In this document: piece after piece, positions 1 to 64,000 of the stretch
Layout of the letters: every line of letters starts with the position of its first letter
How positions within the stretch are numbered: position 1 is the first letter of the stretch
Assembly (NCBI RefSeq): GCF_016863515.1
Contig: NZ_BOPA01000032.1
Span: 1 to 64,000, forward strand
From: Micromonospora gifhornensis
Lineage (GTDB): Bacteria; Actinomycetota; Actinomycetes; Mycobacteriales; Micromonosporaceae
Direction: 5' to 3'
Length of the DNA stretch: 64,000 nucleotides
Made by a program: the position numbers and the translations under genes
The notes under the pieces: generated by a model
Databases searched by the model: none
Seen by the model: the letters and a program-made list of their open reading frames with translations, nothing else
What the model was told of the DNA's origin: nothing

Positions 1-88
1 CGGGTGTGCGGGTGTGCGGGTGTGCGGGTGTGCGGGTGTGCGGGTGTGCGGGTGTGCGGGTGTGCGGGTGTGCGGGTGTGCGGGTGTG
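1..88. repeat. 8-bp tandem repeat array, 11 perfect copies
   Basis: Eleven uninterrupted identical copies of CGGGTGTG fill the first 88 bases and may continue beyond the left edge of the window. There are no spacers. It lies just past the terminator of the minus-strand cyclophilin gene and I see no gene in it. Because the unit is 8 bp, all frames are open, so long reading frames starting here are artefacts. Confidence 0.95.
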
Positions 89-94
89 GACGTT

Positions 95-127
95 GAAGGG
101 CCCGCCGGGGCGGCCGGCGGGCCCTTC
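95..127 (-). terminator. Strong hairpin terminator after the first cyclophilin gene
   Basis: Perfect 14-bp inverted repeat, arms 95-108 and 114-127, loop of 5 nt, ending 21 bp beyond the stop codon of the minus-strand gene at 149. GC-rich stem without a long U tract, the usual form in high-GC actinobacteria. Confidence 0.8.
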
Positions 128-148
128 GGACGTGCGTGGAGGAGGAGG

Positions 149-979
149 TCAGCTCATCGTCAGGTCGGTGATGACGACTTCCTTCTTGGGGTGGCCGCCA
201 CCGGCCTGCTGGGCGAAGGCACCGTCGTCGCCCGCCTTGGCGACGTCCTCGACGATGTCCATGCCTTCGGTGATGGTGCCGAGCACTGTGTAGTTCGGGT
301 CCAGCGGCGAGTCGCCGTAGACGATGAAGAACTGGCTGCCGCTGCTGGCCGGCTGACCGGAGTTGGCCATCGCGATGACGCCCGCGGGGTACGGCGGACG
401 CTTGTCGGTCGGCAGGTTCTCCTCGGCCATCCGGTAGCTCGGACCGCCGGTGCCGTCACTGTCCCGCCAGCCCTTGCCGGTGGCGCTCGGGTCGCCGCAC
501 TGGAGCACCTTGATGCCTTCGGTCACCAGGCGGTGGCACTTGGTGTTGTCGAAGAAGTTCTGCTCGGCCAGGTGGGTGAAGCTGCCCGCGGTGCAGGGCA
601 CCGCCGAGCGGTCGATCCGGGCGGTGATCGGACCGAGGTTGGTGGTGATCGTCATGGTCTGGACGCCGACCTTGCTCTGCTCGACGGGCGGCAGTCCGAC
701 GTCCTTGGTCGTCGGGCTCCGCTCGCCGTTGGGCAGCTCAACCCAGTCACACTGCACCGTGTCCGCGCTCTGGGCGGTGGTGTCGGTGCCGCCGCTGTCG
801 TCGCCGATCAGGCTGCTTGCCAGCCAGACCGTACCGGCGACCACCAGCAGCAGGACCACGCCGCCGCCCACGACCGCCTGCGTCTGGCGGCGCTTGCGGG
901 CCCGGGCCGACCGCTCGGCCATCTCCTTCTCGAGCCGGGCGCGGGCCGCCGCGCGCTGCCGCTCTCTGGTGGACGTCAC
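149..979 (-). CDS. Membrane-anchored cyclophilin-type peptidyl-prolyl isomerase
   Basis: A 276-residue protein starting at GTG 979, chosen because a GGAGGA ribosome binding site lies just upstream; the open frame extends further without support. The first ~35 residues are charged and coiled-coil-like (Arg/Ala/Glu rich), followed by one hydrophobic segment (about 38-58) and then a C-terminal cyclophilin domain with the FFDNTKCHR, ANSG and GSQFFI signatures, so the catalytic domain should be outside the membrane. Cyclophilins catalyse cis-trans isomerisation of prolyl bonds. It is the downstream member of a tandem pair with the gene at 1026-1925 (46 bp gap, same strand) and ends in a hairpin terminator. 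In actinobacteria this gene usually lies next to relA, which would be to the left of the window (inference). Confidence 0.92.
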   Translation of the reverse strand: MTSTRERQRAAARARLEKEMAERSARARKRRQTQAVVGGGVVLLLVVAGTVWLASSLIGDDSGGTDTTAQSADTVQCDWVELPNGERSPTTKDVGLPPVEQSKVGVQTMTITTNLGPITARIDRSAVPCTAGSFTHLAEQNFFDNTKCHRLVTEGIKVLQCGDPSATGKGWRDSDGTGGPSYRMAEENLPTDKRPPYPAGVIAMANSGQPASSGSQFFIVYGDSPLDPNYTVLGTITEGMDIVEDVAKAGDDGAFAQQAGGGHPKKEVVITDLTMS

Positions 980-1025
980 GCTCGATCCTCCTGGACTGTC
1001 TGTGGATGCCGCTGCCCGTGGCGGG

Positions 1026-1925
1026 TCAGCCGGCGTTCGGGCTGGCCTCGGTCGAGCCGGAGACCGCCGGGCTCGGCGTGCCCGTGGGGTCGGCCGGCGA
1101 TGCCGGATCGAGCACCGGCTCACCGACGGTCAGGCTCTGGATGACCACGTCGTTCTCCGGCTTGACCTTCTGCCCAGCCTCATCGGCCACGGTCGGCAGG
1201 GCGCCGATCTTCTCCACCACGTCGAGGCCCCCGGTCACCCGCCCGATGATCGGGTACGCCGGATCGTGGCTGATGGAGTCCTTGAAGAAGATCAGGAACT
1301 GGCTGCTGTTGGCACCCGGCGGGTTCGAGATCATCGCCACCGTGCCCTTGGGGTACGTCGGCGGCTCGGTGGCCGGGGCCGGGCTGCTCTCCGGGGCGGT
1401 GGGGACGTTCTCGCTGTGGAACGAGTACGCCGGGCCGCCCAACCCGGTGCCGCTCGGGTCACCGCAGCGCAGCGCGCCCTCGGCCGTGATCTCGTGGCAG
1501 TTGGTGTTGTCGTAGAACGACTGGCTCGCCAGGTGGGCGATGCTCGCGGCGGCGCACGGCGCCTTCGCGAGATCCAACTCGATGCTGATCGGCCCGCCCT
1601 GGTTGGTGGTCACCGTCATGGGCCGCGTACCGGCCGTCGGCAGCCCGGTGGTGGCCGGCTCGCCCACGTCCTTGAGGTTGCTGTTGCCCTCGGTGTTCTG
1701 CGGGGTCCACAGGCAGACCTCGGGGGCCGCGGTGTCCTCGGTCGGTTCCCGGTCGAACGCACCCAACGCCCAGGCCGAGCCTGCCACGACAAGCACGAGG
1801 ATCAGGGCGGTACCGACCCCGGCACGAATCTGCCGACGTCGTCTGAGGGCGGCGGCTCGACGAGCCATCTGCCGGTCGAGCTTGGCCCGCGCCAGTTTGC
1901 GCTGCCGGTCCCTGCTGGAAGCCAC
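1026..1925 (-). CDS. Second membrane-anchored cyclophilin-type isomerase
   Basis: A 299-residue paralogue of the next gene, starting at GTG 1925 with an AAGGGGAG ribosome binding site. It has the same plan: basic N-terminus (VASSRDRQRK), one membrane segment (about 38-57), linker, then a cyclophilin domain with FYDNTNCHEI, PPGANSSQFLIFF and a Pro/Ser/Thr-rich C-terminal tail of about 30 residues that the paralogue lacks. Spacing and strand suggest an operon with the downstream copy. A gene duplication is the simplest explanation for two such similar neighbours; different substrates cannot be told from sequence. Confidence 0.92.
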   Translation of the reverse strand: MASSRDRQRKLARAKLDRQMARRAAALRRRRQIRAGVGTALILVLVVAGSAWALGAFDREPTEDTAAPEVCLWTPQNTEGNSNLKDVGEPATTGLPTAGTRPMTVTTNQGGPISIELDLAKAPCAAASIAHLASQSFYDNTNCHEITAEGALRCGDPSGTGLGGPAYSFHSENVPTAPESSPAPATEPPTYPKGTVAMISNPPGANSSQFLIFFKDSISHDPAYPIIGRVTGGLDVVEKIGALPTVADEAGQKVKPENDVVIQSLTVGEPVLDPASPADPTGTPSPAVSGSTEASPNAG

Positions 1926-2014
1926 CCGTGCTCCCCTTCCTCTACCCTGTTCGTCAAGCCGGTGGTTGCGCGTACCCGTCGGGCGGCAGGTGCGCCACGC
2001 CACACGCCCGCCAG

Positions 2015-2138
2015 AGTGTACGGGTACTGGCTGGAAAAGTCGTGTACGAGGTCTGTGCACAGGCTGATCGGGACATACCAGCGCCCGGTGAGGCTGGTGG
2101 GGCGGACGACGAAAACGTCGCGAGCTGCCGGTTAGGCT
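2015..2138. promoter_or_regulatory. Divergent promoter region, cyclophilins versus MBL hydrolase
   Basis: The 246-bp gap 1926-2171 separates divergent genes. Candidate -10 elements are TAGGCT at 2133-2138 (plus strand, towards 2172) and TACACT read on the minus strand at 2020-2015 (towards 1925). Neither has a convincing -35 box. I see nothing else in the gap. Confidence 0.35.
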
Positions 2139-2171
2139 TCGACCGGACAGCACGACAGATGAGGAGCGGAC

Positions 2172-2891
2172 GTGCTCGTAGCCGGCTTTCCCGCCGAGGC
2201 CTTCGGTACCAACTGCTACGTGGTCGCCACCGGGCCGGGGGAACAGTGCGTGGTGGTCGACCCCGGCATCGGGGTGATCGACCGGCTCGACGCGCTGCTG
2301 GCCGAGCATCGCCTGCATCCGGCCGCGGTGCTGCTCACCCACGGCCACCTGGACCACACCTTCTCGGTGGCGCCGGTCTGCGGGGCGCGGGGGATCACCG
2401 CCTACGTGCACCCGGACGACCGGGAGCTGCTGGCCGATCCGGCCAAGGCGCTGTCGATGGACCTGACCCAGCTGTTCGGCGGGCGGCTGCCGTACGCCGA
2501 ACCGGAGGACGTGGCCGAGCTGGCCGACGGTACGACGCTCACCCTCGCCGGGTTGGAGATCACCGTCGACCACGCGCCCGGCCATACCGGCGGGTCGGTG
2601 CTGTTCCGACTGCCCGGCGCCGGTTCGCCGTGGGAGACCGATCAGGTCTGCCTCTCCGGTGACGTGCTGTTCGCCGGTTCGATCGGCCGCACCGACCTGC
2701 CGGGCGGCAGTATGCCGACGATGCTGACCAGCCTGCGGGACAAGATCCTTCCGCTGGCCGACGACACCGTCGTACTGCCTGGCCACGGCCCCGCGACCAC
2801 CATCGGCCGCGAGCGCGCCACCAACCCGTACCTCGCCGAGGTGGCCGGGATGGGCGGCGGGCGACCGGCGGCCCCCACCCGCGGCCTGTAG
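2172..2891 (+). CDS. Metallo-beta-lactamase-fold hydrolase, glyoxalase II-like
   Basis: A 239-residue protein from GTG 2172 with a GAGGAGCGG ribosome binding site. It carries the zinc-binding signature THGHLDH (about residues 56-62), a second metal histidine in APGHTGGS, the bridging aspartate in CLSGDVLF and a C-terminal GHGPATT histidine, so the metal site is complete. Such proteins hydrolyse thioesters or related substrates; the exact substrate cannot be read from the sequence. The gene sits just upstream of hisS, a common actinobacterial arrangement, with a 54-bp gap and probably shared transcription. Confidence 0.9.
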   Translation: MLVAGFPAEAFGTNCYVVATGPGEQCVVVDPGIGVIDRLDALLAEHRLHPAAVLLTHGHLDHTFSVAPVCGARGITAYVHPDDRELLADPAKALSMDLTQLFGGRLPYAEPEDVAELADGTTLTLAGLEITVDHAPGHTGGSVLFRLPGAGSPWETDQVCLSGDVLFAGSIGRTDLPGGSMPTMLTSLRDKILPLADDTVVLPGHGPATTIGRERATNPYLAEVAGMGGGRPAAPTRGL

Positions 2892-2945
2892 CGGCCGCTC
2901 CCACGCTCACCCGCGCGGACCGTGCGGGTTTCCGAACGGAGCATC

Positions 2946-4274
2946 ATGAGCAAGCCCACGCCCATCTCCGGCTTCCCGGAGTGGACGCCCGCCCAGCGGA
3001 TGATCGAGCAGTACGTCCTGGACCGGATCCGGTCGACCTTCGAGCTGTACGGCTTCGCCCCGCTGGAGACCCGCGCGGTCGAGCCGCTGGACCAGTTGCT
3101 GCGCAAGGGGGAGACCTCCAAGGAGGTCTACGTGATCCGCCGGCTGCACGGGGACCCGGAGGGCCCGTCCGGCGACGACACCCTCGGCCTGCACTTCGAC
3201 CTGACCGTGCCGTTCGCCCGCTACGTGCTGGAGAACGCCGGCAAGCTGAACTTCCCGTTCCGCCGCTACCAGATCCAGAAGGTGTGGCGCGGCGAGCGCC
3301 CGCAGGAGGGTCGCTACCGCGAGTTCCTCCAGGCCGACATCGACATCGTCGACCGGGACACCCTCGCGCCGCACTACGAGGCGGAGATGCCGCTGGTCAT
3401 CGGCGACGCGCTGCGGTCGCTGCCGATCCCGCCGGTGCGCATCCAGGTCAACAACCGCAAGATCTGCGAGGGCTTCTACCGGGGCATCGGGCTGACCGAC
3501 CCGGAGGCGGCGCTGCGCGCGGTCGACAAGCTCGACAAGATCGGCCCGGCCGGGGTGACGGAGCTGCTGGCGACCACAGCCGGGGCCAGCGAGGCGCAGG
3601 CCAAGGCGGTGCTGGCGTTGGCCGAGATCTCCGCGCCGGACGCCTCCTTCGCCGACGCGGTGCGCGGGCTCGGAGTCAACGATCCGCTGCTGGACGAGGG
3701 CGTCGAGGAGCTGGTCCGGGTGGTGGAGACCGCCGCCGCGCACTCGCCCGGCCTCTGCGTGGCCGACCTGCGCATCGCCCGGGGCCTGGACTACTACACC
3801 GGCACCGTCTACGAGACCCAGATGATCGGGTACGAGCGTTTCGGCTCGGTCTGCTCCGGCGGCCGGTACGACAACCTGGCCAGCGCCGGCAACGTCCGCT
3901 TCCCCGGGGTGGGCATCTCCATCGGCGTGACCCGGCTGCTCGGCCTGCTCTTCGGCGCGGACGCCCTGTCGGTGTCCCGGTCGGTGCCGACCTGCGTGCT
4001 GGTGGCGGTGACCAGCGAGGAGCAGCGCCCGGCCAGCAACCGGGTCGCCGAGGCGCTGCGCTCGCGGGGCATCCCCACCGAGGTCTCGCCCAGCGCGGCG
4101 AAGTTCGGCAAGCAGATCCGCTACGCCGAGCGGCGCGGCATCCCGTACGTCTGGTTCCCCGGCGCCGACGGCGCGTCCGACGAGGTCAAGGACATCCGCT
4201 CCGGCGACCAGATCGCCGCCGTGGCAGGGGAGTGGACCCCACCCCAGGCCGACCTCAAGCCGCTGGTCGGCTGA
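2946..4274 (+). CDS. hisS: Histidyl-tRNA synthetase
   Basis: A 442-residue class II aminoacyl-tRNA synthetase that charges tRNA-His in the cytoplasm. ATG 2946 is preferred over an upstream GTG 24 bp earlier because ACGGAG precedes it. Motif 2 is seen around the RRYQIQKVWRGERPQ stretch, the histidine-specific motif in GLDYYTGTVYE, and a C-terminal anticodon-binding domain from about residue 345. Length is normal for the family. The stop codon lies inside the first copy of a 21-bp tandem duplication, followed by a strong bidirectional hairpin facing the convergent thioesterase gene. Confidence 0.97.
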   Translation: MSKPTPISGFPEWTPAQRMIEQYVLDRIRSTFELYGFAPLETRAVEPLDQLLRKGETSKEVYVIRRLHGDPEGPSGDDTLGLHFDLTVPFARYVLENAGKLNFPFRRYQIQKVWRGERPQEGRYREFLQADIDIVDRDTLAPHYEAEMPLVIGDALRSLPIPPVRIQVNNRKICEGFYRGIGLTDPEAALRAVDKLDKIGPAGVTELLATTAGASEAQAKAVLALAEISAPDASFADAVRGLGVNDPLLDEGVEELVRVVETAAAHSPGLCVADLRIARGLDYYTGTVYETQMIGYERFGSVCSGGRYDNLASAGNVRFPGVGISIGVTRLLGLLFGADALSVSRSVPTCVLVAVTSEEQRPASNRVAEALRSRGIPTEVSPSAAKFGKQIRYAERRGIPYVWFPGADGASDEVKDIRSGDQIAAVAGEWTPPQADLKPLVG

Positions 4275-4308
4275 GCGGGCCCGCACCTCGGCTGAGCGGG
4301 CCCGCACC
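4267..4308. repeat. Perfect 21-bp tandem duplication over the hisS stop codon
   Basis: Two identical adjacent 21-bp units, 4267-4287 and 4288-4308. The first contains the last hisS codon and its TGA. Each unit holds the 10-bp palindrome GCGGGCCCGC (4275-4284 and 4296-4305), so two small GC stems sit side by side just after hisS. Confidence 0.9.
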
Positions 4309-4384
4309 GAGTTGGTCCCGGCGCACAGCCGCTGCCGGCCGGGACCGCATGCCGGGCCTGGTGGTGCTCGTACCTCGCGAAGCC

Positions 4385-4436
4385 CCGGGCGTGGTCGTTG
4401 CTGGCTCTGGCGACGACCACGCCCGGAGCGGCTCAT
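4385..4436. terminator. Bidirectional hairpin between hisS and thioesterase
   Basis: Perfect 14-bp arms at 4385-4398 and 4423-4436 separated by 24 nt, in the gap between two convergent genes. It can serve both strands. Confidence 0.75.
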
Positions 4437-4459
4437 GTGCCGCCCGGTGCTGCAGTGCG

Positions 4460-4978
4460 TCAGGCGGCGGGAGGCTCCAGGGGCAGCAGCAGGCAACTGG
4501 AGGTGGCGTGGGCGACGAGGCGGTCCCGTCCGTCGGTCAGCCGCGCCTGGGCCAGAGCGGTACGGCGGCCCTGCTGCAGCACCGTCCCCTCGCAGCGCAG
4601 CATGCCGGAGTTCACGGTCACCGGGCGGAGGAACTTCACGTTCAGGTCGAGCGTGGTGTAGCCGATGCCGGCCGGCAGGGTGCTGTGTACGGCGCAGGCG
4701 GCGGCAGTGTCCAGCAGTGTCGAGATGACGCCGCCGTGCACCGTGCCGAGGGGGTTGTAGTGGAACTCCTGCGGCTCCAGTTCAACCACCACCCGCCCCT
4801 CCTCGGCGGTCATGCTGGCCATGTCGATCAGGTGCATCACCGGAGGGGCGGCCAGTTCGCCGGCGACCATGGCGCGGAGCAGGTCCAGGCCGCTGCGCCG
4901 ACCGATCTGCGCGGCGTTGATGCTCGGGTCGGACCAGGAGAAGGTGCGGCTGCGCGTCGCATCCTGCGTCTGCGTCAT
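4460..4978 (-). CDS. PaaI-like hotdog-fold acyl-CoA thioesterase
   Basis: A 172-residue single-domain hotdog protein. The signature YNPLGTVHGGVISTLLD (about residues 74-90) matches the active-site region of PaaI/YdiI-type thioesterases, which hydrolyse acyl- or aryl-CoA esters. The ATG at 4978 has no ribosome binding site, but a promoter places the transcription start on it, so it is probably leaderless. It is divergent from the HxlR regulator gene at 5033, with only 54 bp between, and is the likely target of that regulator (inference). Substrate unknown. Confidence 0.88.
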   Translation of the reverse strand: MTQTQDATRSRTFSWSDPSINAAQIGRRSGLDLLRAMVAGELAAPPVMHLIDMASMTAEEGRVVVELEPQEFHYNPLGTVHGGVISTLLDTAAACAVHSTLPAGIGYTTLDLNVKFLRPVTVNSGMLRCEGTVLQQGRRTALAQARLTDGRDRLVAHATSSCLLLPLEPPAA

Positions 4979-4979
4979 G

Positions 4980-5026
4980 GACTCAGCCTGGCAGTGGTTG
5001 CTGAGTCTGTCAACGAGACCTAGCCT
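4980..5026. promoter_or_regulatory. Two overlapping face-to-face promoters with a palindromic operator
   Basis: Plus strand: -35 TTGCTG 4998-5003, 17-bp spacer, -10 TAGCCT 5021-5026, then 6 nt to ATG 5033. Minus strand: -35 TTGACA 5013-5008, 17-bp spacer, -10 CAGGCT 4990-4985, then 6 nt to ATG 4978. The -35 regions lie inside each other's spacer. A perfect palindrome GACTCAG-N14-CTGAGTC (4980-4986, 5001-5007) covers both promoters. Both mRNAs would be leaderless. All of this is visible; control by HxlR is inferred. Confidence 0.75.
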
Positions 5027-5032
5027 GGTGGC

Positions 5033-5503
5033 ATGAGACCCGCCGCGTTGGACTGGTCGGTGGACAACTGCACGGTCGCCCGCGCCATGGAGGTCCTCGG
5101 CGAGAAGTGGACCCTGGTGGTGCTGCGTGAGGTGTTCAACGGGGTTCGCCGCTTCGACGACATGCGGGTGCGGACGGGGATTCCTCGGCAGGTGCTGACC
5201 AACCGGCTGGCCGGCCTGGTCGAGCAGGGCGTGCTACGCCGTGAGCCGTACCAGGAGCCGGGCAGTCGGATCCGCCACGAGTACCGCCTCACCCCCAAGG
5301 GCTTCGACCTGTGGCCGGTGCTGGTCGCCGTCCTGGCCTGGGGCGACCGCTACCTCGCCGATCCGGAGGGCTCCCCGCTGAGCGTCGGCCACCGCGACTG
5401 CGGCGCCGAGGTCCACGTGGAACTGCACTGCACCGCAGGCCACCCCGTCACCGACCCCCGCGACGTCATCCCCCGCCCCGGCCCCGGCGCCCACCCCCGC
5501 TAG
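5033..5503 (+). CDS. HxlR-family winged-helix transcriptional regulator
   Basis: A 156-residue protein with an HxlR/MarR-like winged helix at residues 10-105; the family hallmark is CTVARAMEVLGEKWTLVVLR, with a cysteine at residue 13, followed by RRFDDMR and the wing region HEYRLTPKG. HxlR proteins bind palindromes as dimers and often sense redox or electrophiles through an N-terminal cysteine; whether C13 does so here is inference. The tail after residue 125 is His/Pro rich. Divergent from the thioesterase gene; a palindrome overlaps both promoters, suggesting autoregulation and control of the thioesterase. Confidence 0.92.
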   Translation: MRPAALDWSVDNCTVARAMEVLGEKWTLVVLREVFNGVRRFDDMRVRTGIPRQVLTNRLAGLVEQGVLRREPYQEPGSRIRHEYRLTPKGFDLWPVLVAVLAWGDRYLADPEGSPLSVGHRDCGAEVHVELHCTAGHPVTDPRDVIPRPGPGAHPR

Positions 5504-5582
5504 CCCTCCCGCCCTCCCACCCTCCCACCCCGCGCGTCCCTCCCGCCCCCGCGCGCGGCCCTCCCGCCCGCCCCGCGCCCGT

Positions 5583-5652
5583 CGATCTTGCACTTCCGGT
5601 CGCGCTCTCGTGGCTTTTGCCCAGTTATGCACCGACAGGAAGTGCAAGATCG
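5583..5652. repeat. Intergenic 15-bp perfect inverted repeat
   Basis: Arms 5583-5597 (CGATCTTGCACTTCC) and 5638-5652 with a 40-nt centre, in the gap between convergent genes. The arms are clearly less GC-rich than their surroundings. It looks like a dispersed intergenic palindrome or bidirectional terminator rather than a gene. Two other long inverted repeats of the same design but different sequence occur at 9971-10028 and 44380-44503. Confidence 0.85.
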
Positions 5653-5712
5653 CGGGGAGGGTACGGGCGCGGGGAGGGTGGGGGGAGGGGAGGGGAGGGG
5701 AGGAGGGAGGGG
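5653..5712. other. Purine-only G-run tract, potential G-quadruplex
   Basis: From about 5674 to 5712 the plus strand is almost only G and A with repeated runs of three to six G, which meets the usual G-quadruplex pattern. The mirror region 5504-5580 left of the inverted repeat is C-rich, so the whole gap 5504-5712 could fold on itself. No gene is seen in it. Confidence 0.7.
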
Positions 5713-6543
5713 CTACCAGGGGTCGCCGGCGGGGTGGGAGATGGTGGCCAGGACTTGTTGGCCGGTGGTGTTGGGGTGGAAGTAGTCCCAGGTGGAGAGT
5801 TGGGCGAGGGTGAACGGGTAGCTGAAGACGGCGTTGTTGTCGTAGCGGCAGTTCGCGCCGTACGCGGCACAGGCCGCGGCGAGTTGGGCGTTGAAGTCGA
5901 CCACCCGCTGGCGGACCCGGTTGCGGCGGTCCACGTCGGCCTGGGCGGTCGAGGTCGGGGTGGCCAGGATGGACTGGCAGATGCCGAAGAGGGACCAAGT
6001 CGTACGCGCGCTGCTGCTGCCCTTGCCGACCGACCAGAGTCGGTGTACGTCCGGAATGCTGATCACGTAGATCTTGGCGTTGGGCAGGCCGGACTTGAGT
6101 CGGGCCAGCGCGGAGTCGATGTTCGCCCGGAAGGTGGCCGTCGAGGTCATCGTCGATTCCGAGCTGGTGCAGGCGTCGTTGGCGCCGGTCAGGATGGTCA
6201 CGTAGCCGACGCCCTGGCTGACTGCGGTGCCGGCCTGGCCGTACAGGTCGGCTGACTTGGCCCCGGTGCGGGCGGCGTTGTGGTTGCGGCCGTTGATGGC
6301 CGGGTTGACCCGGCGGATTCGCAGGTAGTGGCTGTTCACGGTGGTGTCGTCGCCGGTGCTGAACGAGCGGCCGGTGCAGTCGACGTACCACCCGCAGGCG
6401 TTGAAGCCGCGGGTGATGGAGTCGCCGAGGCTGGCCATCGAGTTCGGTGGTGGGCCGGGGTCGGCGACGGCGGGGCTGGTGGCGAACAGGACGAGGGCGG
6501 TGACGCCGGCAAGGGTGGCCAGCGCGCGTCGGACGAGGGTCAT
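5713..6543 (-). CDS. Secreted SGNH/GDSL-type esterase
   Basis: A 276-residue protein starting at ATG 6543 with a GGAGG site; the open frame runs on upstream but without support. A signal peptide covers about residues 1-27 (basic start, hydrophobic core, AVA-D cleavage). Block I is MASLGDSITRGF, giving the nucleophile Ser; the oxyanion Gly is in ARTGAKS and Asn in ILTGANDAC; the catalytic Asp/His pair is in DYFHPN. Members are extracellular lipases or carbohydrate esterases. Several cysteines suggest disulfides, fitting secretion. It is divergent from a secreted protease, and its promoter carries a palindrome in the spacer. Confidence 0.93.
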   Translation of the reverse strand: MTLVRRALATLAGVTALVLFATSPAVADPGPPPNSMASLGDSITRGFNACGWYVDCTGRSFSTGDDTTVNSHYLRIRRVNPAINGRNHNAARTGAKSADLYGQAGTAVSQGVGYVTILTGANDACTSSESTMTSTATFRANIDSALARLKSGLPNAKIYVISIPDVHRLWSVGKGSSSARTTWSLFGICQSILATPTSTAQADVDRRNRVRQRVVDFNAQLAAACAAYGANCRYDNNAVFSYPFTLAQLSTWDYFHPNTTGQQVLATISHPAGDPW

Positions 6544-6586
6544 GGTGGCCTCCGGTGACACGGTTGCCGGTGGTGGCGGTGGCCAG

Positions 6587-6615
6587 AGCGTATAGACGGC
6601 CGTCTGTATCCACAA
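6587..6615 (-). promoter_or_regulatory. SGNH hydrolase promoter with 12-bp palindrome in the spacer
   Basis: Minus strand: -35 TTGTGG at 6615-6610, 17-bp spacer, -10 TACGCT at 6592-6587. The perfect palindrome AGACGGCCGTCT (6594-6605) fills the middle of the spacer and extends to TA-n on each side, the geometry of a TetR-type operator that blocks RNA polymerase. The repressor is not identified. Confidence 0.7.
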
Positions 6616-6671
6616 TGTTGCAGACGGGTTACCTCGGTCGAACGGGGAAAGTCGGGCAAAGGGTGGTCTTG

Positions 6672-6761
6672 TTGATGATCTTAAATATGTGAATACTTTC
6701 CTTCGCTTGGCCGTTTCCCCAGGTGGCCGAGTTTTGCCCTGCCCTGTCGACGTGACAGGGC
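6672..6761 (+). promoter_or_regulatory. Protease promoter and leader hairpin
   Basis: An unusually AT-rich patch holds TTGATG (6672-6677), a 16-bp spacer and TACTTT (6694-6699). The ~85-nt leader that follows contains a perfect 8-bp hairpin, arms 6741-6748 and 6754-6761, and several CCCTCC stretches just before the GGGAGG ribosome binding site of the gene at 6790. Confidence 0.5.
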
Positions 6762-6789
6762 CCTCCAACCCCCTCCGGGAGGCTGTTAC

Positions 6790-7842
6790 ATGCGACCCAC
6801 AAGGTCAATGCTGCGCCGCGCCGTCACCGTCGCCGCGGCCGGAACCCTCGTCGCCGGTGTACTGGCCGGCACCCCCGCCCAGGCGGCCCCGGGGTCCGCC
6901 ACGCCGGACTCCGCCGCCACCCTGGCCGAGCGGCTCGGTGCCCGCGCCGCCGGCGCGTACGCCGATGCGGCCGGCAAGATGGTCGTCGCGGTGACCGACA
7001 GCCTCGCCGCCCGCCAGGTGGCGTCGGCCGGCGCCACCCCGAAGCTGGTCAAGCGTGGTGCCGCGGAGCTCAACCGCGCCACCGCCGAACTGGACCGCTC
7101 CGCGGCGATCCCCGGCACCGCCTGGTGGGTCGACCCGGCCACCAACCAGGTCGTCGTCTCCGTCGACAGCACGGTGACCGGCGCCAAGCTCGAGCGGGTC
7201 AAGGCCGCCGCGGCGCGGACCAACGGCGCGGTACGCATCGAGGCCGAGGCCGGTGTGCTGAGCACCCGCATCTCCGGCGGCCAGGCCATCTACGCCCAGG
7301 GCGGCGGGCGCTGCTCGCTCGGCTTCAACGTGCGGGCCGGCAGCACGTACTACTTCATCACCGCGGGGCACTGCACCAACATCGCGTCGAACTGGTACAG
7401 CAACTCCAGCCAGAGCGCGCTGCTGGGTTCGCGTACCGGCAGCGTCTTCCCAGGTAGCGACTACGGCATCGTCCGCTACAGCAACCAGAGCACCGTGCAG
7501 CCGGGCAACGTCTCCCTCTACAACGGCAGCTTCCGCGACATCACCGCCTCCGGCAACGCCTACGTCGGCCAGTCGGCGCAGCGTTCCGGCAGCACCACCG
7601 GCGTACGCAGCGGTTCGGTGACCGCCCTCAACGCCACGGTCAACTACGCCGAGGGTCAGGTTCGTGGCCTGATCCGGACCAACATCTGCGCCCAGCCCGG
7701 TGACAGCGGCGGCTCGCTGTTCAGCGGCACCATCGCGCTCGGCCTGACCTCGGGCGGCAGCGGCAACTGCTCCACCGGCGGCACCACGTTCTTCCAGCCG
7801 GTCGGGCCGGTGCTGAGCCGTTACGGCGTCAGCGTCTACTGA
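6790..7842 (+). CDS. Secreted trypsin-like serine protease with propeptide (streptogrisin-like, S1 family)
   Basis: A 350-residue preproprotein from ATG 6790 with GGGAGG upstream. Signal peptide about 1-33 ending TPAQAA, then a propeptide of roughly 130 residues (alpha-lytic-protease type, needed for folding in this family), then a mature domain from near residue 165. The catalytic triad is visible: His194 in TAGHC, Asp224 in SDYGI and Ser306 in PGDSGG. Cysteine pairs around His194 and Ser306 match conserved disulfides. It should act outside the cell as an endopeptidase; the streptogrisin comparison is by family resemblance. A strong terminator follows at 7874. Confidence 0.95.
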
Positions 7843-7873
7843 TCCTTCCGCACCACTGACCCTCCTCACCGCA

Positions 7874-7906
7874 GCGGGCCGCCGGATTCCTCCTCCGGCG
7901 GCCCGC
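7874..7906 (+). terminator. Hairpin terminator after the protease gene
   Basis: Perfect 13-bp arms 7874-7886 and 7894-7906 with a 7-nt loop, 31 bp beyond the protease stop codon. Confidence 0.8.
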
Positions 7907-7999
7907 CCGCATGTGCCGACGCATTTCGACCCTGGTGGGCCGCCCGCGGGTGCGCCGGCACCAGGTACCGGAGCACCTCGATCCGGTGCGCGTGGACTG

Positions 8000-8050
8000 T
8001 TAAAAGGGGGCCCCTTTACTACCTGAGGCGTTAACAAGGTGCCCTTCCTT
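8000..8050 (-). repeat. Dispersed 51-bp repeat, copy A
   Basis: The reverse complement of 8000-8050 matches 41201-41251 over its whole length with only a handful of differences: both begin AAGGAAGGGCACCTT, share TTAACGCCTCAGGTAG and end in a run of G, then C, then TTTTAA. It lies between the protease terminator and aspS, about 80 bp before the aspS start. The G-run/C-run half is nearly palindromic and can form a hairpin followed by T or A runs on either strand. Confidence 0.9.
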
Positions 8051-8129
8051 GCACCCGGCAAACGGCGGCGGGGGCGTCCTGCGAGAATGCCGGGAGCAGA
8101 TGTAGAGCTTCACGAGGGAGACGCACGCC

Positions 8130-9950
8130 GTGATCCGTACCCATGACGCCGGCAGCCTGCGCGCGACGGACGCCGGCACCACGGTGACCCTCGCCGGATG
8201 GGTGGCCCGCCGGCGCGACCACGGCGGTGTCATCTTCGTCGACCTGCGCGACGGCTCCGGCGTGGTCCAGGTGGTCTTCCGCGAGGAGGACGCGCACGCG
8301 CTGCGCAACGAGTACTGCGTCAAGGTCGTCGGTGAGGTCACCCGGCGGCCCGAGGGCAACGAGAACCCGGAGCTGCCCACCGGCGAGATCGAGGTGACCG
8401 CGTCCGAGCTGGACGTGCTCTCCGAGGCGGCGCCGCTGCCGCTGCCGGTCGACGACCAGGTGGTGGCCGGCGACGACATCCGGCTCAAGTACCGCTACCT
8501 CGACCTGCGCCGCAGCGGCCCGGCCAAGGCCATGCGGCTGCGCTCGCGGGCCAACCAGCTCGCCCGCACCGTGCTGCACGAGCGGGACTTCCTGGAGATC
8601 GAGACCCCGACGCTGACCCGGTCCACCCCGGAGGGTGCCCGCGACTTCCTGGTCCCGGTGCGCCTGCAGCCCGGCAGCTGGTACGCCCTGCCGCAGTCGC
8701 CGCAGCTGTTCAAGCAGCTGCTGATGGTCGGCGGCATGGAGCGGTACTACCAGATCGCCCGCTGCTACCGCGACGAGGACTTCCGGGCCGACCGGCAGCC
8801 GGAGTTCACCCAGCTCGACATCGAGATGTCCTTCGTCACCGAGGACGACGTGATCGACCTCGGCGAGGCGATCGTGTCCGCCCTCTGGTCGGACCTGGCC
8901 GGGTACGAGATCCCCCGGCCGATCCCGCGGATCACCTGGCACGACGCGATGTCCCGGTACGGCTCGGACAAGCCGGACCTGCGCTACGGCGTCGAGCTGA
9001 CCGAGCTGACCGAGTACCTGCGCGGCACCACCTTCCGGGTCTTCGCCGGCGCGATCGACGCGGGCGGCTACGTCGGCGCAGTGGTCATGCCCGGCGGCGC
9101 GTCCCAGACCCGCAAGGAGCTGGACGGCTGGCAGGACTGGGCCAAGGCGCGGGGCGCCAGGGGCCTGGCGTACGTGGTGCTCGACGCCGAGACCGGTGAG
9201 GCGCGCGGCCCGGTGGCGAAGAACCTGTCGGCCGAGCACCTCAACGGGTTGGCCGACGCGGTCGGCGCCAAGCCCGGCGACGCGATCTTCTTCGCCGCCA
9301 GCACCGAGACCCGGGAGGCGCAGGAGTTGCTCGGCGCGGCCCGGATCGAGATCGCCAAGCGGGCCGGTCTGATCGACGAGAGCGCCTGGGCGTTCTGCTG
9401 GGTGGTCGACGCGCCGATGTTCGAACGGACCTCGGACGAGAGTGGCGCGGCGGGTGGCTGGACGGCGGTGCACCACCCGTTCACCTCGCCGAACTCCGAG
9501 TGGGTGGACCGCTTCGAGGAGGCGCCGGACCGGGCGCTGGCGTACGCGTACGACATCGTCTGCAACGGCAACGAGATCGGCGGCGGCTCGATCCGTATCC
9601 ACCGCCGCGACGTGCAGCAGCGGGTCTTCGACCTGCTCGGCATCACCCCGGAGGAGGCGCAGGACAAGTTCGGCTTCCTGCTGGAGGCCTTCAACTACGG
9701 CCCGCCGCCGCACGGCGGCATCGCCTTCGGCTGGGACCGGGTCTGCATGCTGCTCGCCGGTGCCGACTCGATCCGCGAAGTGATCGCCTTCCCGAAGACC
9801 CGCGGCGGCTTCGACCCCCTCACCGGCGCCCCCACCCCCATCACCGTCCAGCAGCGCACCGAGGCCGGCGTCGACGCCAAGCCCAAGCCCCAGGCCCCGT
9901 CCCACCCCGGCACCGCCGGCCCCGCCGCCCCGGTAGCCGACCCCACCTGA
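8130..9950 (+). CDS. aspS: Aspartyl-tRNA synthetase
   Basis: A 606-residue class IIb synthetase from GTG 8130 with CGAGGGAG upstream. N-terminal OB-fold anticodon domain ([15 protein letters not shown]), catalytic domain with [11 protein letters not shown] and [18 protein letters not shown], a bacterial insertion (GAD) domain at about 290-420, and class II motif 3 in [12 protein letters not shown]. The C-terminal 30 residues are a Pro/Ala-rich tail of unclear role. Length is typical of bacterial-type AspRS. Confidence 0.97.
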
Positions 9951-9970
9951 CCCACCCTCAGCTGCCCTGG

Positions 9971-10028
9971 TTGATCAAGAAGTTTGCGTCATGCTCTAGG
10001 CGCTTCGCGACGCAAACTTCTTGATCAA
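9971..10028. repeat. Intergenic 20-bp perfect inverted repeat
   Basis: Perfect 20-bp arms 9971-9990 (TTGATCAAGAAGTTTGCGTC) and 10009-10028 with an 18-nt loop, 20 bp after aspS. The arm is AT-richer than the surroundings and itself contains the palindrome TTGATCAA. It could act as a terminator for aspS or a dispersed intergenic palindrome. Confidence 0.9.
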
Positions 10029-10046
10029 CCGACGGGGAGGCTGAGG

Positions 10047-10859
10047 ATGCGGGTTCTGGTGGTGGGGGGTAGTGGGTTCCTGGGGCGGGAGGTGTGTCGG
10101 CGGGGGGTCGGCGCGGGATGGTCGGTAGTCGGCACGTGCCACTCCGGTGATCTGCGGGTGCCGGGGGTGGTGGTCCGACGGCTGGACGTGACGGACCGGT
10201 CCGCGGTCCGTGCGCTGGTCGCGCAGGTGCGCCCCGACGTCGTGATCAACACCTCCTACCGGTACGACGACTGGGCGGTCACCGCCGACGGGGCGGCGTT
10301 TGTGGCCGGAGCCGCGGCCGAGGTGGGTGCCAGGCTGGTGCACATGTCGAGCGACGCGCTGCACGCCGGGCGCTCCGAGCCGTACGCCGACGACGATCCA
10401 CCCACCCCGATCTTCCCGTACGGTGCGGCGAAGGCGGCCGCGGAGACGGCGGTACGGGCGCTCGACCCGTCCGCCGTGCTGGTGCGTACCTCGCTGATCG
10501 TGGGTCAGGGCAGCAAGCAGATCCAGCTCTGTCGCGACGCGTTGGCCGGTCGGGCCACCCTCTTCACCGACGAGCTGCGCTGCCCGATCGACGTCACCGA
10601 CCTCGCCGCCGCCGTGGTGGAACTTGTCGACTCCGACTACGCCGGACCGCTGAACGTGGCTGGTCCGGAAGCGGTCAGCCGGGCCGAGCTGGGTCGACTG
10701 GTGGCGCACCACGAGGGACTCGACGCGTCCGCCCTGAAGACCACGACCACCGTCGAGTACGGCCTGGTCCGTCCCACCGCGATCCGCCTCGACACCACCC
10801 GCGCCACCACCCTGCTCCGCACCCGCCTACGGGGCATCACCGAACTCCTCACCCTCTGA
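10047..10859 (+). CDS. NAD(P)-binding sugar-nucleotide reductase-like protein (RmlD/SDR extended family)
   Basis: A 270-residue Rossmann protein from ATG 10047 with GAGGCTGAGG upstream. The nucleotide-binding GGSGFLG (residues 7-13), a substrate-side serine in HMSSDALHAG and the catalytic YGAAK (Tyr-x3-Lys) are intact, and the closest family feel is dTDP-4-dehydrorhamnose reductase. It stands alone, without other dTDP-sugar genes nearby, so a role in dTDP-rhamnose synthesis is not supported by context. It starts only 18 bp after a long inverted repeat. Confidence 0.85.
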   Translation: MRVLVVGGSGFLGREVCRRGVGAGWSVVGTCHSGDLRVPGVVVRRLDVTDRSAVRALVAQVRPDVVINTSYRYDDWAVTADGAAFVAGAAAEVGARLVHMSSDALHAGRSEPYADDDPPTPIFPYGAAKAAAETAVRALDPSAVLVRTSLIVGQGSKQIQLCRDALAGRATLFTDELRCPIDVTDLAAAVVELVDSDYAGPLNVAGPEAVSRAELGRLVAHHEGLDASALKTTTTVEYGLVRPTAIRLDTTRATTLLRTRLRGITELLTL

Positions 10860-10934
10860 CCCACCCCGAAACCTGCGCGCTGGGACCCACACGCGGCCCC
10901 CCCCGCGCGGGGGTGAGGGCGGAGGTGAGCAGGA

Positions 10935-10979
10935 GTGCATAGGGGTTGTGCATAGGTGGTGTGCACAGCTACTGTGCAT
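10935..10979 (+). promoter_or_regulatory. Four 13-bp direct repeats overlapping a promoter
   Basis: GTGCAT or GTGCAC begins at 10935, 10948, 10961 and 10974, exactly 13 bp apart, with consensus GTGCATAGGNGNT. A promoter overlaps them: -35 TTGTGC 10946-10951, 18-bp spacer, -10 TACTGT 10970-10975, then 6 nt to ATG 10982. This is an iterated operator of the kind bound cooperatively by a regulator, most simply the one encoded just downstream. Confidence 0.7.
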
Positions 10980-10981
10980 AC

Positions 10982-11575
10982 ATGTGCGAGATGTCGAACG
11001 GGGTCGAGCCGAAGATCGTGCACGTTGACGCTCGGCAAATACGGGCGCTCGCCCATCCGCTGCGCGTCCAACTGCTCGGCGTGCTGCGCACCAACGGGCC
11101 GGCGACCGCGACCGACCTCGCCGCCGAACTCGACACCAACACCGGCGCGACCAGCTATCACCTGCGCCAGCTCGCCGAGGTCGGGTTGGTCGTCGAGGAG
11201 CCGGCCGAGGGTGCCGGGCGGCGGCGCTACTGGCGTGCCGCTCACGACGTCAGTTCGTGGCAGAGCACGGATTTCGAGGACGACCCGGAGGCCCGGGCCG
11301 CGGCGGACTGGCTACAGGGCAGGCATTTCCAGTTCGTGGCCGAGTTCGCCCAACGCTGGACCGCCGTGCAGCATGACCGGCCGCGCGAGTGGCGGCAGGC
11401 CGTCGACTTCAGCGACACACTGCTCACACTCTCGCCCGCCCAGCTGCGCGCCCTCAACGACGACTTGCGGGCGGTGGTACGGCGGTACCGTGACAGCGCC
11501 GAGCCCTCCGCGCCGGACGCCGAGCAGGTGATCCTGTTCCTCGCCGGCTTCCCCCTGGTGCGGGACGCCCGATGA
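10982..11575 (+). CDS. ArsR-like winged-helix regulator
   Basis: A 197-residue protein with an ArsR-type helix-turn-helix near its N-terminus (ALAHPLRVQLLGVLR, then ATATDLAAEL and the recognition segment GATSYHLRQLAEVGLV, wing RRRYWRA at about 80-86) and a helical C-terminal half of unknown ligand. The start is uncertain: ATG 10982 fits a leaderless mRNA, ATG 10991 and GTG 10961 are in frame. No metal-binding CxC box is visible, so metal sensing is unlikely. It overlaps the MFS transporter gene by 4 bp, so the pair is one operon and the transporter is the probable regulated function. Confidence 0.87.
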   Translation: MCEMSNGVEPKIVHVDARQIRALAHPLRVQLLGVLRTNGPATATDLAAELDTNTGATSYHLRQLAEVGLVVEEPAEGAGRRRYWRAAHDVSSWQSTDFEDDPEARAAADWLQGRHFQFVAEFAQRWTAVQHDRPREWRQAVDFSDTLLTLSPAQLRALNDDLRAVVRRYRDSAEPSAPDAEQVILFLAGFPLVRDAR

Positions 11576-13005
11576 GCGTGCTGACCGTCGCGCAGGTACG
11601 CCACCGTTACCTGGTGCTGCACGGCCTGCGCTGGTTGCCGGTCGGCCTGCTGATCCCGGTGATCATCCTGCTCATGCAGGAACGCGGCCTGACGCTGACC
11701 CAGATCGGTCTGGCCGTCGCCGCGCAGGGCGTGGTGGTCCTCGCGCTGGAGCTGCCGACCGGCGGGTTCGCCGACGCCCTCGGTCGCAAGCCGGTGCTGG
11801 TGGTGGCGAGCCTGGTCGGTCTCGTCTCGACCGGGCTGCTGGTGGTGGCGGACTCGTTCGCCCTGCTGATCGTCGTCTGGGCGTTGCAGGGTGTGTTCCG
11901 CGCCTTGGACAGCGGCCCTCTGGAGTCCTGGTACGTCGACTCCACCCTGGCCGCTGACCCCGACGCCCGGTACGAGAACGGGCTCGGCCAGGGCGGCACG
12001 GTGCTCGGCCTGGTCATGGCGGCCGGCGCGCTGCTCAGCGGCGCCCTGGTAGCCCTCGGACCGATCGGTCCGGTCAGCGCCCTGACCGGACCGGTGATCG
12101 CCGCCGTCGGCTTGCAGGTGGTCTACCTGGTGGCGTTGCTGGCTCTGCTGACGGAGCGACGCGCGGTGACCGGGCCGGGCGTGCTGCGCGTCTCGGTGCG
12201 GGAGGCCCCACGGATGGTGGGCGAGGCGTTCGGCCTGCTGCGCCGCTCCCGGGTGCTGCTCGCGTTGGTGGCGGTCGAGTTGTTCTGGGGCTTCGGCATG
12301 GCCACCTTCGAGGGGCTGTTGCCGATCCGGCTGGCCGAGGTGGTCGCCGACGCCGATCGGGCCGCCACCCTGCTCGGCCCGGCCAATACGGCGGCGTGGC
12401 TCGCCTCGGCCGGCGGCGCGGCGTTGACGCCACTGCTCATCCGCTGGCTCGGTGCCGCGCCCGGCGCCGCCGTGCTGCGGATCCTGCAAGGCATCACTGT
12501 CGTCGGCATGGCGCTGTTCGCCGGTCCGACCGGAGTGCTGCTGGCCTTCATCGCCTGCTACACCGTGCACGGCGCGTCCAATCCGTTGCACATGGGGCTG
12601 CTGCACCGGCAGGTCGCCGGCCCGTACCGGACCAGCCTGATCTCGCTGAACTCCATGGTGGCGATGCCGGCGGCTGCCCTCGGTGGGGTGGTGCTCGGCT
12701 ACATCGGCGACCGGGCCGGAGTGAGTACGGCGATGCTTGTCGGCGCGGTGGTGCTGGCCGTCGCCGCGCCGCTCTACCTACCGGCCTGGCGCGCCGGGCG
12801 CCACCCCGCAGGCGATGGGCGGGAGGCCGGCGTGCCGGACACCGGCCCGTCGCCAGGGGACAGCGCGCCGGCAACCAGACCGTCGGAGGACGGCGTGCCT
12901 GCGGCCGGACCGCCAGGTGTGCCGGCGGCCAGGCCGTCGGGGGACGGCGAGTCGGTGGCCGGTCAGGCGCAGCGGACCGAGGTGAGCGGAACGACGGCGG
13001 TGTAA
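11572..13005 (+). CDS. Major facilitator superfamily transporter
   Basis: A 477-residue integral membrane protein. The N-terminal half holds about six helices and the MFS loop motif GGFADALGRKPVLV (about 64-77); the second half begins near residue 215. After residue ~405 the chain turns into a Pro/Gly/Ala/Ser-rich tail of some 70 residues with degenerate repeats. ATGA overlap with the regulator implies translational coupling. The substrate is unknown; drug or metabolite export is plausible for a regulator-MFS pair. Its last 43 bp overlap the end of the convergent GNAT gene. Confidence 0.88.
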   Translation: MSVLTVAQVRHRYLVLHGLRWLPVGLLIPVIILLMQERGLTLTQIGLAVAAQGVVVLALELPTGGFADALGRKPVLVVASLVGLVSTGLLVVADSFALLIVVWALQGVFRALDSGPLESWYVDSTLAADPDARYENGLGQGGTVLGLVMAAGALLSGALVALGPIGPVSALTGPVIAAVGLQVVYLVALLALLTERRAVTGPGVLRVSVREAPRMVGEAFGLLRRSRVLLALVAVELFWGFGMATFEGLLPIRLAEVVADADRAATLLGPANTAAWLASAGGAALTPLLIRWLGAAPGAAVLRILQGITVVGMALFAGPTGVLLAFIACYTVHGASNPLHMGLLHRQVAGPYRTSLISLNSMVAMPAAALGGVVLGYIGDRAGVSTAMLVGAVVLAVAAPLYLPAWRAGRHPAGDGREAGVPDTGPSPGDSAPATRPSEDGVPAAGPPGVPAARPSGDGESVAGQAQRTEVSGTTAV

Positions 13006-13706
13006 CCGAGTCGGCGGTAGAGCCGGAGAGCGCCGACGTTTGCCGGGTAGACGCCCAGCGCCAGCAGGTCGTGACGGGCCGCCAGCGCGCGGCTCATGCC
13101 GGCGGTGAGCGCGGCGCCCAGGCCGCGGCCGCGGAAGGCCGGATCCACCGTCAGGCCGGCGAGGAAACCCACGTCACCCCGGGTCCGGTCGGCCCCGCAG
13201 GCGATCAGCCGGTCGCCCTCGCGGATGCCGTACCAGTCGACGACCTGCGGATTGTCCGGCCGTGCCGTCGAGGTCGGGTACGACTCGTCGATGAGCGCGG
13301 TCAACTCCGGGCGATCGGCCTCGGAGAGCCGGACCACCCGCTCCTCACCCGGCTGCGGTGGCGGCGGCGTGGCCGTCCAGAGGAAGTCCCAGTCCTCGTG
13401 GCCCGTCACGCCCGGCACGGCGGCGAGGGTTTCCGGGGCCAGCCGGGGCAGGTGCACCCAGCGGCCGGGCTCGAAGACACCCTCGGCGGTGAGCCTGCCG
13501 AACAGGTCGAGCGCCTCGGCCGGTGGCCCGATGATTCCACCCACCGGTCCCAGCGTGGCAGCAGGAAGCCGCCAGCCCACGGCACCGTTGCGTCGCCAGA
13601 CCCGAAAGGGCTCCTGCGTCGGCAGCGAGTGTCGGACGAACGGATGCTGGTCCACGGCGTTCAGGAGCGCCTGCCGCTCGGCGAGCGCAGCGTCGGCGAT
13701 GACCAT
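12963..13706 (-). CDS. GNAT-family N-acetyltransferase
   Basis: A 247-residue protein. The C-terminal GNAT fold (about 125-247) shows the acetyl-CoA loop GLTVDPAFRGRGLGAALTAG with the R/Q-x-x-G-x-G/A pattern and the ALGVYPANVGALRLYRRLGY ending typical of the family. The first ~120 residues form a distinct N-terminal half. ATG 13706 lacks a ribosome binding site but lies 6 nt after a TAGGCT -10 on the minus strand, so it is likely leaderless. It converges on and overlaps the MFS gene by 43 bp. Substrate unknown. Confidence 0.87.
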   Translation of the reverse strand: MVIADAALAERQALLNAVDQHPFVRHSLPTQEPFRVWRRNGAVGWRLPAATLGPVGGIIGPPAEALDLFGRLTAEGVFEPGRWVHLPRLAPETLAAVPGVTGHEDWDFLWTATPPPPQPGEERVVRLSEADRPELTALIDESYPTSTARPDNPQVVDWYGIREGDRLIACGADRTRGDVGFLAGLTVDPAFRGRGLGAALTAGMSRALAARHDLLALGVYPANVGALRLYRRLGYTAVVPLTSVRCA

Positions 13707-13712
13707 GAGGCG

Positions 13713-13741
13713 AGCCTAGGCGTGCCGAGATCAGGGCACGA
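13713..13741 (-). promoter_or_regulatory. GNAT promoter with inverted repeat, leaderless geometry
   Basis: -10 TAGGCT on the minus strand at 13718-13713, 6 nt before ATG 13706. An inverted repeat CGTGCC-N8-GGCACG (13721-13726, 13735-13740) lies in the spacer and -35 region. No good -35 consensus is seen, which would fit an activated or repressed promoter. Confidence 0.5.
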
Positions 13742-13869
13742 AACGGGCCCTCGCGGGGCGGTCGCCCACCCATCTCGGGGCGGGTCGGCGCTCCACCGTG
13801 GAGATTGGCATCGGGACCGTTCGGGTACATGCGGGGACGACCTACTGGCACCCCCACCGGAGGAACGTC

Positions 13870-14067
13870 ATGCTCGCTATCGCCGCCGCTGTGGTCTTCG
13901 GCTTCGCACTTCTGCTCGACCTGCTGGGTAGCAACCTCGGAGCGCCGGACCTGTTCAACTGGAACACCCTCGTACTCATCGGCCTGCTGCTGCTCGCGCT
14001 GCACCTGGCCGGGGTGGGCGGGCGCGGTGGCCGCTGGTACCGGGGTCGCCGCCCCGGTCGCGGCTGA
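13870..14067 (+). CDS. Small two-helix membrane protein
   Basis: A 65-residue protein from ATG 13870, chosen for the GGAGG located 6 bp upstream; a longer in-frame start at 13798 lacks one. It has two hydrophobic segments (about 2-20 and 30-46) and a short Arg/Gly-rich C-terminus (RGGRWYRGRRPGRG), so it should be a hairpin with a basic cytoplasmic tail. I do not recognise a named family. It precedes rarA by 75 bp. Confidence 0.7.
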   Translation: MLAIAAAVVFGFALLLDLLGSNLGAPDLFNWNTLVLIGLLLLALHLAGVGGRGGRWYRGRRPGRG

Positions 14068-14142
14068 CCGAGAAGGATCATCCCGGGCTCGGTCGGCGGC
14101 GCGATTCTGGCGCCGTCGGTCGAGCCCGGTACTGTTCTCGTG

Positions 14143-15654
14143 ATGGAGTCCGAGACGCTCTTCACCCTGGGTGAGCCTGCCGCAGCAACAAGTGCGGTGG
14201 CGGGTTCCAGTGGCGTCGGTGGCTTCACCCCGGTCGGCCCGGACGCCCCGCTGCCGGTGCGGATGCGTCCGGCGAGCCTGGACGAACTTGTCGGTCAGGA
14301 CCACCTGCTCGCCCCCGGCGCGCCACTGCGACAACTCGTCACCGGCGACGCTCCGATGTCGGTCATCCTCTGGGGGCCGCCCGGAAGCGGCAAGACCACC
14401 ATCGCCCACCTGGTGGCCGCTGCCACCGACCGGCGGTTCGTCGCCATGTCGGCGTTGTCGGCCGGGGTGAAGGACGTCCGAGCGGTGATCGACACCGCGC
14501 GGCGGCAGCGCCGGTCCGGGGGACCGCCCACCGTGCTCTTCATCGACGAGGTGCACCGCTTCAGCAAGACCCAGCAGGACTCCCTGCTCGCCGCCGTCGA
14601 GGACCGCACCGTCACGCTTCTGGCGGCCACCACGGAGAACCCGTACTTCTCGGTCATCTCGCCGCTGCTGTCCCGGTGCGTGCTGCTCACCCTGCAACCC
14701 CTCGACGATGCGGCGGTGCGCGGCCTGCTGCGCCGGGCGATGACCGACGAGCGCGGCCTGGCCGGTGCGCTCACCCTCGACAGCGAGGCCGAGGACCATC
14801 TCGTCCGGCTGGCGGGCGGGGACGTCCGCAAGGCGCTGACCGCGCTGGAGGCGGCGGCCGGCTCGGCCACCGCGCTGGGCGCCGGTCGGATCGACCTGGC
14901 CACCGCCGAACGGGCGGTGGACACCGCGGCCGTGCGCTACGACCGTGCCGGCGATGCGCACTACGACGTGACGAGCGCCTTCATCAAGAGCATGCGGGGC
15001 TCGGACGTGGACGCCGCGTTGCACTGGCTGGCCCGGATGCTGGTCGCCGGGGAGGACGCGCGGTTCATCGCCCGACGGCTGGTCATCTTCGCCAGCGAGG
15101 ACGTCGGCATGGCCGATCCGAGCGCGCTCAGCGTGGCGACCGCCGCCGCGCACGCGGTCGAGTACGTCGGCCTGCCCGAGGTGCAGCTCAACCTCGCTCA
15201 GGCGGTGATCCACCTCGCCACCGCACCCAAGTCGAACTCGGCCACCATGGCGATCGGCGCGGCGATCGCCGACGTACGGGCGGGTCGGGGTGGCGCGGTG
15301 CCGCGGAGTCTGCGCGACGCCCACTACGCCGGTGCCCGCGGCCTCGGCCACGGCACCGGGTACCGCTACCCGCACGACGACCAGCGTGGCGTGGTCCGCC
15401 AGCAGTACGTGCCGGACGACCTGGTCGGCACCGACTACTACCAGCCGAGCCAGCACGGCGCGGAACGGTCGGTGGCCACCCGGCTGCCGTTGTTGCGCCG
15501 GATCGTCCGTGGCCTGGCCGCCCCCACGACGACGCCACCGGTCTCCGGTCGGGCGCCGGCCCGGCCCGGCCCCGAAGAGACGCAGTTGACGACCGCGGAC
15601 GCCGAAGTGACCGATGAGGTCGGCGATCGCGCCGACGGGAAGGGTCAACAGTGA
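14143..15654 (+). CDS. rarA: Replication-associated recombination protein A (RarA/MgsA AAA+ ATPase)
   Basis: A 503-residue AAA+ protein related to clamp loaders, acting at stalled replication forks. Walker [10 protein letters not shown] (about residue 80), Walker [11 protein letters not shown], sensor 1 in AATTENP and a C-terminal RarA domain with [18 protein letters not shown] are all present. ATG 14143 is chosen because TACTGT (14130-14135) lies 7 nt before it, suggesting a leaderless mRNA; GTG 14140 is the alternative. It overlaps the next gene by GTGA, so both are translationally coupled. Confidence 0.95.
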
Positions 15655-18600
15655 GATCGCCTGGTTCGGAGCGACCGGAGGACGGCCAGGACGAGCGGCG
15701 TCCCAAGAACCGCCGCTGGGGCCGCAACAAATCCGAGGCCGTCGCGGAGGAACCGGAGGCCGGCGAGGACTTCGGCTGGATCGACGATCTGCGCTCGGCC
15801 AAGCAGCAGCGCGGTGGACTCGGCCCTGACGGCGCGCCACCCGCACCGGAGGCACCGGCCACCCGGTCCGGCCCGGCGGTGCCACCCGGCCCCGGCCCGG
15901 CGGTGCCATCCGGTCCGGCGGTGCCACCCGGCGCGGATCGTTCCGGCCCGCCGGCCGCCGGCCGCACCGGTCCGCTTCCGGGCCGCCCCCACCCTGCCCC
16001 GGCCGGGCCGGTCCCAGGGCCCACCGCGGACGCGCGTACGCAACCGGATCTCGGACGTCCCGCTGGTGCCGACCCGTCCCTGCCGCGCCCGGCAACCGCC
16101 GAACCGCCCCGCGCCCGCCCGGTGGACGGCCCCTGGCCCGGCGCACCTGTCACCCGCCCGGCCGGCGGCCCTCATCCGACCGCTGGGCCCACCCCGGCTG
16201 GCGGCCCTCACCCGGCCGGTGGTCCCGCCCCGGCTGGCGGTCCCCGTCCGGCCGACGGCCCGCCGCCCTTCGGTGGGCCCGTGACCGGCCCGATCCCCGG
16301 TACGCCGGACGGCCAGGTCTCCGGTGCCCCGATCGGCCCGGTGTCGGGTCCGCCCACGTCGCGTCGCACCGTCGGCCGGCCGGACGGTACACCTGCCGGC
16401 CCTCGTCGTGCCGCACCGGAACACCTGGACCCTGCTGGCGTCCCCGGTCCGCCGGACGGCAACACCGGGCCACGCCCGTACGCTCAGCCGGGTCGTCGGG
16501 CAGTTCCCGAGGCACCCGCCGTCGGCGAACCGGTCGAGCGCGGTCCAGGTCGTCCGCCGGCGGGCATGACGCCCGTGTCGGGGGCGGGTCCCACCGGCGC
16601 ACCTGCCAGCGGCCGACGCGCCGGTCGGCGGCGCGCCGCCGAGCCCGACATGGACCAACCAGTGGTGCCGTTGTCCGGCAACGCTCCGTCGATTCCCGAG
16701 CCGTCCTCGGCAGGCGACGAGCCTCCGCCCCGGGGCCGCCGGGCCGCGTCGCCGGTCCCTCCGCAGGCCCCGACGACTCCGCCCCGGGGGCGTCGGGCAG
16801 CACCCGAGCCGCCGGTCACCGGTGCTCGGGCAGCCGGCGCGATGGACGTGCCCGCGCCCGTACGCCCAGGGGAACCGGAACCGCTGGGCCGGCCCGGTCG
16901 CCGAGCCGCCGAGGACGGGCCCGTCACCCGGTCCGGCTCGGCCGATGACCTGGGGCGGCGACCGGCGGACCCGACCGGCCGCGCCGACCACGCCCCACGA
17001 CCCATGGACCCGACCGGCCGCGCGGACCACGCTCCACGACCCGTGGACCCGGCCGGCGGTGCTGGCCGTGCCCCACGACCGGCGGAGCCGGCCAGCGGCA
17101 GCGGCCGCGCCCCACGACCGGTCGACCCGGCCGGCCGCGCCGACCACCCACCACCGGCGGACCCGGCCGGCGGCACCGGCCGCGCCGACCGCCCACAACG
17201 GCCGGCGGACTGGCTGCGACAGGCCGGTCGTGCCCATCACACCGATCCGGCGCTGCGGACGATCCGGCCGGGCAGTGCCCCGGCCGATCGGGCCGCCGGT
17301 TCGTCCACCGGCGACCTGTCCGCGACGCGTGAGCAGCGCGGCACGGACACTCCCGCCGGGCCGCCGCCGAGCCGCCCGGCCACCGGCGCCGAAGCGGGTC
17401 GGCCCGGCACCGGACCACGGCGGCCGGCCGCCGGCGCGCCGCGCCACGACGAGCCACCCACCGGCCGTGGACGTGCAGTTCCGCCCGGCATGCCACCGGC
17501 CGCCAACCAGCCGGGCATACCTCCGGTCAGCAGCCCGCCGCCGCCGGGCATGCCGCCGGCGGGCAGTCAGCCACCGCCGGGCGGGCCGCCGAGCACCAGC
17601 CAGTCAGTGCCCGGCTGGCCCGCAACGGCCTCGACGGCCGGTCGGGCCGGAGCGGCGCCGGTGGCCGGGCGCGCCGGGTCAGCGCCGGCGGCGGGGCCTA
17701 CCCGGGCGCCGGGGCAACCGGAAACCGCAGTGCCGGGACCGGCGCGCCGCGCCGTCGAGCCGGACGACCTGCCACCGGGTGTGGCACGCCCCGGCAAGCT
17801 GCCGGAGCCGCCGAGGACGGGACGGTCGGGCGAGTTTCCGTCCGTACCTGCGCCGGGGGCGCGGCGCGGCGACGGGCCACCGGTGCCGCCGAGAGCGGCG
17901 CCCACCAGCGGCGGTCCGCGCGTTGCGGGTGGTCCCGACGGAGCACCCGCCGGTGGCCCCGGCCGGCCCGGTGGCCCGCCACCGGGCCCCCACCGGGGCA
18001 GCGGTCGCCCCGAGGAGCGGCTGGCGGGTCGGGCCGCCCCGCCACCACGTAACCCATCGCGTCCGGAACCCTCCGGCGCCGCTCCGGTACCCCCGCCGCC
18101 GCGGGTCGGTGAGCCCCCGGCGGTGGCCCGGGCCGCCGCGGCTGTCGCGCCGATGGGCCCGGCCGTGCTCCGACCCGGGGCGGAGCCGGAGGTACGGCGA
18201 CCCGCCGACGCCGAACGCGGGGACGCCGACGGACCGGTGGACGACGGGCCGGACGCCGGTGGCGAACTGCGCCACCAGGGTGGCGGTAACCAACGCCTGC
18301 GCGTGATGATCCTGGCGGTGGCCAGTGTGCTGCTGCTCGGCGTGGTACCGGTCTTCTTCGGTCTGCGGGCGGAGGGCCGTGACCCGGTCTTCGCCTCGTT
18401 GGACGACCTGGCGGTGCCCACCTGGGCCGCGGTCGACCCGGTCGACGCCGTCAGCGGCAGCCGCTGGTGTCTGCTGGACTGCCGACTGCGGGAGCGGACC
18501 GTGAACTCCGAGCGGTCACCGGAGGAGACCGCCCAGGTGTACGAGTCGGCGCTCAGTCAGGACGGCTGGCAGCCGTGGAAGCCGGCCTACTGCCCCGAAC

Positions 18601-18905
18601 AGGAGGAGAAGGGCAGCTACACCTGCTGGCGGCGGGACGAGTTGACCCTCGATCTCTGGGTCCGGGCTCCCACCTGCGTACCGCCTCCGGTGGACGGTGA
18701 GCCGGCGGTGGTGCCGTCGCTGGACCCGGAGGCCGCCGCCGAGGAGTGCCCTGGCTCGTTGGTGACGGTGAAGGTGCGCAACGCGATCGACGACGACCGG
18801 ACCCGGCCCCAGCCGAGCACCGATCCGTCACTGACCGGTGTGGACCCCTACCCGACCCTGGGCGACGACCCGTTGGGTGACTTGACGCCGTCACCACCGT
18901 CCTGA
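15651..18905 (+). CDS. Very large Pro/Gly/Arg-rich disordered protein with one membrane segment
   Basis: A 1084-residue protein from GTG 15651, overlapping rarA. Residues 1-60 are charged and contain [16 protein letters not shown]; residues 60-880 are low-complexity Pro, Gly, Ala and Arg with local repeats, including a 13-residue unit ([13 protein letters not shown] type) repeated about six times from residue 440; one membrane helix lies at about 885-907; and a C-terminal ~175-residue domain follows with six cysteines ([33 protein letters not shown]). The topology is a huge disordered cytoplasmic part and a disulfide-bonded outer domain. The reading frame is supported by coupling to rarA and by the ordered C-terminal domain. 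No function is known to me. Confidence 0.8.
16968..17204 (+). repeat. 39-bp coding repeats inside the disordered protein
   Basis: Six in-frame units encoding D/E-P-x-x-x-x-x-R/H-x-P-R-P start at 16968, 17007, 17046, 17085, 17124 and 17160. Four are exactly 39 bp and the fifth is 36 bp. They point to expansion by slippage or unequal crossing over. Confidence 0.8.
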
Positions 18906-18955
18906 GCCGAATGTCATCACGGACGGTAGGGTCTGGTCTGGCGTCACGCGTGTCA

Positions 18956-18977
18956 CCCTGCCGTTCGTTCGGCAGGG
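18956..18977 (+). terminator. Short hairpin between the disordered-protein gene and the DUF948 gene
   Basis: Perfect 8-bp arms 18956-18963 and 18970-18977 around a 6-nt loop, 50 bp past the stop. A weak promoter-like GATAAT follows at 19020-19025, consistent with a transcription unit boundary. Confidence 0.5.
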
Positions 18978-19059
18978 CCAGCGGGCGTCGGCGCGGGCGA
19001 GACGGTCGTGCGGATCGGGGATAATGCCGCCCCGAGACATTTCGTTGAGGAGGACAGGC

Positions 19060-19521
19060 GTGGGCTTTTTGGAGGTTGCGGCGCTGATCGCGGCGATCGC
19101 GTTCGCGATGCTGGTGCTGATCCTGACGCTGCCCATCCTGCGGCTGCGGCACACCGTGGACGCCACCACCCGGATGATCAACGAGCTCAACGACCGGACC
19201 GGCCCGCTGCTGGGTGACGTCAACACCACGGTGCGCAATGTCAACGTCACCCTGGAGCAGGTGCAGACCTCGCTCGACGGGGTGAACCTGCAACTCGCCA
19301 AGGTCGACACGATGACCAGCCACGCGCAGAACATCAGCGCCAACGTCGCCAACCTGGTCACCGTCGTCTCCGCCGCCGCGGCGAACCCGCTGGTCAAGGT
19401 GGCCGCGTTCGGCTACGGGGTGCGCAAGGCCGCGTCCGCCCGCCGGCACGCCGAGACCGAGCGCGAGGTCCGCGACACCATCAAGGCCCAGCGGCGCGCC
19501 GCCCGGCGCGGCAACCAGTGA
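19060..19521 (+). CDS. DUF948-type membrane-anchored coiled-coil protein
   Basis: A 153-residue protein from GTG 19060 behind GAGGAGGA. An N-terminal membrane helix (about 5-25) is followed by a heptad-like helical region of Asn/Thr/Val-rich repeats (NTTVRNVNVTLEQVQTSL) and a basic C-terminus (KAQRRAARRGNQ). This matches DUF948 proteins, which sit upstream of alaS in many actinobacteria. Biochemical role unknown. It begins a run of same-strand genes reaching to mltG. Confidence 0.85.
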   Translation: MGFLEVAALIAAIAFAMLVLILTLPILRLRHTVDATTRMINELNDRTGPLLGDVNTTVRNVNVTLEQVQTSLDGVNLQLAKVDTMTSHAQNISANVANLVTVVSAAAANPLVKVAAFGYGVRKAASARRHAETEREVRDTIKAQRRAARRGNQ

Positions 19522-19540
19522 CCTGTCGGGAGGTACGAGC

Positions 19541-19846
19541 ATGAGGCGTCTGTTCTGGCTGGGTATCGGACTGGCCGTCGGTGTGGTGGTGGTCCGCAAG
19601 GCGACCCGTGCCGCGCACGCGTACACTCCGGCCGGCATCGCCGACAACCTGTCGCAATCCGCTGGCGGCCTCGTCGAGGAACTGCGTAGCTTCGTGGCGG
19701 ACGTGCGCGCCGGGATGGCCGAGCGGGAGCAGGAGATCCACGAGGCGTTCGCGCAGGGTGAGGCGTTCGACGACCAGTTCGCCGAGTTGCGGGAGGACCC
19801 GCGGATCGGCGATCGAGAAATCTTTCCGGAGGAACACCAGCGATGA
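19541..19846 (+). CDS. Small membrane-anchored protein next to alaS (DUF6167-like)
   Basis: A 101-residue protein from ATG 19541 with GGGAGG upstream. One N-terminal hydrophobic segment ([16 protein letters not shown]), then an amphipathic, acidic helical region rich in Glu and Ala. It resembles the short conserved protein found between DUF948 and alaS in Streptomyces and relatives. It overlaps the alaS start by ATGA, so expression is coupled to alaS. Function unknown. Confidence 0.8.
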
Positions 19847-22521
19847 AGACGGCGGAGATCAAGCGGCGGTATCTCGCCCATTTCGAGGCGAATGGCCACA
19901 CCGTGGTGCCGTCCGCTCCGCTGCCCGCCATCAGCGACCCGAACCTGCTGTTCGTCAACGCCGGCATGGTGCAGTTCGTCCCGTACTTCCTGGGCCAGCA
20001 GTCGCCCCCGTTCCCGCGCGCGGTGAGCGTGCAGAAGTGCATCCGTACGCCGGACATCGACGAGGTCGGCAAGACCAGCCGGCACGGCACGTTCTTCCAG
20101 ATGAACGGCAACTTCTCCTTCGGTGACTACTTCAAGGACGGGGCGATCCCGTTCGCCTGGGACCTGGCCACCAAGTCCGTCGAGGCGGGGGGCTTCGGGC
20201 TGGACCCGGAGCGGATCTGGGCGACGGTCTACCTGGACGACGACGAGGCGTACGACATCTGGCGGCGCACCGGCGTGCCGGCGGAGCGGATCGTGCGCCG
20301 GGGCAAGAAGGACAACTTCTGGTCGATGGGCATCCCCGGCCCGGCCGGCCCCTGCTCGGAGTTGTACTACGACCGGGGCCCCGAGTACGGCCTCGAAGGC
20401 GGCCCGGAGGTCGACGAGGACCGGTACCTGGAGTTCTGGAACCTCGTCTTCATGCAGTACGAGATCGCGGACGTCCGGAGCAAGGAGGAGTTCCGGATCG
20501 TCGGTGAGCTGCCGAAGAAGAACATCGACACCGGCATGGGCCTGGAGCGGATGGCCTCCATCCTCCAGGGCGTCGACAACCTCTACGAGATCGACGAGGT
20601 CCGGCCGATCCTGGAGCGGGCGGCCGAGCTGACCGGCAAGCGGTACGGCGCGCAGTCCGGCCAGGCGGCCAACCAGTCGCACCCCGACGACGTACGGCTG
20701 CGGGTGGTCGCCGACCACGTGCGGACCGCGCTGATGCTCATCGGTGACGGGGTGACCCCGTCCAACGAGGGCCGGGGCTACGTGCTGCGGCGGATCATGC
20801 GTCGGGCGATCCGGGCGGTGCGGCTGCTCGGCTGGCAGGAGCGGGCGCTGCCCGAGCTGCTGCCGGTGGCCCGGGACTGCATGGCCCCCTCCTACCCGGA
20901 GCTGGCAGGCGACTTCGACCGGATCTCCGCGTACGCGTACGCCGAGGAGGACGCCTTCCTCGCCACGCTGCGCGCCGGCACCACGATCCTGGACACCGCG
21001 ATCACCGAGACGAAGTCGGCGGGCAAGCCGGCGCTCTCCGGTGACAAGGCGTTCCAGCTGCACGACACGTACGGCTTCCCGATCGACCTGACCCTGGAGA
21101 TCGCCGCCGAGCAGGGGCTCGACGTCGACCGGGAGGGCTTCCGTCGGCTGATGGCCGACCAGCGGGCCCGGGCCAAGGCCGACGCGCAGGCGCGCAAGAC
21201 CGGGCACACGGACCTGTCGGCGTACCGGTCGGTGCTCGACGCCGGGGGCCCGGTGACCTTCACCGGCTACACCGAGACCTCCCGCGAGTCGACGGTACGG
21301 GCGGTGCTCGGCACCGACGGCCCGCGTGCGGCGGCGGTCGAGGGTGACATGGTCGAGCTGGTGCTCGACACCACCCCGTTCTACGCCGAGGGTGGTGGGC
21401 AGCAGCCCGACCTCGGCTTGATCACCGTGGGCGGTGGGCAGGTCGAGGTGCTCGACGTGCAGCAGCCGGTGCCGGGGCTGATCGTGCACCGGGCCCGGGT
21501 GATCCGGGGCGAGGTGCGCGCGGGGGAGACCGGTTACGCCGAGATCGACACCAGTCGGCGGCGGGCCATCTCCCGGTCGCACACCGCGACCCACCTGGTC
21601 CACCAGACGATGCGCAACTTCCTCGGCGAGTCCGCCACCCAGGCCGGTTCGCTCAACGCTCCGGGTCGGCTCCGGTTCGACTTCAACACCGCGACCGGTG
21701 TCGCCCCGAGTGTGCTGCGGGACGTGGAGCAGCAGGTGAACGAGGTGCTGCTGGCCGACCTGGAGGTGCACGCCTTCGTCACCTCGCTGGACGAGGCGCG
21801 TCGCATCGGCGCGATGGCGCTGTTCGGCGAGAAGTACGGCGACCAGGTCCGGGTGGTCGAGGTCGGTGACTACGCCCGTGAGCTGTGCGGTGGCACCCAC
21901 GTGTCCCGCTCCGGCCAGCTCGGCCTGGTGAAGATCCTTTCGGAGTCGTCCATCGGGTCCGGGGTCCGCCGGGTCGAGGCGCTCGTCGGCATGGACGCGT
22001 TCAACTTCCTGGCCCGGGAGCATCTGCTGGTGTCCCGTCTCGCCGAGCTGTACCGGGTTCCCTCCGAGCAGGTCGCCGACCGGGTCGAGCAGACCGTCAC
22101 CCAGCTGCGCGACGCGGAGAAGGAGCTGGAGAAGCTGCGCGCCCAGCTGGTGCTCGGCGGCGCGGCGGCGTTCGCCGCCCAGGCCAAGGACGTCCGCGGG
22201 GTCGCCTACGTCGGCATCGAGGCGCCCGAGGGCGCGGCCGGCAACGACGTGCGCACCCTCGCGCAGGAGATCCGGGGCCGGATCGACGCGGCCCGGCCGG
22301 GTGTGGTCGCGGTGGCGTCCCGGTCGAACGGCAAGGCGTCGCTTGTGGTGTCGGTCAACCCGGCCGCCCGCAGCCGGGGTCTTGCCGCCAACGACTTGGT
22401 CAAGGCGGCGTTCTCCGGGCGCGGCGGCGGCAGCCCGGACCTCGCCCAGGGCGGCGGGTTGCCCGAGTCCGAGGTGCCGACCCTGCTGCTGACGGTCGAG
22501 AAGGCGATCGCCGAGGCGTGA
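19843..22521 (+). CDS. alaS: Alanyl-tRNA synthetase
   Basis: An 892-residue class II synthetase with editing. The catalytic domain starts with [12 protein letters not shown] and contains [15 protein letters not shown] and the [20 protein letters not shown] region; the editing domain shows the zinc-binding HTATHLVHQ and CGGTHV motifs; a C-terminal DHHA1-type domain ends the protein. Length and order are canonical. Coupled to the upstream small protein; a strong terminator lies 15 bp past the stop. Confidence 0.98.
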
Positions 22522-22535
22522 ATCATCGGCACAGC

Positions 22536-22570
22536 GGGCCAGGGCGGACCACTTCGGTCCGCCCTGGCCC
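22536..22570 (+). terminator. Hairpin terminator after alaS
   Basis: Perfect 15-bp arms 22536-22550 and 22556-22570 with a 5-nt loop, beginning 15 bp past the alaS stop. Downstream ruvX starts at 22594, so the hairpin may only attenuate read-through. Confidence 0.85.
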
Positions 22571-22593
22571 CTTCGCTACAGAGGTGACGGTCG

Positions 22594-23052
22594 GTGACTG
22601 AGTTGTCCCGGGGTGTACGGCTGGGTGTGGATGTCGGTCAGGTCCGCATCGGGGTCTCCCGGTCCGATCCGCACGGGGTGCTCGCCACCCCGCTGGTCAC
22701 CGTCGCCCGGGAGCAGAAGCCCAGGCCGGACGCGGTGCCGAAGGATCTTGTCGAGATCGCCGCGTTGGTCGTCGAGCACGAGGCGGTCGAGGTGGTGGTC
22801 GGCCTGCCGGTCAACCTCGCTGGTCGACATGGGCCCGCAGCCGAGCACGTCAAGGCGTACGCTCGACAACTGGCCGAGGTGATAGCGCCTGTCCCGGTGA
22901 CGCTGACCGACGAGAGGATGTCCACGGTCTTGGCGAGCCGTAGGCTGGCCGAACGAGGTGTCCGGGGGAAGAAGCAACGCGCGGTGGTCGACCAGGCCGC
23001 CGCGGTGGAGATTCTGCAGAGCTGGCTGGACACGCAGCGGAGGCGGACGTAG
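22594..23052 (+). CDS. ruvX: Putative pre-16S rRNA nuclease / Holliday junction resolvase-like (RuvX/YqgF)
   Basis: A 152-residue RNase H-fold protein from GTG 22594. The first metal-binding Asp is in [11 protein letters not shown]; the family more often has D-x-G-x-K-R-I-G, and here the Lys is Val. Other conserved pieces are [13 protein letters not shown] and [10 protein letters not shown], and the last catalytic Asp is in [11 protein letters not shown]. YqgF proteins process 16S rRNA 5' ends in several bacteria. It abuts mltG with no intergenic base (TAG then ATG), a conserved alaS-ruvX-mltG-aroE order. Confidence 0.93.
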
Positions 23053-24246
23053 ATGTTTGACGAGCTGGACCTCGGTCACGACGAGCAGGATCGGGGGGAC
23101 AAGGGCAAGCACCGCCGAGGTCGTAAGCGGGGCGGTCGCTCCGGCGGGGGCCGGGGCAAGACAGCGCTGGCGCTGCTGCTGGCCCTGGTGCTGCTTGGCA
23201 CTATCGGTGGTGGTGCCTTCTACGGCTTCGATCGGGTCCAGAGCTACTTCGTCACCCCCGACTACGACGGCGCGGGCACCGAGGAAGTGACGATCCAGAT
23301 TCCGCAGGGCGCGTTCCTGGCCGACATGGCCGTGGCGCTCTACGACGCGGGCGTGATCAAGAGCACCAAGGCGTTCATCGAGGCGGCCGAGAAGAACTCC
23401 CGCAGCCGCAACATCCAGTCGGGCACCTACAAGCTGCGCAAGCAGATGAGCGGCGAGTTGGCGCTGGCCGCGATGCTTGACCCGGCCAGCCGGATCGTCA
23501 ATGGGATCACCATCCCCGAGGGGCGTACCGCCAAGAGCATCTTCAAGCTGCTCAGCGACAAGACCGACATCCCGGTCAAGGAGTTCGAGGCCGCCGCGAA
23601 GGACCCGAAGAAGCTCGGTGTGCCGGACTGGTGGTTCAAGCGCGACGACGGCAAGAAGTCCAAGAAGTCCATCGAGGGCTTCCTCTTCCCGGACACCTAC
23701 GAGATCCCGCCGAACGCCACCGCCGAGACCATCCTCGGGCAGATGGTCGACCACTTCCTGACCGTCACCGGGGAGATGGAGTTCGCCGACCGGGTGCAGA
23801 AGGATCGCGGGATCAGCCCGTACGAGGCGTTGATCGTGGCCTCGCTGGCCCAGGCCGAGGCCGGCACCAAGAAGGACCTCGGCAAGGTCGCCCGGGTCGC
23901 CTACAACCGGGTGTACAAGGGCACGTTCGACTGCGGTTGCCTGGAGATGGACGTCACCGTCAACTACTACCTGGAGTTGACCGGCCAGAAGACCAAGACC
24001 TCGGCCGAGATGACCCAGGACGAGTTGCTCGACACCAAGAATCCGTACAGCCGCAAACTGCGTGGCATGATCCCGACCCCGATCAACAACCCGGGTAAGG
24101 ATGCCCTCGAAGGCGCGATGGATCCGCCGGCCGGGGACTGGCTCTTCTTCGTGGCCATCGACAAGGAGGGCAACTCGGCCTTCGCCGAGACCTACCAGGA
24201 CCACAAGAAGAATGAGGCCAAGGCCCGCCAGGCCGGCATCATCTGA
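23053..24246 (+). CDS. mltG: Endolytic murein transglycosylase MltG
   Basis: A 397-residue inner-membrane protein that cleaves nascent peptidoglycan strands. A highly charged cytoplasmic N-terminus (about 1-36, Gly/Arg/Lys) precedes one membrane helix (37-58). The outer part has a LysM-like subdomain and the YceG catalytic domain with the motif ASLAQAEAG, whose Glu269 aligns with the catalytic glutamate, and KVARVAYNRV. Two extra cysteines (FDCGCLEM) lie in the catalytic domain. The start codon follows the ruvX stop directly. Confidence 0.95.
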   Translation: MFDELDLGHDEQDRGDKGKHRRGRKRGGRSGGGRGKTALALLLALVLLGTIGGGAFYGFDRVQSYFVTPDYDGAGTEEVTIQIPQGAFLADMAVALYDAGVIKSTKAFIEAAEKNSRSRNIQSGTYKLRKQMSGELALAAMLDPASRIVNGITIPEGRTAKSIFKLLSDKTDIPVKEFEAAAKDPKKLGVPDWWFKRDDGKKSKKSIEGFLFPDTYEIPPNATAETILGQMVDHFLTVTGEMEFADRVQKDRGISPYEALIVASLAQAEAGTKKDLGKVARVAYNRVYKGTFDCGCLEMDVTVNYYLELTGQKTKTSAEMTQDELLDTKNPYSRKLRGMIPTPINNPGKDALEGAMDPPAGDWLFFVAIDKEGNSAFAETYQDHKKNEAKARQAGII

Positions 24247-24264
24247 GTTCCGCTCCGCGCGTGC

Positions 24265-25521
24265 TCAGGTCAGGTCGATCGTGGTGGTGGTGTCGGCGGC
24301 GTCGAGGGTGAAGTGGGCGCGGTGCTCACCCGCGCTCACCGTGTAGTCGCCGAGGAAGCCTTCGACGGTGATCCGGCCGTCGGCGTCGGTGCGCATCGGG
24401 GTCGGTGGTAGCCACCACTCGCCCTTGATCAGGGCTTCGAGGGCGTCGTACGCCGGCTTGCGGCTGCCGTCGGCGCGGACCAGGCCGGCGGGGGCGCCCA
24501 GCCACGCGCCCCGGTCGGTGAGCCCCCAGTAGTTGACCGACTCGACTGCCGGGTGGGCGAGCAGCGACCGGTAGTGCCGGACGATCTCGTCGGCCTGCCG
24601 GGCCTCGCCCTCGGGCGTGCTCGGCCAGTCCGGGATCTGGTAGTCGTTCAGATCCTCGATCTCCGGCGGCATGAGGTGGCCGGAGACCAGCGTGGTCTCG
24701 GTCAGGTGCAGCGGCAGGCCGTAGCGGGCGAACCGGTCGAGCATCTCGTGCATGTACTCCTCACCCCGGTACCCCTGGTGCATGTGGGTCTGCAAGCCGA
24801 TCGCGTCGATGCGCACGCCGGCTTCGAGGACGCCCTCGATCAGGCACTCGTAGGCCGAGCTGAGGTCGAAGTCGTTGAGCACCAGGGTCGCCGTCGGGTT
24901 GGCCGCCCGGGCCTCCTCGAACGCCATCCGCACCATGTGGATGCGACCCCGGGCCCGGGCCAGGTCGGTGATGGCGTTGTCGCCGTTGGCGAAGACGGGC
25001 ATGATGACCGCCTCGTTGATCGCGTCCCAGGTGTCGATCAGGCCGGCGAACCCGCCGACCAGGTCGCGGATGCGGGCCCGTTGCAGCGCCTCGACCTCGT
25101 CGAGGTCGAGGCCGAGCAGCCACGGCGGCTGCACGGTGTGCCAGACCAGCGGGTGACCCTTGACTGTCACGCCGCGATCGGCCAGCCAGCGCGCGGTCTT
25201 CGTCAACCGCTCGGTGTCCGGTGCGCCGCGTCGTGGCTCGTAACTGCCCCAGTAGAACGGCAGCGTGGCGGTGTTGAAGAGGCCGAGCCACAGGTCGGCG
25301 AGCCGGTCGAGATCCGAGGAATCCGTACCGCCGAACGGCTGGGCATTCTCGGGGTCGGGGCCGCCGACCAGGTCGACGAAGTCGAAGCCGATGTTGCCAA
25401 AGGCGAAGGCGTGCCGCCGCTGGGCGAGGGTCACGGCCTGTTCGGCCAGCGGCTGCCGGCCCGGTCCGCGTACGGTGAGGGTGATCTTTCCGGTGCGGTG
25501 TCGCAGGCTGCTGTCGGGCAT
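24265..25521 (-). CDS. GH10-family glycosidase (endo-beta-xylanase-like) without signal peptide
   Basis: A 418-residue TIM-barrel protein. GH10 features: KGHPLVWHTVQPPW, acid/base Glu170 in TWDAINEAV, LNDFDL, GLQTHMH, and nucleophile Glu275 in LHLTETTL; a small beta domain occupies the last ~50 residues. Most GH10 enzymes are secreted xylanases, but no signal peptide is visible, so it may act on imported oligosaccharides. It lies on the opposite strand between mltG and aroE, which are neighbours in most relatives, so it looks like an insertion. The -10 TAACAT (25533-25528, minus strand) is 6 nt before ATG, suggesting a leaderless mRNA. Confidence 0.85.
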   Translation of the reverse strand: MPDSSLRHRTGKITLTVRGPGRQPLAEQAVTLAQRRHAFAFGNIGFDFVDLVGGPDPENAQPFGGTDSSDLDRLADLWLGLFNTATLPFYWGSYEPRRGAPDTERLTKTARWLADRGVTVKGHPLVWHTVQPPWLLGLDLDEVEALQRARIRDLVGGFAGLIDTWDAINEAVIMPVFANGDNAITDLARARGRIHMVRMAFEEARAANPTATLVLNDFDLSSAYECLIEGVLEAGVRIDAIGLQTHMHQGYRGEEYMHEMLDRFARYGLPLHLTETTLVSGHLMPPEIEDLNDYQIPDWPSTPEGEARQADEIVRHYRSLLAHPAVESVNYWGLTDRGAWLGAPAGLVRADGSRKPAYDALEALIKGEWWLPPTPMRTDADGRITVEGFLGDYTVSAGEHRAHFTLDAADTTTTIDLT

Positions 25522-25566
25522 TGTTGGATGTTAGGTGACAGTCGTCCCTGCGGTGGAGGAGCGTCG

Positions 25567-26400
25567 GTGGCGGGCTCGGTGCACAAGGCGGCGGTGGTGG
25601 GCAAGCCGATCGCGCATTCCCTCTCCCCGGTGATCCACAATGCCGGCTACGCGGCCGCCGGGCTCGACGGGTGGTCGTACACCCGGATCGAGTGCGCGGC
25701 GGCGGAGCTGGCGGATCTGGTTGCGGGCCTGGGCCCGGAGTGGGCCGGGTTGTCGGTGACCATGCCCGGCAAGGAGGCGGCGCTCGCGGTGGCCGCCGAG
25801 GTCTCGCCGGTCGCCGCCGCCGTCGGCGCGGCAAACACGTTGGTACGCCGACCCGACGGTTCCTGGTACGCCGACAACACCGACGTCACCGGCATGGTCG
25901 AGGTGCTGACCGAGGCGGGGGTGGGCACCGGCGCCACGGTCACCGTGCTGGGTGCCGGTGGCACCGCCCGGGCGGCGCTGGCGGCGGCGGCCCGGTTGCA
26001 GGCGGCTGGCGTCACCGTGATCGCCCGCCGACCGGCGGCGGTCGCCGAGTTGACGCCGGTGGCGTACTCCCTGGGCCTGGCGCTGACCGCCGCGCCCTGG
26101 TCCGAGGCGGCGACGTCGGCGAACGCCGACGTGCTGATCTCCACAGTGCCCAAGGGTGCCGCCGACGGGTTGGCTGACACGGTGGCCTGGCGTCCCACCA
26201 CGGTCCTCTTCGACGCGATCTACGATCCCTGGCCGACCCCGCTCGCCGCGTCGGCCGCCGCCGCCGGCTGCCGCATCGTCTCCGGTCTGGACCTGCTGCT
26301 GGCCCAGGCGATCGGCCAGTTCGAGCAGTTCACCGGTGTGCCGGCCCCACGTGCGGCGATGTCCTCGGCGTTGACCGCCGCTTACACCAACCGTCCATGA
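25567..26400 (+). CDS. aroE: Shikimate dehydrogenase
   Basis: A 277-residue enzyme reducing 3-dehydroshikimate with NADPH. GTG 25567 is chosen for the GGAGGAG upstream. Substrate motifs HSLSPVIHNAGY and VTMPGKEAAL (catalytic Lys) and NADP-binding VLGAGGTARAAL are clear; GLDLLLAQAIGQFEQFTG closes the protein. The other shikimate genes lie 13 kb away beyond the glycan block, so the aro cluster is split here. Divergent from the GH10 gene with a 45-bp gap. Confidence 0.95.
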   Translation: MAGSVHKAAVVGKPIAHSLSPVIHNAGYAAAGLDGWSYTRIECAAAELADLVAGLGPEWAGLSVTMPGKEAALAVAAEVSPVAAAVGAANTLVRRPDGSWYADNTDVTGMVEVLTEAGVGTGATVTVLGAGGTARAALAAAARLQAAGVTVIARRPAAVAELTPVAYSLGLALTAAPWSEAATSANADVLISTVPKGAADGLADTVAWRPTTVLFDAIYDPWPTPLAASAAAAGCRIVSGLDLLLAQAIGQFEQFTGVPAPRAAMSSALTAAYTNRP

Positions 26401-26581
26401 TCTACGAACGAGTGTCATGGTGCTCGATCCGGGCGAGGGTGATCACGGACCGAAAGGGTCGTTTCTGCGCTGAGTCTTAGGTGAGGATTAAGACCCGCTT
26501 AGGTCCCCCTGTCATGCCCTTGCTCTGTTGTGTACACCGATACGCTGCACAGCGTTACCGCCGCAGACGCAAGGAGTTTCC
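26401..26581. other. Upstream region of the glycan block
   Basis: 181 bp without a gene. Two copies of CTTAGGT (26476-26482 and 26498-26504) lie 22 bp apart, about two helical turns, and could be an operator. TTGCTC near 26520 followed by TACGCT is a weak promoter candidate. AAGGAG at 26571-26576 is the ribosome binding site of the next gene. Confidence 0.35.
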
Positions 26582-28297
26582 GTGACCAGGCGTGGACTGC
26601 ATCGCCTCATCCGGCACCCCGGTCCCCGGCGCAAGGCCGTTGTCCTCGGTGCCCTCGGCATCACGGTCGTGCTCGGACTCACCGCGACCATGGTGCCGCT
26701 GCTCGCCGACGACGACGTCTCCATCCCGGTGGTCGCCGACACCACCGCCACGGCCGTGGTGCAGGACGGGGACAACAGCGTCAAGTCGACCCTGGCCACC
26801 TGCCCGGCGCGGTGCGACGGAAATCCACGTGGTGGTCGGGACGCGGTGCTCGCCTTCATGGTGACCACGCTGCCGGCGAACGCGACGAACGTCCGGGCCA
26901 CGCTGCGGGTGCACGCCTGGCAGGCATTCAAGGCCACGGTGAGCGCGCACGCGTCGAACCTGGACGCCACCGCGCAGCGCCCGGCGCCGGAGCGCCTAGT
27001 CTCGGCTCTGGACACGGTCACCGGCGTCGCCAAGGGGTTCAACGAGTGGGACGTCTCCGGGCTGGTCACGGGTAACGGCATCTGGACGGTCTCGCTGGCC
27101 CAGGCCGGCCTCGACACCCGCATCTACTGGGCCTCCGCCGAGAACCGCAGCGCGGATCTGCGGCCCAACCTGGTGCTCAGCTACGACGTCGCCGGCCGAC
27201 CGGCGCCGCCCCCGCCGAGCGCCACCCTGCCGCCCACCGCGGCGCCGACGCGACCGCCCGTCTCGCCGAGCCCGTCGCCAAGCGTCTCGCCCAGCCTGAG
27301 CCCGACGCCCACGCGGCCGACGCCGACCGCGACCCGACCGCCGGCCGACTCCGGCGCGTGCGGGAAGGTGTCGGACAAGCTGGTGCCGTCCTGCGGCGCC
27401 TGGTGGGGGATGTACTCGCCGACCAACCCACAGACCTGGGACCACGGCCGGGCCATCACCGACGTCGAGGCGCAGGTGGGTCGCAAGTTCGACATCGTGC
27501 ACCGCTACCACGACTTCTCCAACACCGGCAGCAACGGTGCGTTCCCGGACGCGTACCAGCAGCAGCAGATGCGCGACGGTCGGCTGATGTTCTTCGCCTG
27601 GGAGAGCCGGGTCTTCTCCTCCGGCACCGTGCTGACCTGGAAGGACGTGTACAGCGGCCGGTACGACGAGACGATCGACGCGGTCGCCGGCCGGATCCGG
27701 GCGGTGGGGCAGCCCGTCTTCATCGGCTTCGACCACGAACCGGAGGACGAGCCGGCCAAGGGCAGCGACGCCGACTTCGTCAGGGCCTGGCGGTACGTGC
27801 ACGACCGGTTCGCCGCAGCCGACGTCCGCAACGCGGTCTGGGTGTGGACGATGATGGGCTGGTCCGGTCACTACGACCGGTATGCCGGGCTCTACCCCGG
27901 GGACCGGTACGTCGACTGGGTCGCCTGGGATCCGTACAACTTCCACGTGTGCAACGGCAGCACGGTCTGGAAGAGCCCGAGCACCACCGTCGGATCGTTC
28001 TACCGGTGGCTGGACGAGAAGGGCATCGGTGCGGGCAAGCCGCGGATGCTTGCCGAGTTCGGTACGAACTTCGACGCGAATGATCCGAACGCCAAACGGC
28101 GTTGGTTCGAGGAATTCCCGGCGGCGTTGAAGGCTCACCCGAAAATCAAGGCGGCGATCTACTTCAATTCGCCCGGCATGACGACCACGACCAAGACCTG
28201 CAACATGACGATGAACCACGATGCCGCGGCGCTGGCCGGGTTCACCGCCGCGGGACGGGACAGCTACCTGCGGCAACCCACCGGAGGGAGCCGCTGA
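26582..28297 (+). CDS. Secreted GH26-like glycoside hydrolase with N-terminal beta domain
   Basis: A 571-residue protein from GTG 26582 (AAGGAG upstream). An Arg-rich start and hydrophobic segment (about 19-41) give a signal peptide or anchor. Residues 55-205 form a DNRLRE-like beta-sandwich (VVQDGDNSVKSTLA), 206-257 a Pro/Ser/Thr linker, and 260-571 a TIM-barrel like GH26 mannanases/xylanases. Candidate acid/base is Glu386 in GFDHEPED and nucleophile Glu492 in LAEFGTNFD. GH26 enzymes cut beta-mannans or related polymers; the true substrate is probably the polysaccharide made by the neighbouring genes (inference). First gene of the glycan block. Confidence 0.82.
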   Translation: MTRRGLHRLIRHPGPRRKAVVLGALGITVVLGLTATMVPLLADDDVSIPVVADTTATAVVQDGDNSVKSTLATCPARCDGNPRGGRDAVLAFMVTTLPANATNVRATLRVHAWQAFKATVSAHASNLDATAQRPAPERLVSALDTVTGVAKGFNEWDVSGLVTGNGIWTVSLAQAGLDTRIYWASAENRSADLRPNLVLSYDVAGRPAPPPPSATLPPTAAPTRPPVSPSPSPSVSPSLSPTPTRPTPTATRPPADSGACGKVSDKLVPSCGAWWGMYSPTNPQTWDHGRAITDVEAQVGRKFDIVHRYHDFSNTGSNGAFPDAYQQQQMRDGRLMFFAWESRVFSSGTVLTWKDVYSGRYDETIDAVAGRIRAVGQPVFIGFDHEPEDEPAKGSDADFVRAWRYVHDRFAAADVRNAVWVWTMMGWSGHYDRYAGLYPGDRYVDWVAWDPYNFHVCNGSTVWKSPSTTVGSFYRWLDEKGIGAGKPRMLAEFGTNFDANDPNAKRRWFEEFPAALKAHPKIKAAIYFNSPGMTTTTKTCNMTMNHDAAALAGFTAAGRDSYLRQPTGGSR

Positions 28298-28456
28298 CAG
28301 CAACCGGACAGCGGTTTGGGACACTCGGTCGCTGCTGAAGCCTCTGGTGTCGCCACTGTCCGCTAACGGATTCACCGACCGCCCAATCGGCGGATGTCGC
28401 CCTGCGGGGTGGACGCGAGAGGCTACCGGCATTCCCGTCCACCCTGGAGGCGTAGC

Positions 28457-30445
28457 GTGCCCTTAATCTCCTTCCGACGGCATCCCACCCGTAGACGTCG
28501 AGTACGGGTCGCGGCTGTCGCGTTGGCAACTCTCGCGGCGGTACTGGCCGTGCCCAAGGCGGCCGAGGCGGCCGTGGTGCCCGTACCTGAGACGGGCACC
28601 CTCGTGTCGACGAACCCGGTCGACAACACCCCGCACGGCCGCGACGGTGAGGCCCGTGCCTTCGCCGAAGTGGGCAACACCGTGTTCGTCGGGGGCAACT
28701 TCACCCAGATCCGGCAGACCGCCAGTTCTCCGTGGATCACCCAGCGTTACCTGTTCTCGTACAACCGGACCACCGGCGCCATCAACACCGCCTTCGTGCC
28801 GGTGCTCGACGGCGCGGTCAACGCCCTCATCGCCGGGCCGGGTGGCACGTTGATCGTCGGTGGGACGTTCAAGAACGTCAACGGTGTGTCGCGTCGGAAC
28901 CTGGTCGCCCTCGACCCGGCCACCGGCGAGACCGTCGACAGTTGGGTCGGCCGCTCCGACGGCGGAATGATCCGCGACATGGTCCTGCACGACAACGACC
29001 TGTACCTGGCCGGTGCCTTCAACTGGATCAACGGCACGGCGCACTCCGGCATCGCCCGGATCAACGCCTCCACCGGCGCGATCGACTCGACGTTCAACGT
29101 CAACGCCACGGTCGGCCGGCACGGCACCGGTTCGTACGCCTGGACCATCGACGTCACCCCGGACGGCAGCACCCTGGCCGTGGGCGGTAACTTCACGCTC
29201 GTCGACGGGCTGCCCCGTAACCAGATCGTGCTCATCGACACCACAGGCACGCCGAGTGTGATCGACTGGAGTTCGGAGCGGTTCGTCGCACCGTGCGGGG
29301 ACCCGGCCACCTTCGTGCACTACGTGCAGGACCTGCGCTTCGGTGGCGACGGCAGCTGGTTCGTCGTCGGCACCAACGGCGGCACCGGCTGGCCGGCCGC
29401 CTACTGCGACGCGCTGGTCCGGTTCGAGACCGCCGCGCGGGGGTCCGGTCAGCTGGGCACCTGGGTCAACTACACCGGCAACGACACGATCACGTCGGTC
29501 GAGGTGGCCGACAACATCATCTACCTCGGTGGTCACTTCCGCTGGCTGAACAACCCGAACGCCAGCGACCGGGCTGGCAACGGCGCGGTCGACCGGCTCG
29601 GTATCGCCGCGGTCACCCCGGCCACCGGCATGCCGGTCAACTGGAACCCGGGTCGTCGGGGCGGCAGCGCCCTGCCCTCGGGGGCCAGCAACTGGGGCTC
29701 GGCCGTGCCGGTGATCTGGCGGGGCAGCACCGGTCTGTACTTCGGGCACAACTCCGACGGCATGGCCAACGAGTACCACGGCCGGCTCGGCATGTTCCCG
29801 ATCGCCGGTGGTCGGACGATCACTCCGCGGAACCCGTCGTCGGCCAGCTCCGGAAACCTGTACCTGGGTGTGACCGCGGGCGAGTTGCAGCGGGTGCCGT
29901 TCGACGGCACCACGGTCGGCACGCCGACCACGGTCAGCCAGCCCAACTACACCGGTGCCGGCGCGACCTGGGGTCTGGGTGACCGGATCTACTGGTCGCG
30001 GACCGTCCCCGGCAGCACCACCGGCAGCCGCATCGACATCTCGATGTTCAACGGCGGCAATGTCGGGGTGCCGTGGGAGTCGTCCGGTTTCAACGCCTGG
30101 TACAACCCGGCGAACATGACCGGCGCCTTCTTCCTCGACGGTCGCCTCTACTACACCCGTACCGGCGCCAACCAGCTCTACTACCGGTACTTCGAGGTGG
30201 ACGGCAACTACCTGGGCGCCACCGAGTTCACCCTGCCGACCACCGGCGTGACCTGGTCTGCGGTCCGGGGGCTGGCCTGGGTCGATGGCAAGATCGTGTA
30301 CGGTCACACCGACGGCAGTCTGCGCAGCGCGCCGTTCGACCCGACGGCCGCGCCCGCGGTCACCGGGACGGCGAGTACGGTGCTCACCACGGCCGCAGAC
30401 GGGCTCTCCTGGTCGATTCCGCGGATGTTCTTCGCGGTGCAGTAG
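28457..30445 (+). CDS. Secreted beta-propeller protein with delta-60-like repeats
   Basis: A 662-residue protein from GTG 28457 with GGAGG 6 bp upstream. Signal peptide about 1-33 (basic, then hydrophobic, ending AAEAA). The rest is beta-rich with repeats of the type VGGNFTQI...YLFSYNRTTGAINTAF, VGGTFKNVNGVSRRNLVALD and LAGAFNWINGTAHSGIARI, the pattern of delta-60 repeat propellers. No catalytic residues are evident; such proteins usually bind polymers or partners outside the cell. It directly follows the GH26-like gene and precedes the export genes, so a role with the exported glycan is likely but inferred. Confidence 0.8.
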   Translation: MPLISFRRHPTRRRRVRVAAVALATLAAVLAVPKAAEAAVVPVPETGTLVSTNPVDNTPHGRDGEARAFAEVGNTVFVGGNFTQIRQTASSPWITQRYLFSYNRTTGAINTAFVPVLDGAVNALIAGPGGTLIVGGTFKNVNGVSRRNLVALDPATGETVDSWVGRSDGGMIRDMVLHDNDLYLAGAFNWINGTAHSGIARINASTGAIDSTFNVNATVGRHGTGSYAWTIDVTPDGSTLAVGGNFTLVDGLPRNQIVLIDTTGTPSVIDWSSERFVAPCGDPATFVHYVQDLRFGGDGSWFVVGTNGGTGWPAAYCDALVRFETAARGSGQLGTWVNYTGNDTITSVEVADNIIYLGGHFRWLNNPNASDRAGNGAVDRLGIAAVTPATGMPVNWNPGRRGGSALPSGASNWGSAVPVIWRGSTGLYFGHNSDGMANEYHGRLGMFPIAGGRTITPRNPSSASSGNLYLGVTAGELQRVPFDGTTVGTPTTVSQPNYTGAGATWGLGDRIYWSRTVPGSTTGSRIDISMFNGGNVGVPWESSGFNAWYNPANMTGAFFLDGRLYYTRTGANQLYYRYFEVDGNYLGATEFTLPTTGVTWSAVRGLAWVDGKIVYGHTDGSLRSAPFDPTAAPAVTGTASTVLTTAADGLSWSIPRMFFAVQ

Positions 30446-30486
30446 GGGTGTACCCGTTGTAGCAGAAGGTCGGTAACTTGTTCAGG

Positions 30487-30520
30487 TCGGGCCGGCGGCG
30501 GATTCCCGTCGCCGGCCCGA
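30487..30520 (+). terminator. Hairpin between the secreted-protein genes and the export genes
   Basis: 14-bp arms 30487-30500 and 30507-30520 with one mismatch and a 6-nt loop, 41 bp after the propeller gene. It splits the block into a two-gene secreted module and the downstream synthesis module. Confidence 0.7.
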
Positions 30521-30595
30521 GCGCTGGGCGGAGCTGTCGCGCAGGCCGCTGCACCCGCGATGCTCCTTTTCGACAACGTAGCGACGGTGGCGTAC

Positions 30596-32194
30596 ATGAC
30601 TGATGCACAGCCCGGCTGGTCCGGCGGTACGGTTGCGGCTCGTACGGTCACGCTGACCGATCTGCTGCGGGTTCCGTTGCACCGGATCCGGTTGGTGGCC
30701 GCGGTCGCGGTGCTGGGTCTGGCGGCGGCGATCGGGTACGTCTTCCTGATCCCCGGTGCGGTGAGCGCGAGCGCGGTGGTCGCGGTCCGCCCGGTGGTCA
30801 CCGACGCCTTCACCCCCAGCGGTGCGGCCGCCGACCGGGCGGTGAACATGAACGTGGAGAGCGGAATCGCCACCGGCACCGACGTGGTGCAGCGGCTCGC
30901 CGACTCCGGTGGCCGGGATCCCCGCGACGTGCGCGACGCGCTGGACGTGGAGGTACCCGCCGGCGGGCAGATCCTGCGTTTCACCTTCACCGCCGATTCG
31001 GCCGAGTCGGCGGTGAACAATGCCAACCTGGCCGCTCAGTCCTATCTGGACGTACGGCGCAACATGTACGAACGGCAGCGGGAGGAGATGCTGCGCTCGT
31101 ACGACGAGAGCATCGAAGACGTCGCCGCGCGGCAGGCTGCCCTGCAGAAACGGATGGCGAACGCGCGGGACGGGGCGCGCGAAGCGGTCGTCGCCGAACT
31201 CGCCGGGGTGAACAACCAGTTGACCCAGCTCAGCTCCGCCCGTACCGAGATCGCGGCGGTCGATGTCAACCCGGGCTGGGTCACCCAGAGTGCCGAGAAG
31301 GCCCTGGTCTCCTCCAGTGGGCGCGGCCCGCTCTACGTGGCGGCGGGACTGCTCGGTGGTCTCCTGCTCGGGGTGGTGCTGGCCTACGCCTGGGAGTCGA
31401 TGGACCGGCGGATCCGCTCGGTCGACGACGGGCGCGACGCCACCGGCCTGCCGTTGCTGGGCACCGTGCGGGGACAGGGGCTGTTCGGGCGGCGCCGGCC
31501 GGTGGACGCGGACATCCGTTACGTGGCGATGGCCATCGCGGAGCGGGTACGCGAACCGGCCCGGATCGCCCTGTTGACCACCCGGGAAGACCAGACCACC
31601 CTCACCGCCGGCCTGGCGGTGGCCCTGGCGGCCACCGGCCGGGACGTCTACGTGGCCGACGACAGCGGCCGGTTGGACGAGTTGCGCGCGACGGTGATGA
31701 CGGATCGGGGTCGGCTGCCCGCTGCGGTCAACCCGGCCCGCCCCAGCATCCCCAAGCCGCGCCCGGACGGCTCCGGTTCCCTCGACGACGTGACCGAGCA
31801 GATCACGCCGGTACGCCGTCCGTCCCCGCGTCCCGGCCCGGCCCGGCCGGCGCCCGGTGACCCGGAGGCGACGATGATGCTGCCCCGGATGAGCGGTGGC
31901 CCGGTGACGGCGAAGAGCCCGGTCACCGAGCAGGCCGACGAGGTGCCGGTGGGTGCCGGTGGGGTGCGTTTCGGCACCTGGCGGCAGCGCGCCGCCCAGG
32001 GGCTGGTGTTGTTCAACGCCCCGCCGGCCGAGGCCGACGAGCGGGGCGTGGCCGCCGCCCGGCAGGGCACCGCCGTCGTGGTGGTCGAGCAGGATCGGAC
32101 GAAGCAGGGCGATCTGCGCCGCCTGGCGGAGCGGCTGCGGGCCGCCGGAGTGGCCCCGCTGGGATTCGTCCTGACCCGCAGCGGCCGGGGCTGA
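30596..32194 (+). CDS. Wzz-like chain-length protein fused to a degenerate tyrosine-kinase-like domain
   Basis: A 532-residue protein. Two membrane helices (about 29-52 and 242-266) bracket an outer domain with a coiled-coil (NNANLAAQSYLDVRRNMYER onward), as in polysaccharide co-polymerases of the Wzz/CapA type. The cytoplasmic C-terminus aligns with bacterial tyrosine kinases (GLPLLGTVRG, then IALLTTREDQTT at 324-335 and VYVADDSG), but the Walker A lysine motif GKS/T is absent, so it should not bind ATP normally. A Pro-rich linker (about 385-440) follows. The start is uncertain: ATG 30596 lacks a good site and ATG 30560 is in frame. Likely controls chain length of the exported polymer. Confidence 0.8.
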   Translation: MTDAQPGWSGGTVAARTVTLTDLLRVPLHRIRLVAAVAVLGLAAAIGYVFLIPGAVSASAVVAVRPVVTDAFTPSGAAADRAVNMNVESGIATGTDVVQRLADSGGRDPRDVRDALDVEVPAGGQILRFTFTADSAESAVNNANLAAQSYLDVRRNMYERQREEMLRSYDESIEDVAARQAALQKRMANARDGAREAVVAELAGVNNQLTQLSSARTEIAAVDVNPGWVTQSAEKALVSSSGRGPLYVAAGLLGGLLLGVVLAYAWESMDRRIRSVDDGRDATGLPLLGTVRGQGLFGRRRPVDADIRYVAMAIAERVREPARIALLTTREDQTTLTAGLAVALAATGRDVYVADDSGRLDELRATVMTDRGRLPAAVNPARPSIPKPRPDGSGSLDDVTEQITPVRRPSPRPGPARPAPGDPEATMMLPRMSGGPVTAKSPVTEQADEVPVGAGGVRFGTWRQRAAQGLVLFNAPPAEADERGVAAARQGTAVVVVEQDRTKQGDLRRLAERLRAAGVAPLGFVLTRSGRG

Positions 32195-32196
32195 CC

Positions 32197-33549
32197 GTGC
32201 CCACCCTCAGCCCGCCGTCGGTCGACGAGCCGGCTGGCCAGCATCCGGGCGCCCGGCTGGTGGCCCCGGTGCTGCCCCGGCTACCGGTCTGGCCGTTGGT
32301 GGTGATGTTCGGGCTGGTGCCGCTCTGGTGGCTGGCCGGCGCGTTCTATCTGGGCTGGTCGTTGCTGGGCGCGGTGCTGCTGGCGTTGCTGCTGGTCCGT
32401 GGCCGGGTGCCGCTGCCGCCGGGCACCGGCTTGTGGCTGCTGTTCCTGGCGCTGGTCGTGGTCAGCGCCACCCAACTGTCCTCGGTCGGCTCGTTGCTCG
32501 CCTTCGGCCTGCGACTCGGCTTCTACGTGACCGCCCTCGTGGTGGGCGTGTACGTGTACGCGGTGGCGCGCCAGGGCATCGAGTTGTCCACGTTGCTGGT
32601 GCCGATCTGCCTGTTCTGGTTCGGGCTGGTCGTGCTCGGCTGGTTGGGTGTGCTGGCGCCCCGCTTCGAGATGAGCACGCCGATGGAGATGCTGCTGCCG
32701 GGTGGCGTCTCCGGCAACGCCTACATCCAGGATCTGGTACGGATCGCGGCCAGCGAGTACAGCCCCCGCGCGCTCAACCCCATCTACCGGCCGTCGGCGC
32801 CGTTCCCGTACACCAACAACTACGGCAGCGCGTACGCGATGACGCTGCCCTGCGTGGTGGCCTTCGTCATGCTGCGCCGCCACGGCGTGCTGCGCTGGGC
32901 GGTGATCGCGTCGTTGCCGCTGTCGCTGGCGCCGGCCTTCCTCACCCTCAACCGGACGATGTTCGTCAGCCTCGGCGCCGGGCTGCTGGTGCTCGGATTG
33001 CGGGCCGCCCGGCGCGGCAACGTCCGGGTCGGCGCCTCCGTGGTCGGTGTGCTGCTCATCGGTGGCCTGGCCGCCCTGTTCATCCCGGTCACCGAGCTGA
33101 TCGGCAACCGGGTCGAGTCCAGTGACACCAACAGCGACCGGTTCGCCCTCTACGAAGAGGTGCTGCGGCGGGTGGCGGAGTCACCGTGGCTCGGTTACGG
33201 CGCGCCGGCCACCGTCGACACGATCAGCGCACCCGTTCCGGTGGGCACCCAGGGCCAGCTGTGGATGGTGCTGTTCTGTCACGGCGTACCGGCGTTGCTG
33301 TTCTTCCTGGCCTGGTTCGCGCTCGTGGCGGTGATCTGCGCGCGGGCCCGCTCGGCGGCGGGCCAGTGGCTGGCGGTGGTGCCGGTGGTGTGCATCGTGC
33401 AGATCCCGTTCTACGGCCTGGCCAGCCCGAACCTCGCGGTGGCGTTCTTCGCCGTCGCCCTGACCATGTCCCTGGTGGAACGCGAGGCCCGGCCACCCGG
33501 CCCGGCCCTGCCCCACCCGTCCGCGGCCCAACCGGAGGTGGTGGCATGA
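32197..33549 (+). CDS. O-antigen ligase/polymerase-like membrane protein (Wzy-type)
   Basis: A 450-residue polytopic protein from GTG 32197, two bases after the Wzz-like stop. About ten to twelve hydrophobic segments surround a large outer loop (about residues 155-220, containing FPYTNNYGSAYAM), and the motif SDTNSDRFALYEEVLRRVAESPWLGYGAPA near 310-340 matches the Wzy_C pattern of O-antigen polymerases, where a glycan chain is extended or ligated at the outer membrane face. Overlaps the flippase gene by ATGA. Assignment as polymerase rests on topology and neighbours. Confidence 0.8.
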   Translation: MPTLSPPSVDEPAGQHPGARLVAPVLPRLPVWPLVVMFGLVPLWWLAGAFYLGWSLLGAVLLALLLVRGRVPLPPGTGLWLLFLALVVVSATQLSSVGSLLAFGLRLGFYVTALVVGVYVYAVARQGIELSTLLVPICLFWFGLVVLGWLGVLAPRFEMSTPMEMLLPGGVSGNAYIQDLVRIAASEYSPRALNPIYRPSAPFPYTNNYGSAYAMTLPCVVAFVMLRRHGVLRWAVIASLPLSLAPAFLTLNRTMFVSLGAGLLVLGLRAARRGNVRVGASVVGVLLIGGLAALFIPVTELIGNRVESSDTNSDRFALYEEVLRRVAESPWLGYGAPATVDTISAPVPVGTQGQLWMVLFCHGVPALLFFLAWFALVAVICARARSAAGQWLAVVPVVCIVQIPFYGLASPNLAVAFFAVALTMSLVEREARPPGPALPHPSAAQPEVVA

Positions 33550-35147
33550 GCCTCCCCGTCCACCCGCCCGCGCCGCAGCCGCCCGCCACGGGCGGCCCGG
33601 CCGAGCCCGCGCCGGACAGCACCGCGACCGAGACCCGCCGGGGCGCCCGCAGCGGCGCGGCCGGGCTGCTCGGTGCCGCCGTCAACGGGCTGATGGGTTT
33701 CGTCCTGGTCGTCGTCATCACCCGCGGCTACGGCACCGAGGGTTCCGGTGTCTTCTTCGCGGCGATCGGCGTGGTGACGGTGTCCGCGGCGCTCTGCGTG
33801 CTGGGCGCGGAGACCGGCCTGATCTGGAGCCTGCCCCGACGCCGGCTCGGCCCGCAGGGCGACGCGGCCCGGATGCTGCCGGTGGCGTTGATTCCGCCGC
33901 TGTCGGCGGCGCTCGTCATCGCGGCCGTCGGGATCCTCGCCGCCGACCCGCTCGCGCGCCGACTGCTCGACGGCGCGGGCGTCGACGGTGGTGCGCTGCT
34001 GCGGGTCAGCTTCGCCGCGGTGCCGGTGGTGGTGGCGATGACCCTGCTGTTCGGCGTGCTGCGCTGCGTACGGCCGATGCGGATGTACGTCGCGGTGCAG
34101 TCGGTGCTGCTGCCCACCGCGCGGCCCCTGCTGGTCGGCGCGGCCGTGCTGCTGGCCGGCGGTGGCCTGCTGGCCGGCATGACCGGCTGGGTGGTGCCGG
34201 CCCTGCTGGCTGCTGCGGTGACCCTGCTGCTGGTCGTCGGGCCGTTGGGGATCGGCCGGGGAGCGGGACTGCGCGCCGGGCGCGACGAGTGGGGATCCTT
34301 CTGGCGGTTCTCCCTGCCCCGGGCCGCGTCGGCGGCCATCGACTCGGGTGCGGTCTGGATCGGTGTGCTGCTCACCACAGTGCTCGCCGGTGCGGCAGAT
34401 GCCGGCATCTTCGGCGCGGTGAGCCGCTACATCCTGGCCGGACAGCTCGCCATGCAGGGGCTGCGGGTGGCGGTGTCGCCGCAGCTGTCCCGGTTGTTCG
34501 GGCAGGACCGTCCCGATGCAGCCGCCGCCCTGCACCGGCAGTTGACCACCTGGGCGCTGGTGCTGTCCTGGCCGGTGTACCTGCTGCTGGCCGTCTTCGG
34601 CGCGGGGTTCCTCGAACTCTTCGGCTCCGGGTTCGCCGGCGGCGCCACCGCGATGACCGTGCTGGCGCTGGCCATGCTGGTGAACACGGGTGTGGGCAAC
34701 GTGCAGAGCATGTTGCTGATGAGCGGGCGCAGCGGGCTGCATCTCGCGGCGACCGTGGCCGGCCTCACGGTCACCGTCTCCCTCGGCCTGGTGCTGATCC
34801 CCGCCCACGGTGCCACCGGCGCGGCCTGCGCCTGGGCGGCGGGCATCGTCACGGAGAACCTGATCGCGGTGACCTGTGCCCGCATCGTCGTCGGTCAGCC
34901 GTTGGCCGACACGTCGATGCTGCGGGCCGCACTGCTCACGGTCGGCGGCGTGGGTGCCGCCGCGATCGTCGGAGTGCTGGCCGGCGGCCGGGGGATCGTC
35001 GGTCTGGCGGTGGCGCTGGCCGTACTGGCGGTCGGTTGCGTCGGTTTGTTGACGTTGCCTCGGGTGCGGCAGGGCATCCGGGCGACCATGGTGCAGATCC
35101 GTGGCGGGGCGCCGAGCGTCGCGCCGCGTCCCTCGAAGGGCAGGTGA
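33546..35147 (+). CDS. Polysaccharide flippase (Wzx/MOP family)
   Basis: A 533-residue protein with a ~40-residue Pro-rich cytoplasmic start and about fourteen membrane helices beginning at GLLGAAVNGLMGFVLVVVI. Pattern and length fit the MOP exporter superfamily (Wzx, MurJ), which move undecaprenyl-linked sugars across the membrane. It is coupled to the polymerase by ATGA overlap, and together with the Wzz-like protein makes a complete Wzx/Wzy export set. The substrate is unknown. Confidence 0.85.
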   Translation: MSLPVHPPAPQPPATGGPAEPAPDSTATETRRGARSGAAGLLGAAVNGLMGFVLVVVITRGYGTEGSGVFFAAIGVVTVSAALCVLGAETGLIWSLPRRRLGPQGDAARMLPVALIPPLSAALVIAAVGILAADPLARRLLDGAGVDGGALLRVSFAAVPVVVAMTLLFGVLRCVRPMRMYVAVQSVLLPTARPLLVGAAVLLAGGGLLAGMTGWVVPALLAAAVTLLLVVGPLGIGRGAGLRAGRDEWGSFWRFSLPRAASAAIDSGAVWIGVLLTTVLAGAADAGIFGAVSRYILAGQLAMQGLRVAVSPQLSRLFGQDRPDAAAALHRQLTTWALVLSWPVYLLLAVFGAGFLELFGSGFAGGATAMTVLALAMLVNTGVGNVQSMLLMSGRSGLHLAATVAGLTVTVSLGLVLIPAHGATGAACAWAAGIVTENLIAVTCARIVVGQPLADTSMLRAALLTVGGVGAAAIVGVLAGGRGIVGLAVALAVLAVGCVGLLTLPRVRQGIRATMVQIRGGAPSVAPRPSKGR

Positions 35148-35154
35148 CATCGTC

Positions 35155-36057
35155 GTGGCGTCCATCCGCGACCGGGTTAAGCAGTTGGTGCCGACCCAGG
35201 TGACAAGCCGGGTGCGGGAGGGCCTCGTCGACTACGGGGTACGCACCAGCGACCGTCGGCCACTACCGGATTTCCTCATCATCGGCACCAAGCGGGGTGG
35301 CACCACATCGCTGTGGAACTACCTCATCCAGCATCCGCTGGTGCCGCGACTCTTCCCGGCCTGGAACACGAAGTCCTCGCACTACTTCGAGGAGAACTGG
35401 GGCCGCGGCGAGGCGTGGTACCGGTCGCACTTCCCGACCCAGCGGCAGCGGGAGACGCTGGAGAACCGGCACGGTGGTCCGGTGCGGGTGGGCGAGGCCG
35501 CGCCGCTGTACATGTTCCACCCGCTGGCCGCGCAGCGGGTCGCCGCGTTGATGCCGCAGGTGAAGCTCATCGTGCTGTTGCGTGATCCGGTGGAGCGGGC
35601 GTACTCGCACTGGAAGGAGCGGCGCACCAACGGGGTGGAGCCGTTGGACTTCGCCGCCGCGCTGGCCGCCGAGCCGGAGCGTACGGCGGGGGAGCGGGAG
35701 CGGCTGATCGCCGAGCCGGAGTACTTCAGTGAGCCCTACGACTGGTACACCTACCGGGCGCGGGGCCGCTACCTGGAGCACCTGGAGCCGTGGCTGGCGC
35801 ACTTCGACCGCGCGCAGCTGCTCTTCCTGCCCAGCGAGGACCTGTACCGCGACGCGCGGGCCACCTACCGGCGCACCCTGGACTTCCTCGGGCTGCCCGC
35901 GCACGACCTGCCCGACTTCAAGGTCTACAACGACCGGCGGTCGGCGCCGCTGGAGCCGGCGCTGCGGGCCGAGTTGACGGAGTACTACCGCCCGTACAAC
36001 GAGGCGTTGCGGCAGCGGCTGGGGCTGCGCCTCGACTGGCCGGACCAGGTCGCGTGA
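35155..36057 (+). CDS. PAPS-dependent sulfotransferase
   Basis: A 300-residue protein from GTG 35155 with GGGCAGGTGA upstream. The 5'-phosphosulfate-binding loop is IIGTKRGGTTSLWNYL, with Lys46 and Thr50/51, and the 3'-phosphate-binding motif LRDPVERAYSHW includes Arg143 and Ser151, matching carbohydrate O-sulfotransferases of the heparan-type fold. It would move sulfate from PAPS to a sugar hydroxyl. Embedded among polymerase, flippase and glycosyltransferase genes it suggests a sulfated polysaccharide (inference). Its stop overlaps the next start by GTGA. Confidence 0.87.
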   Translation: MASIRDRVKQLVPTQVTSRVREGLVDYGVRTSDRRPLPDFLIIGTKRGGTTSLWNYLIQHPLVPRLFPAWNTKSSHYFEENWGRGEAWYRSHFPTQRQRETLENRHGGPVRVGEAAPLYMFHPLAAQRVAALMPQVKLIVLLRDPVERAYSHWKERRTNGVEPLDFAAALAAEPERTAGERERLIAEPEYFSEPYDWYTYRARGRYLEHLEPWLAHFDRAQLLFLPSEDLYRDARATYRRTLDFLGLPAHDLPDFKVYNDRRSAPLEPALRAELTEYYRPYNEALRQRLGLRLDWPDQVA

Positions 36058-37295
36058 CGGCCGACGACCTGCGTAGCCGCGAGGACGGGTTGGGGTGGGT
36101 CACCCGGGCGGTCTTCGGTGACCAGCGGATCACGCTGACCGTGGACGCCCCGGTCCCGGCCGGGCACACGGTGGTGGCCCGTTACGCCGTCGTCCCGTCG
36201 GTTGACCGGGCCCGGTTCCTGCTGCCGCTGGGCTCGTCGCGGGCGACCGCGGCGGCGCTGCTGGCGTACAACGCGTTGCGGCCGGTGAAGGTGCGGGCCG
36301 TGCGGGCCGCCCTCGGCGTGGCGGCGCGGGCCGGTGTGGTCGCCCGGGCACCGTTTCCGGTGCTGAGCGTCGCCGTGCCGGCCGCGCTCGATCCCGCCGA
36401 GGTGCTGCTCGCCGAGCGGCTCAGCACCGAGTTGGGTGGCGGCCGGGCGTACGCGGCCTGCGGGGTCCGCCCGCCGGATCCGAACCACAAGCCGACCCTG
36501 CAACTGTTCGACCACTCGGGGACACCCCGCGGCTACGCCAAGATCGGCTGGAACGACGCGACCCGGGCGCTTGTCACCGCCGAGGCGGCGGCGCTGCGCG
36601 AGGTGGCGGAGGTGGCCGGCGTCGCCGGGCATCCGGCCACCCCCCGGCTGCTCGCCGAGACCAACTGGGCGGGGCAGGCCGTGGCGCTTGTCGAGCCGCT
36701 GCCCACCGGGGTGCGCGGGGTGCCGGTCGACGCCCCGCCGGAGCTCGCGGCGCTGCTCGCGGTGGCCCGGCGGGGTCGGCCACCGGCGACACCGCGTCCG
36801 CTGGCCGGCTCGTCGTTCCTCGATCGGCTGACGGCGCAGGCGCAGCGGGCGGCCGAGACGGATCCGGCCGGGGCACGGGCGGTGGCGGCGGTGGCGGAAC
36901 TGGCCCGCCGGCACGGCGACGTGGCCGTCGAGTTCGGCCACTGGCACGGCGACTGGGTGCCGTGGAACCTCGGTCGGCACGCCGGTGAGCTGGTCGCCTG
37001 GGACTGGGAGCACAGCGGGCCGGACGTACCTGTCGGCTTCGACCTGGCCCACGACGCGTTCCAGCGGTCCCTGGTGCTGCGCGGTGAACCGGCCGCGACC
37101 GCGGCCGAGCAGGTACGCCAGTGGCTGGACCGGTACGGCGACCGGCTGGGCCTGGACCCGGCCCGTCGCCGCCTGGTCGCCGACGCGTACCTGATCGAGA
37201 TGTGGCTGCGGACCTGGCGGCTGGCCGACGCCGGTGCCGGCTGGAACCCGGCGCTGCATCCGGCGTTGCTTGACGTCATCGAGAAACGACAGTGA
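36054..37295 (+). CDS. APH-like kinase domain protein of the glycan block
   Basis: A 413-residue protein from GTG 36054. The C-terminal half has the aminoglycoside-phosphotransferase fold signatures: HWHGDWVPWNLG with catalytic Asp300 and the metal-binding AWDWEHS with Asp317; the ATP-site lysine may be in GYAKIGWN. The first ~130 residues show no recognisable fold. It could phosphorylate a sugar, a polyol or an attached group. Coupled to the sulfotransferase (4-bp overlap), so both may decorate the same glycan (inference). Antibiotic resistance is not supported by context. Confidence 0.75.
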   Translation: MTADDLRSREDGLGWVTRAVFGDQRITLTVDAPVPAGHTVVARYAVVPSVDRARFLLPLGSSRATAAALLAYNALRPVKVRAVRAALGVAARAGVVARAPFPVLSVAVPAALDPAEVLLAERLSTELGGGRAYAACGVRPPDPNHKPTLQLFDHSGTPRGYAKIGWNDATRALVTAEAAALREVAEVAGVAGHPATPRLLAETNWAGQAVALVEPLPTGVRGVPVDAPPELAALLAVARRGRPPATPRPLAGSSFLDRLTAQAQRAAETDPAGARAVAAVAELARRHGDVAVEFGHWHGDWVPWNLGRHAGELVAWDWEHSGPDVPVGFDLAHDAFQRSLVLRGEPAATAAEQVRQWLDRYGDRLGLDPARRRLVADAYLIEMWLRTWRLADAGAGWNPALHPALLDVIEKRQ

Positions 37296-37367
37296 GAGAA
37301 GGTCGGGCCGACCGCTGGGGGTACGGCTCGACCGTGGTGCAGGCACAGCTGACTTGTGGGGAGTCGC

Positions 37368-37841
37368 GTGGACAACGTAGACAAAGTGGGGCAGCAGTTA
37401 CTGCTGGTCGGGTCGAGCGGCGGGCACCTGGCCCAGCTGCTCGCCCTGAAACCCTGGTACGAGACCTGGCAACGCTGCTGGGTGACCTTCGACACGCCGG
37501 AGGCGGTGTCCCTGCTGGCCGGCGAGGACCTGATCCCGGCCTACCATCCGACCACCCGTAACGTGCGCAACCTGCTGCGCAACGCCCTGCTGGCGGCCCG
37601 GGTGCTGCGCCGGCGGCGGATCGCCGCGGTGGTGACCACCGGCGCCGGGGTGGCGCTGCCGTTCGTCGTGCTGGCCCGGCTGCGCCGCATCCCGACGGTC
37701 TACATCGAGGTCTACGACCGGATCGACACCCCGACGCTCACCGCCCGGCTGTGTCGTCCGTTCCTGTCGAAGATGCTCGTGCAATGGGACGAGCAGCGCC
37801 GCCAGTACCCGGAGGCCACCGTCGTGGGGACGCTGCTGTGA
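37368..37841 (+). CDS. Alg14-like membrane-anchoring subunit of a glycosyltransferase
   Basis: A 157-residue protein from GTG 37368, chosen for GGGGAG upstream; GTG 37356 is in frame. It begins LLLVGSSGGHLAQL, the hallmark of Alg14/EpsE/PssD proteins, with TTGAGVALPF and YIEVYDRIDTPTLTARL later, and pairs with the following Alg13-like protein (GTGA overlap). In this family the two halves make one GT-B glycosyltransferase; this half binds the lipid acceptor and membrane. Confidence 0.87.
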   Translation: MDNVDKVGQQLLLVGSSGGHLAQLLALKPWYETWQRCWVTFDTPEAVSLLAGEDLIPAYHPTTRNVRNLLRNALLAARVLRRRRIAAVVTTGAGVALPFVVLARLRRIPTVYIEVYDRIDTPTLTARLCRPFLSKMLVQWDEQRRQYPEATVVGTLL

Positions 37842-38521
37842 GCGGCGAGGCGACGCGCACCGACGCGCAGTTCGGCGCATCCGCGGACGCCGCCGCGGCC
37901 CACATCCCGGCGCCCCGTGGCGGCAACCGGGTCGGGCGGGCCCAGCTGCTGGTGGCGGTCGGCACCGACAAGCACCCCTTCGACCGGCTGGTCGGCTGGC
38001 TGCGGGAGTGGTACGGCGAGGTCGCCGACGAGGTGGTGCTGACCGTGCAGCACGGCCACACCCGGGTCGAGGGTCTGCCCGACGCGGTGCCGTTCCTCGG
38101 GCACGCCGAGTTGCAGACCGCGATGGCCGGGGCGGCCCTGGTGGTCTGCCACGGTGGCCCGGCCACCATCCTGGAGGCCCGCCGGCACGGGCACCTGCCG
38201 ATCGTCGTGCCCCGGGACCCGAGTCTCGGCGAGCACGTCGACAACCACCAGCAGTTGTTCGCCCGTCGGCTCGGTGCGGCAGGCCTGGTCGCGCTCTGCG
38301 AGACCCGGCAGGAGTTGCGGGACGCCCTCACCGCCGGCCTGGCAGAGCCGGGACGGTTCACGGTGACCGTGGACGCCGAGGCGGCCGAGGCGCAACGCAC
38401 CGCCGTGCGTCGAGTGGGCATGATCGTCGAGGAGTTGGTGGCCGAGGCCGCGCAGCGGCGTCACCGGCCCTGGTGGCGGCCGCGGCGCGGGCCCGGCCCG
38501 AATGGAAGGCACAAGCTATGA
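37838..38521 (+). CDS. Alg13-like catalytic subunit of a split glycosyltransferase
   Basis: A 227-residue protein from GTG 37838. After a ~35-residue Ala-rich start the GT-28 C-terminal domain begins at LLVAVGTDKHPFDRL and has the nucleotide-sugar motif VVCHGGPATILEARRHGHLPIVVPR, as in EpsF/PssE/Alg13. It overlaps the Alg14-like gene and the GT2 gene, so three consecutive genes are coupled. Donor sugar unknown. Confidence 0.87.
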   Translation: MSGEATRTDAQFGASADAAAAHIPAPRGGNRVGRAQLLVAVGTDKHPFDRLVGWLREWYGEVADEVVLTVQHGHTRVEGLPDAVPFLGHAELQTAMAGAALVVCHGGPATILEARRHGHLPIVVPRDPSLGEHVDNHQQLFARRLGAAGLVALCETRQELRDALTAGLAEPGRFTVTVDAEAAEAQRTAVRRVGMIVEELVAEAAQRRHRPWWRPRRGPGPNGRHKL

Positions 38522-39438
38522 CCGCGTACCCGAGCGTCACCGCCGTCGTACCCACCCGGGACCGTCCCGAACTGCTCCGGGCGGCGGTACGGGCCATCGT
38601 CGGGCAGGACTATCCGGGGCAGGTCGAGACGGTCGTGGTGTACGACCAGTCCGAGCCGGACCCGTCGCTGGCCGAGTTGTCGGCAGCGGACCGGCCGGTG
38701 CGGGTGGTGACAAACACCCGCACCCCCGGGCTGGCCGGGGCCCGCAACTCCGGCACCATGGCCGCCACCGGTGAGCTGATCGCCTTCTGCGACGACGACG
38801 ACGAGTGGCTGCCGGGCAAGCTGGCGGCCCAGGTCGACGCCCTCGACGCGGTGCCCGGTGCCGAGTTCGTCAGCTGCGGCATCCAGGTCAGCTACGACGG
38901 GCACACCGTCGAGCGGGTACTGGAACGCGACTCGATCAGCCTGGCCGACCTGCTGCGGGACCGGATGACCGAACTGCACCCGTCGACCTTCCTGATCCGG
39001 GCGGCGGCCCTGCGCGACGGGTTCGGGCTGGTCGACGAGGAGATCCCGGGCAGCTACGCCGAGGACTACGAGTTCCTGCTGCGGGCCGCCCGCAGCGCCC
39101 CGCTGGTCAACCTGCGCACCCCGTACGTGCTGGTGCGCTGGCACAAGCGGTCGTACTTCGCGCAGCGCTGGGACACCATCTCCGAGGCGTTGCAGTGGCT
39201 GCTGGAGCGCTATCCCGAGTTCGCCACCCAGCCGGCCGGTCAGGCCCGGGTCACCGGGCAGATCGCCTTCGCGCGGGCCGCCTCGGGGGACCGGCGCGGG
39301 GCGATGCGGTGGGCCCGGCGCACCCTGCGCCGCAACCCGCGCGAGCCTCGGGCGTACCTGGCGTTGGCGGTGGCCGGGCGGGTGGTCCGCGCCGACGCCG
39401 TGCTGCGCACCCTGCATAAGCGCGGCCGGGGCATCTGA
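38518..39438 (+). CDS. Family 2 glycosyltransferase
   Basis: A 306-residue GT-A protein from ATG 38518, overlapping the Alg13-like gene by [22 protein letters not shown] starts the nucleotide-binding fold, [14 protein letters not shown] holds the DxD metal site and [12 protein letters not shown] the ED catalytic-base region. The C-terminus is Arg-rich and helical, possibly membrane-associated. It ends the glycan block, 67 bp before aroC. Confidence 0.9.
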
Positions 39439-39505
39439 GGCAGACGTCCGTAGGGCGGGACAGGGCGGGCGGTGCGGTGCGGCGGGCACCGGGCGTGACA
39501 GACTC

Positions 39506-40690
39506 ATGGCTGTGTTGCGCTGGTTGACCGCAGGGGAATCGCACGGACCCGCCCTCGTCGCGTTGCTGGAGGGGGTGCCGGCCGGGATCGAGGTGACCAC
39601 CACCGAGATCGCCGGCGAGTTGGCCCGCCGCCGGCTCGGCTACGGCCGGGGTGCGCGGATGTCCTTCGAACAGGACGAGGTCGAGGTCATCGGTGGCCTG
39701 CGCCACGGGGTGACACTGGGCAGCCCGGTCGCTCTGCGGGTCGGCAACTCCGAGTGGCCCAAGTGGCGCACCGTGATGGCCGCCGACCCGGTCGACGCCG
39801 ACGAGCTGGCCCGCCAGGCCCGTAACGCCCCGCTCACCCGGCCCCGGCCCGGCCACGCCGACCTGGCCGGCATGCAGAAGTACGGCCACACCGACGCCCG
39901 TCCGATCCTGGAGCGGGCCAGCGCGCGGGAGACCGCCGCCCGGGTCGCCGTCGGCACGGTGGCCAAGGCGCTGCTGCGCCAAGCCCTCGACGTGGAGATC
40001 GTCTCGCACGTGGTGGAGTTGGGCCCGGTGGCCGTCAAGCCGGGGCTGCGGCCCCGCCCGGAGGACGCCGAGCGCATCGACGCCGACCCGCTGCGCTGCC
40101 TCGACCCGGAGGCCAGCGCCCGGATGGTCGCCGAGGTCGACGCCGCGAAGAAGGCCGCCGACACCCTCGGTGGTGTGGTCGAGGTGCTGGCGTACGGCGT
40201 GCCGCCCGGCCTGGGCAGCCACGTGCAGTGGGACCGCAAGCTCGACGCCCGGCTGGCCACCGCGCTGATGTCGATCCAGGCGATCAAGGGTGTGGAGATC
40301 GGCGACGGCTGGCAGCAGGCCCGCTCGCGCGGTTCCGAGGCGCACGACGAGATCATCCCCACCGCCACCGGCGTACGTCGGGTCACCGACCGGGCCGGTG
40401 GCCTGGAAGGCGGCATCACCACCGGTGAGCCGCTGCGGGTGAAGGCCGCGATGAAGCCGATCTCGTCGCTGAACCGGGCCCTCGCGACTGTCGACATCAC
40501 CACCGGTGAGCCGGCCACCGCGATCAACCAGCGCTCCGACGTCTGCGCGGTGCCCGCCGCCGCCGTCGTCGCCGAGGCGATGGTGGCGCTGGTGCTGGCC
40601 GAGGCGGCAGTGGAGAAGTTCGGCGGCGACTCGATCGCCGAGATGCGCCGCAACCTCGCGGGCTACCTCGACGCGCTGGTGATCCGGTGA
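39506..40690 (+). CDS. aroC: Chorismate synthase
   Basis: A 394-residue enzyme forming chorismate from EPSP using reduced flavin. The start [20 protein letters not shown] and [22 protein letters not shown], then [15 protein letters not shown], and the closing [15 protein letters not shown] are family landmarks. Length is normal. It overlaps aroK by GTGA. No clear promoter is visible in the 67-bp gap after the glycan block, so part of its transcription may come from there. Confidence 0.97.
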
Positions 40691-41202
40691 CCGGTCGGAC
40701 CCGTCCGGTCTGCGTGCTGGTCGGCGCGCCCGGCTCCGGCAAGACCACTGTCGGTGAGGTCCTCGCGGCCGAGCTGGGGGTCGAGTTCCGGGACACCGAC
40801 GCCGACATCGAGCGCCTGGCCGGCAAGCCGATCCCGGAGATCTTCGTCGACGAGGGGGAGGAGCACTTCCGTGCCCTCGAACGGGCGGCGGTGGCCGCGG
40901 CGCTGGCCTCCTGCGACGGGGTGCTGGCTCTCGGCGGTGGCGCGGTGCTGGCCGAGGAGAACCGGGCCGCGCTGGTCGGTCACCAGGTGGTGCACCTGTC
41001 GGTCGAGTTGACCGACGCGGTGAAGCGGGTCGGTCTCGGTGTCGGGCGTCCGCTGTTGGCGATCAACCCGCGGGCCACCCTCAAACACCTGATGGACCAG
41101 CGGCGACCGCTCTACGCCGAGGTGGCGACCGTGACGGTGGTGACCGACGGCCGCACTCCGCAGGAGATCGCCGCCGAGATCATCCCCCTGCTCAAGCGGT
41201 AA
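40687..41202 (+). CDS. aroK: Shikimate kinase
   Basis: A 171-residue P-loop kinase from GTG 40687 with Walker [13 protein letters not shown], shikimate-binding FRDTDADIE, the [11 protein letters not shown] segment and ALGGGAVL. The lid Arg is in [14 protein letters not shown]. It phosphorylates shikimate at O3. Coupled to aroC. The TAA stop (41200-41202) is formed by the first bases of a dispersed repeat. Confidence 0.96.
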
Positions 41203-41252
41203 GGAAGGGCACCTTCTTAACGCCTCAGGTAGAGCAGGGGTCCCCTTTTAAC
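41201..41252 (+). repeat. Dispersed 51-bp repeat, copy B, between convergent genes
   Basis: Same element as 8000-8050 in opposite orientation. It supplies two bases of the aroK TAA (41200-41202), the TAA of the minus-strand gene (41219-41217), and encodes that gene's last residues GPLLYLRR. The G-run/C-run half can form a hairpin on both strands, fitting a bidirectional terminator. Confidence 0.9.
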
Positions 41253-42029
41253 GCCTGACGCGGCGGCCGGTGCCGGTGCGCGGCGCGGCTGCGGGCGCCA
41301 GCTGGCCAGCAGGGCCAGGGCGAGCAGGATCTCGGCCGCATCGCCGCCGTAGTACATCACCGCCGCGCCGGCCCGCAGCGCCTGCGGCGGGGCCGGTACG
41401 TCGACAAGCAGCCCTGCGTACAGGAGTTGGGCCAGGCTGGCGTGCGCGACGACCGCGGCGCCGAGCACCACCAGCCGTACCGGCACGGACGCCCGGTGCC
41501 GGTACGGTTCCGGGCCGGCGATCGACCAGGTGAACAGCAACCCGCTGAGCAGGAAGTGCAGGTTGACCAGGTCGTGCAGCACCGGGCTGGCGAGGGTGGC
41601 CCGGTACAGCGGGGTGAGGTAGAGCAGCCACAGCCCACCGGCGGTGAGCAGCAGGCCGGTGACCGGGTGGGCGAGCGTGCGCGCCACCGGATGCCGCGCC
41701 GCCCGCAGCGCAGCCCGACCGACCCGCCGGTCGACGGTCCGCAACAGCAGAGTGCCGGGCGCGCCGAGCACCAGGCCCAGCGGGGCGAGCATGCCGAGCA
41801 GCAGGTGCTGCCACATGTGCGCGGCGAACCCGTCGGCCGGCAGCAGCAGGGCGACGGCGAGCAGCGCACATCCGGCGGCGAACGCGGCCGTACGCCAATG
41901 GCTCCAGCCCGGCCGGTCCGGTTCGCGCTGCCGCAACACGGCAGCCAGATAACACCAACCCGCCACCAGGGGTACGAGCACAGCCGGGCCGACGGTCGTG
42001 GCGTGCTGCGCGGTGTGCGCCACGCTCAT
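41217..42029 (-). CDS. CtaG-like cytochrome c oxidase assembly family membrane protein
   Basis: A 270-residue protein from ATG 42029 with about seven hydrophobic segments. HMWQHLLLGMLAPLGLVLG, HDLVNLHFLLSGLLFTWSI and histidines placed within helices are the caa3_CtaG pattern, linked to copper delivery to cytochrome oxidase or copper handling. It overlaps the upstream DUF2243 gene by 4 bp, an association common in actinobacteria. Its last eight residues derive from the dispersed repeat, so the original end was probably altered by insertion of that element (inference). Confidence 0.85.
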   Translation of the reverse strand: MSVAHTAQHATTVGPAVLVPLVAGWCYLAAVLRQREPDRPGWSHWRTAAFAAGCALLAVALLLPADGFAAHMWQHLLLGMLAPLGLVLGAPGTLLLRTVDRRVGRAALRAARHPVARTLAHPVTGLLLTAGGLWLLYLTPLYRATLASPVLHDLVNLHFLLSGLLFTWSIAGPEPYRHRASVPVRLVVLGAAVVAHASLAQLLYAGLLVDVPAPPQALRAGAAVMYYGGDAAEILLALALLASWRPQPRRAPAPAAASGVKRGPLLYLRR

Positions 42030-42568
42030 CGGCGTGGGCTCGCCGAGGTCGTGTCGTCGGCGCAGAGGTCCACGGCGGTGGCGCGGCGTTGCACGAGCAG
42101 ACCGACGATGATCAGCACGACGCCCAGGGCGAGGAAGCCGAGGTCCCACCAGAGTTGGTGTTCGCCGGCCCGGACGTGGTGGATGGCCAGGATGTGGTGG
42201 TCGATGATGCCCTCGACCAGGTTGAACAGCCCCCACCCGATCAGCGCCCAGCCCCACAGCATCGGCGAGCGCCACAGTCGCCCCCGGGACCGGGTCACCC
42301 GGGCGTAGAGCATGGCCAGGCCGGTCAGCACCGCCACCCAGGTGACCACGTGGAAGAGCCCGTCCCACAGGGTGTTCATCTGCAATCCGGCGACGGTGTC
42401 CACCGGGTACTCGCGGATGCCGATGTTGTCGGCGCCGGTGTTGCTGAGCAGGTGGTGCCACTGGAGCACCTGGTGCAGCACGATGCCGTCGACGAAACCG
42501 CCGAGCCCGACGCCGAGGATGGTGGCCGGCAGCCGGATGTCGGCGCCGTCGATCGTCCGCTCGGTCAT
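42026..42568 (-). CDS. DUF2243 membrane protein
   Basis: A 180-residue protein from ATG 42568, chosen for the GGGGG stretch upstream; GTG 42646 is in frame but lacks support. Four hydrophobic helices with conserved histidines: GFVDGIVLHQVLQWHHLLS, DGLFHVVTWV and NLVEGIIDHHILAIHHVR. The histidine-rich helices suggest metal or heme contact. Paired with the CtaG-like gene in one transcript (4-bp overlap) and divergent from aroB. Confidence 0.87.
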   Translation of the reverse strand: MTERTIDGADIRLPATILGVGLGGFVDGIVLHQVLQWHHLLSNTGADNIGIREYPVDTVAGLQMNTLWDGLFHVVTWVAVLTGLAMLYARVTRSRGRLWRSPMLWGWALIGWGLFNLVEGIIDHHILAIHHVRAGEHQLWWDLGFLALGVVLIIVGLLVQRRATAVDLCADDTTSASPRR

Positions 42569-42591
42569 GGTGCCCCCTGGATAGCTGGTGA

Positions 42592-43773
<1,182 letters not shown>

Positions 43774-43824
43774 ATCGTCGCGGGTTTCTGCGGCTGAACT
43801 GTCGCGAGTGGAAGGCGAACCAGC

Positions 43825-44265
43825 ATGAAGGTGTACGTGCTCAATGGGCCGAACCTGGGCCGGCTGGGCACCCGCCAGGTCGACGTCTACGGGACGACCA
43901 GCTACGCCGACCTGGTCACACTCTGCGAGACGACGGGACGAGACCTGGGCCTGGACGTCGTCGTGCGGCAGACCGACGCCGAGCACGAACTGCTCGGCTG
44001 GCTGCACGCCGCCGCGGACGAGGGTGCCGCCGTGGTGCTCAATCCGGCCGCCTGGTCGCATTACTCCATCGCGGTGCGCGACGCCTGCGCCATGCTGCGC
44101 GGGCCGCTGGTGGAGGTGCACCTGTCCAACATCCACGCGCGGGAGGAGTTCCGGCACCGCTCGGTGGTCTCGGCGGTGGCGACCGGCGTGATCTGCGGGC
44201 TCGGCGTCGACGGCTACCGCCTCGCCCTGCACCACCTCGCCGCCCGCCGCGACCAGCGCAGCTGA
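43825..44265 (+). CDS. aroQ: Type II 3-dehydroquinate dehydratase
   Basis: A 146-residue small dodecamer-forming enzyme. [13 protein letters not shown] with the catalytic Arg, VYG with the catalytic Tyr, [16 protein letters not shown] and [17 protein letters not shown] are the family signatures. Note SHYS where most members have THTS. Start ATG 43825 has GGAAGG upstream. Followed by a long gap with a large inverted repeat. Confidence 0.95.
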
Positions 44266-44379
44266 CCTCCCCGCCGGCACGCATACTCCGGTCGGCCGGG
44301 CGAGCACTACGCTCGGCTTCCCCTGCTTCAATCACGCTCGGTGATGTCCGCCGTTCCGTCCCTCGTACCCTCGCTTCGC

Positions 44380-44503
44380 CCTTTGCTCTGCTTCAACCCA
44401 CGCAACCGTCGATGAGCAGCATCTTCGTGTTGCGGGTGGCGCGAGATGTCCCGCGCTTTCGCCACGGGGCGTAACCGTTGCGCGGGTTGAAGCAGAGCAA
44501 AGG
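44380..44503. repeat. Intergenic 27-bp inverted repeat with nested hairpin
   Basis: Arms 44380-44406 and 44477-44503 match at 26 of 27 positions and enclose 70 nt with an inner stem (44436-44441 with 44460-44465). It occupies the 395-bp gap between aroQ and efp; no gene is seen there. Further right, a TAGACT at 44617-44622 is a possible -10 for efp. Confidence 0.9.
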
Positions 44504-44660
44504 GGCGGGGTGGGGGAGGCGGTGGGGTGGGTTGTGTCACGGAGGGTGGCGGTCCGGGTCGGGTGGGGCCGGACTGACCGTGGACGGCGGCGGTCGGGGT
44601 ACCGCAGGGCGGCTAGTAGACTTGCTAGGTCTGTCCGCCAAATGACGATCAAGGCAGGAA

Positions 44661-45218
44661 ATGGCCACCACCAACGACCTGAAGAACGGCCTGGTACTCA
44701 ACCTCGACGGGGAGCTCTGGGCCGTCGTTGAGTTCCAGCACGTCAAGCCCGGTAAGGGTGGTGCGTTCGTGCGTACCACGCTGAAGAACGTGCTCTCCGG
44801 CAAGGTCGTCGACAAGACCTTCAACGCGGGCACCAAGGTCGAGACCGCGACCGTTGACAAGCGCACCATGCAGTACCTCTACGCCGACGGCGAGGACTAC
44901 GTCTTCATGGACATGGAGACGTTCGACCAGATCACCGTGCCCGGTGGGACGGTCGGCGAGGCGGCGAACTACCTGCTGCCCGAGGCCGAGGCGATCGTGG
45001 CGACGCACGAGAGCGTGCCGCTCTACGTCGAGCTGCCGACCTCGGTCGTGCTGGAGATCACCTACACCGAGCCGGGCCTGCAGGGCGACCGGTCCACCGG
45101 TGGCAACAAGCCGGCGACGGTGGAGACCGGCGCGACCGTGCAGGTGCCGCTCTTCATCACCACCGGCGAGAAGATCAAGGTCGACACTCGCGACGGCCGT
45201 TACCTCGGCCGCGCCTGA
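44661..45218 (+). CDS. efp: Translation elongation factor P
   Basis: A 185-residue three-domain beta-barrel factor that relieves ribosome stalling at proline stretches. [13 protein letters not shown] (residues ~28-40) holds the conserved Lys loop, and [20 protein letters not shown] with [11 protein letters not shown] marks the C-terminal OB domains. Start ATG 44661 has GGCAGGAAA upstream. The stop overlaps the nusB ATG (TGATG), so both are co-expressed. Confidence 0.97.
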
Positions 45219-45652
45219 TGGCCGAGGGTCCGAAGCAGCAGATGCCCGCGCGCCGCAAGGCGCGCAAGCGGGCGCTGGACGTGCTCTTCGAGGCCGACCT
45301 GCGTGATCGTCCGCCGGTCGAGGTGTTGGCCGGCTACATCGAGCGGATCGAGAAGCCGCGCCCCGACCACCTCGGGTACGCGGTCGGCCTGGTCGAGGGC
45401 GTGGCCGGTCATCTCGACCGGATCGACGAGCTGATCGCCAGCTACGCCGAGGGTTGGACGCTGGACCGGATGCCGGTGGTCGACCGCAACCTCGCCCGGA
45501 TCGCGGTCTACGAACTGCTCTACGTCGACGAGATCGACGACGCGGTGGCGATCAGTGAGGCCGTCGAACTGGCTCGGCAGATGTCGACCGACGACTCGCC
45601 TCGCTTCCTCAACGGTCTGCTCGGCCGCATCGCCGAGTACGCCACCCGCTGA
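45218..45652 (+). CDS. nusB: Transcription antitermination factor NusB
   Basis: A 144-residue all-helical RNA-binding protein of the rRNA antitermination complex. RRKARKRALDVLFEADLR at the start and PVVDRNLARIAVYELLY and DSPRFLNGLLGRIAE are the NusB signatures. Overlaps efp by one base. Ends at a bidirectional terminator before bldD. Confidence 0.95.
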   Translation: MAEGPKQQMPARRKARKRALDVLFEADLRDRPPVEVLAGYIERIEKPRPDHLGYAVGLVEGVAGHLDRIDELIASYAEGWTLDRMPVVDRNLARIAVYELLYVDEIDDAVAISEAVELARQMSTDDSPRFLNGLLGRIAEYATR

Positions 45653-45708
45653 TCGGCTCCGATGCGGGCCACCGCTTGCGGTGGCCGTCGGGGAGTGCGA
45701 CGAAACGA

Positions 45709-45738
45709 AAAGGCCCGCGCCGTCCGGCGCGGGCCTTT
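45709..45738. terminator. Bidirectional terminator between nusB and bldD
   Basis: Perfect 13-bp arms 45709-45721 and 45726-45738, 4-nt loop, flanked by A residues on the left and T on the right, so it works for both convergent genes. Confidence 0.92.
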
Positions 45739-45751
45739 CGTTGCTGGGAAT

Positions 45752-46240
45752 TCAGGAAGCGAAGAACGCCCGGGGGTCGGCGACCAGCACGCCGTGCTCG
45801 GTCAACCGCTCGATCAGGCCGGAGGGCGAGGCGTCGTAGACGATCGCGAGGGCCCGCAGGTCGTCGGCGCGGATCGACAGGACCCGGCCGTTGTAGTCGC
45901 CGCGCTGCTGCTGGATGGCGCGGGCGTACCGGGCGACGTAGGCGAGGTCCTCGCTGGCCTCGTCGTAGAGCCGCTCCAGGTCCAAGACGATCTTGCTGGT
46001 GGGCTCGTGCCGCACCCCGCTGCCGTCGGGCAGCAACTCCGAGACCGGTACGCGGTAGAACTCGGCCAACTCGGCCAGGCGGGACACCGTGACGGCCCGG
46101 TCACCGCGCTCGTACGAGCCGACCACAACCGCCTTCCAACGCCCGTTCGACTTCTCCTCCACGCCCTGCAGGGACAGACCCTGCTGCTGGCGAATGGAGC
46201 GCAGACGGGCGCCCAGAGACTTGGCGTATTCAGAGGGCAT
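45752..46240 (-). CDS. bldD: Developmental master regulator BldD
   Basis: A 162-residue regulator. The N-terminal XRE-type helix-turn-helix (residues 8-70, LRSIRQQQGLSLQGVEEKS) binds DNA. The C-terminal domain carries the c-di-GMP signature RXD-X8-RXXD exactly: R113-G-D115, eight residues, R124-A-D-D127. In Streptomyces, tetrameric c-di-GMP bridges two BldD subunits and holds sporulation genes off. Its presence implies a morphologically differentiating actinomycete. Conserved synteny with nusB-efp. A near-match BldD operator lies over its own transcription start. Confidence 0.96.
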   Translation of the reverse strand: MPSEYAKSLGARLRSIRQQQGLSLQGVEEKSNGRWKAVVVGSYERGDRAVTVSRLAELAEFYRVPVSELLPDGSGVRHEPTSKIVLDLERLYDEASEDLAYVARYARAIQQQRGDYNGRVLSIRADDLRALAIVYDASPSGLIERLTEHGVLVADPRAFFAS

Positions 46241-46280
46241 TCGGACACTCCCAGTGCTGCTCGGGGTTCTCCCAGCGATC

Positions 46281-46322
46281 GCTACGGAGCGTGACGGTAC
46301 GGGGATTCGTAAACGTGGTCAA
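46281..46322 (-). promoter_or_regulatory. bldD promoter with candidate BldD operator
   Basis: Minus strand: -35 TTGACC 46322-46317, 17-bp spacer, -10 TACCGT 46299-46294, leader about 45 nt. Positions 46281-46295, covering the start of transcription, match the published BldD-box consensus at 7 of 9 fixed positions on the minus strand. The rest of the 317-bp gap to pyrR holds TAACGT (46458-46463) as a weak pyr promoter candidate. Confidence 0.65.
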
Positions 46323-46525
46323 GTGGTGGCGATACCTCAGTTGAACACCCCGGTCGACTTGTCCCGTTCTGCCCGCTGAACCGATACGCCGACCGGTCTC
46401 TCCCCGACGTGGTCTGAGCCACTCGTGCCCGACCGTGGTTACGGCAACGACCACTGGTAACGTGGCCCAAGCCCTCCCGCCGGCCGTACCCGGCTGACCT
46501 GGGGGGATCCGACATCCTTTAACGA

Positions 46526-46550
46526 CCCGTCCCGTGAGGCGGGGAAGGAG
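46526..46550 (+). promoter_or_regulatory. PyrR-binding RNA element beside the pyrR ribosome binding site
   Basis: GTCCCGTGAGGC (46529-46540) fits the known PyrR-binding loop pattern UCCNGNGAGG and sits in a small stem (CCCG 46526-46529 with CGGG 46540-46543). The AAGGAGG ribosome binding site begins two bases later, so bound PyrR would block translation, as described for mycobacterial pyr mRNA. Confidence 0.8.
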
Positions 46551-46557
46551 GTCCGCC

Positions 46558-47145
46558 GTGGCCTGCCCACCGGCTGCCCACCCGTCGCCACCGCGACAAC
46601 CCTCGGTGAAGGTGATTCTGACCAGTGCCGAGGTGCAACGTGTCGTCGACCGGATCGCCCACCAGATCCTGGAGAAGACCCAGGGCGCGGCGGACACCGT
46701 ACTGCTCGGAGTGCCGACCCGAGGCGCCCCGCTGGCGCGACGCCTCGCCGAGCGGATCAACGCCTTCGAGGGCACCGCGGTGCCGGTCGGTGTGCTCGAC
46801 ATCACCCTCTACCGCGACGACCTGCGTCGCAACGCCACCCGGGCGGTCGGTCCGACCCAGGTGCCGCCGGGCGGGATCGACGGCATGCGGGTGATCCTCG
46901 TCGACGACGTGCTCTTCTCCGGCCGTACGGTGCGCGCCGCCCTCGACGCGCTGAGCGACCTCGGACGTCCGTCGTCCGTGCAGTTGGCGGTCCTGGTCGA
47001 CCGGGGCCACCGGCAGTTGCCGATCCGCGCCGACTACGTCGGCAAGAACATCCCGACCGCCCTCGCCGAGAGTGTGAAGGTGACGCTGGCCGAGACCGAC
47101 GGCGTCGACGAGGTACGGCTCTACGGGGAGGCCGCGCTTTCATGA
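46558..47145 (+). CDS. pyrR: Bifunctional pyr operon regulator / uracil phosphoribosyltransferase PyrR
   Basis: A 195-residue protein from GTG 46558 with a perfect AAGGAGG. Contains the PRPP loop [36 protein letters not shown] and [20 protein letters not shown]. PyrR senses UMP/UTP and binds pyr mRNA; a matching RNA element sits immediately upstream. First gene of an eight-gene operon; overlaps pyrB by ATGA. The first ~20 residues are a Pro-rich extension. Confidence 0.95.
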
Positions 47146-48068
47146 TCAGGCACCTGCTCTCCGGCGCCGATCTCGACGCCGACACCGCCATCCAGATCCT
47201 GGACACCGCGGCCGAGATGGCCGCCGTCTCCGGCCGCGAGGTCAAGAAGCTGCCCGCGCTGCGCGGACGTACGGTGGTCAACCTCTTCTACGAGGACTCC
47301 ACCCGGACCCGGATCTCCTTCGAGGCGGCGGCGAAGCGGCTCAGCGCCGACGTGATCAACTTCTCGGCCAAGGGGTCCAGCGTCGCCAAGGGCGAGAGCC
47401 TCAAGGACACCGCGCTGACCCTGCAGGCGATGGGCGCCGACGCGGTGGTCGTCCGGCACCCGGCCTCCGGCGCCCCGCACCGGCTCGCCGACTGGGTCGA
47501 CGGTTCGGTGGTCAACGCCGGTGACGGCACCCACGAGCATCCCACCCAGGCGCTGCTGGACGCGTACACGATGCGCTCCCGGATGGGCCGGCTGGCCGGT
47601 CTGTCGGTCGCGGTCGTCGGGGACGTGCTGCACTCGCGGGTGGCCCGGTCGAACGTGCTGCTGCTGTCCACCCTCGGCGCGAAGGTCACCCTGGTCGGGC
47701 CGCCCACCCTCATCCCGGTCGACATCGCCGCCGCCCTGGCTCCCGGCACCGCCGTCTGCTACGACCTCGACGCGGTGCTGCCGTCGACGGACGTGGTGAT
47801 GATGCTGCGGGTGCAACGGGAGCGGATGGGCGACTCCTACTTCCCGTCCGCCCGCGAGTACGCCCGCCGCTACGGTCTCGACGGCGCCCGCATGCGCCGG
47901 TTGCCGGAGCACGCGATCGTCATGCACCCCGGTCCGATGAACCGGGGCATGGAGATCACCCCGGAGGTCGCCGACTCGCCCCGCTCCACCATCGTCGAAC
48001 AGGTCACCAACGGAGTCTCCGTACGGATGGCCGTCCTCTACCTGCTGCTCGGGGGAAACAACCGGTGA
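47142..48068 (+). CDS. pyrB: Aspartate carbamoyltransferase catalytic subunit
   Basis: A 308-residue enzyme making carbamoyl-aspartate. Carbamoyl-phosphate site [13 protein letters not shown] (about 48-60) and the [10 protein letters not shown] and MHPGPMNRG motifs are intact. No pyrI regulatory gene is present, as in other Gram-positives. Coupled to pyrR and pyrC by 4-bp overlaps. Confidence 0.97.
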
Positions 48069-49396
48069 ACTCGTACCTGATCAGAAACGTCAGCGTGCTC
48101 GGCGCGGCACCGACCGACCTGCTGCTGCGCGACGGCGTGGTCGCCGAGGTGGGTCGGGGGCTGTCCGCGCCGGACGCAGTCGTGATCGACGCCGACGGGC
48201 TGGTGGCCCTGCCCGGCCTGGTCGACCTGCACACCCACCTGCGCGAGCCGGGCCGGGAGGACGCCGAGACCGTCGAGACGGGTTCCCGGGCGGCGGCGCT
48301 GGGCGGCTACACCGCGGTCTGCGCGATGGCGAACACCTCGCCGGTGGCCGACACCGCCGGGGTGGTCGAGCAGGTCTGGCGGCTCGGTCGGGAGGCCGGG
48401 CTGGTCGACGTGCAGCCGATCGGCGCGGTCACCGTCGGGCTGGCCGGCGAGCGCCTCGCCGAGCTGGGCGCGATGGCCGACTCGGCCGCCCGGGTGCGGA
48501 TCTTCTCCGACGACGGGCACTGCGTCGCCGACCCGAGGCTGATGCGCCGCGCCCTGGAGTACGTCAAGGCGTTCGACGGGATCATCGCCCAGCACGCCGA
48601 GGAGCCCCGGCTCACCGAGGGCGCGCAGATGCACGAGGGTGAGGTCTCCACCCGGCTGGGCCTGACCGGCTGGCCGGCGGTGGCCGAGGAGGCGATCATC
48701 GCCCGGGACGTGCTGCTGACCGAGCACGTCGGCGGCCGGCTGCACGTCTGCCACGTCTCCACCGCCGGCAGCGTCGAGGTGCTGCGTCAGGCCAAGGCGC
48801 GCGGCGTACGGGTCACCGCCGAGGTGACCCCGCACCACCTGCTGCTCACCGACTCGGTCGTCGGCGGCAGCAACGAACTCGCCAGCCCCGCCATCGCGGA
48901 CACCTGGCACCCGGCCGGGGCGTACGACCCGGTGTACAAGGTCAACCCGCCGCTGCGTACCGCCGCCGACGTCGCCGCCCTGCGGGCCGCGCTGGTCGAC
49001 GGCGTGATCGACATCATCGCCACCGACCACGCCCCGCACGCCGTGGAGGACAAGGAGTGCGAGTGGGCGTACGCCCGGCCGGGCATGCTCGGGCTGGAGA
49101 CGGCGCTGTCGATCGCGCTCGACGTACTCGGCCCCGAATGGGACATGATCGCCGAGCGGATGTCGCGCACCCCGGCCCGCATCGCCGGGCTGACCGAGCA
49201 CGGCCGTGATCCCGCCCCCGGAGTTCCGGCCAACCTGACCCTGGTCGACCCGGCGAGCCGCCGGCTGATCGACCCGGCTGAGTCGGCAAGTCGCAGCCGC
49301 AACACCCCGTACGCCCGGATGACGCTGCCGGGTCGCATCGTGGCGACCTTCCTGCGTGGCGAGGCGACGGTCCTGGACGGAAAGGCAGTCAAGTGA
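48065..49396 (+). CDS. pyrC: Dihydroorotase
   Basis: A 443-residue class I (long) zinc enzyme from GTG 48065. [16 protein letters not shown] with two metal His, the carboxylated-Lys region, [11 protein letters not shown] and [13 protein letters not shown] are present. Converts carbamoyl-aspartate to dihydroorotate. Overlaps both neighbours. Confidence 0.97.
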
Positions 49397-50556
49397 GTCG
49401 TAGGCGTCCAGCGATTCTCGTCCTGGAGGACGGGCGCACGTTTCATGGTGAGGCGTACGGCAGTGTCGGGGAGACCTTCGGTGAGGCGGTCTTCAACACC
49501 GGGATGACCGGTTATCAGGAGACGCTTACCGACCCGTCGTACCACCGGCAGGTCGTGGTGCAGACCGTCCCGCACGTCGGCAACACCGGTGTCAACGCCG
49601 AGGACGACGAGTCCCGGCGGATCTGGGTGGCCGGTTACGTGGTGCGTGACCCGGCCCGGATCAGCTCGAACTGGCGCGCCACCGGCGGGCTGGAGGACCG
49701 GCTGGCCACCGAGGGCATCGTCGGCATCAGCGGGGTGGACACCCGGGCGTTGACCCGGCACCTGCGCGAGCGTGGCGCGATGCGGGTCGGCATCTCCAGC
49801 ATCGACGACGACCCGCGCGCCCTGCTGGCCCGGGTCCGCCAGTCGCCGCAGATGGTGGGCGCGGACCTGTCCGCCGAGGTGACCACCACCGTGCCCTACG
49901 TGGTGGCCGCCGAGGGCGAGCACCGGTTCACGGTGGCCGCGTTGGATCTGGGCATCAAGCGCAACGTGCCGCGTCGGCTCGCCGCCCGGGGTGTGACCAC
50001 CCACGTGCTGCCGGTCACCGCGACCATCGACGATCTGCTGGCCACCGGCGCGGACGCGATCTTCTTCTCGCCCGGTCCGGGTGACCCGGCCACCGCCGAC
50101 GGGCCGGTGAAGCTGGCCCGTGAGGTGCTGCGCCGCAAGGTGCCGCTGTTCGGCATCTGCTTCGGCAGCCAGATCCTCGGTCGGGCGCTCGGCTTCGGCA
50201 CCTACAAGCTCGACTACGGCCACCGCGGCATCAACCAGCCGGTGCTGGACCGGATGACCGGCAAGGTCGAGGTGACCAGCCACAACCACGGCTTCGCCGT
50301 GCAGGTGCCCGGCGTCACGCCCGGCGCGACGGTGCCCGACACGGTCATCGAGACCGAGTTCGGCGGTGTGCAGGTCAGCCACGTCTGCCTCAACGACAAC
50401 GTGGTCGAGGGGCTGCGGGCCCTGGACGTGCCCGCGTTCACCGTCCAGTACCACCCGGAGGCGGCGTCCGGCCCGCACGACGCGGACTACCTCTTCGACC
50501 GTTTCGCCGAACTGATCGAGGGTCGGACCCACAACAAGGGACACAGCAATGCCTAA
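49393..50556 (+). CDS. carA: Carbamoyl-phosphate synthase small (glutaminase) subunit
   Basis: A 387-residue class I glutaminase from GTG 49393. Nucleophile Cys in [15 protein letters not shown] and the His/Glu pair in [11 protein letters not shown] complete the triad. It passes ammonia to CarB. Overlaps pyrC by 4 bp and carB by 8 bp. Confidence 0.97.
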
Positions 50557-53500
50557 GCGGAGCGATCTCAAGCACATTCTGGTGATCGGCTCAGGGCCGA
50601 TCGTCATCGGGCAGGCCTGCGAGTTCGACTACTCCGGCACCCAGGCGTGCCGGGTGCTGCGCAGCGAGGGGATCCGGGTCAGCCTGGTCAACTCGAACCC
50701 GGCCACGATCATGACCGACCCGGAGTTCGCCGACGCCACGTACGTCGAGCCGATCACCCCGGAGTTCGTCGAGCTGGTCATCGCCAAGGAGCGGCCGGAC
50801 GCGGTGCTGCCGACCCTCGGCGGGCAGACCGCGCTGAACACCGCGGTCGCGTTGCACGAGGCCGGGGTGCTGGAGAAGTACGGGGTCGAGCTGATCGGCG
50901 CGAACATCGACGCGATCCGCCGCGGCGAGGACCGGCAGCTGTTCAAGGAGATCGTGGCCAAGGCGGGCGTACGGCTCGAGGTGGCCGACCCGGAGGGCCT
51001 GGTGCCCCGCTCGCGGGTGTGCCACTCGATGGACGAGGTCCGCGAGACCGTTGCCGACCTGGGTCTGCCGGTGGTGATCCGGCCGTCGTTCACCATGGGC
51101 GGGCTCGGTTCCGGCATGGCGCACAACGACGAGGACCTGGAGCGCATCGCCGGCGCGGGGCTGGCCGCCAGCCCGGTGCACGAGGTGCTGATCGAGGAGA
51201 GCGTGCTCGGCTGGAAGGAGTACGAGCTCGAACTCATGCGGGACCGGCACGACAACGTGGTGGTGGTCTGCTCGATCGAGAACATCGACCCGATGGGTGT
51301 GCACACCGGCGACAGCGTGACCGTGGCACCGGCCATGACGCTCACCGACCGCGAGTTCCAGCAGCTGCGTGACCTGGGTATCGCGGTGCTGCGCGAGGTC
51401 GGGGTGGACACCGGCGGCTGCAACATCCAGTTCGCGATCAACCCGGCCGACGGGCGGATCGTGGTCATCGAGATGAACCCGCGGGTGTCCCGTTCGTCGG
51501 CGCTGGCCTCCAAGGCGACCGGCTTCCCGATCGCGAAGATCGCCGCGAAGCTGGCCATCGGCTACACCCTCGACGAGATCCCCAACGACATCACCCGTAA
51601 GACGCCGGCGGCGTTCGAGCCGACGCTGGACTACGTCGTGGTGAAGATCCCCCGGTTCGCGTTCGAGAAGTTCCCCGGCGCGGACCCGGAGCTGACCACC
51701 ACGATGAAGTCCGTCGGCGAGGCGATGAGCCTCGGCCGCAACTTCCCCGAGGCGCTGAACAAGGCGATGCGGTCGATGGAGACCAGGGCCGCAGGCTTCT
51801 GGACGGTGCCCGACCCGGCGGGCGCGACAAAGGAGAACACCCTCGCCGCGTTGGCCACCCCGCACGACGGCAGGCTCTACACGGTGGAGCGGGCGCTGCG
51901 CCTGGGCGCCTCGATCGCCGAGGTCACCGCGGCCTCCGGCGGCATCGACCCGTGGTTCGTGGACCAGATCGCCGCGCTGGTGGAGCTGCGCAACGAGATC
52001 GTGGCCGCGCCGGTGCTCGACGGTGACCTGCTGTACCAGGCCAAGCGGGCCGGCCTGTCCGACCGTCAGTTGGCCGCGCTGCGGCCCGAACTGGCCGCCG
52101 AGGACGGCGTGCGGACCCTGCGGCACCGGCTCGGGATCCGGCCGGTCTACAAGACGGTGGACACCTGCGCCGCCGAGTTCGAGGCCACCACCCCGTACCA
52201 CTACTCGTCGTACGACGCGGAGACCGAGGTGATGGGGTCGCCGCGACCGAAGGTGCTGATCCTCGGGTCCGGACCGAACCGCATCGGGCAGGGCATCGAG
52301 TTCGACTACTCCTGCGTGCACGCGGTCCAGGCGCTGCGCGGTGCGCAGTCGGGCGTCGGCGGCACCGGGTTCGAGACCGTGATGGTCAACTGCAACCCGG
52401 AGACCGTCTCCACCGACTACGACACCGCCGACCGGCTCTACTTCGAGCCGCTGACCTTCGAGGACGTGCTGGAGGTCTGGCACGCCGAGGACACCTCCGG
52501 TCGGGAGGCCGGTGGGCCCGGCGTGGTGGGCGTGATCGTGCAGCTGGGCGGGCAGACCCCGCTCGGGTTGGCGCAGCGGCTCAAGGACGCCGGGGTGCCG
52601 GTGGTCGGCACCTCCCCGGAGTCGATCCACCTGGCCGAGGAGCGGGGCGCGTTCGGGTCGCTGCTGGCCCGGGCCGGTCTGCGGGCTCCGGAGCACGGCA
52701 CCGCCACCTCGTACGAGGAGGCGAAGGAGATCGCCGACGAGATCGGCTACCCGGTGCTGGTCCGCCCGTCGTACGTGCTTGGCGGTCGGGGCATGGAGAT
52801 CGTCTACGACGATGCCACCCTGCGTGACTACATCGGGCGGGCCACCGACATCTCCCCGAACCACCCGGTGCTCGTCGACCGGTTCCTCGACGACGCCATC
52901 GAGATCGACGTGGACGCGCTCTGCGACGCCGACGGGGAGGTGTATCTCGGCGGTGTGATGGAGCACATCGAGGAGGCGGGCATCCACTCCGGCGACTCCT
53001 CCTGCGCGCTGCCGCCGATCACCCTGGCCGGTTCGCACGTGGCGCAGGTCCGCCGGTACACCGAGGCGATCGCCCGGGGCGTCGGCGTACGCGGCCTGCT
53101 CAACGTGCAGTACGCGCTGAAGGACGACACGTTGTACGTGCTGGAGGCCAACCCGCGCGCCTCGCGTACGGTGCCGTTCGTCTCCAAGGCCACGGCGGTG
53201 CCGCTGGCCAAGGCGGCGGCCCGGATCGCCCTCGGGGCGACCATCGCCGAGCTGCGGGCCGAGGGCATGCTGCCGGCGACCGGGGACGGTGGCACCCTGC
53301 CGCCGGACGCCCCGATCGCGGTCAAGGAGGCGGTCCTGCCGTTCAAGCGGTTCCGGACGCCGGCCGGCAAGGGGGTGGATTCGCTGCTCGGCCCGGAGAT
53401 GAAGTCGACGGGTGAGGTGATGGGCATCGACACCGCCTTCGGGCACGCCTTCGCCAAGTCCCAGTCGGCCGCGTACGGGTCACTGCCCATCCGGGGCAAG

Positions 53501-53917
53501 ATCTTCGTCTCGGTGGCGAACCGGGACAAGCGCGGCATGATCTTCCCGGTGAAGCGGCTGGCGGATCTGGGCTTCGAGATCGTCGCGACGGCCGGTACCG
53601 CCGAGGTGTTGCGTCGGCACGGCATCGCCTGCGAGGTTGCCCGCAAGCACTACGAGGCCGGTGCCGACGACGACGCGGTGTCGCTGATCCGCAGCAACCA
53701 GATCGCCCTGGTGATCAACACCCCGCAGGGGTCCGGTGCCAGCGCCCGTTCCGACGGCTACGAGATCCGCAGCGCCGCGGTCACGGCGGACATCCCCTGC
53801 GTCACCACGGTGCCCGGGGTGGCCGCCGCCGTGATGGGCATCGAGGCCCGCATCCGCGGCGACATGCAGGTCCGCCCCCTGCAGGCCCTGCACGCCACCC
53901 TCCGGACCTCCCGATGA
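50549..53917 (+). CDS. carB: Carbamoyl-phosphate synthase large subunit
   Basis: A 1122-residue enzyme with two homologous ATP-grasp halves (about 1-550 and 555-940) and a C-terminal MGS-like allosteric domain. [20 protein letters not shown] opens the first half and [19 protein letters not shown] the second; ATP-grasp motifs [16 protein letters not shown] and [15 protein letters not shown] are seen. Supplies carbamoyl phosphate to pyrimidines and arginine. Follows carA with an 8-bp overlap. Confidence 0.98.
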
Positions 53918-53977
53918 CCCTCGCTGCACCCATGTCGATCATGGGGTTGGTGGCGGTGGCGCCGGGAGGTGGGCGTG

Positions 53978-55015
53978 ATGTTTGAGCAGACGGTGCGGCG
54001 GGGGTTGTTCCGGATCGGTGGCGGCGACGCCGAGGCGGCCCATGAGTGGACGTTGCGGCGGTTGAGCGCCCTGTCGCGGACGCCGGGGGCGTTGGCGGTG
54101 CTGCGCGCCCGGTACGCGGTGGCCGCACCCCGGACCGTGTTCGGGGTGCGCTTTCCGAACCCGGTGGGACTGGCCGCCGGGATGGACAAGGACGGGGCGG
54201 CGCTGCCGGCGTGGCCGGCGTTGGGCTTCGGGTTCGTCGAGGTCGGCACGGTGACGGCGTACCCGCAGCCGGGCAACCCCCGGCCGCGGCTGTTCCGGCT
54301 GCCGGACAGCGAGGCAGTGATCAACCGGATGGGCTTCAACAACGCGGGAGCCGAGGCCCTGGCGGCCCGGCTGGCGGCGTTGCCGCGCCCGTTGGGCGTA
54401 CCGCTGGGGATCTCGCTCGGCAAGTCCAAGGTGACGCCGCTGGACGAGGCGGTGGCCGACTACCAGGCGTCGTACCGCGCGTTGCGCGGGCACGGCGACT
54501 ACTTCGCGGTAAACGTCTCCTCGCCGAACACCCCCGGCCTGCGTGCCCTGCAGGACCGGGATCACCTGGACGCGCTGCTCGCCGCGCTGGTGGGGGAGAA
54601 GCCGGTGCTTGTGAAGATCGCCCCGGACCTGACCGAACCCGCCATCGCCGAGCTGCTGGAGGTGTGCCTGGCGCGGGGTGCCGCCGGGGTGATCGCCACG
54701 AACACCACGCTGGGGCGCGACGGCCTCGCGCCGAGCGACCGGCATCGCGCCGGCGAGGCCGGCGGCCTGTCCGGTCGACCGCTGACCGACCGGGCCCGAC
54801 AGGTGGTCGACTTCGTGCACCGGGAGACCGGCGGACGGCTGCCGATCATCGGGGTGGGTGGCATCGTGCACCCCGACGACGCCGCCCGGATGTTCGACGC
54901 CGGCGCCAGCCTGGTGCAGCTCTACACCGGCTTCATCTACCGAGGCCCGGCCCTGCCCCGCGCCGTCGCCCGGGCGGCGGCGACCGCACCGCAGGCAGCC
55001 ACCACCACACCATGA
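53978..55015 (+). CDS. pyrD: Dihydroorotate dehydrogenase, class 2 (quinone-dependent)
   Basis: A 345-residue flavoenzyme from ATG 53978 (GGGAGGTGG upstream; GTG 53975 and 53969 are in frame). An amphipathic N-terminal region, [37 protein letters not shown] with the class 2 catalytic Ser, and [14 protein letters not shown] place it in class 2, membrane-associated and quinone-linked. Confidence 0.96.
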
Positions 55016-55156
55016 CCGACCACGGTGGGGCGGGCTGTGCCGGATCCGGAGACGGACCGCGACCGGCCCGCTTCACCCACCGGAGGTGTACGAGCGACGG
55101 GCGCCGGGGGCGGGCCGTTCGCGGCACCGACGACCGGGTGCCGGAGGGGAGAACTG

Positions 55157-56431
55157 GTGACTCCGGAGGAACTGCTCGCCGCCGACGCCGCGCACGTCTG
55201 GCATCCGTACGCGGCCCTGCCGCCGGCTGTGCCGCCGTACCTGGTGGAGGCGGCCGAGGGGGTGCGGCTGCGGCTGGCCGACGGGCGTGAGCTGGTCGAC
55301 GGGATGTCGTCGTGGTGGGCGGCGATCCACGGCTACCGGCATCCCGTGCTGGACGCGGCGGTGACCGACCAGTTGGGTCGGATGAGCCACGTCATGTTCG
55401 GCGGGTTGACCCACGCCCCGGCCGTCGAGTTGGCCCGCACGCTCGTCGAGTTGGCGCCCGACGGGCTGGAGCACGTGTTCCTGGCCGACTCGGGCTCGGT
55501 CAGCGTCGAGGTCGCGATCAAGATGTGCCTGCAGTACCAGCGGGCCACCGGCCGGCCGCAGCGGCGGCGGCTGGGCACCTGGCGCGGTGGCTACCACGGG
55601 GACACGTTCCACCCGATGAGCGTCTGCGACCCCGAGGGCGGGATGCACCATCTCTGGGGCGACGTGCTGCCCCGGCAGGTCTTCGCGCCGGTGCCGCCGG
55701 GTGGCTTCGACACACCCCCCGATCCGGCGTACGAGGCGGCGCTTGTCGACGCGGTGCAGCGGCACGCCGACGAGTTGGCCGCGGTGATCGTGGAGCCGGT
55801 GGTGCAGGGCGCCGGTGGCATGCGGTTCCACCACCCCCACTACCTGAGGGTGCTGCGCGAGGTGACCCGGGCGCACGGGGTGCTGCTGATCTTCGACGAG
55901 ATCGCCACCGGGTTCGGGCGTACCGGGACGATGTTCGCCGCCGAGCACGCCGGGGTCGTTCCGGACGTGATGTGTGTGGGCAAGGCCCTCACCGGCGGCT
56001 ACCTGACCCTGGCCGCCGCGCTGTGCACCCCCGAGGTCGCGGCGGGCATCCGTACGGGTGGGGTGCTGGCACACGGCCCCACGTTCATGGGTAATCCGCT
56101 CGCCTGTGCGGTCGCCAACGCCTCGTTGGGGCTGCTGCGGGCGGGGGACTGGGCCGGGCAGGTGGCCAGGCTTCAGCGTCAGCTGCGGGCCGGTCTGGAG
56201 CCGTTGCGTGGCCTGCCGGGCGTGACCGATGTCCGGGTGCTCGGCGGCATCGGGGTGGTGCAACTCGACCACGAGGTGGACATGGCGGCTGCCACCGCCG
56301 CGGCGGTGGGCCAGGGGGTGTGGCTGCGACCGTTCCGGGATCTGATCTACACGATGCCGCCGTACGTCACCGACGACGCCGACCTGGCCCGGATCGCGGC
56401 GGCTGTCGGCGCGGCCGCCCGGGTCGCCTGA
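55157..56431 (+). CDS. bioA: Adenosylmethionine-8-amino-7-oxononanoate aminotransferase
   Basis: A 424-residue class III PLP aminotransferase from GTG 55157 (GGAGGGGAG upstream). WHPYAALPP at the start and [19 protein letters not shown] match BioA; PLP Lys276 lies in [27 protein letters not shown] holds the PLP Asp. It uses SAM to make DAPA for biotin. Its place between pyrD and pyrF, with no other bio gene nearby, is unusual and suggests co-expression with pyrimidine synthesis. Confidence 0.93.
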
Positions 56432-56504
56432 GTAACCGGTAGCCCGCAGGAGCCGAGTTTGAGTAGTCGGACAGGGCAGATTGAGCACTGAGAGGAAGGC
56501 ACGG

Positions 56505-57341
56505 ATGGAGAGCTTTGGGGCCCGGCTGCATCGGGCCGTTCGCGAGCGCGGACCGCTCTGCGTCGGCATCGATCCGCACCCGGCACTGCTGGCCCGGTGG
56601 GGTCTGGCCGACGACGTGGACGGGCTCCGCCGCTTCGCCGCGACGGTCGTCGACGCCCTCGGTGACCGGGTTGCGGTGGTCAAGCCGCAGTCGGCGTTCT
56701 TCGAACGATTCGGGTCCCACGGGGTGGCGGTGCTTGAGTCAACTATCCGACAGTTGCGTGAGCGCGGCGCGCTCGTTCTCCTCGACGTCAAGCGTGGCGA
56801 CATCGGCTCGACGGTCCAGGCGTACGCCTCGGCGTACCTCGACCCATCCAGCCCCATGCATGTCGACGCGATCACGGCAAGCCCATTCCTGGGGGTCGGA
56901 TCGTTGGCCCCCATGTTCGAACTGGCCGCCGAACACGGCGGCGGGGTCTTCGTCCTGGCGCTCACCTCCAACCCCGAGGGCGCCTCGGTCCAGCGCGCCA
57001 CGACCGCCGACGGACGCACCGTCGCGCAGACCGTGATTGACGAGATTTCCCAGCTCAACGCCGGTGCGGAGCCGCTCGGAAGCATCGGTGCGGTGGTCGG
57101 GGCGACGGTCGGCGAGACCGGCTGCGACCTGTCGGCGATGAACGGTCCGTTGCTCGCGCCGGGCCTCGGCGCGCAGGGCGCCACGGCGGCGGATCTCCGC
57201 GTCGTGTTCGGCTCGAGCCTGCCCGCCGTGCTGCCGTCGTACTCCCGAGAGGTGTTGGGAGCGGGCCCAGACCCGGAGGCTCTGCGGGCCGCAGCCGACC
57301 GAACGGTCGCCGACTGCCGGGCCGCACTCAAGCTGTCATGA
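56505..57341 (+). CDS. pyrF: Orotidine-5'-phosphate decarboxylase, subfamily 2
   Basis: A 278-residue TIM-barrel enzyme making UMP. ATG 56505 is chosen for GAGGAAGG. Active-site LLDVKRGDIGST contains the Asp-Lys-x-x-Asp tetrad; the FGARLHRAV start and ITASPFLGVGSL fit the long actinobacterial subfamily. Last gene of the pyr operon. Confidence 0.95.
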   Translation: MESFGARLHRAVRERGPLCVGIDPHPALLARWGLADDVDGLRRFAATVVDALGDRVAVVKPQSAFFERFGSHGVAVLESTIRQLRERGALVLLDVKRGDIGSTVQAYASAYLDPSSPMHVDAITASPFLGVGSLAPMFELAAEHGGGVFVLALTSNPEGASVQRATTADGRTVAQTVIDEISQLNAGAEPLGSIGAVVGATVGETGCDLSAMNGPLLAPGLGAQGATAADLRVVFGSSLPAVLPSYSREVLGAGPDPEALRAAADRTVADCRAALKLS

Positions 57342-57512
57342 CTGACTGACGGCTCGGTCACTTTGTGGTGATCATCGCGCGCCCACGTTGCCGAAAGCTC
57401 CGTTGACCGCTAGTTTTCCCCGCGCTGGGAACCCCTTGGTTCACAGCGACACCACGTTTCACAGATGCGGCGGTGCGTCCCGCCCGTCGCGATAGGGACC
57501 TGAGGAGAACTG

Positions 57513-57830
57513 GTGCCGCTCCCGTCACTGACCCCCGAGCAGCGCGCAGCCGCGCTGGAGAAGGCTGCGGAGATCCGCAAAGCCCGTGCCGAGCTGAAGG
57601 AGCAGCTCAAGCAGGGCAAGACCACCCTCGGAGCCGTTCTCGAACGGGCCGAGTCCGACGACGTCGTCGGCAAGCTCAAGGTGTCGGCCGTGCTGCAGGC
57701 GATGCCGGGCATCGGCAAGATCCGGGCCACCCAGATCATGGAGAAGCTCAAGATCGCCGACAGCCGTCGCCTGCGTGGCCTCGGCGAGCAGCAGCGCAAG
57801 GCCCTGCTTGGGGAGTTCGCCGCCAACTGA
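57513..57830 (+). CDS. mihF: Integration host factor, actinobacterial type (mIHF)
   Basis: A 105-residue nucleoid protein from GTG 57513 with TGAGGAG. An N-terminal helix (PEQRAAALEKAAEIRKARAE) precedes a helix-two-turn-helix domain (VVGKLKVSAVLQAMPGIGKI) that binds DNA without sequence similarity to E. coli IHF. Needed for phage integration and nucleoid organisation in mycobacteria and Streptomyces. The 171-bp upstream gap has TTGACC (57403-57408) but no clear -10. Confidence 0.94.
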   Translation: MPLPSLTPEQRAAALEKAAEIRKARAELKEQLKQGKTTLGAVLERAESDDVVGKLKVSAVLQAMPGIGKIRATQIMEKLKIADSRRLRGLGEQQRKALLGEFAAN

Positions 57831-57855
57831 GTGTGGCTGCGTGTAGAAACAAGCA

Positions 57856-58389
57856 GTGAGCTTGGATGACGAGACGCGCCCGGCGGCTCGGCTCACTGTC
57901 CTGGCTGGCCCATCCGGTGCCGGTAGGGAGAGTGTCGTCGAGTTGGTCCGGGCGCGTTCTCCGTCCGTGTGGCGGCCGATTCCGGTCACCACCCGCCCCC
58001 GACGTGAGGGCGAGCTCGACGGGGTCGATCGCCATTTCCTGACCCCTGAGCAGTTCGACCGGCGGCTGGCCGCCGGTGAGCTGCTGGAGTGGAGCCGGCT
58101 CGGTGCGTACCGCCGGGGCACCGAGATCGCCCCGCTGCGCAGCCGCGTCGCCGCCGGAGTGCCGATCCTGCTGCCCCTGGACCTGGACGGGGCGCTGCTG
58201 GTGCGGGCCGCCTGGCCGCAGGCCCGCCTGGTGTTGCTTCACCCACCCGGTCGGAGTCCGGCTCCGACCGTGACGGCGGCCTTCGACCACGCCGTGTCGT
58301 ACGACCGCACTGAGCAGGTCGTGGACGAACTGGTAGGATTCATCGGTTCTTCCTTCCTGGCTCCGGCCCGGCCGCGTCCGCGCGGTTGA
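57856..58389 (+). CDS. gmk: Degenerate guanylate kinase-like protein
   Basis: A 177-residue protein in the gmk position of the mIHF-gmk-rpoZ operon. It keeps the start [27 protein letters not shown] and the later fold, but: the P-loop reads GPSGAGRES with Arg24 instead of the invariant Lys; the conserved GMP-contact tyrosines are changed (GVDRHF, AYRRGT); and the ~28-residue lid with its catalytic arginines between the LLHPPGRS and AFDHAV segments is missing. It is ~25-30 residues short for the family. It probably is not an active guanylate kinase and may bind GMP or (p)ppGpp or be structural (inference). A second gmk is expected elsewhere in the genome. Confidence 0.8.
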
Positions 58390-58439
58390 GCGCCGGCACC
58401 GCGTTCGCGCGGTCCGTGCGAAAGACGCAGAGGTTATCC

Positions 58440-58703
58440 GTGGGATCCATCGCCAACCCAGAAGGCATCACCAACCCGCCGATCGACGAGCTCCTGGAGA
58501 AGACCACGTCGAAGTACGCCCTGGTCATCTTCGCGGCCAAGCGTGCGCGTCAGGTCAACGCCTACTACAGCCAGCTCGGCGAGGGTCTGCTCGAGTACGT
58601 CGGCCCGCTGGTCGAGACCACCCCTCAGGAGAAGCCGCTCTCCATCGCGATGCGTGAGATCAACGCGGGTCTGCTCACCGCTGAACCGACCGACCAGCCG
58701 TAA
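58440..58703 (+). CDS. rpoZ: RNA polymerase omega subunit
   Basis: An 87-residue subunit from GTG 58440 with AGAGG upstream; the open frame extends upstream in frame without support. [32 protein letters not shown] is the omega signature. Helps assemble beta-prime. Standard neighbour of gmk and coaBC. Confidence 0.95.
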
Positions 58704-58717
58704 CCGTTCCGCGTTCG

Positions 58718-59944
58718 ATGAGCGCCCGGATCATCCTCGGGGTCGGCGGCGGGATCGCCGCGTACAAGGCGTGTGAACTGCTGCGACTGTTCACCGAGTC
58801 GGGCCACCAGGTCCGGGTCGTACCGACCGCCGCCGCGCTGCGGTTCGTCGGCGCGCCGACCTGGGCCGCGCTGTCCGGGCAACCGGTCGCCGAGGACGTC
58901 TTCTCCGACGTGCACGAGGTGCCGCACGTGCGTCTCGGCCAGCAGGCGGACCTGGTGGTGGTCGCACCCACCACCGCCGACCTGCTGGCCAAGGCCGCCC
59001 AGGGCATCGCCGACGACCTACTCACCAACACCCTGCTCACAGCCCGCTGCCCGGTGGTGCTTGCACCGGCCATGCACACCGAGATGTGGGAGCATCCCGC
59101 CACCGTCGAGAACGTGGCGACGCTGCGACGTCGGGGGGTGCGGGTCATCGAGCCCGCCGTGGGACGGCTCACCGGGGCCGACACCGGCAAGGGTCGGCTG
59201 CCCGACCCGGCGGAGATCTTCGCCGTCGCCCGCCGGACTCTGGCCCGGGGTGTCGCCGCCCCGGCCGACCTGACCGGCCGGCGCGTGGTGGTCACCGCCG
59301 GGGGCACCCGGGAGCCGCTGGATCCGGTGCGCTTCCTGGGTAACCGGTCCTCCGGCAAACAGGGCTACGCGTTCGCCCGCTCGGCGGTGGCCCGTGGCGC
59401 CCGGGTCACGTTGATCTCGGCGAACGTGTCGCTGCCTGATCCGGCCGGGGTCGACCTGGTCCGGGTGGGCACCACCGCCGAGCTGCGGGACGCCACGCTG
59501 AAGGCCGCGGTCGAGGCCGACGCGGTGGTGATGGCGGCGGCGCCGGCCGACTTCCGGCCGGCGACCTACGCACCCGGCAAAATCAAGAAGACCGACGACG
59601 GGCTGGCGCCCACCATCGAGCTGGTGACCAACCCGGACATCGCCGCCGAGCTGGGTCAGCGCCGGCGGCCGGGGCAGGTGCTGGTGGTCTTCGCCGCCGA
59701 GACCGGCGACGCCGAGGCCAACGGCCGGGCCAAGCTCGCCCGGAAACGGGCCGACCTCATCGTCATCAACGAGGTCGGGCCGGACAAGGTCTTCGGCGCC
59801 GACACGAACGCGGCCACCGTGATCGACGTGGACGGTTCGGTCACCCGGCTGGCCGAACAGTCCAAGGAGGATCTCGCCGACCAGGTGTGGGATCAGGTCG
59901 TCGTTAGGCTGGGAGCAGGCTCCTCCTTACGGGTGGACCGCTAG
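58718..59944 (+). CDS. coaBC: Bifunctional phosphopantothenoylcysteine decarboxylase / synthetase
   Basis: A 408-residue fusion. The N-terminal flavin domain (VGGGIAAYKACELLR, then PAMHTEMWEHPATVENV with the catalytic region) decarboxylates; the C-terminal domain (VVTAGGTREPLDPVRFLGNR, AAAPADFRP, KIKKTDDG) ligates cysteine to 4'-phosphopantothenate with CTP. Part of coenzyme A synthesis. 14 bp after rpoZ. Confidence 0.96.
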   Translation: MSARIILGVGGGIAAYKACELLRLFTESGHQVRVVPTAAALRFVGAPTWAALSGQPVAEDVFSDVHEVPHVRLGQQADLVVVAPTTADLLAKAAQGIADDLLTNTLLTARCPVVLAPAMHTEMWEHPATVENVATLRRRGVRVIEPAVGRLTGADTGKGRLPDPAEIFAVARRTLARGVAAPADLTGRRVVVTAGGTREPLDPVRFLGNRSSGKQGYAFARSAVARGARVTLISANVSLPDPAGVDLVRVGTTAELRDATLKAAVEADAVVMAAAPADFRPATYAPGKIKKTDDGLAPTIELVTNPDIAAELGQRRRPGQVLVVFAAETGDAEANGRAKLARKRADLIVINEVGPDKVFGADTNAATVIDVDGSVTRLAEQSKEDLADQVWDQVVVRLGAGSSLRVDR

Positions 59945-59977
59945 ACGACCATCGACGTACCCGTACCTGTTGGTGAC

Positions 59978-59983
59978 TACACT
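59978..59983 (+). promoter_or_regulatory. Probable metK -10 element
   Basis: TACACT lies 35 bp before the metK GTG. The leader has TTAGGAG as a ribosome binding site but no SAM-riboswitch structure is evident. Confidence 0.4.
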
Positions 59984-60017
59984 GCCGCCGAACGACATCC
60001 ACTGACTTAGGAGTGCC

Positions 60018-61211
60018 GTGACACGCCGCCTATTTACGTCCGAATCGGTCACGGAAGGCCACCCGGACAAGATTGCCGACCAGATCAGCGACGGCATCCT
60101 CGACGCCCTCCTCAGCCAGGACCCGCACAGCCGGGTGGCGGTGGAGACCCTGATCACCACGGGTCAGGTGCATGTCGCTGGCGAGGTGACCACCAAGGCG
60201 TACGCCGACATCCCGACGATCGTGCGGGAGACCATCCTCGGCATCGGCTACGACTCGTCGAAGAAGGGCTTCGACGGCGCCTCGTGCGGTGTCAGCGTCT
60301 CCATCGGCTCCCAGTCACCGGACATCGCCCAGGGTGTCGACAACGCCTTCGAGTTGCGTACCGGTGCGTCGGAGAGCGCGCTCGACGCGCAGGGCGCCGG
60401 CGACCAGGGCATGATGTTCGGCTTCGCCTGCTCCGAGACGCCTGAGCTGATGCCGCTGCCGATCGCCCTGGCGCACCGGCTGGCGCGTCGCCTCGCCGCG
60501 GTCCGCAAGGACGGCACCGTCCCCTACCTGCGGCCCGATGGCAAGACCCAGGTCACCATCGAGTACGAAGGGCTGCGGCCGGTACGGCTCAACACCGTCG
60601 TCGTGTCCAGCCAGCACGCCGCCGACATCTCGCTGGAGTCGCTGCTCACGCCGGACGTGCGTGACCACGTCATCGCTCCGGAGCTGGAGAGCCTCGGCCT
60701 GGACACCGACGGCTACCGGCTGCTGGTCAACCCGACCGGGCGCTTCGAGATCGGTGGCCCGATGGGCGACGCCGGCCTGACCGGCCGGAAGATCATCGTG
60801 GACACCTACGGCGGTTACGCCCGCCACGGCGGTGGCGCCTTCTCCGGCAAGGACCCGTCGAAGGTCGACCGCTCGGCCGCGTACGCGATGCGGTGGGTGG
60901 CCAAGAACGTGGTCGCCGCCGGCCTGGCCGAGCGGTGCGAGGCGCAGGTCGCCTACGCCATCGGCAAGGCGCACCCGGTGAGCCTGTTCATCGAGACGTT
61001 CGGCACCGAGACCGTGCCGGTGGCCTCGATCGAGAAGGCGGTGACCGAGGTCTTCGACCTGCGTCCGGCCGCCATCATCCGGGATCTGCACCTGCTGCGC
61101 CCGATCTACGCGCAGACCGCCGCCTACGGTCACTTCGGCCGGGAACTGCCGGAGCTGACCTGGGAGAGCACCGACCGGGCCGCCGACCTCAAGTCGGCCG
61201 CGGGAGCCTGA
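60018..61211 (+). CDS. metK: S-adenosylmethionine synthetase
   Basis: A 397-residue enzyme from GTG 60018. [29 protein letters not shown] and [20 protein letters not shown] are the substrate and metal motifs. Makes SAM from methionine and ATP. The stop TGA (61209-61211) overlaps a candidate CTG start of priA. Confidence 0.98.
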
Positions 61212-63250
61212 CCGGCACCAGGCGAGACGACCGGCGGCCCGAGGACGGGTCGCCGGTCGCTCGTGTCTGCGTCGACGTGCCGCTGCCCCATTTGGATCGC
61301 CCCTTCGACTACCTGGTGGCGCACGGGCTGGGCGAGGACGCGCGGCCCGGCGTACGGGTGAAGGTGCGCTTCGCCGGCCAGCAGGTCGACGGCTGGCTGC
61401 TGGAACGCCTCGACCACTCCGATCATCCCCGGCTGGCGTACCTGGAGAAGGTGGTCTCGCCGGTGCCGGTGCTCGCCCCGGAGGTGCTCCGGCTGGCCCG
61501 TGCGGTCGCCGACCGGTACGCCGGCAGCCTTGCCGACGTGTTGCGCCTGGCGATCCCACCCCGGCACGCCCGGGTGGAGAAGGAGTTCCTTCCCCGCGCC
61601 GACGCCACCGCGACGCCCACCCCGCCCGCCGACCCGGATCCCGCTTCTACTTCCGTCGGACCGCAGGTCGTCGCGTCCGAGGGACCTGTCGCACCCGTGG
61701 AGCCGGGCGGCTGGCGGGACTACCCGGCCGGGCCGGCGCTGCTGCGGGCCCTCGCGGACGGTCGCCCTGCCCGGGCCGTCTGGTCGGCGTTACCGGGCGA
61801 GGACTGGGCGGCGAGGTACGCCACCGCGGTCGCCGCGACCGTGGCCGCCGGCCGGGGCGCGCTGGTCGTGGTCCCCGACGGGCGGGACCTGGACCGGCTG
61901 GACGCCGCGTTGACCGCCACCCTCGGGCCGGACCGGCACGTCTGCCTCTCCGCCGCGCTCGGCCCGGCCCGCCGGTACCGCGCCTTCCTCACCGCCCGCC
62001 ACCACGATGCGCCGGTGGTCATCGGCACCCGGGCCGCCATGTTCGCCCCGGTGGCCCGGCTGGGTCTGGTGGCGATCTGGGACGACGGCGACGACCTGCA
62101 CGCCGAGCCGCGGGCACCGTACCCGCACGCCCGTGAGGTGTTGCTCACCCGTGCCCAGCTCGACGAGGCCGCGGCACTTGTCGGCGGCTACGCCCGCACC
62201 GCCGAGGCGCAACTGCTGGTGGAGACCGGGTGGGCCCGCGAGGTGGTGGCGGCCCGGGAGGTGCTGCGGGCCCGTACCCCGGCGGTGACGCCGACCGGTG
62301 ACGACCCTCAGTTGGCCCGTGATCCGGCGGCGGCGACCGCCCGTCTGCCCAGCCTGGCCTGGACCGCTGCCCGGGAGGCGCTGCGGGCGGAGTCTCCGGT
62401 GCTGGTGCAGGTGCCCCGCCGCGGTTACCTGCCGTCGGTGGCCTGCGACGACTGTCGTACCCCGGCACGCTGTGCGCACTGCGCCGGGCCGTTGGCGCTG
62501 CCGTCCGCCGGTGGGACGCCGGCCTGTCGCTGGTGCGGGCGGGTGGCGGCCGCGTACGCCTGCCCGCACTGCGGTGGGCGGCGGTTGCGGGCCTCGGTCA
62601 CCGGGGCCCGACGGACCGCCGAGGAACTGGGGCGGGCCTTTCCCGGTGTGCCGGTGCGGACCTCCGGCCGGGAGGAGGTGCTGGCGGACGTTCCCGGCGG
62701 CGCCGGACTGGTGATCGCCACCCCGGGTGCCGAGCCGGTCGCCGAGGGTGGCTACGGGGCGGTGCTGCTGCTGGACACGTGGGCTCTGCTCACCCGCGCC
62801 GACCTGCGTGCGGGGGAGGAGGCGCTGCGGCGGTGGGCGGCGGCCGCCGCGTTGGCCCGGCCGGCCGCCGATGGGGGCCGGGTCGTGGTGGTGGCCGACG
62901 GCGCGCTCGCCCCCGTGCAGGCGCTGCTGCGCTGGGATCCCGCCTGGTTCGCTGCCCGCGAGTTGGCCGAGCGGCGGGAACTCGGCTTCCCGCCGGCCGT
63001 GCGGATGGCCAGCCTGACCGGTGCCCCGGATGCCGTGGCCGACCTGTTGGCGCAGGCGCGCCTGCCCGAGGAGGCGCAGTTGCTCGGTCCGGTGCCGGCC
63101 GACGGTGACCGGGAGCGGATGCTCGTCCGGGTGCCCCGGGCGCGGGCGGCGGCGCTGGCCGAGGCGTTGCACGCGGCGGCCGGGGTGCGCAGCGCCCGGA
63201 AGGCGGCCGACTCGGTACGCCTGCAGGTCGACCCGCTCGCGATGTTCTGA
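61208..63250 (+). CDS. priA: PriA-like primosomal protein N', helicase motifs lost
   Basis: Up to 680 residues. The family N-terminus [21 protein letters not shown] requires a start before GTG 61277, yet no ATG/GTG/TTG is available between the metK stop and there; CTG 61208, overlapping the metK TGA as CTGA, is the best candidate, so the start is uncertain. The DNA-binding domain and all eight zinc cysteines ([26 protein letters not shown]) remain, but Walker A is replaced by [12 protein letters not shown] and the DEAH-type box by WDDGDDLH. This helicase-less form is typical of actinobacteria. Confidence 0.85.
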
Positions 63251-63562
63251 CGCCACCCGCCCATGCCCTTCGCGCCGTCCGTGCGTTCTCAGGTTTGTGT
63301 GGCGGTCGACACGGCAATTATCTGCCAAAGGTGAGGCCGTCATTGCCGTGCGTGTCGACGGCGCGCGTCGGTGGTCGTGTCTTCGGGGCCGCCGTACCGA
63401 AGGTGATAGAGTCGCCCGTCATGCCGGGGCGCACGACAGCTCCAGGTCACGGCGCGGCGGCAGGCGCGCAAGGGTAGGGGTTGTCGCAGGACGGCGCGAC
63501 CGCGTCGGTCCGGCGCGATATCGATGCTTCCAAATCAGCCGGTTATCAGGGGTGGGCCAGTC
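63251..63562. other. 312-bp intergenic region with imperfect inverted repeat and weak promoter
   Basis: No gene seen. An imperfect inverted repeat pairs GTCGACACGGCAAT (63305-63318) with 63342-63359, interrupted by a four-base insertion. TAGAGT (63407-63412) could be a -10; a CTTCGG/CCGAAG stem lies just before it. Confidence 0.45.
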
Positions 63563-64000
63563 GTGACCGTTCGTCAGTCGATCGTCTTCAACGGTGACCT
63601 CGGTAGCGGCAAGAGCACCGTGTCGGTGGAGATCGCCAAGCGGTTGGGGTTGCGCCGGGTCAGTGTCGGCGACCTCTACCGGCAGATGGCTCAGGAGCGT
63701 CAGATGACCGCGCTCCAGCTCAATCTGCACGCCGAGCTGGACCAGGCCGTCGACGGCTACGTCGACCAGCTCCAGAGCGACATCGCCGCCTCCGGTGAGA
63801 GCCTCGTCATGGACTCGCGGCTGGCCTGGCACTTCTTCACCGACGCGCTCAAGGTGCACATGATCACCGAGCCGGGTGAGGCGGCCCGCCGGGTGCTGCT
63901 GCGCCCCTCCGGGCCGGCGGAGAGCTACACCTCGTTGGAGGAGGCCAAGGCCAAGCTCCGGGAACGCAGCGAGAGCGAGCGGGGCCGGTTCCTGGTCCGC
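63563..64000 (+). CDS. Cytidylate kinase-like P-loop kinase (3' end missing)
   Basis: The open frame runs from GTG 63563 (AGGGGTGG upstream) off the window edge, giving 146 residues. Walker A is VFNGDLGSGKSTVSVEIAK (Lys at residue 17), followed by VSVGDLYRQMA as in CMP kinase-like proteins and MDSRLAWHFF. These single-domain proteins resemble cytidylate kinase but are not proven to use CMP. The C-terminus is lost, so length and full family cannot be judged. Confidence 0.8.
   Translation, partial: MTVRQSIVFNGDLGSGKSTVSVEIAKRLGLRRVSVGDLYRQMAQERQMTALQLNLHAELDQAVDGYVDQLQSDIAASGESLVMDSRLAWHFFTDALKVHMITEPGEAARRVLLRPSGPAESYTSLEEAKAKLRERSESERGRFLVR

What the first reader, a model, noticed from the sequence alone, without database searches (positions are those of the whole stretch)
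57856..58389. Guanylate kinase in the essential rpoZ operon has lost its P-loop lysine and lid
Seen: P-loop GPSGAGRES has Arg for Lys; two GMP-contact tyrosines are replaced; the lid with catalytic arginines is deleted; the protein is short. Known: all three are required in guanylate kinases. Inferred: a pseudo-enzyme keeping the locus, perhaps a GMP/(p)ppGpp sensor, with the true gmk elsewhere.
Basis: partly seen in the sequence, partly recalled or inferred. Interest (0 to 1): 0.8.

Follow-up and report, generated by a model that had tools for sequence, protein, structure and literature searches.

The report
Dead guanylate kinase and its replacement
In this Micromonospora-type bacterium and its relatives the gene for guanylate kinase, an enzyme thought to be indispensable, has decayed into an inactive-looking protein, and a different kinase of an archaeal type, encoded a few genes away, appears to have taken over the job.

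Summary
The 177-aa protein at 57856-58389 has a guanylate kinase (Gmk) fold with Arg for the P-loop Lys, two Tyr replaced by Arg, and no lid. It is the only Gmk match in a 99.99%-complete genome. All 38 genomes of the genus sampled score alike, Plantactinospora keeps Lys and Tyr but lacks the lid, and Dactylosporangium lacks the gene.

Instead a conserved NMP-kinase-like protein, related to the archaeal-type "(d)CMP kinase" model TIGR02173, starts at 63563 and runs off the window. It is present in 65 of 65 family genomes with degenerate or absent gmk (16 of 135 others). Outside the family it is in 7 of 9 Actinomycetota with no gene over the Gmk cut-off and 0 of 386 with one. The two exceptions lack rpoZ too; one of the seven has a remote Gmk-like protein. 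In all seven it lies between mihF and rpoZ, the gmk slot. Bacterial cmk is retained.

Best reading: repeated non-orthologous displacement of gmk, leaving a maintained pseudo-enzyme in Micromonospora. No activity was measured. The family is also a candidate for the unidentified archaeal GMP kinase.

The parts
57856..58389 (+). gmk*: lid-less, P-loop-Lys-less guanylate kinase homologue, 177 aa
   Evidence: AlphaFold2 mean pLDDT 82.8; the Foldseek matches shown are guanylate kinases or their relatives
57907..57933 (+). degenerate P-loop GPSGAGRES; Lys position is Arg24 (57925-57927)
58030..58032 (+). first GMP-phosphate Tyr column (Y50, recalled yeast numbering) is Arg59
58114..58116 (+). second GMP-phosphate Tyr column (Y78, recalled yeast numbering) is Arg87
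58252..58257 (+). junction where the 25-residue lid segment of canonical relatives is missing (after residue 133)
57513..57830 (+). mihF (actinobacterial integration host factor), upstream border of the gmk slot
   Evidence: NF041260, 142 bits
58440..58703 (+). rpoZ (RNA polymerase omega), downstream border of the gmk slot
   Evidence: TIGR00690
58718..59944 (+). coaBC
   Evidence: TIGR00521
60018..61211 (+). metK
   Evidence: TIGR01034
61265..63250 (+). priA (approximate start)
   Evidence: NF011452, 961 bits against a 980 cut-off
63563..64000 (+). candidate replacement GMP kinase (TIGR02173-like P-loop kinase with a C-terminal extension), first 146 of 327 codons; the gene continues to base 64546 of the contig

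Best explanation
Non-orthologous gene displacement of an essential enzyme. A P-loop nucleoside-monophosphate-kinase-like protein of the archaeal-type '(d)CMP kinase' family (TIGR02173-like, here with a ~130-aa C-terminal extension) entered these genomes and took over the step GMP + ATP -> GDP + ADP. The ancestral gmk was then free to decay in steps: lid lost first (Plantactinospora), then P-loop Lys and GMP-contact Tyr (Micromonospora/Salinispora), or the gene deleted outright (Dactylosporangium). In deep-branching actinobacterial families the new kinase lies in the vacated slot between mihF and rpoZ. In Micromonospora the remnant is still a maintained protein, most likely a non-catalytic one that keeps part of the guanine-nucleotide site. 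SHOWN by computation: the degeneration, the absence of another PF00625 gene in the own genome, the strict co-occurrence, the slot position, the retention of bacterial cmk. INFERRED: that the new kinase phosphorylates GMP, that the remnant is catalytically dead, the order of events, and any present function of the remnant.
For: (1) Only one PF00625 match in the own genome. 65 of 200 family genomes have a degenerate, aberrant or absent gmk (by score; part of them aligned); in 6 of 6 Dactylosporangium loci that reach mihF, mihF and rpoZ are 200-559 bases apart with no gmk. (2) The kinase model A1 hits 65 of these 65, and 16 of the other 135 (Fisher p 9e-38 ignoring relatedness). (3) In 398 Actinomycetota, A1 (E<=1e-12) hits 10: 3 Micromonospora and 7 genomes of 4 other families, none of the 7 with a gene over the PF00625 cut-off; 0 of 386 genomes with such a gene. 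The independent curated model TIGR02173 gives the same 10 at E<=4.4e-23, next best 3.7e-11. The two gmk-less genomes without it also lack rpoZ. (4) In 7 of 7 such genomes the gene lies between mihF and rpoZ. (5) Bacterial cmk is over its cut-off in 23 of 24 genomes tested, every kinase-bearing one included, so the kinase does not replace Cmk. (6) Tree of 71 genomes: dead gmk needs 10 changes, at least 6 forced by well-supported branches; in 6 independent pairs the kinase goes with dead gmk (5.9 of 6 on average), sign test median p 0.031. (7) Kinase residues 1-120 evolve at dN/dS 0.05-0.13, like housekeeping neighbours. (8) Among 14 control genomes PF00625 rings in the 10 bacteria, TIGR02173 in the 4 archaea only.
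Against: No enzyme was assayed. TIGR02173 is named (d)CMP kinase, and the Micromonospora copy scores 82 bits, under its 102.1 cut-off. 16 family genomes carry a divergent kinase copy beside an intact gmk, so presence does not imply displacement. One of the 7 genomes outside the family, G463, encodes a remote Gmk/PhnN-like protein with P-loop Lys and a lid Arg; it scores 36.6 of 263, 33.8 of 156 and 32 of 160 bits on the nearest models and lacks the E69, Y50 and D98 residues, but its activity is unknown. In families f63 and f76 the kinase P-loop reads GSGTS/T, without the Lys, which weakens any argument from a lost P-loop Lys alone. Without G463 and the debatable G085 only 5 independent pairs remain (4.9 of 5, p 0.0625). 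Substrate specificity cannot be read from sequence, and the kinase model has mean pLDDT 54.5.
Confidence: 0.83

Rival explanations
1. The remnant is still the GMP kinase, with an unusual active site or a partner that supplies a lid; the TIGR02173-like kinase does something else.
For: Frame kept with dN/dS 0.46 and 52 of 62 copies of identical length; R38, E69, D98 invariant in 75 sequences.
Against: P-loop Lys, both Tyr and the whole lid are lost together; Dactylosporangium has no gmk at all; the other kinase is always there when gmk is dead.
Confidence: 0.05
2. The new kinase is a second CMP/dCMP or broad NMP kinase, and GMP is phosphorylated mainly by a further, unseen enzyme (for example a polyphosphate kinase or an adenylate kinase of wide range).
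For: Family name (d)CMP kinase; nucleotide kinases of wide range exist (PMC10248530, passages).
Against: A normal Cmk is retained in these genomes; the strict link is to gmk loss, repeated in at least 6 changes, and in 7 of 7 deep cases the gene is in the gmk slot.
Confidence: 0.12
3. For the remnant only: gmk* has no function and is a slowly decaying pseudogene kept in frame by translational coupling in the operon.
For: dN/dS 0.46 is far above neighbours (rpoZ 0.016, mihF 0.06, metK 0.08, pyrF 0.18); C-terminal truncations in a few genomes and a frame-shifted middle part in G209; deleted in Dactylosporangium.
Against: No length change in 52 of 62 copies; Y50 to Arg fixed and R38, E69, D98 kept in 75 of 75; dN/dS below 1 in every 30-codon block (0.39-0.51).
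Confidence: 0.3

Closest known systems
Bacterial guanylate kinase Gmk (PF00625, TIGR03263; e.g. M. tuberculosis 1znw/1s4q)
   Same: gmk* has the fold (Foldseek E 2e-16 to 1znw), the same operon slot, and keeps the R38, E69 and D98 columns
   Different: no P-loop Lys, no lid, both Tyr replaced by Arg; below the TIGR03263 cut-off
Guanylate-kinase-like domains of MAGUK proteins (non-enzymatic; recalled; entries listed)
   Same: a Gmk fold kept without catalysis
   Different: eukaryotic scaffold domains; gmk* is a stand-alone bacterial protein and no partner is known
Archaeal-type (d)CMP kinase family TIGR02173 (cyt_kin_arch)
   Same: window kinase aligns over residues 8-177, 82 bits; 5 of the 10 genomes hit score over the cut-off
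   Different: lies in the gmk slot or operon of genomes that keep bacterial cmk; the Micromonospora form has a C-terminal extension and is under the cut-off
Unidentified archaeal GMP kinase (PMC4177761, passages)
   Same: 4 of 4 control archaea lack PF00625 and have TIGR02173
   Different: that paper proposes AK6-like enzymes; the present candidate is TIGR02173, untested

Membership tests
Guanylate kinase (enzyme) | P-loop GxxGxGK[ST] Lys | tested here: not met
   Arg24; 0 of 75 distinct Micromonospora sequences have Lys
Guanylate kinase (enzyme) | lid with catalytic Arg residues | tested here: not met
   25 residues absent
Guanylate kinase (enzyme) | Tyr pair at the GMP phosphate | tested here: not met
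   Arg59 and Arg87
Guanylate kinase (enzyme) | score over TIGR03263 cut-off (160.45 bits) | tested here: not met
   95.4 bits
Guanylate kinase (fold) | Gmk fold | tested here: met
   PF00625 59.6 bits over the 25.2 cut-off; AF2 and Foldseek
Guanylate kinase (enzyme) | phosphorylates GMP | not testable with these tools
   needs assay
TIGR02173 archaeal-type (d)CMP kinase | score over 102.1 bits | tested here: not met
   window kinase 82.1; G261, G463, G467, G526, G558 are over it
TIGR02173 archaeal-type (d)CMP kinase | P-loop NMP kinase domain | tested here: met
   NGDLGSGKST; PF13238 and PF13189 over cut-off
TIGR02173 archaeal-type (d)CMP kinase | acts on (d)CMP | not testable with these tools
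   needs assay
Non-orthologous gene displacement of gmk | complementary distribution of the two genes | tested here: met
   kinase in 65 of 65 and 10 of 12 (the 2 exceptions lack rpoZ too) against 0 of 386; but 16 family genomes hold both and G463 has a remote Gmk-like protein
Non-orthologous gene displacement of gmk | newcomer in the same genomic slot | tested here: met
   7 of 7 genomes outside the family; in Micromonospora 5.5-6.2 kb downstream instead
Non-orthologous gene displacement of gmk | same reaction catalysed | not testable with these tools
   needs assay
ParB_N/sulfiredoxin-like domain (C-terminal extension of the kinase) | significant profile match | tested here: inconclusive
   ParB_N E 0.06-0.21 in 2 and ParBc_2 E 0.06-0.14 in 3 of 5 proteins, none over cut-off; Spo0J E 0.52

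The most novel reading that the evidence does not exclude
TIGR02173 is, at least in part, a GMP kinase family: it is the long-missing archaeal GMP kinase (perhaps dual CMP/GMP) and has displaced bacterial Gmk in actinobacteria several times over. In Micromonospora the dead Gmk, with lid removed and two new arginines at the phosphate site, has become a guanine-nucleotide ((p)ppGpp) binding regulator.
Probability: 0.25. Interest if true: 0.95.

Novelty: new variant of a known kind. Interest (0 to 1): 0.85.

Why it matters
Gmk is treated as a universal, essential bacterial enzyme and drug target (recalled). Here a large antibiotic-producing genus and several other lineages seem to have replaced it. 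The stages of decay are still visible, and the likely replacement is named for another reaction. It gives a concrete candidate for the archaeal GMP kinase gene, which a 2014 survey says was unidentified (PMC4177761, passages). It also means that (p)ppGpp control of GTP through Gmk (PMC6783271, passages) should be absent or rewired in these organisms. It bears on automatic annotation: the remnant matches guanylate kinase models, while the candidate enzyme matches (d)CMP kinase or AAA models.

Tried and rejected
Rejected: a second gmk in the own genome (1 match among 20 scored candidates). Rejected: a sequencing error or single-strain oddity. Considered: that the kinase replaces Cmk; rejected. 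Considered: that gmk-less genomes without the kinase are counter-examples (G225, G466); both also lack rpoZ, and G466 has no Cmk over the cut-off, so they are taken as assembly gaps. G063 (77% complete, neither gene) and G057 (canonical gmk split by a frameshift, no kinase) were left among the 135 'others'. Weakly scoring gmks were checked for hidden decay in 28 genomes: 25 are whole with P-loop Lys and lid Arg, G511 is split over contig ends and G339 over a frameshift, and G463 turned out to have a remote Gmk-like protein. Considered: that the 16 extra kinase copies are self-resistance genes in antibiotic clusters; gene calls around 7 of the 16 showed no shared cluster by eye, not pursued. 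Considered: a fold for the C-terminal extension; only weak ParB-like hits and pLDDT under 50 in most of it. No tRNA or Rfam match in the window. PHROGs gave only weak kinase hits. Literature: 10 answered searches listed no paper on gmk loss in these bacteria; subscription papers are mostly not held.

Weak points of the counts: Fisher values ignore relatedness. Counting G085 as dead is a judgement (Walker-A Gly to Ala, scrambled lid). In one search, 21 coaBC rows and one gmk row were dropped because the aligned range held a stop; therefore used pyrF to choose pairs (59 genomes, 1141 pairs). The Nei-Gojobori method is crude in high-GC genomes, so only the comparison between genes is used.

Full report
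OBSERVATION. The reading frame at 57856-58389 (+) is real and as described. It matches PF00625 at E 4.3e-16 over positions 2-124 of 182 only and scores 95.4 bits on TIGR03263 against a cut-off of 160.45. The P-loop is GPSGAGRES, with Arg24 in place of Lys. The two Tyr columns are Arg59 and Arg87. The 25-residue segment that forms the lid in Actinoplanes (with its RRL, RGT and RRL arginines) is missing after residue 133. AlphaFold2 on an alignment of 28 sequences gives mean pLDDT 82.8, and the 50 Foldseek matches shown are guanylate kinases or Gmk-like domains. Site numbers Y50, Y78, R38, R41, E69, D98 are recalled from the yeast enzyme and come from no call.

NO SECOND GMK. PF00625 finds one match in the own genome (6.8 Mb, 99.99% complete), this one. 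In 200 genomes of the family, drawn evenly from a larger group, the 38 of the genus each have a single match, and it is of the weak kind (E 1e-10 to 3e-17). The named loci show the genus to be Micromonospora in the broad sense, with Salinispora and Verrucosispora. A second, partly overlapping sample of 31 genomes of the genus has the orthologue in 31.

STAGES OF DECAY. Weak or absent matches also occur in other genera of the family: g32 (Plantactinospora; 7 genomes), g18 (6), g10 (3), g20, g36 and one genome of g23. G085 of g11 has an aberrant copy. g44 (Dactylosporangium; 7) has none. That is 65 genomes with the 38 of the genus; they were classed by score, and part of them were aligned. Ten Plantactinospora rows (7 genomes, three of them seen twice) keep the P-loop Lys and both Tyr but lack the lid. 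All 75 distinct Micromonospora sequences have lost the Lys, the first Tyr (75 Arg) and the second Tyr (73 Arg, 1 Cys, 1 His). In 6 of 6 Dactylosporangium loci that reach mihF, mihF and rpoZ stand 200-559 bases apart with no gmk match; a seventh contig starts at rpoZ and cannot tell.

THE REMNANT IS KEPT. Of 62 named loci with the gene, 52 have exactly 177 codons. Over 1141 pairs of genomes of the genus, dN/dS of gmk* is 0.46, between 0.39 and 0.51 in every 30-codon block. Neighbours give 0.016 (rpoZ), 0.06 (mihF), 0.08 (metK) and 0.18 (pyrF). R38, E69 and D98 are kept in 75 of 75, and Y50 is Arg in 75 of 75. So selection is relaxed but present, and the site has a new fixed arginine. Against a function: dN/dS is high, two genomes have a stop near the C-terminus, G209 has a middle part in another frame, and Dactylosporangium lives without it.

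FINDING THE REPLACEMENT. I asked which small P-loop kinases distinguish genomes with dead gmk. PF13238 over 19 genomes gave a strong match (E 4.3e-16 or better) in 10 of 10 genomes with dead or lost gmk, and in 1 of 9 with a normal gmk. In the own genome it begins inside the window, at 63563, after priA, and continues past the window end to contig base 64546. The protein has 327 codons: an NMP-kinase domain with P-loop NGDLGSGKST and a C-terminal extension. NCBIfam's nearest model is TIGR02173, archaeal-type (d)CMP kinase, at 82.1 bits against a cut-off of 102.1; Pfam gives AAA_18 and Cytidylate_kin2 over their cut-offs. By sequence, solved structures match only short stretches or weakly. The AF2 model is poor overall (mean pLDDT 54.5; kinase-domain blocks 51-89), and the Foldseek hits shown are mostly cytidylate, shikimate and adenylate kinases and unassigned kinases.

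CO-OCCURRENCE, FAMILY. A profile of 12 kinase domains (A1) hits 81 of the same 200 genomes at E<=1e-30: all 65 with degenerate, aberrant or absent gmk, and 16 of the other 135. The 16 are more divergent copies beside a normal gmk; the 12 of them fetched lie at scattered places. In g11 only G085, the one with the aberrant gmk, has the kinase. Of the three g23 genomes only G023 has it, the one with the lid-less gmk. In the 62 named Micromonospora, Salinispora and Plantactinospora loci where both genes are seen, the kinase starts 5.5-6.2 kb downstream of the start of gmk*. Of the other 18 named loci, 13 end too close to the kinase to tell, 4 are Dactylosporangium and 1 is Actinoplanes.

CO-OCCURRENCE, PHYLUM. 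In 398 Actinomycetota of at least 95% completeness, 8 have no PF00625 match and G463 has only a sub-threshold one. A1 at E<=1e-12 hits 10 genomes: 3 Micromonospora and G261, G443, G447, G463, G467, G526, G558, from families f36, f53, f63 and f76. None of the 386 genomes with a gmk over the cut-off (Micromonospora set aside) is hit. The curated model TIGR02173, made independently of this work, gives the same 10 at E 4.4e-23 or better and then a gap to 3.7e-11. The two gmk-less genomes without it, G225 and G466, also lack rpoZ, which all 14 control genomes have; I take them as assembly gaps. The sub-threshold match of G463 is a 283-aa protein with P-loop Lys and a lid Arg, remote from both Gmk and PhnN models (36.6 of 263, 33.8 of 156, 32 of 160 bits) and without the E69, Y50 and D98 residues. 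It may be another phosphotransferase, but it makes G463 less clean than the other six. Weakly scoring gmks of 27 kinase-less genomes were checked: 25 are intact, one is split by contig ends and one by a frameshift.

POSITION. In all 7 of these genomes the kinase lies between mihF and rpoZ, the gmk slot. In f53, f63 and f76 it is on the operon strand; in the three f36 genomes on the opposite strand; in G467 one further gene stands between it and rpoZ. This is the strongest hint of function apart from the counts.

NOT A CMK SUBSTITUTE. The bacterial (d)CMP kinase model TIGR00017 is over its cut-off in 23 of 24 genomes tested, including every kinase-bearing one; only the incomplete G466 fails.

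INDEPENDENCE. On a tree of 71 genomes from MihF, RpoZ, CoaBC and, where present, MetK (3 further rows dropped), the dead state needs 10 changes, at least 6 forced by well-supported branches. In 6 independent pairs the kinase goes with dead gmk (5.9 of 6 on average over 200 pairings, never the other way); sign test median p 0.031, the least that 6 pairs can give. Leaving out G463 leaves 9 changes and the same 6 pairs; leaving out G085 as well gives 8 changes and 5 pairs, p 0.0625. Several deep rows have long branches, so the count of changes is approximate. The kinase tree does not follow the species tree closely within the family, which suggests transfer, but its support is moderate.

ARCHAEA. 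Among 14 control genomes, PF00625 rings in the 10 bacteria and TIGR02173 in the 4 archaea only. [quoted passage not shown] The present data put TIGR02173 forward as another candidate. The bacterial Cmk model is over its cut-off in 10 of the 14 controls; the answer does not say which, but if they are the bacteria, the archaeal protein might have to serve both CMP and GMP. This part is a conjecture.

MECHANISM. Shown: the decay of gmk, lack of another gmk in the own genome, co-occurrence, slot, retained cmk, strong constraint on the kinase domain (dN/dS 0.05-0.13 for residues 1-120). Inferred: the kinase makes GDP; the remnant does not; decay followed the arrival of the kinase. That normal Gmk of several phyla is inhibited by (p)ppGpp, which binds its active site, is from PMC6783271 (passages).

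CAVEATS. No biochemistry. The kinases of f63 and f76 have GSGTS/T in the P-loop, without the Lys, so if they are active the Lys is not strictly needed in that family, and a lost Lys alone is weak evidence of death; for gmk* the argument rests on Lys, Tyr pair and lid together and on outright deletion in Dactylosporangium. 16 family genomes keep both genes, and G463 has a remote Gmk-like protein. Ten searches of the held library listed no paper that reports the loss of gmk in these bacteria; it lacks most subscription journals.

VERDICT. An archaeal-type kinase, whose gene begins at the end of this very window, is the probable GMP kinase.

Noticed in passing
L228 5198-5722, L229 4937-5479, L230 4971-5615: TIGR02173-type kinases of families f63/f76 have a P-loop GSGTS/T without the Lys.
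   Followed up: no
L279 862-1713 (G463): A remote Gmk/PhnN-like 283-aa protein with a hydrophobic C-terminus, with P-loop Lys but without the GMP-specific residues; activity unknown.
   Followed up: partly
L232-L243 (kinase near the middle of each): Divergent, often C-terminally shortened copies of the kinase at scattered loci in genomes that keep a normal gmk (Actinoplanes and others); function unknown. 12 of the 16 were fetched, 7 looked at gene by gene.
   Followed up: partly
L094 8131-8547 (contig 64130-64546, just outside the window): C-terminal extension of the kinase with a conserved VDGHRRLSAALR-like motif, weakly ParB_N-like; could be a nucleotide-binding regulatory domain.
   Followed up: partly
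L082 1813-2341 (G209): gmk* with its middle part in another reading frame: two compensating frameshifts or an assembly error.
   Followed up: partly
L064 (G057): Canonical gmk split by a frameshift in a kinase-less genome; the rpoZ match there is also partial, so probably read errors.
   Followed up: partly
L224, L225, L226: In family f36 the kinase lies in the gmk slot but on the strand opposite to mihF and rpoZ, so it was inserted rather than grown out of the operon gene.
   Followed up: partly
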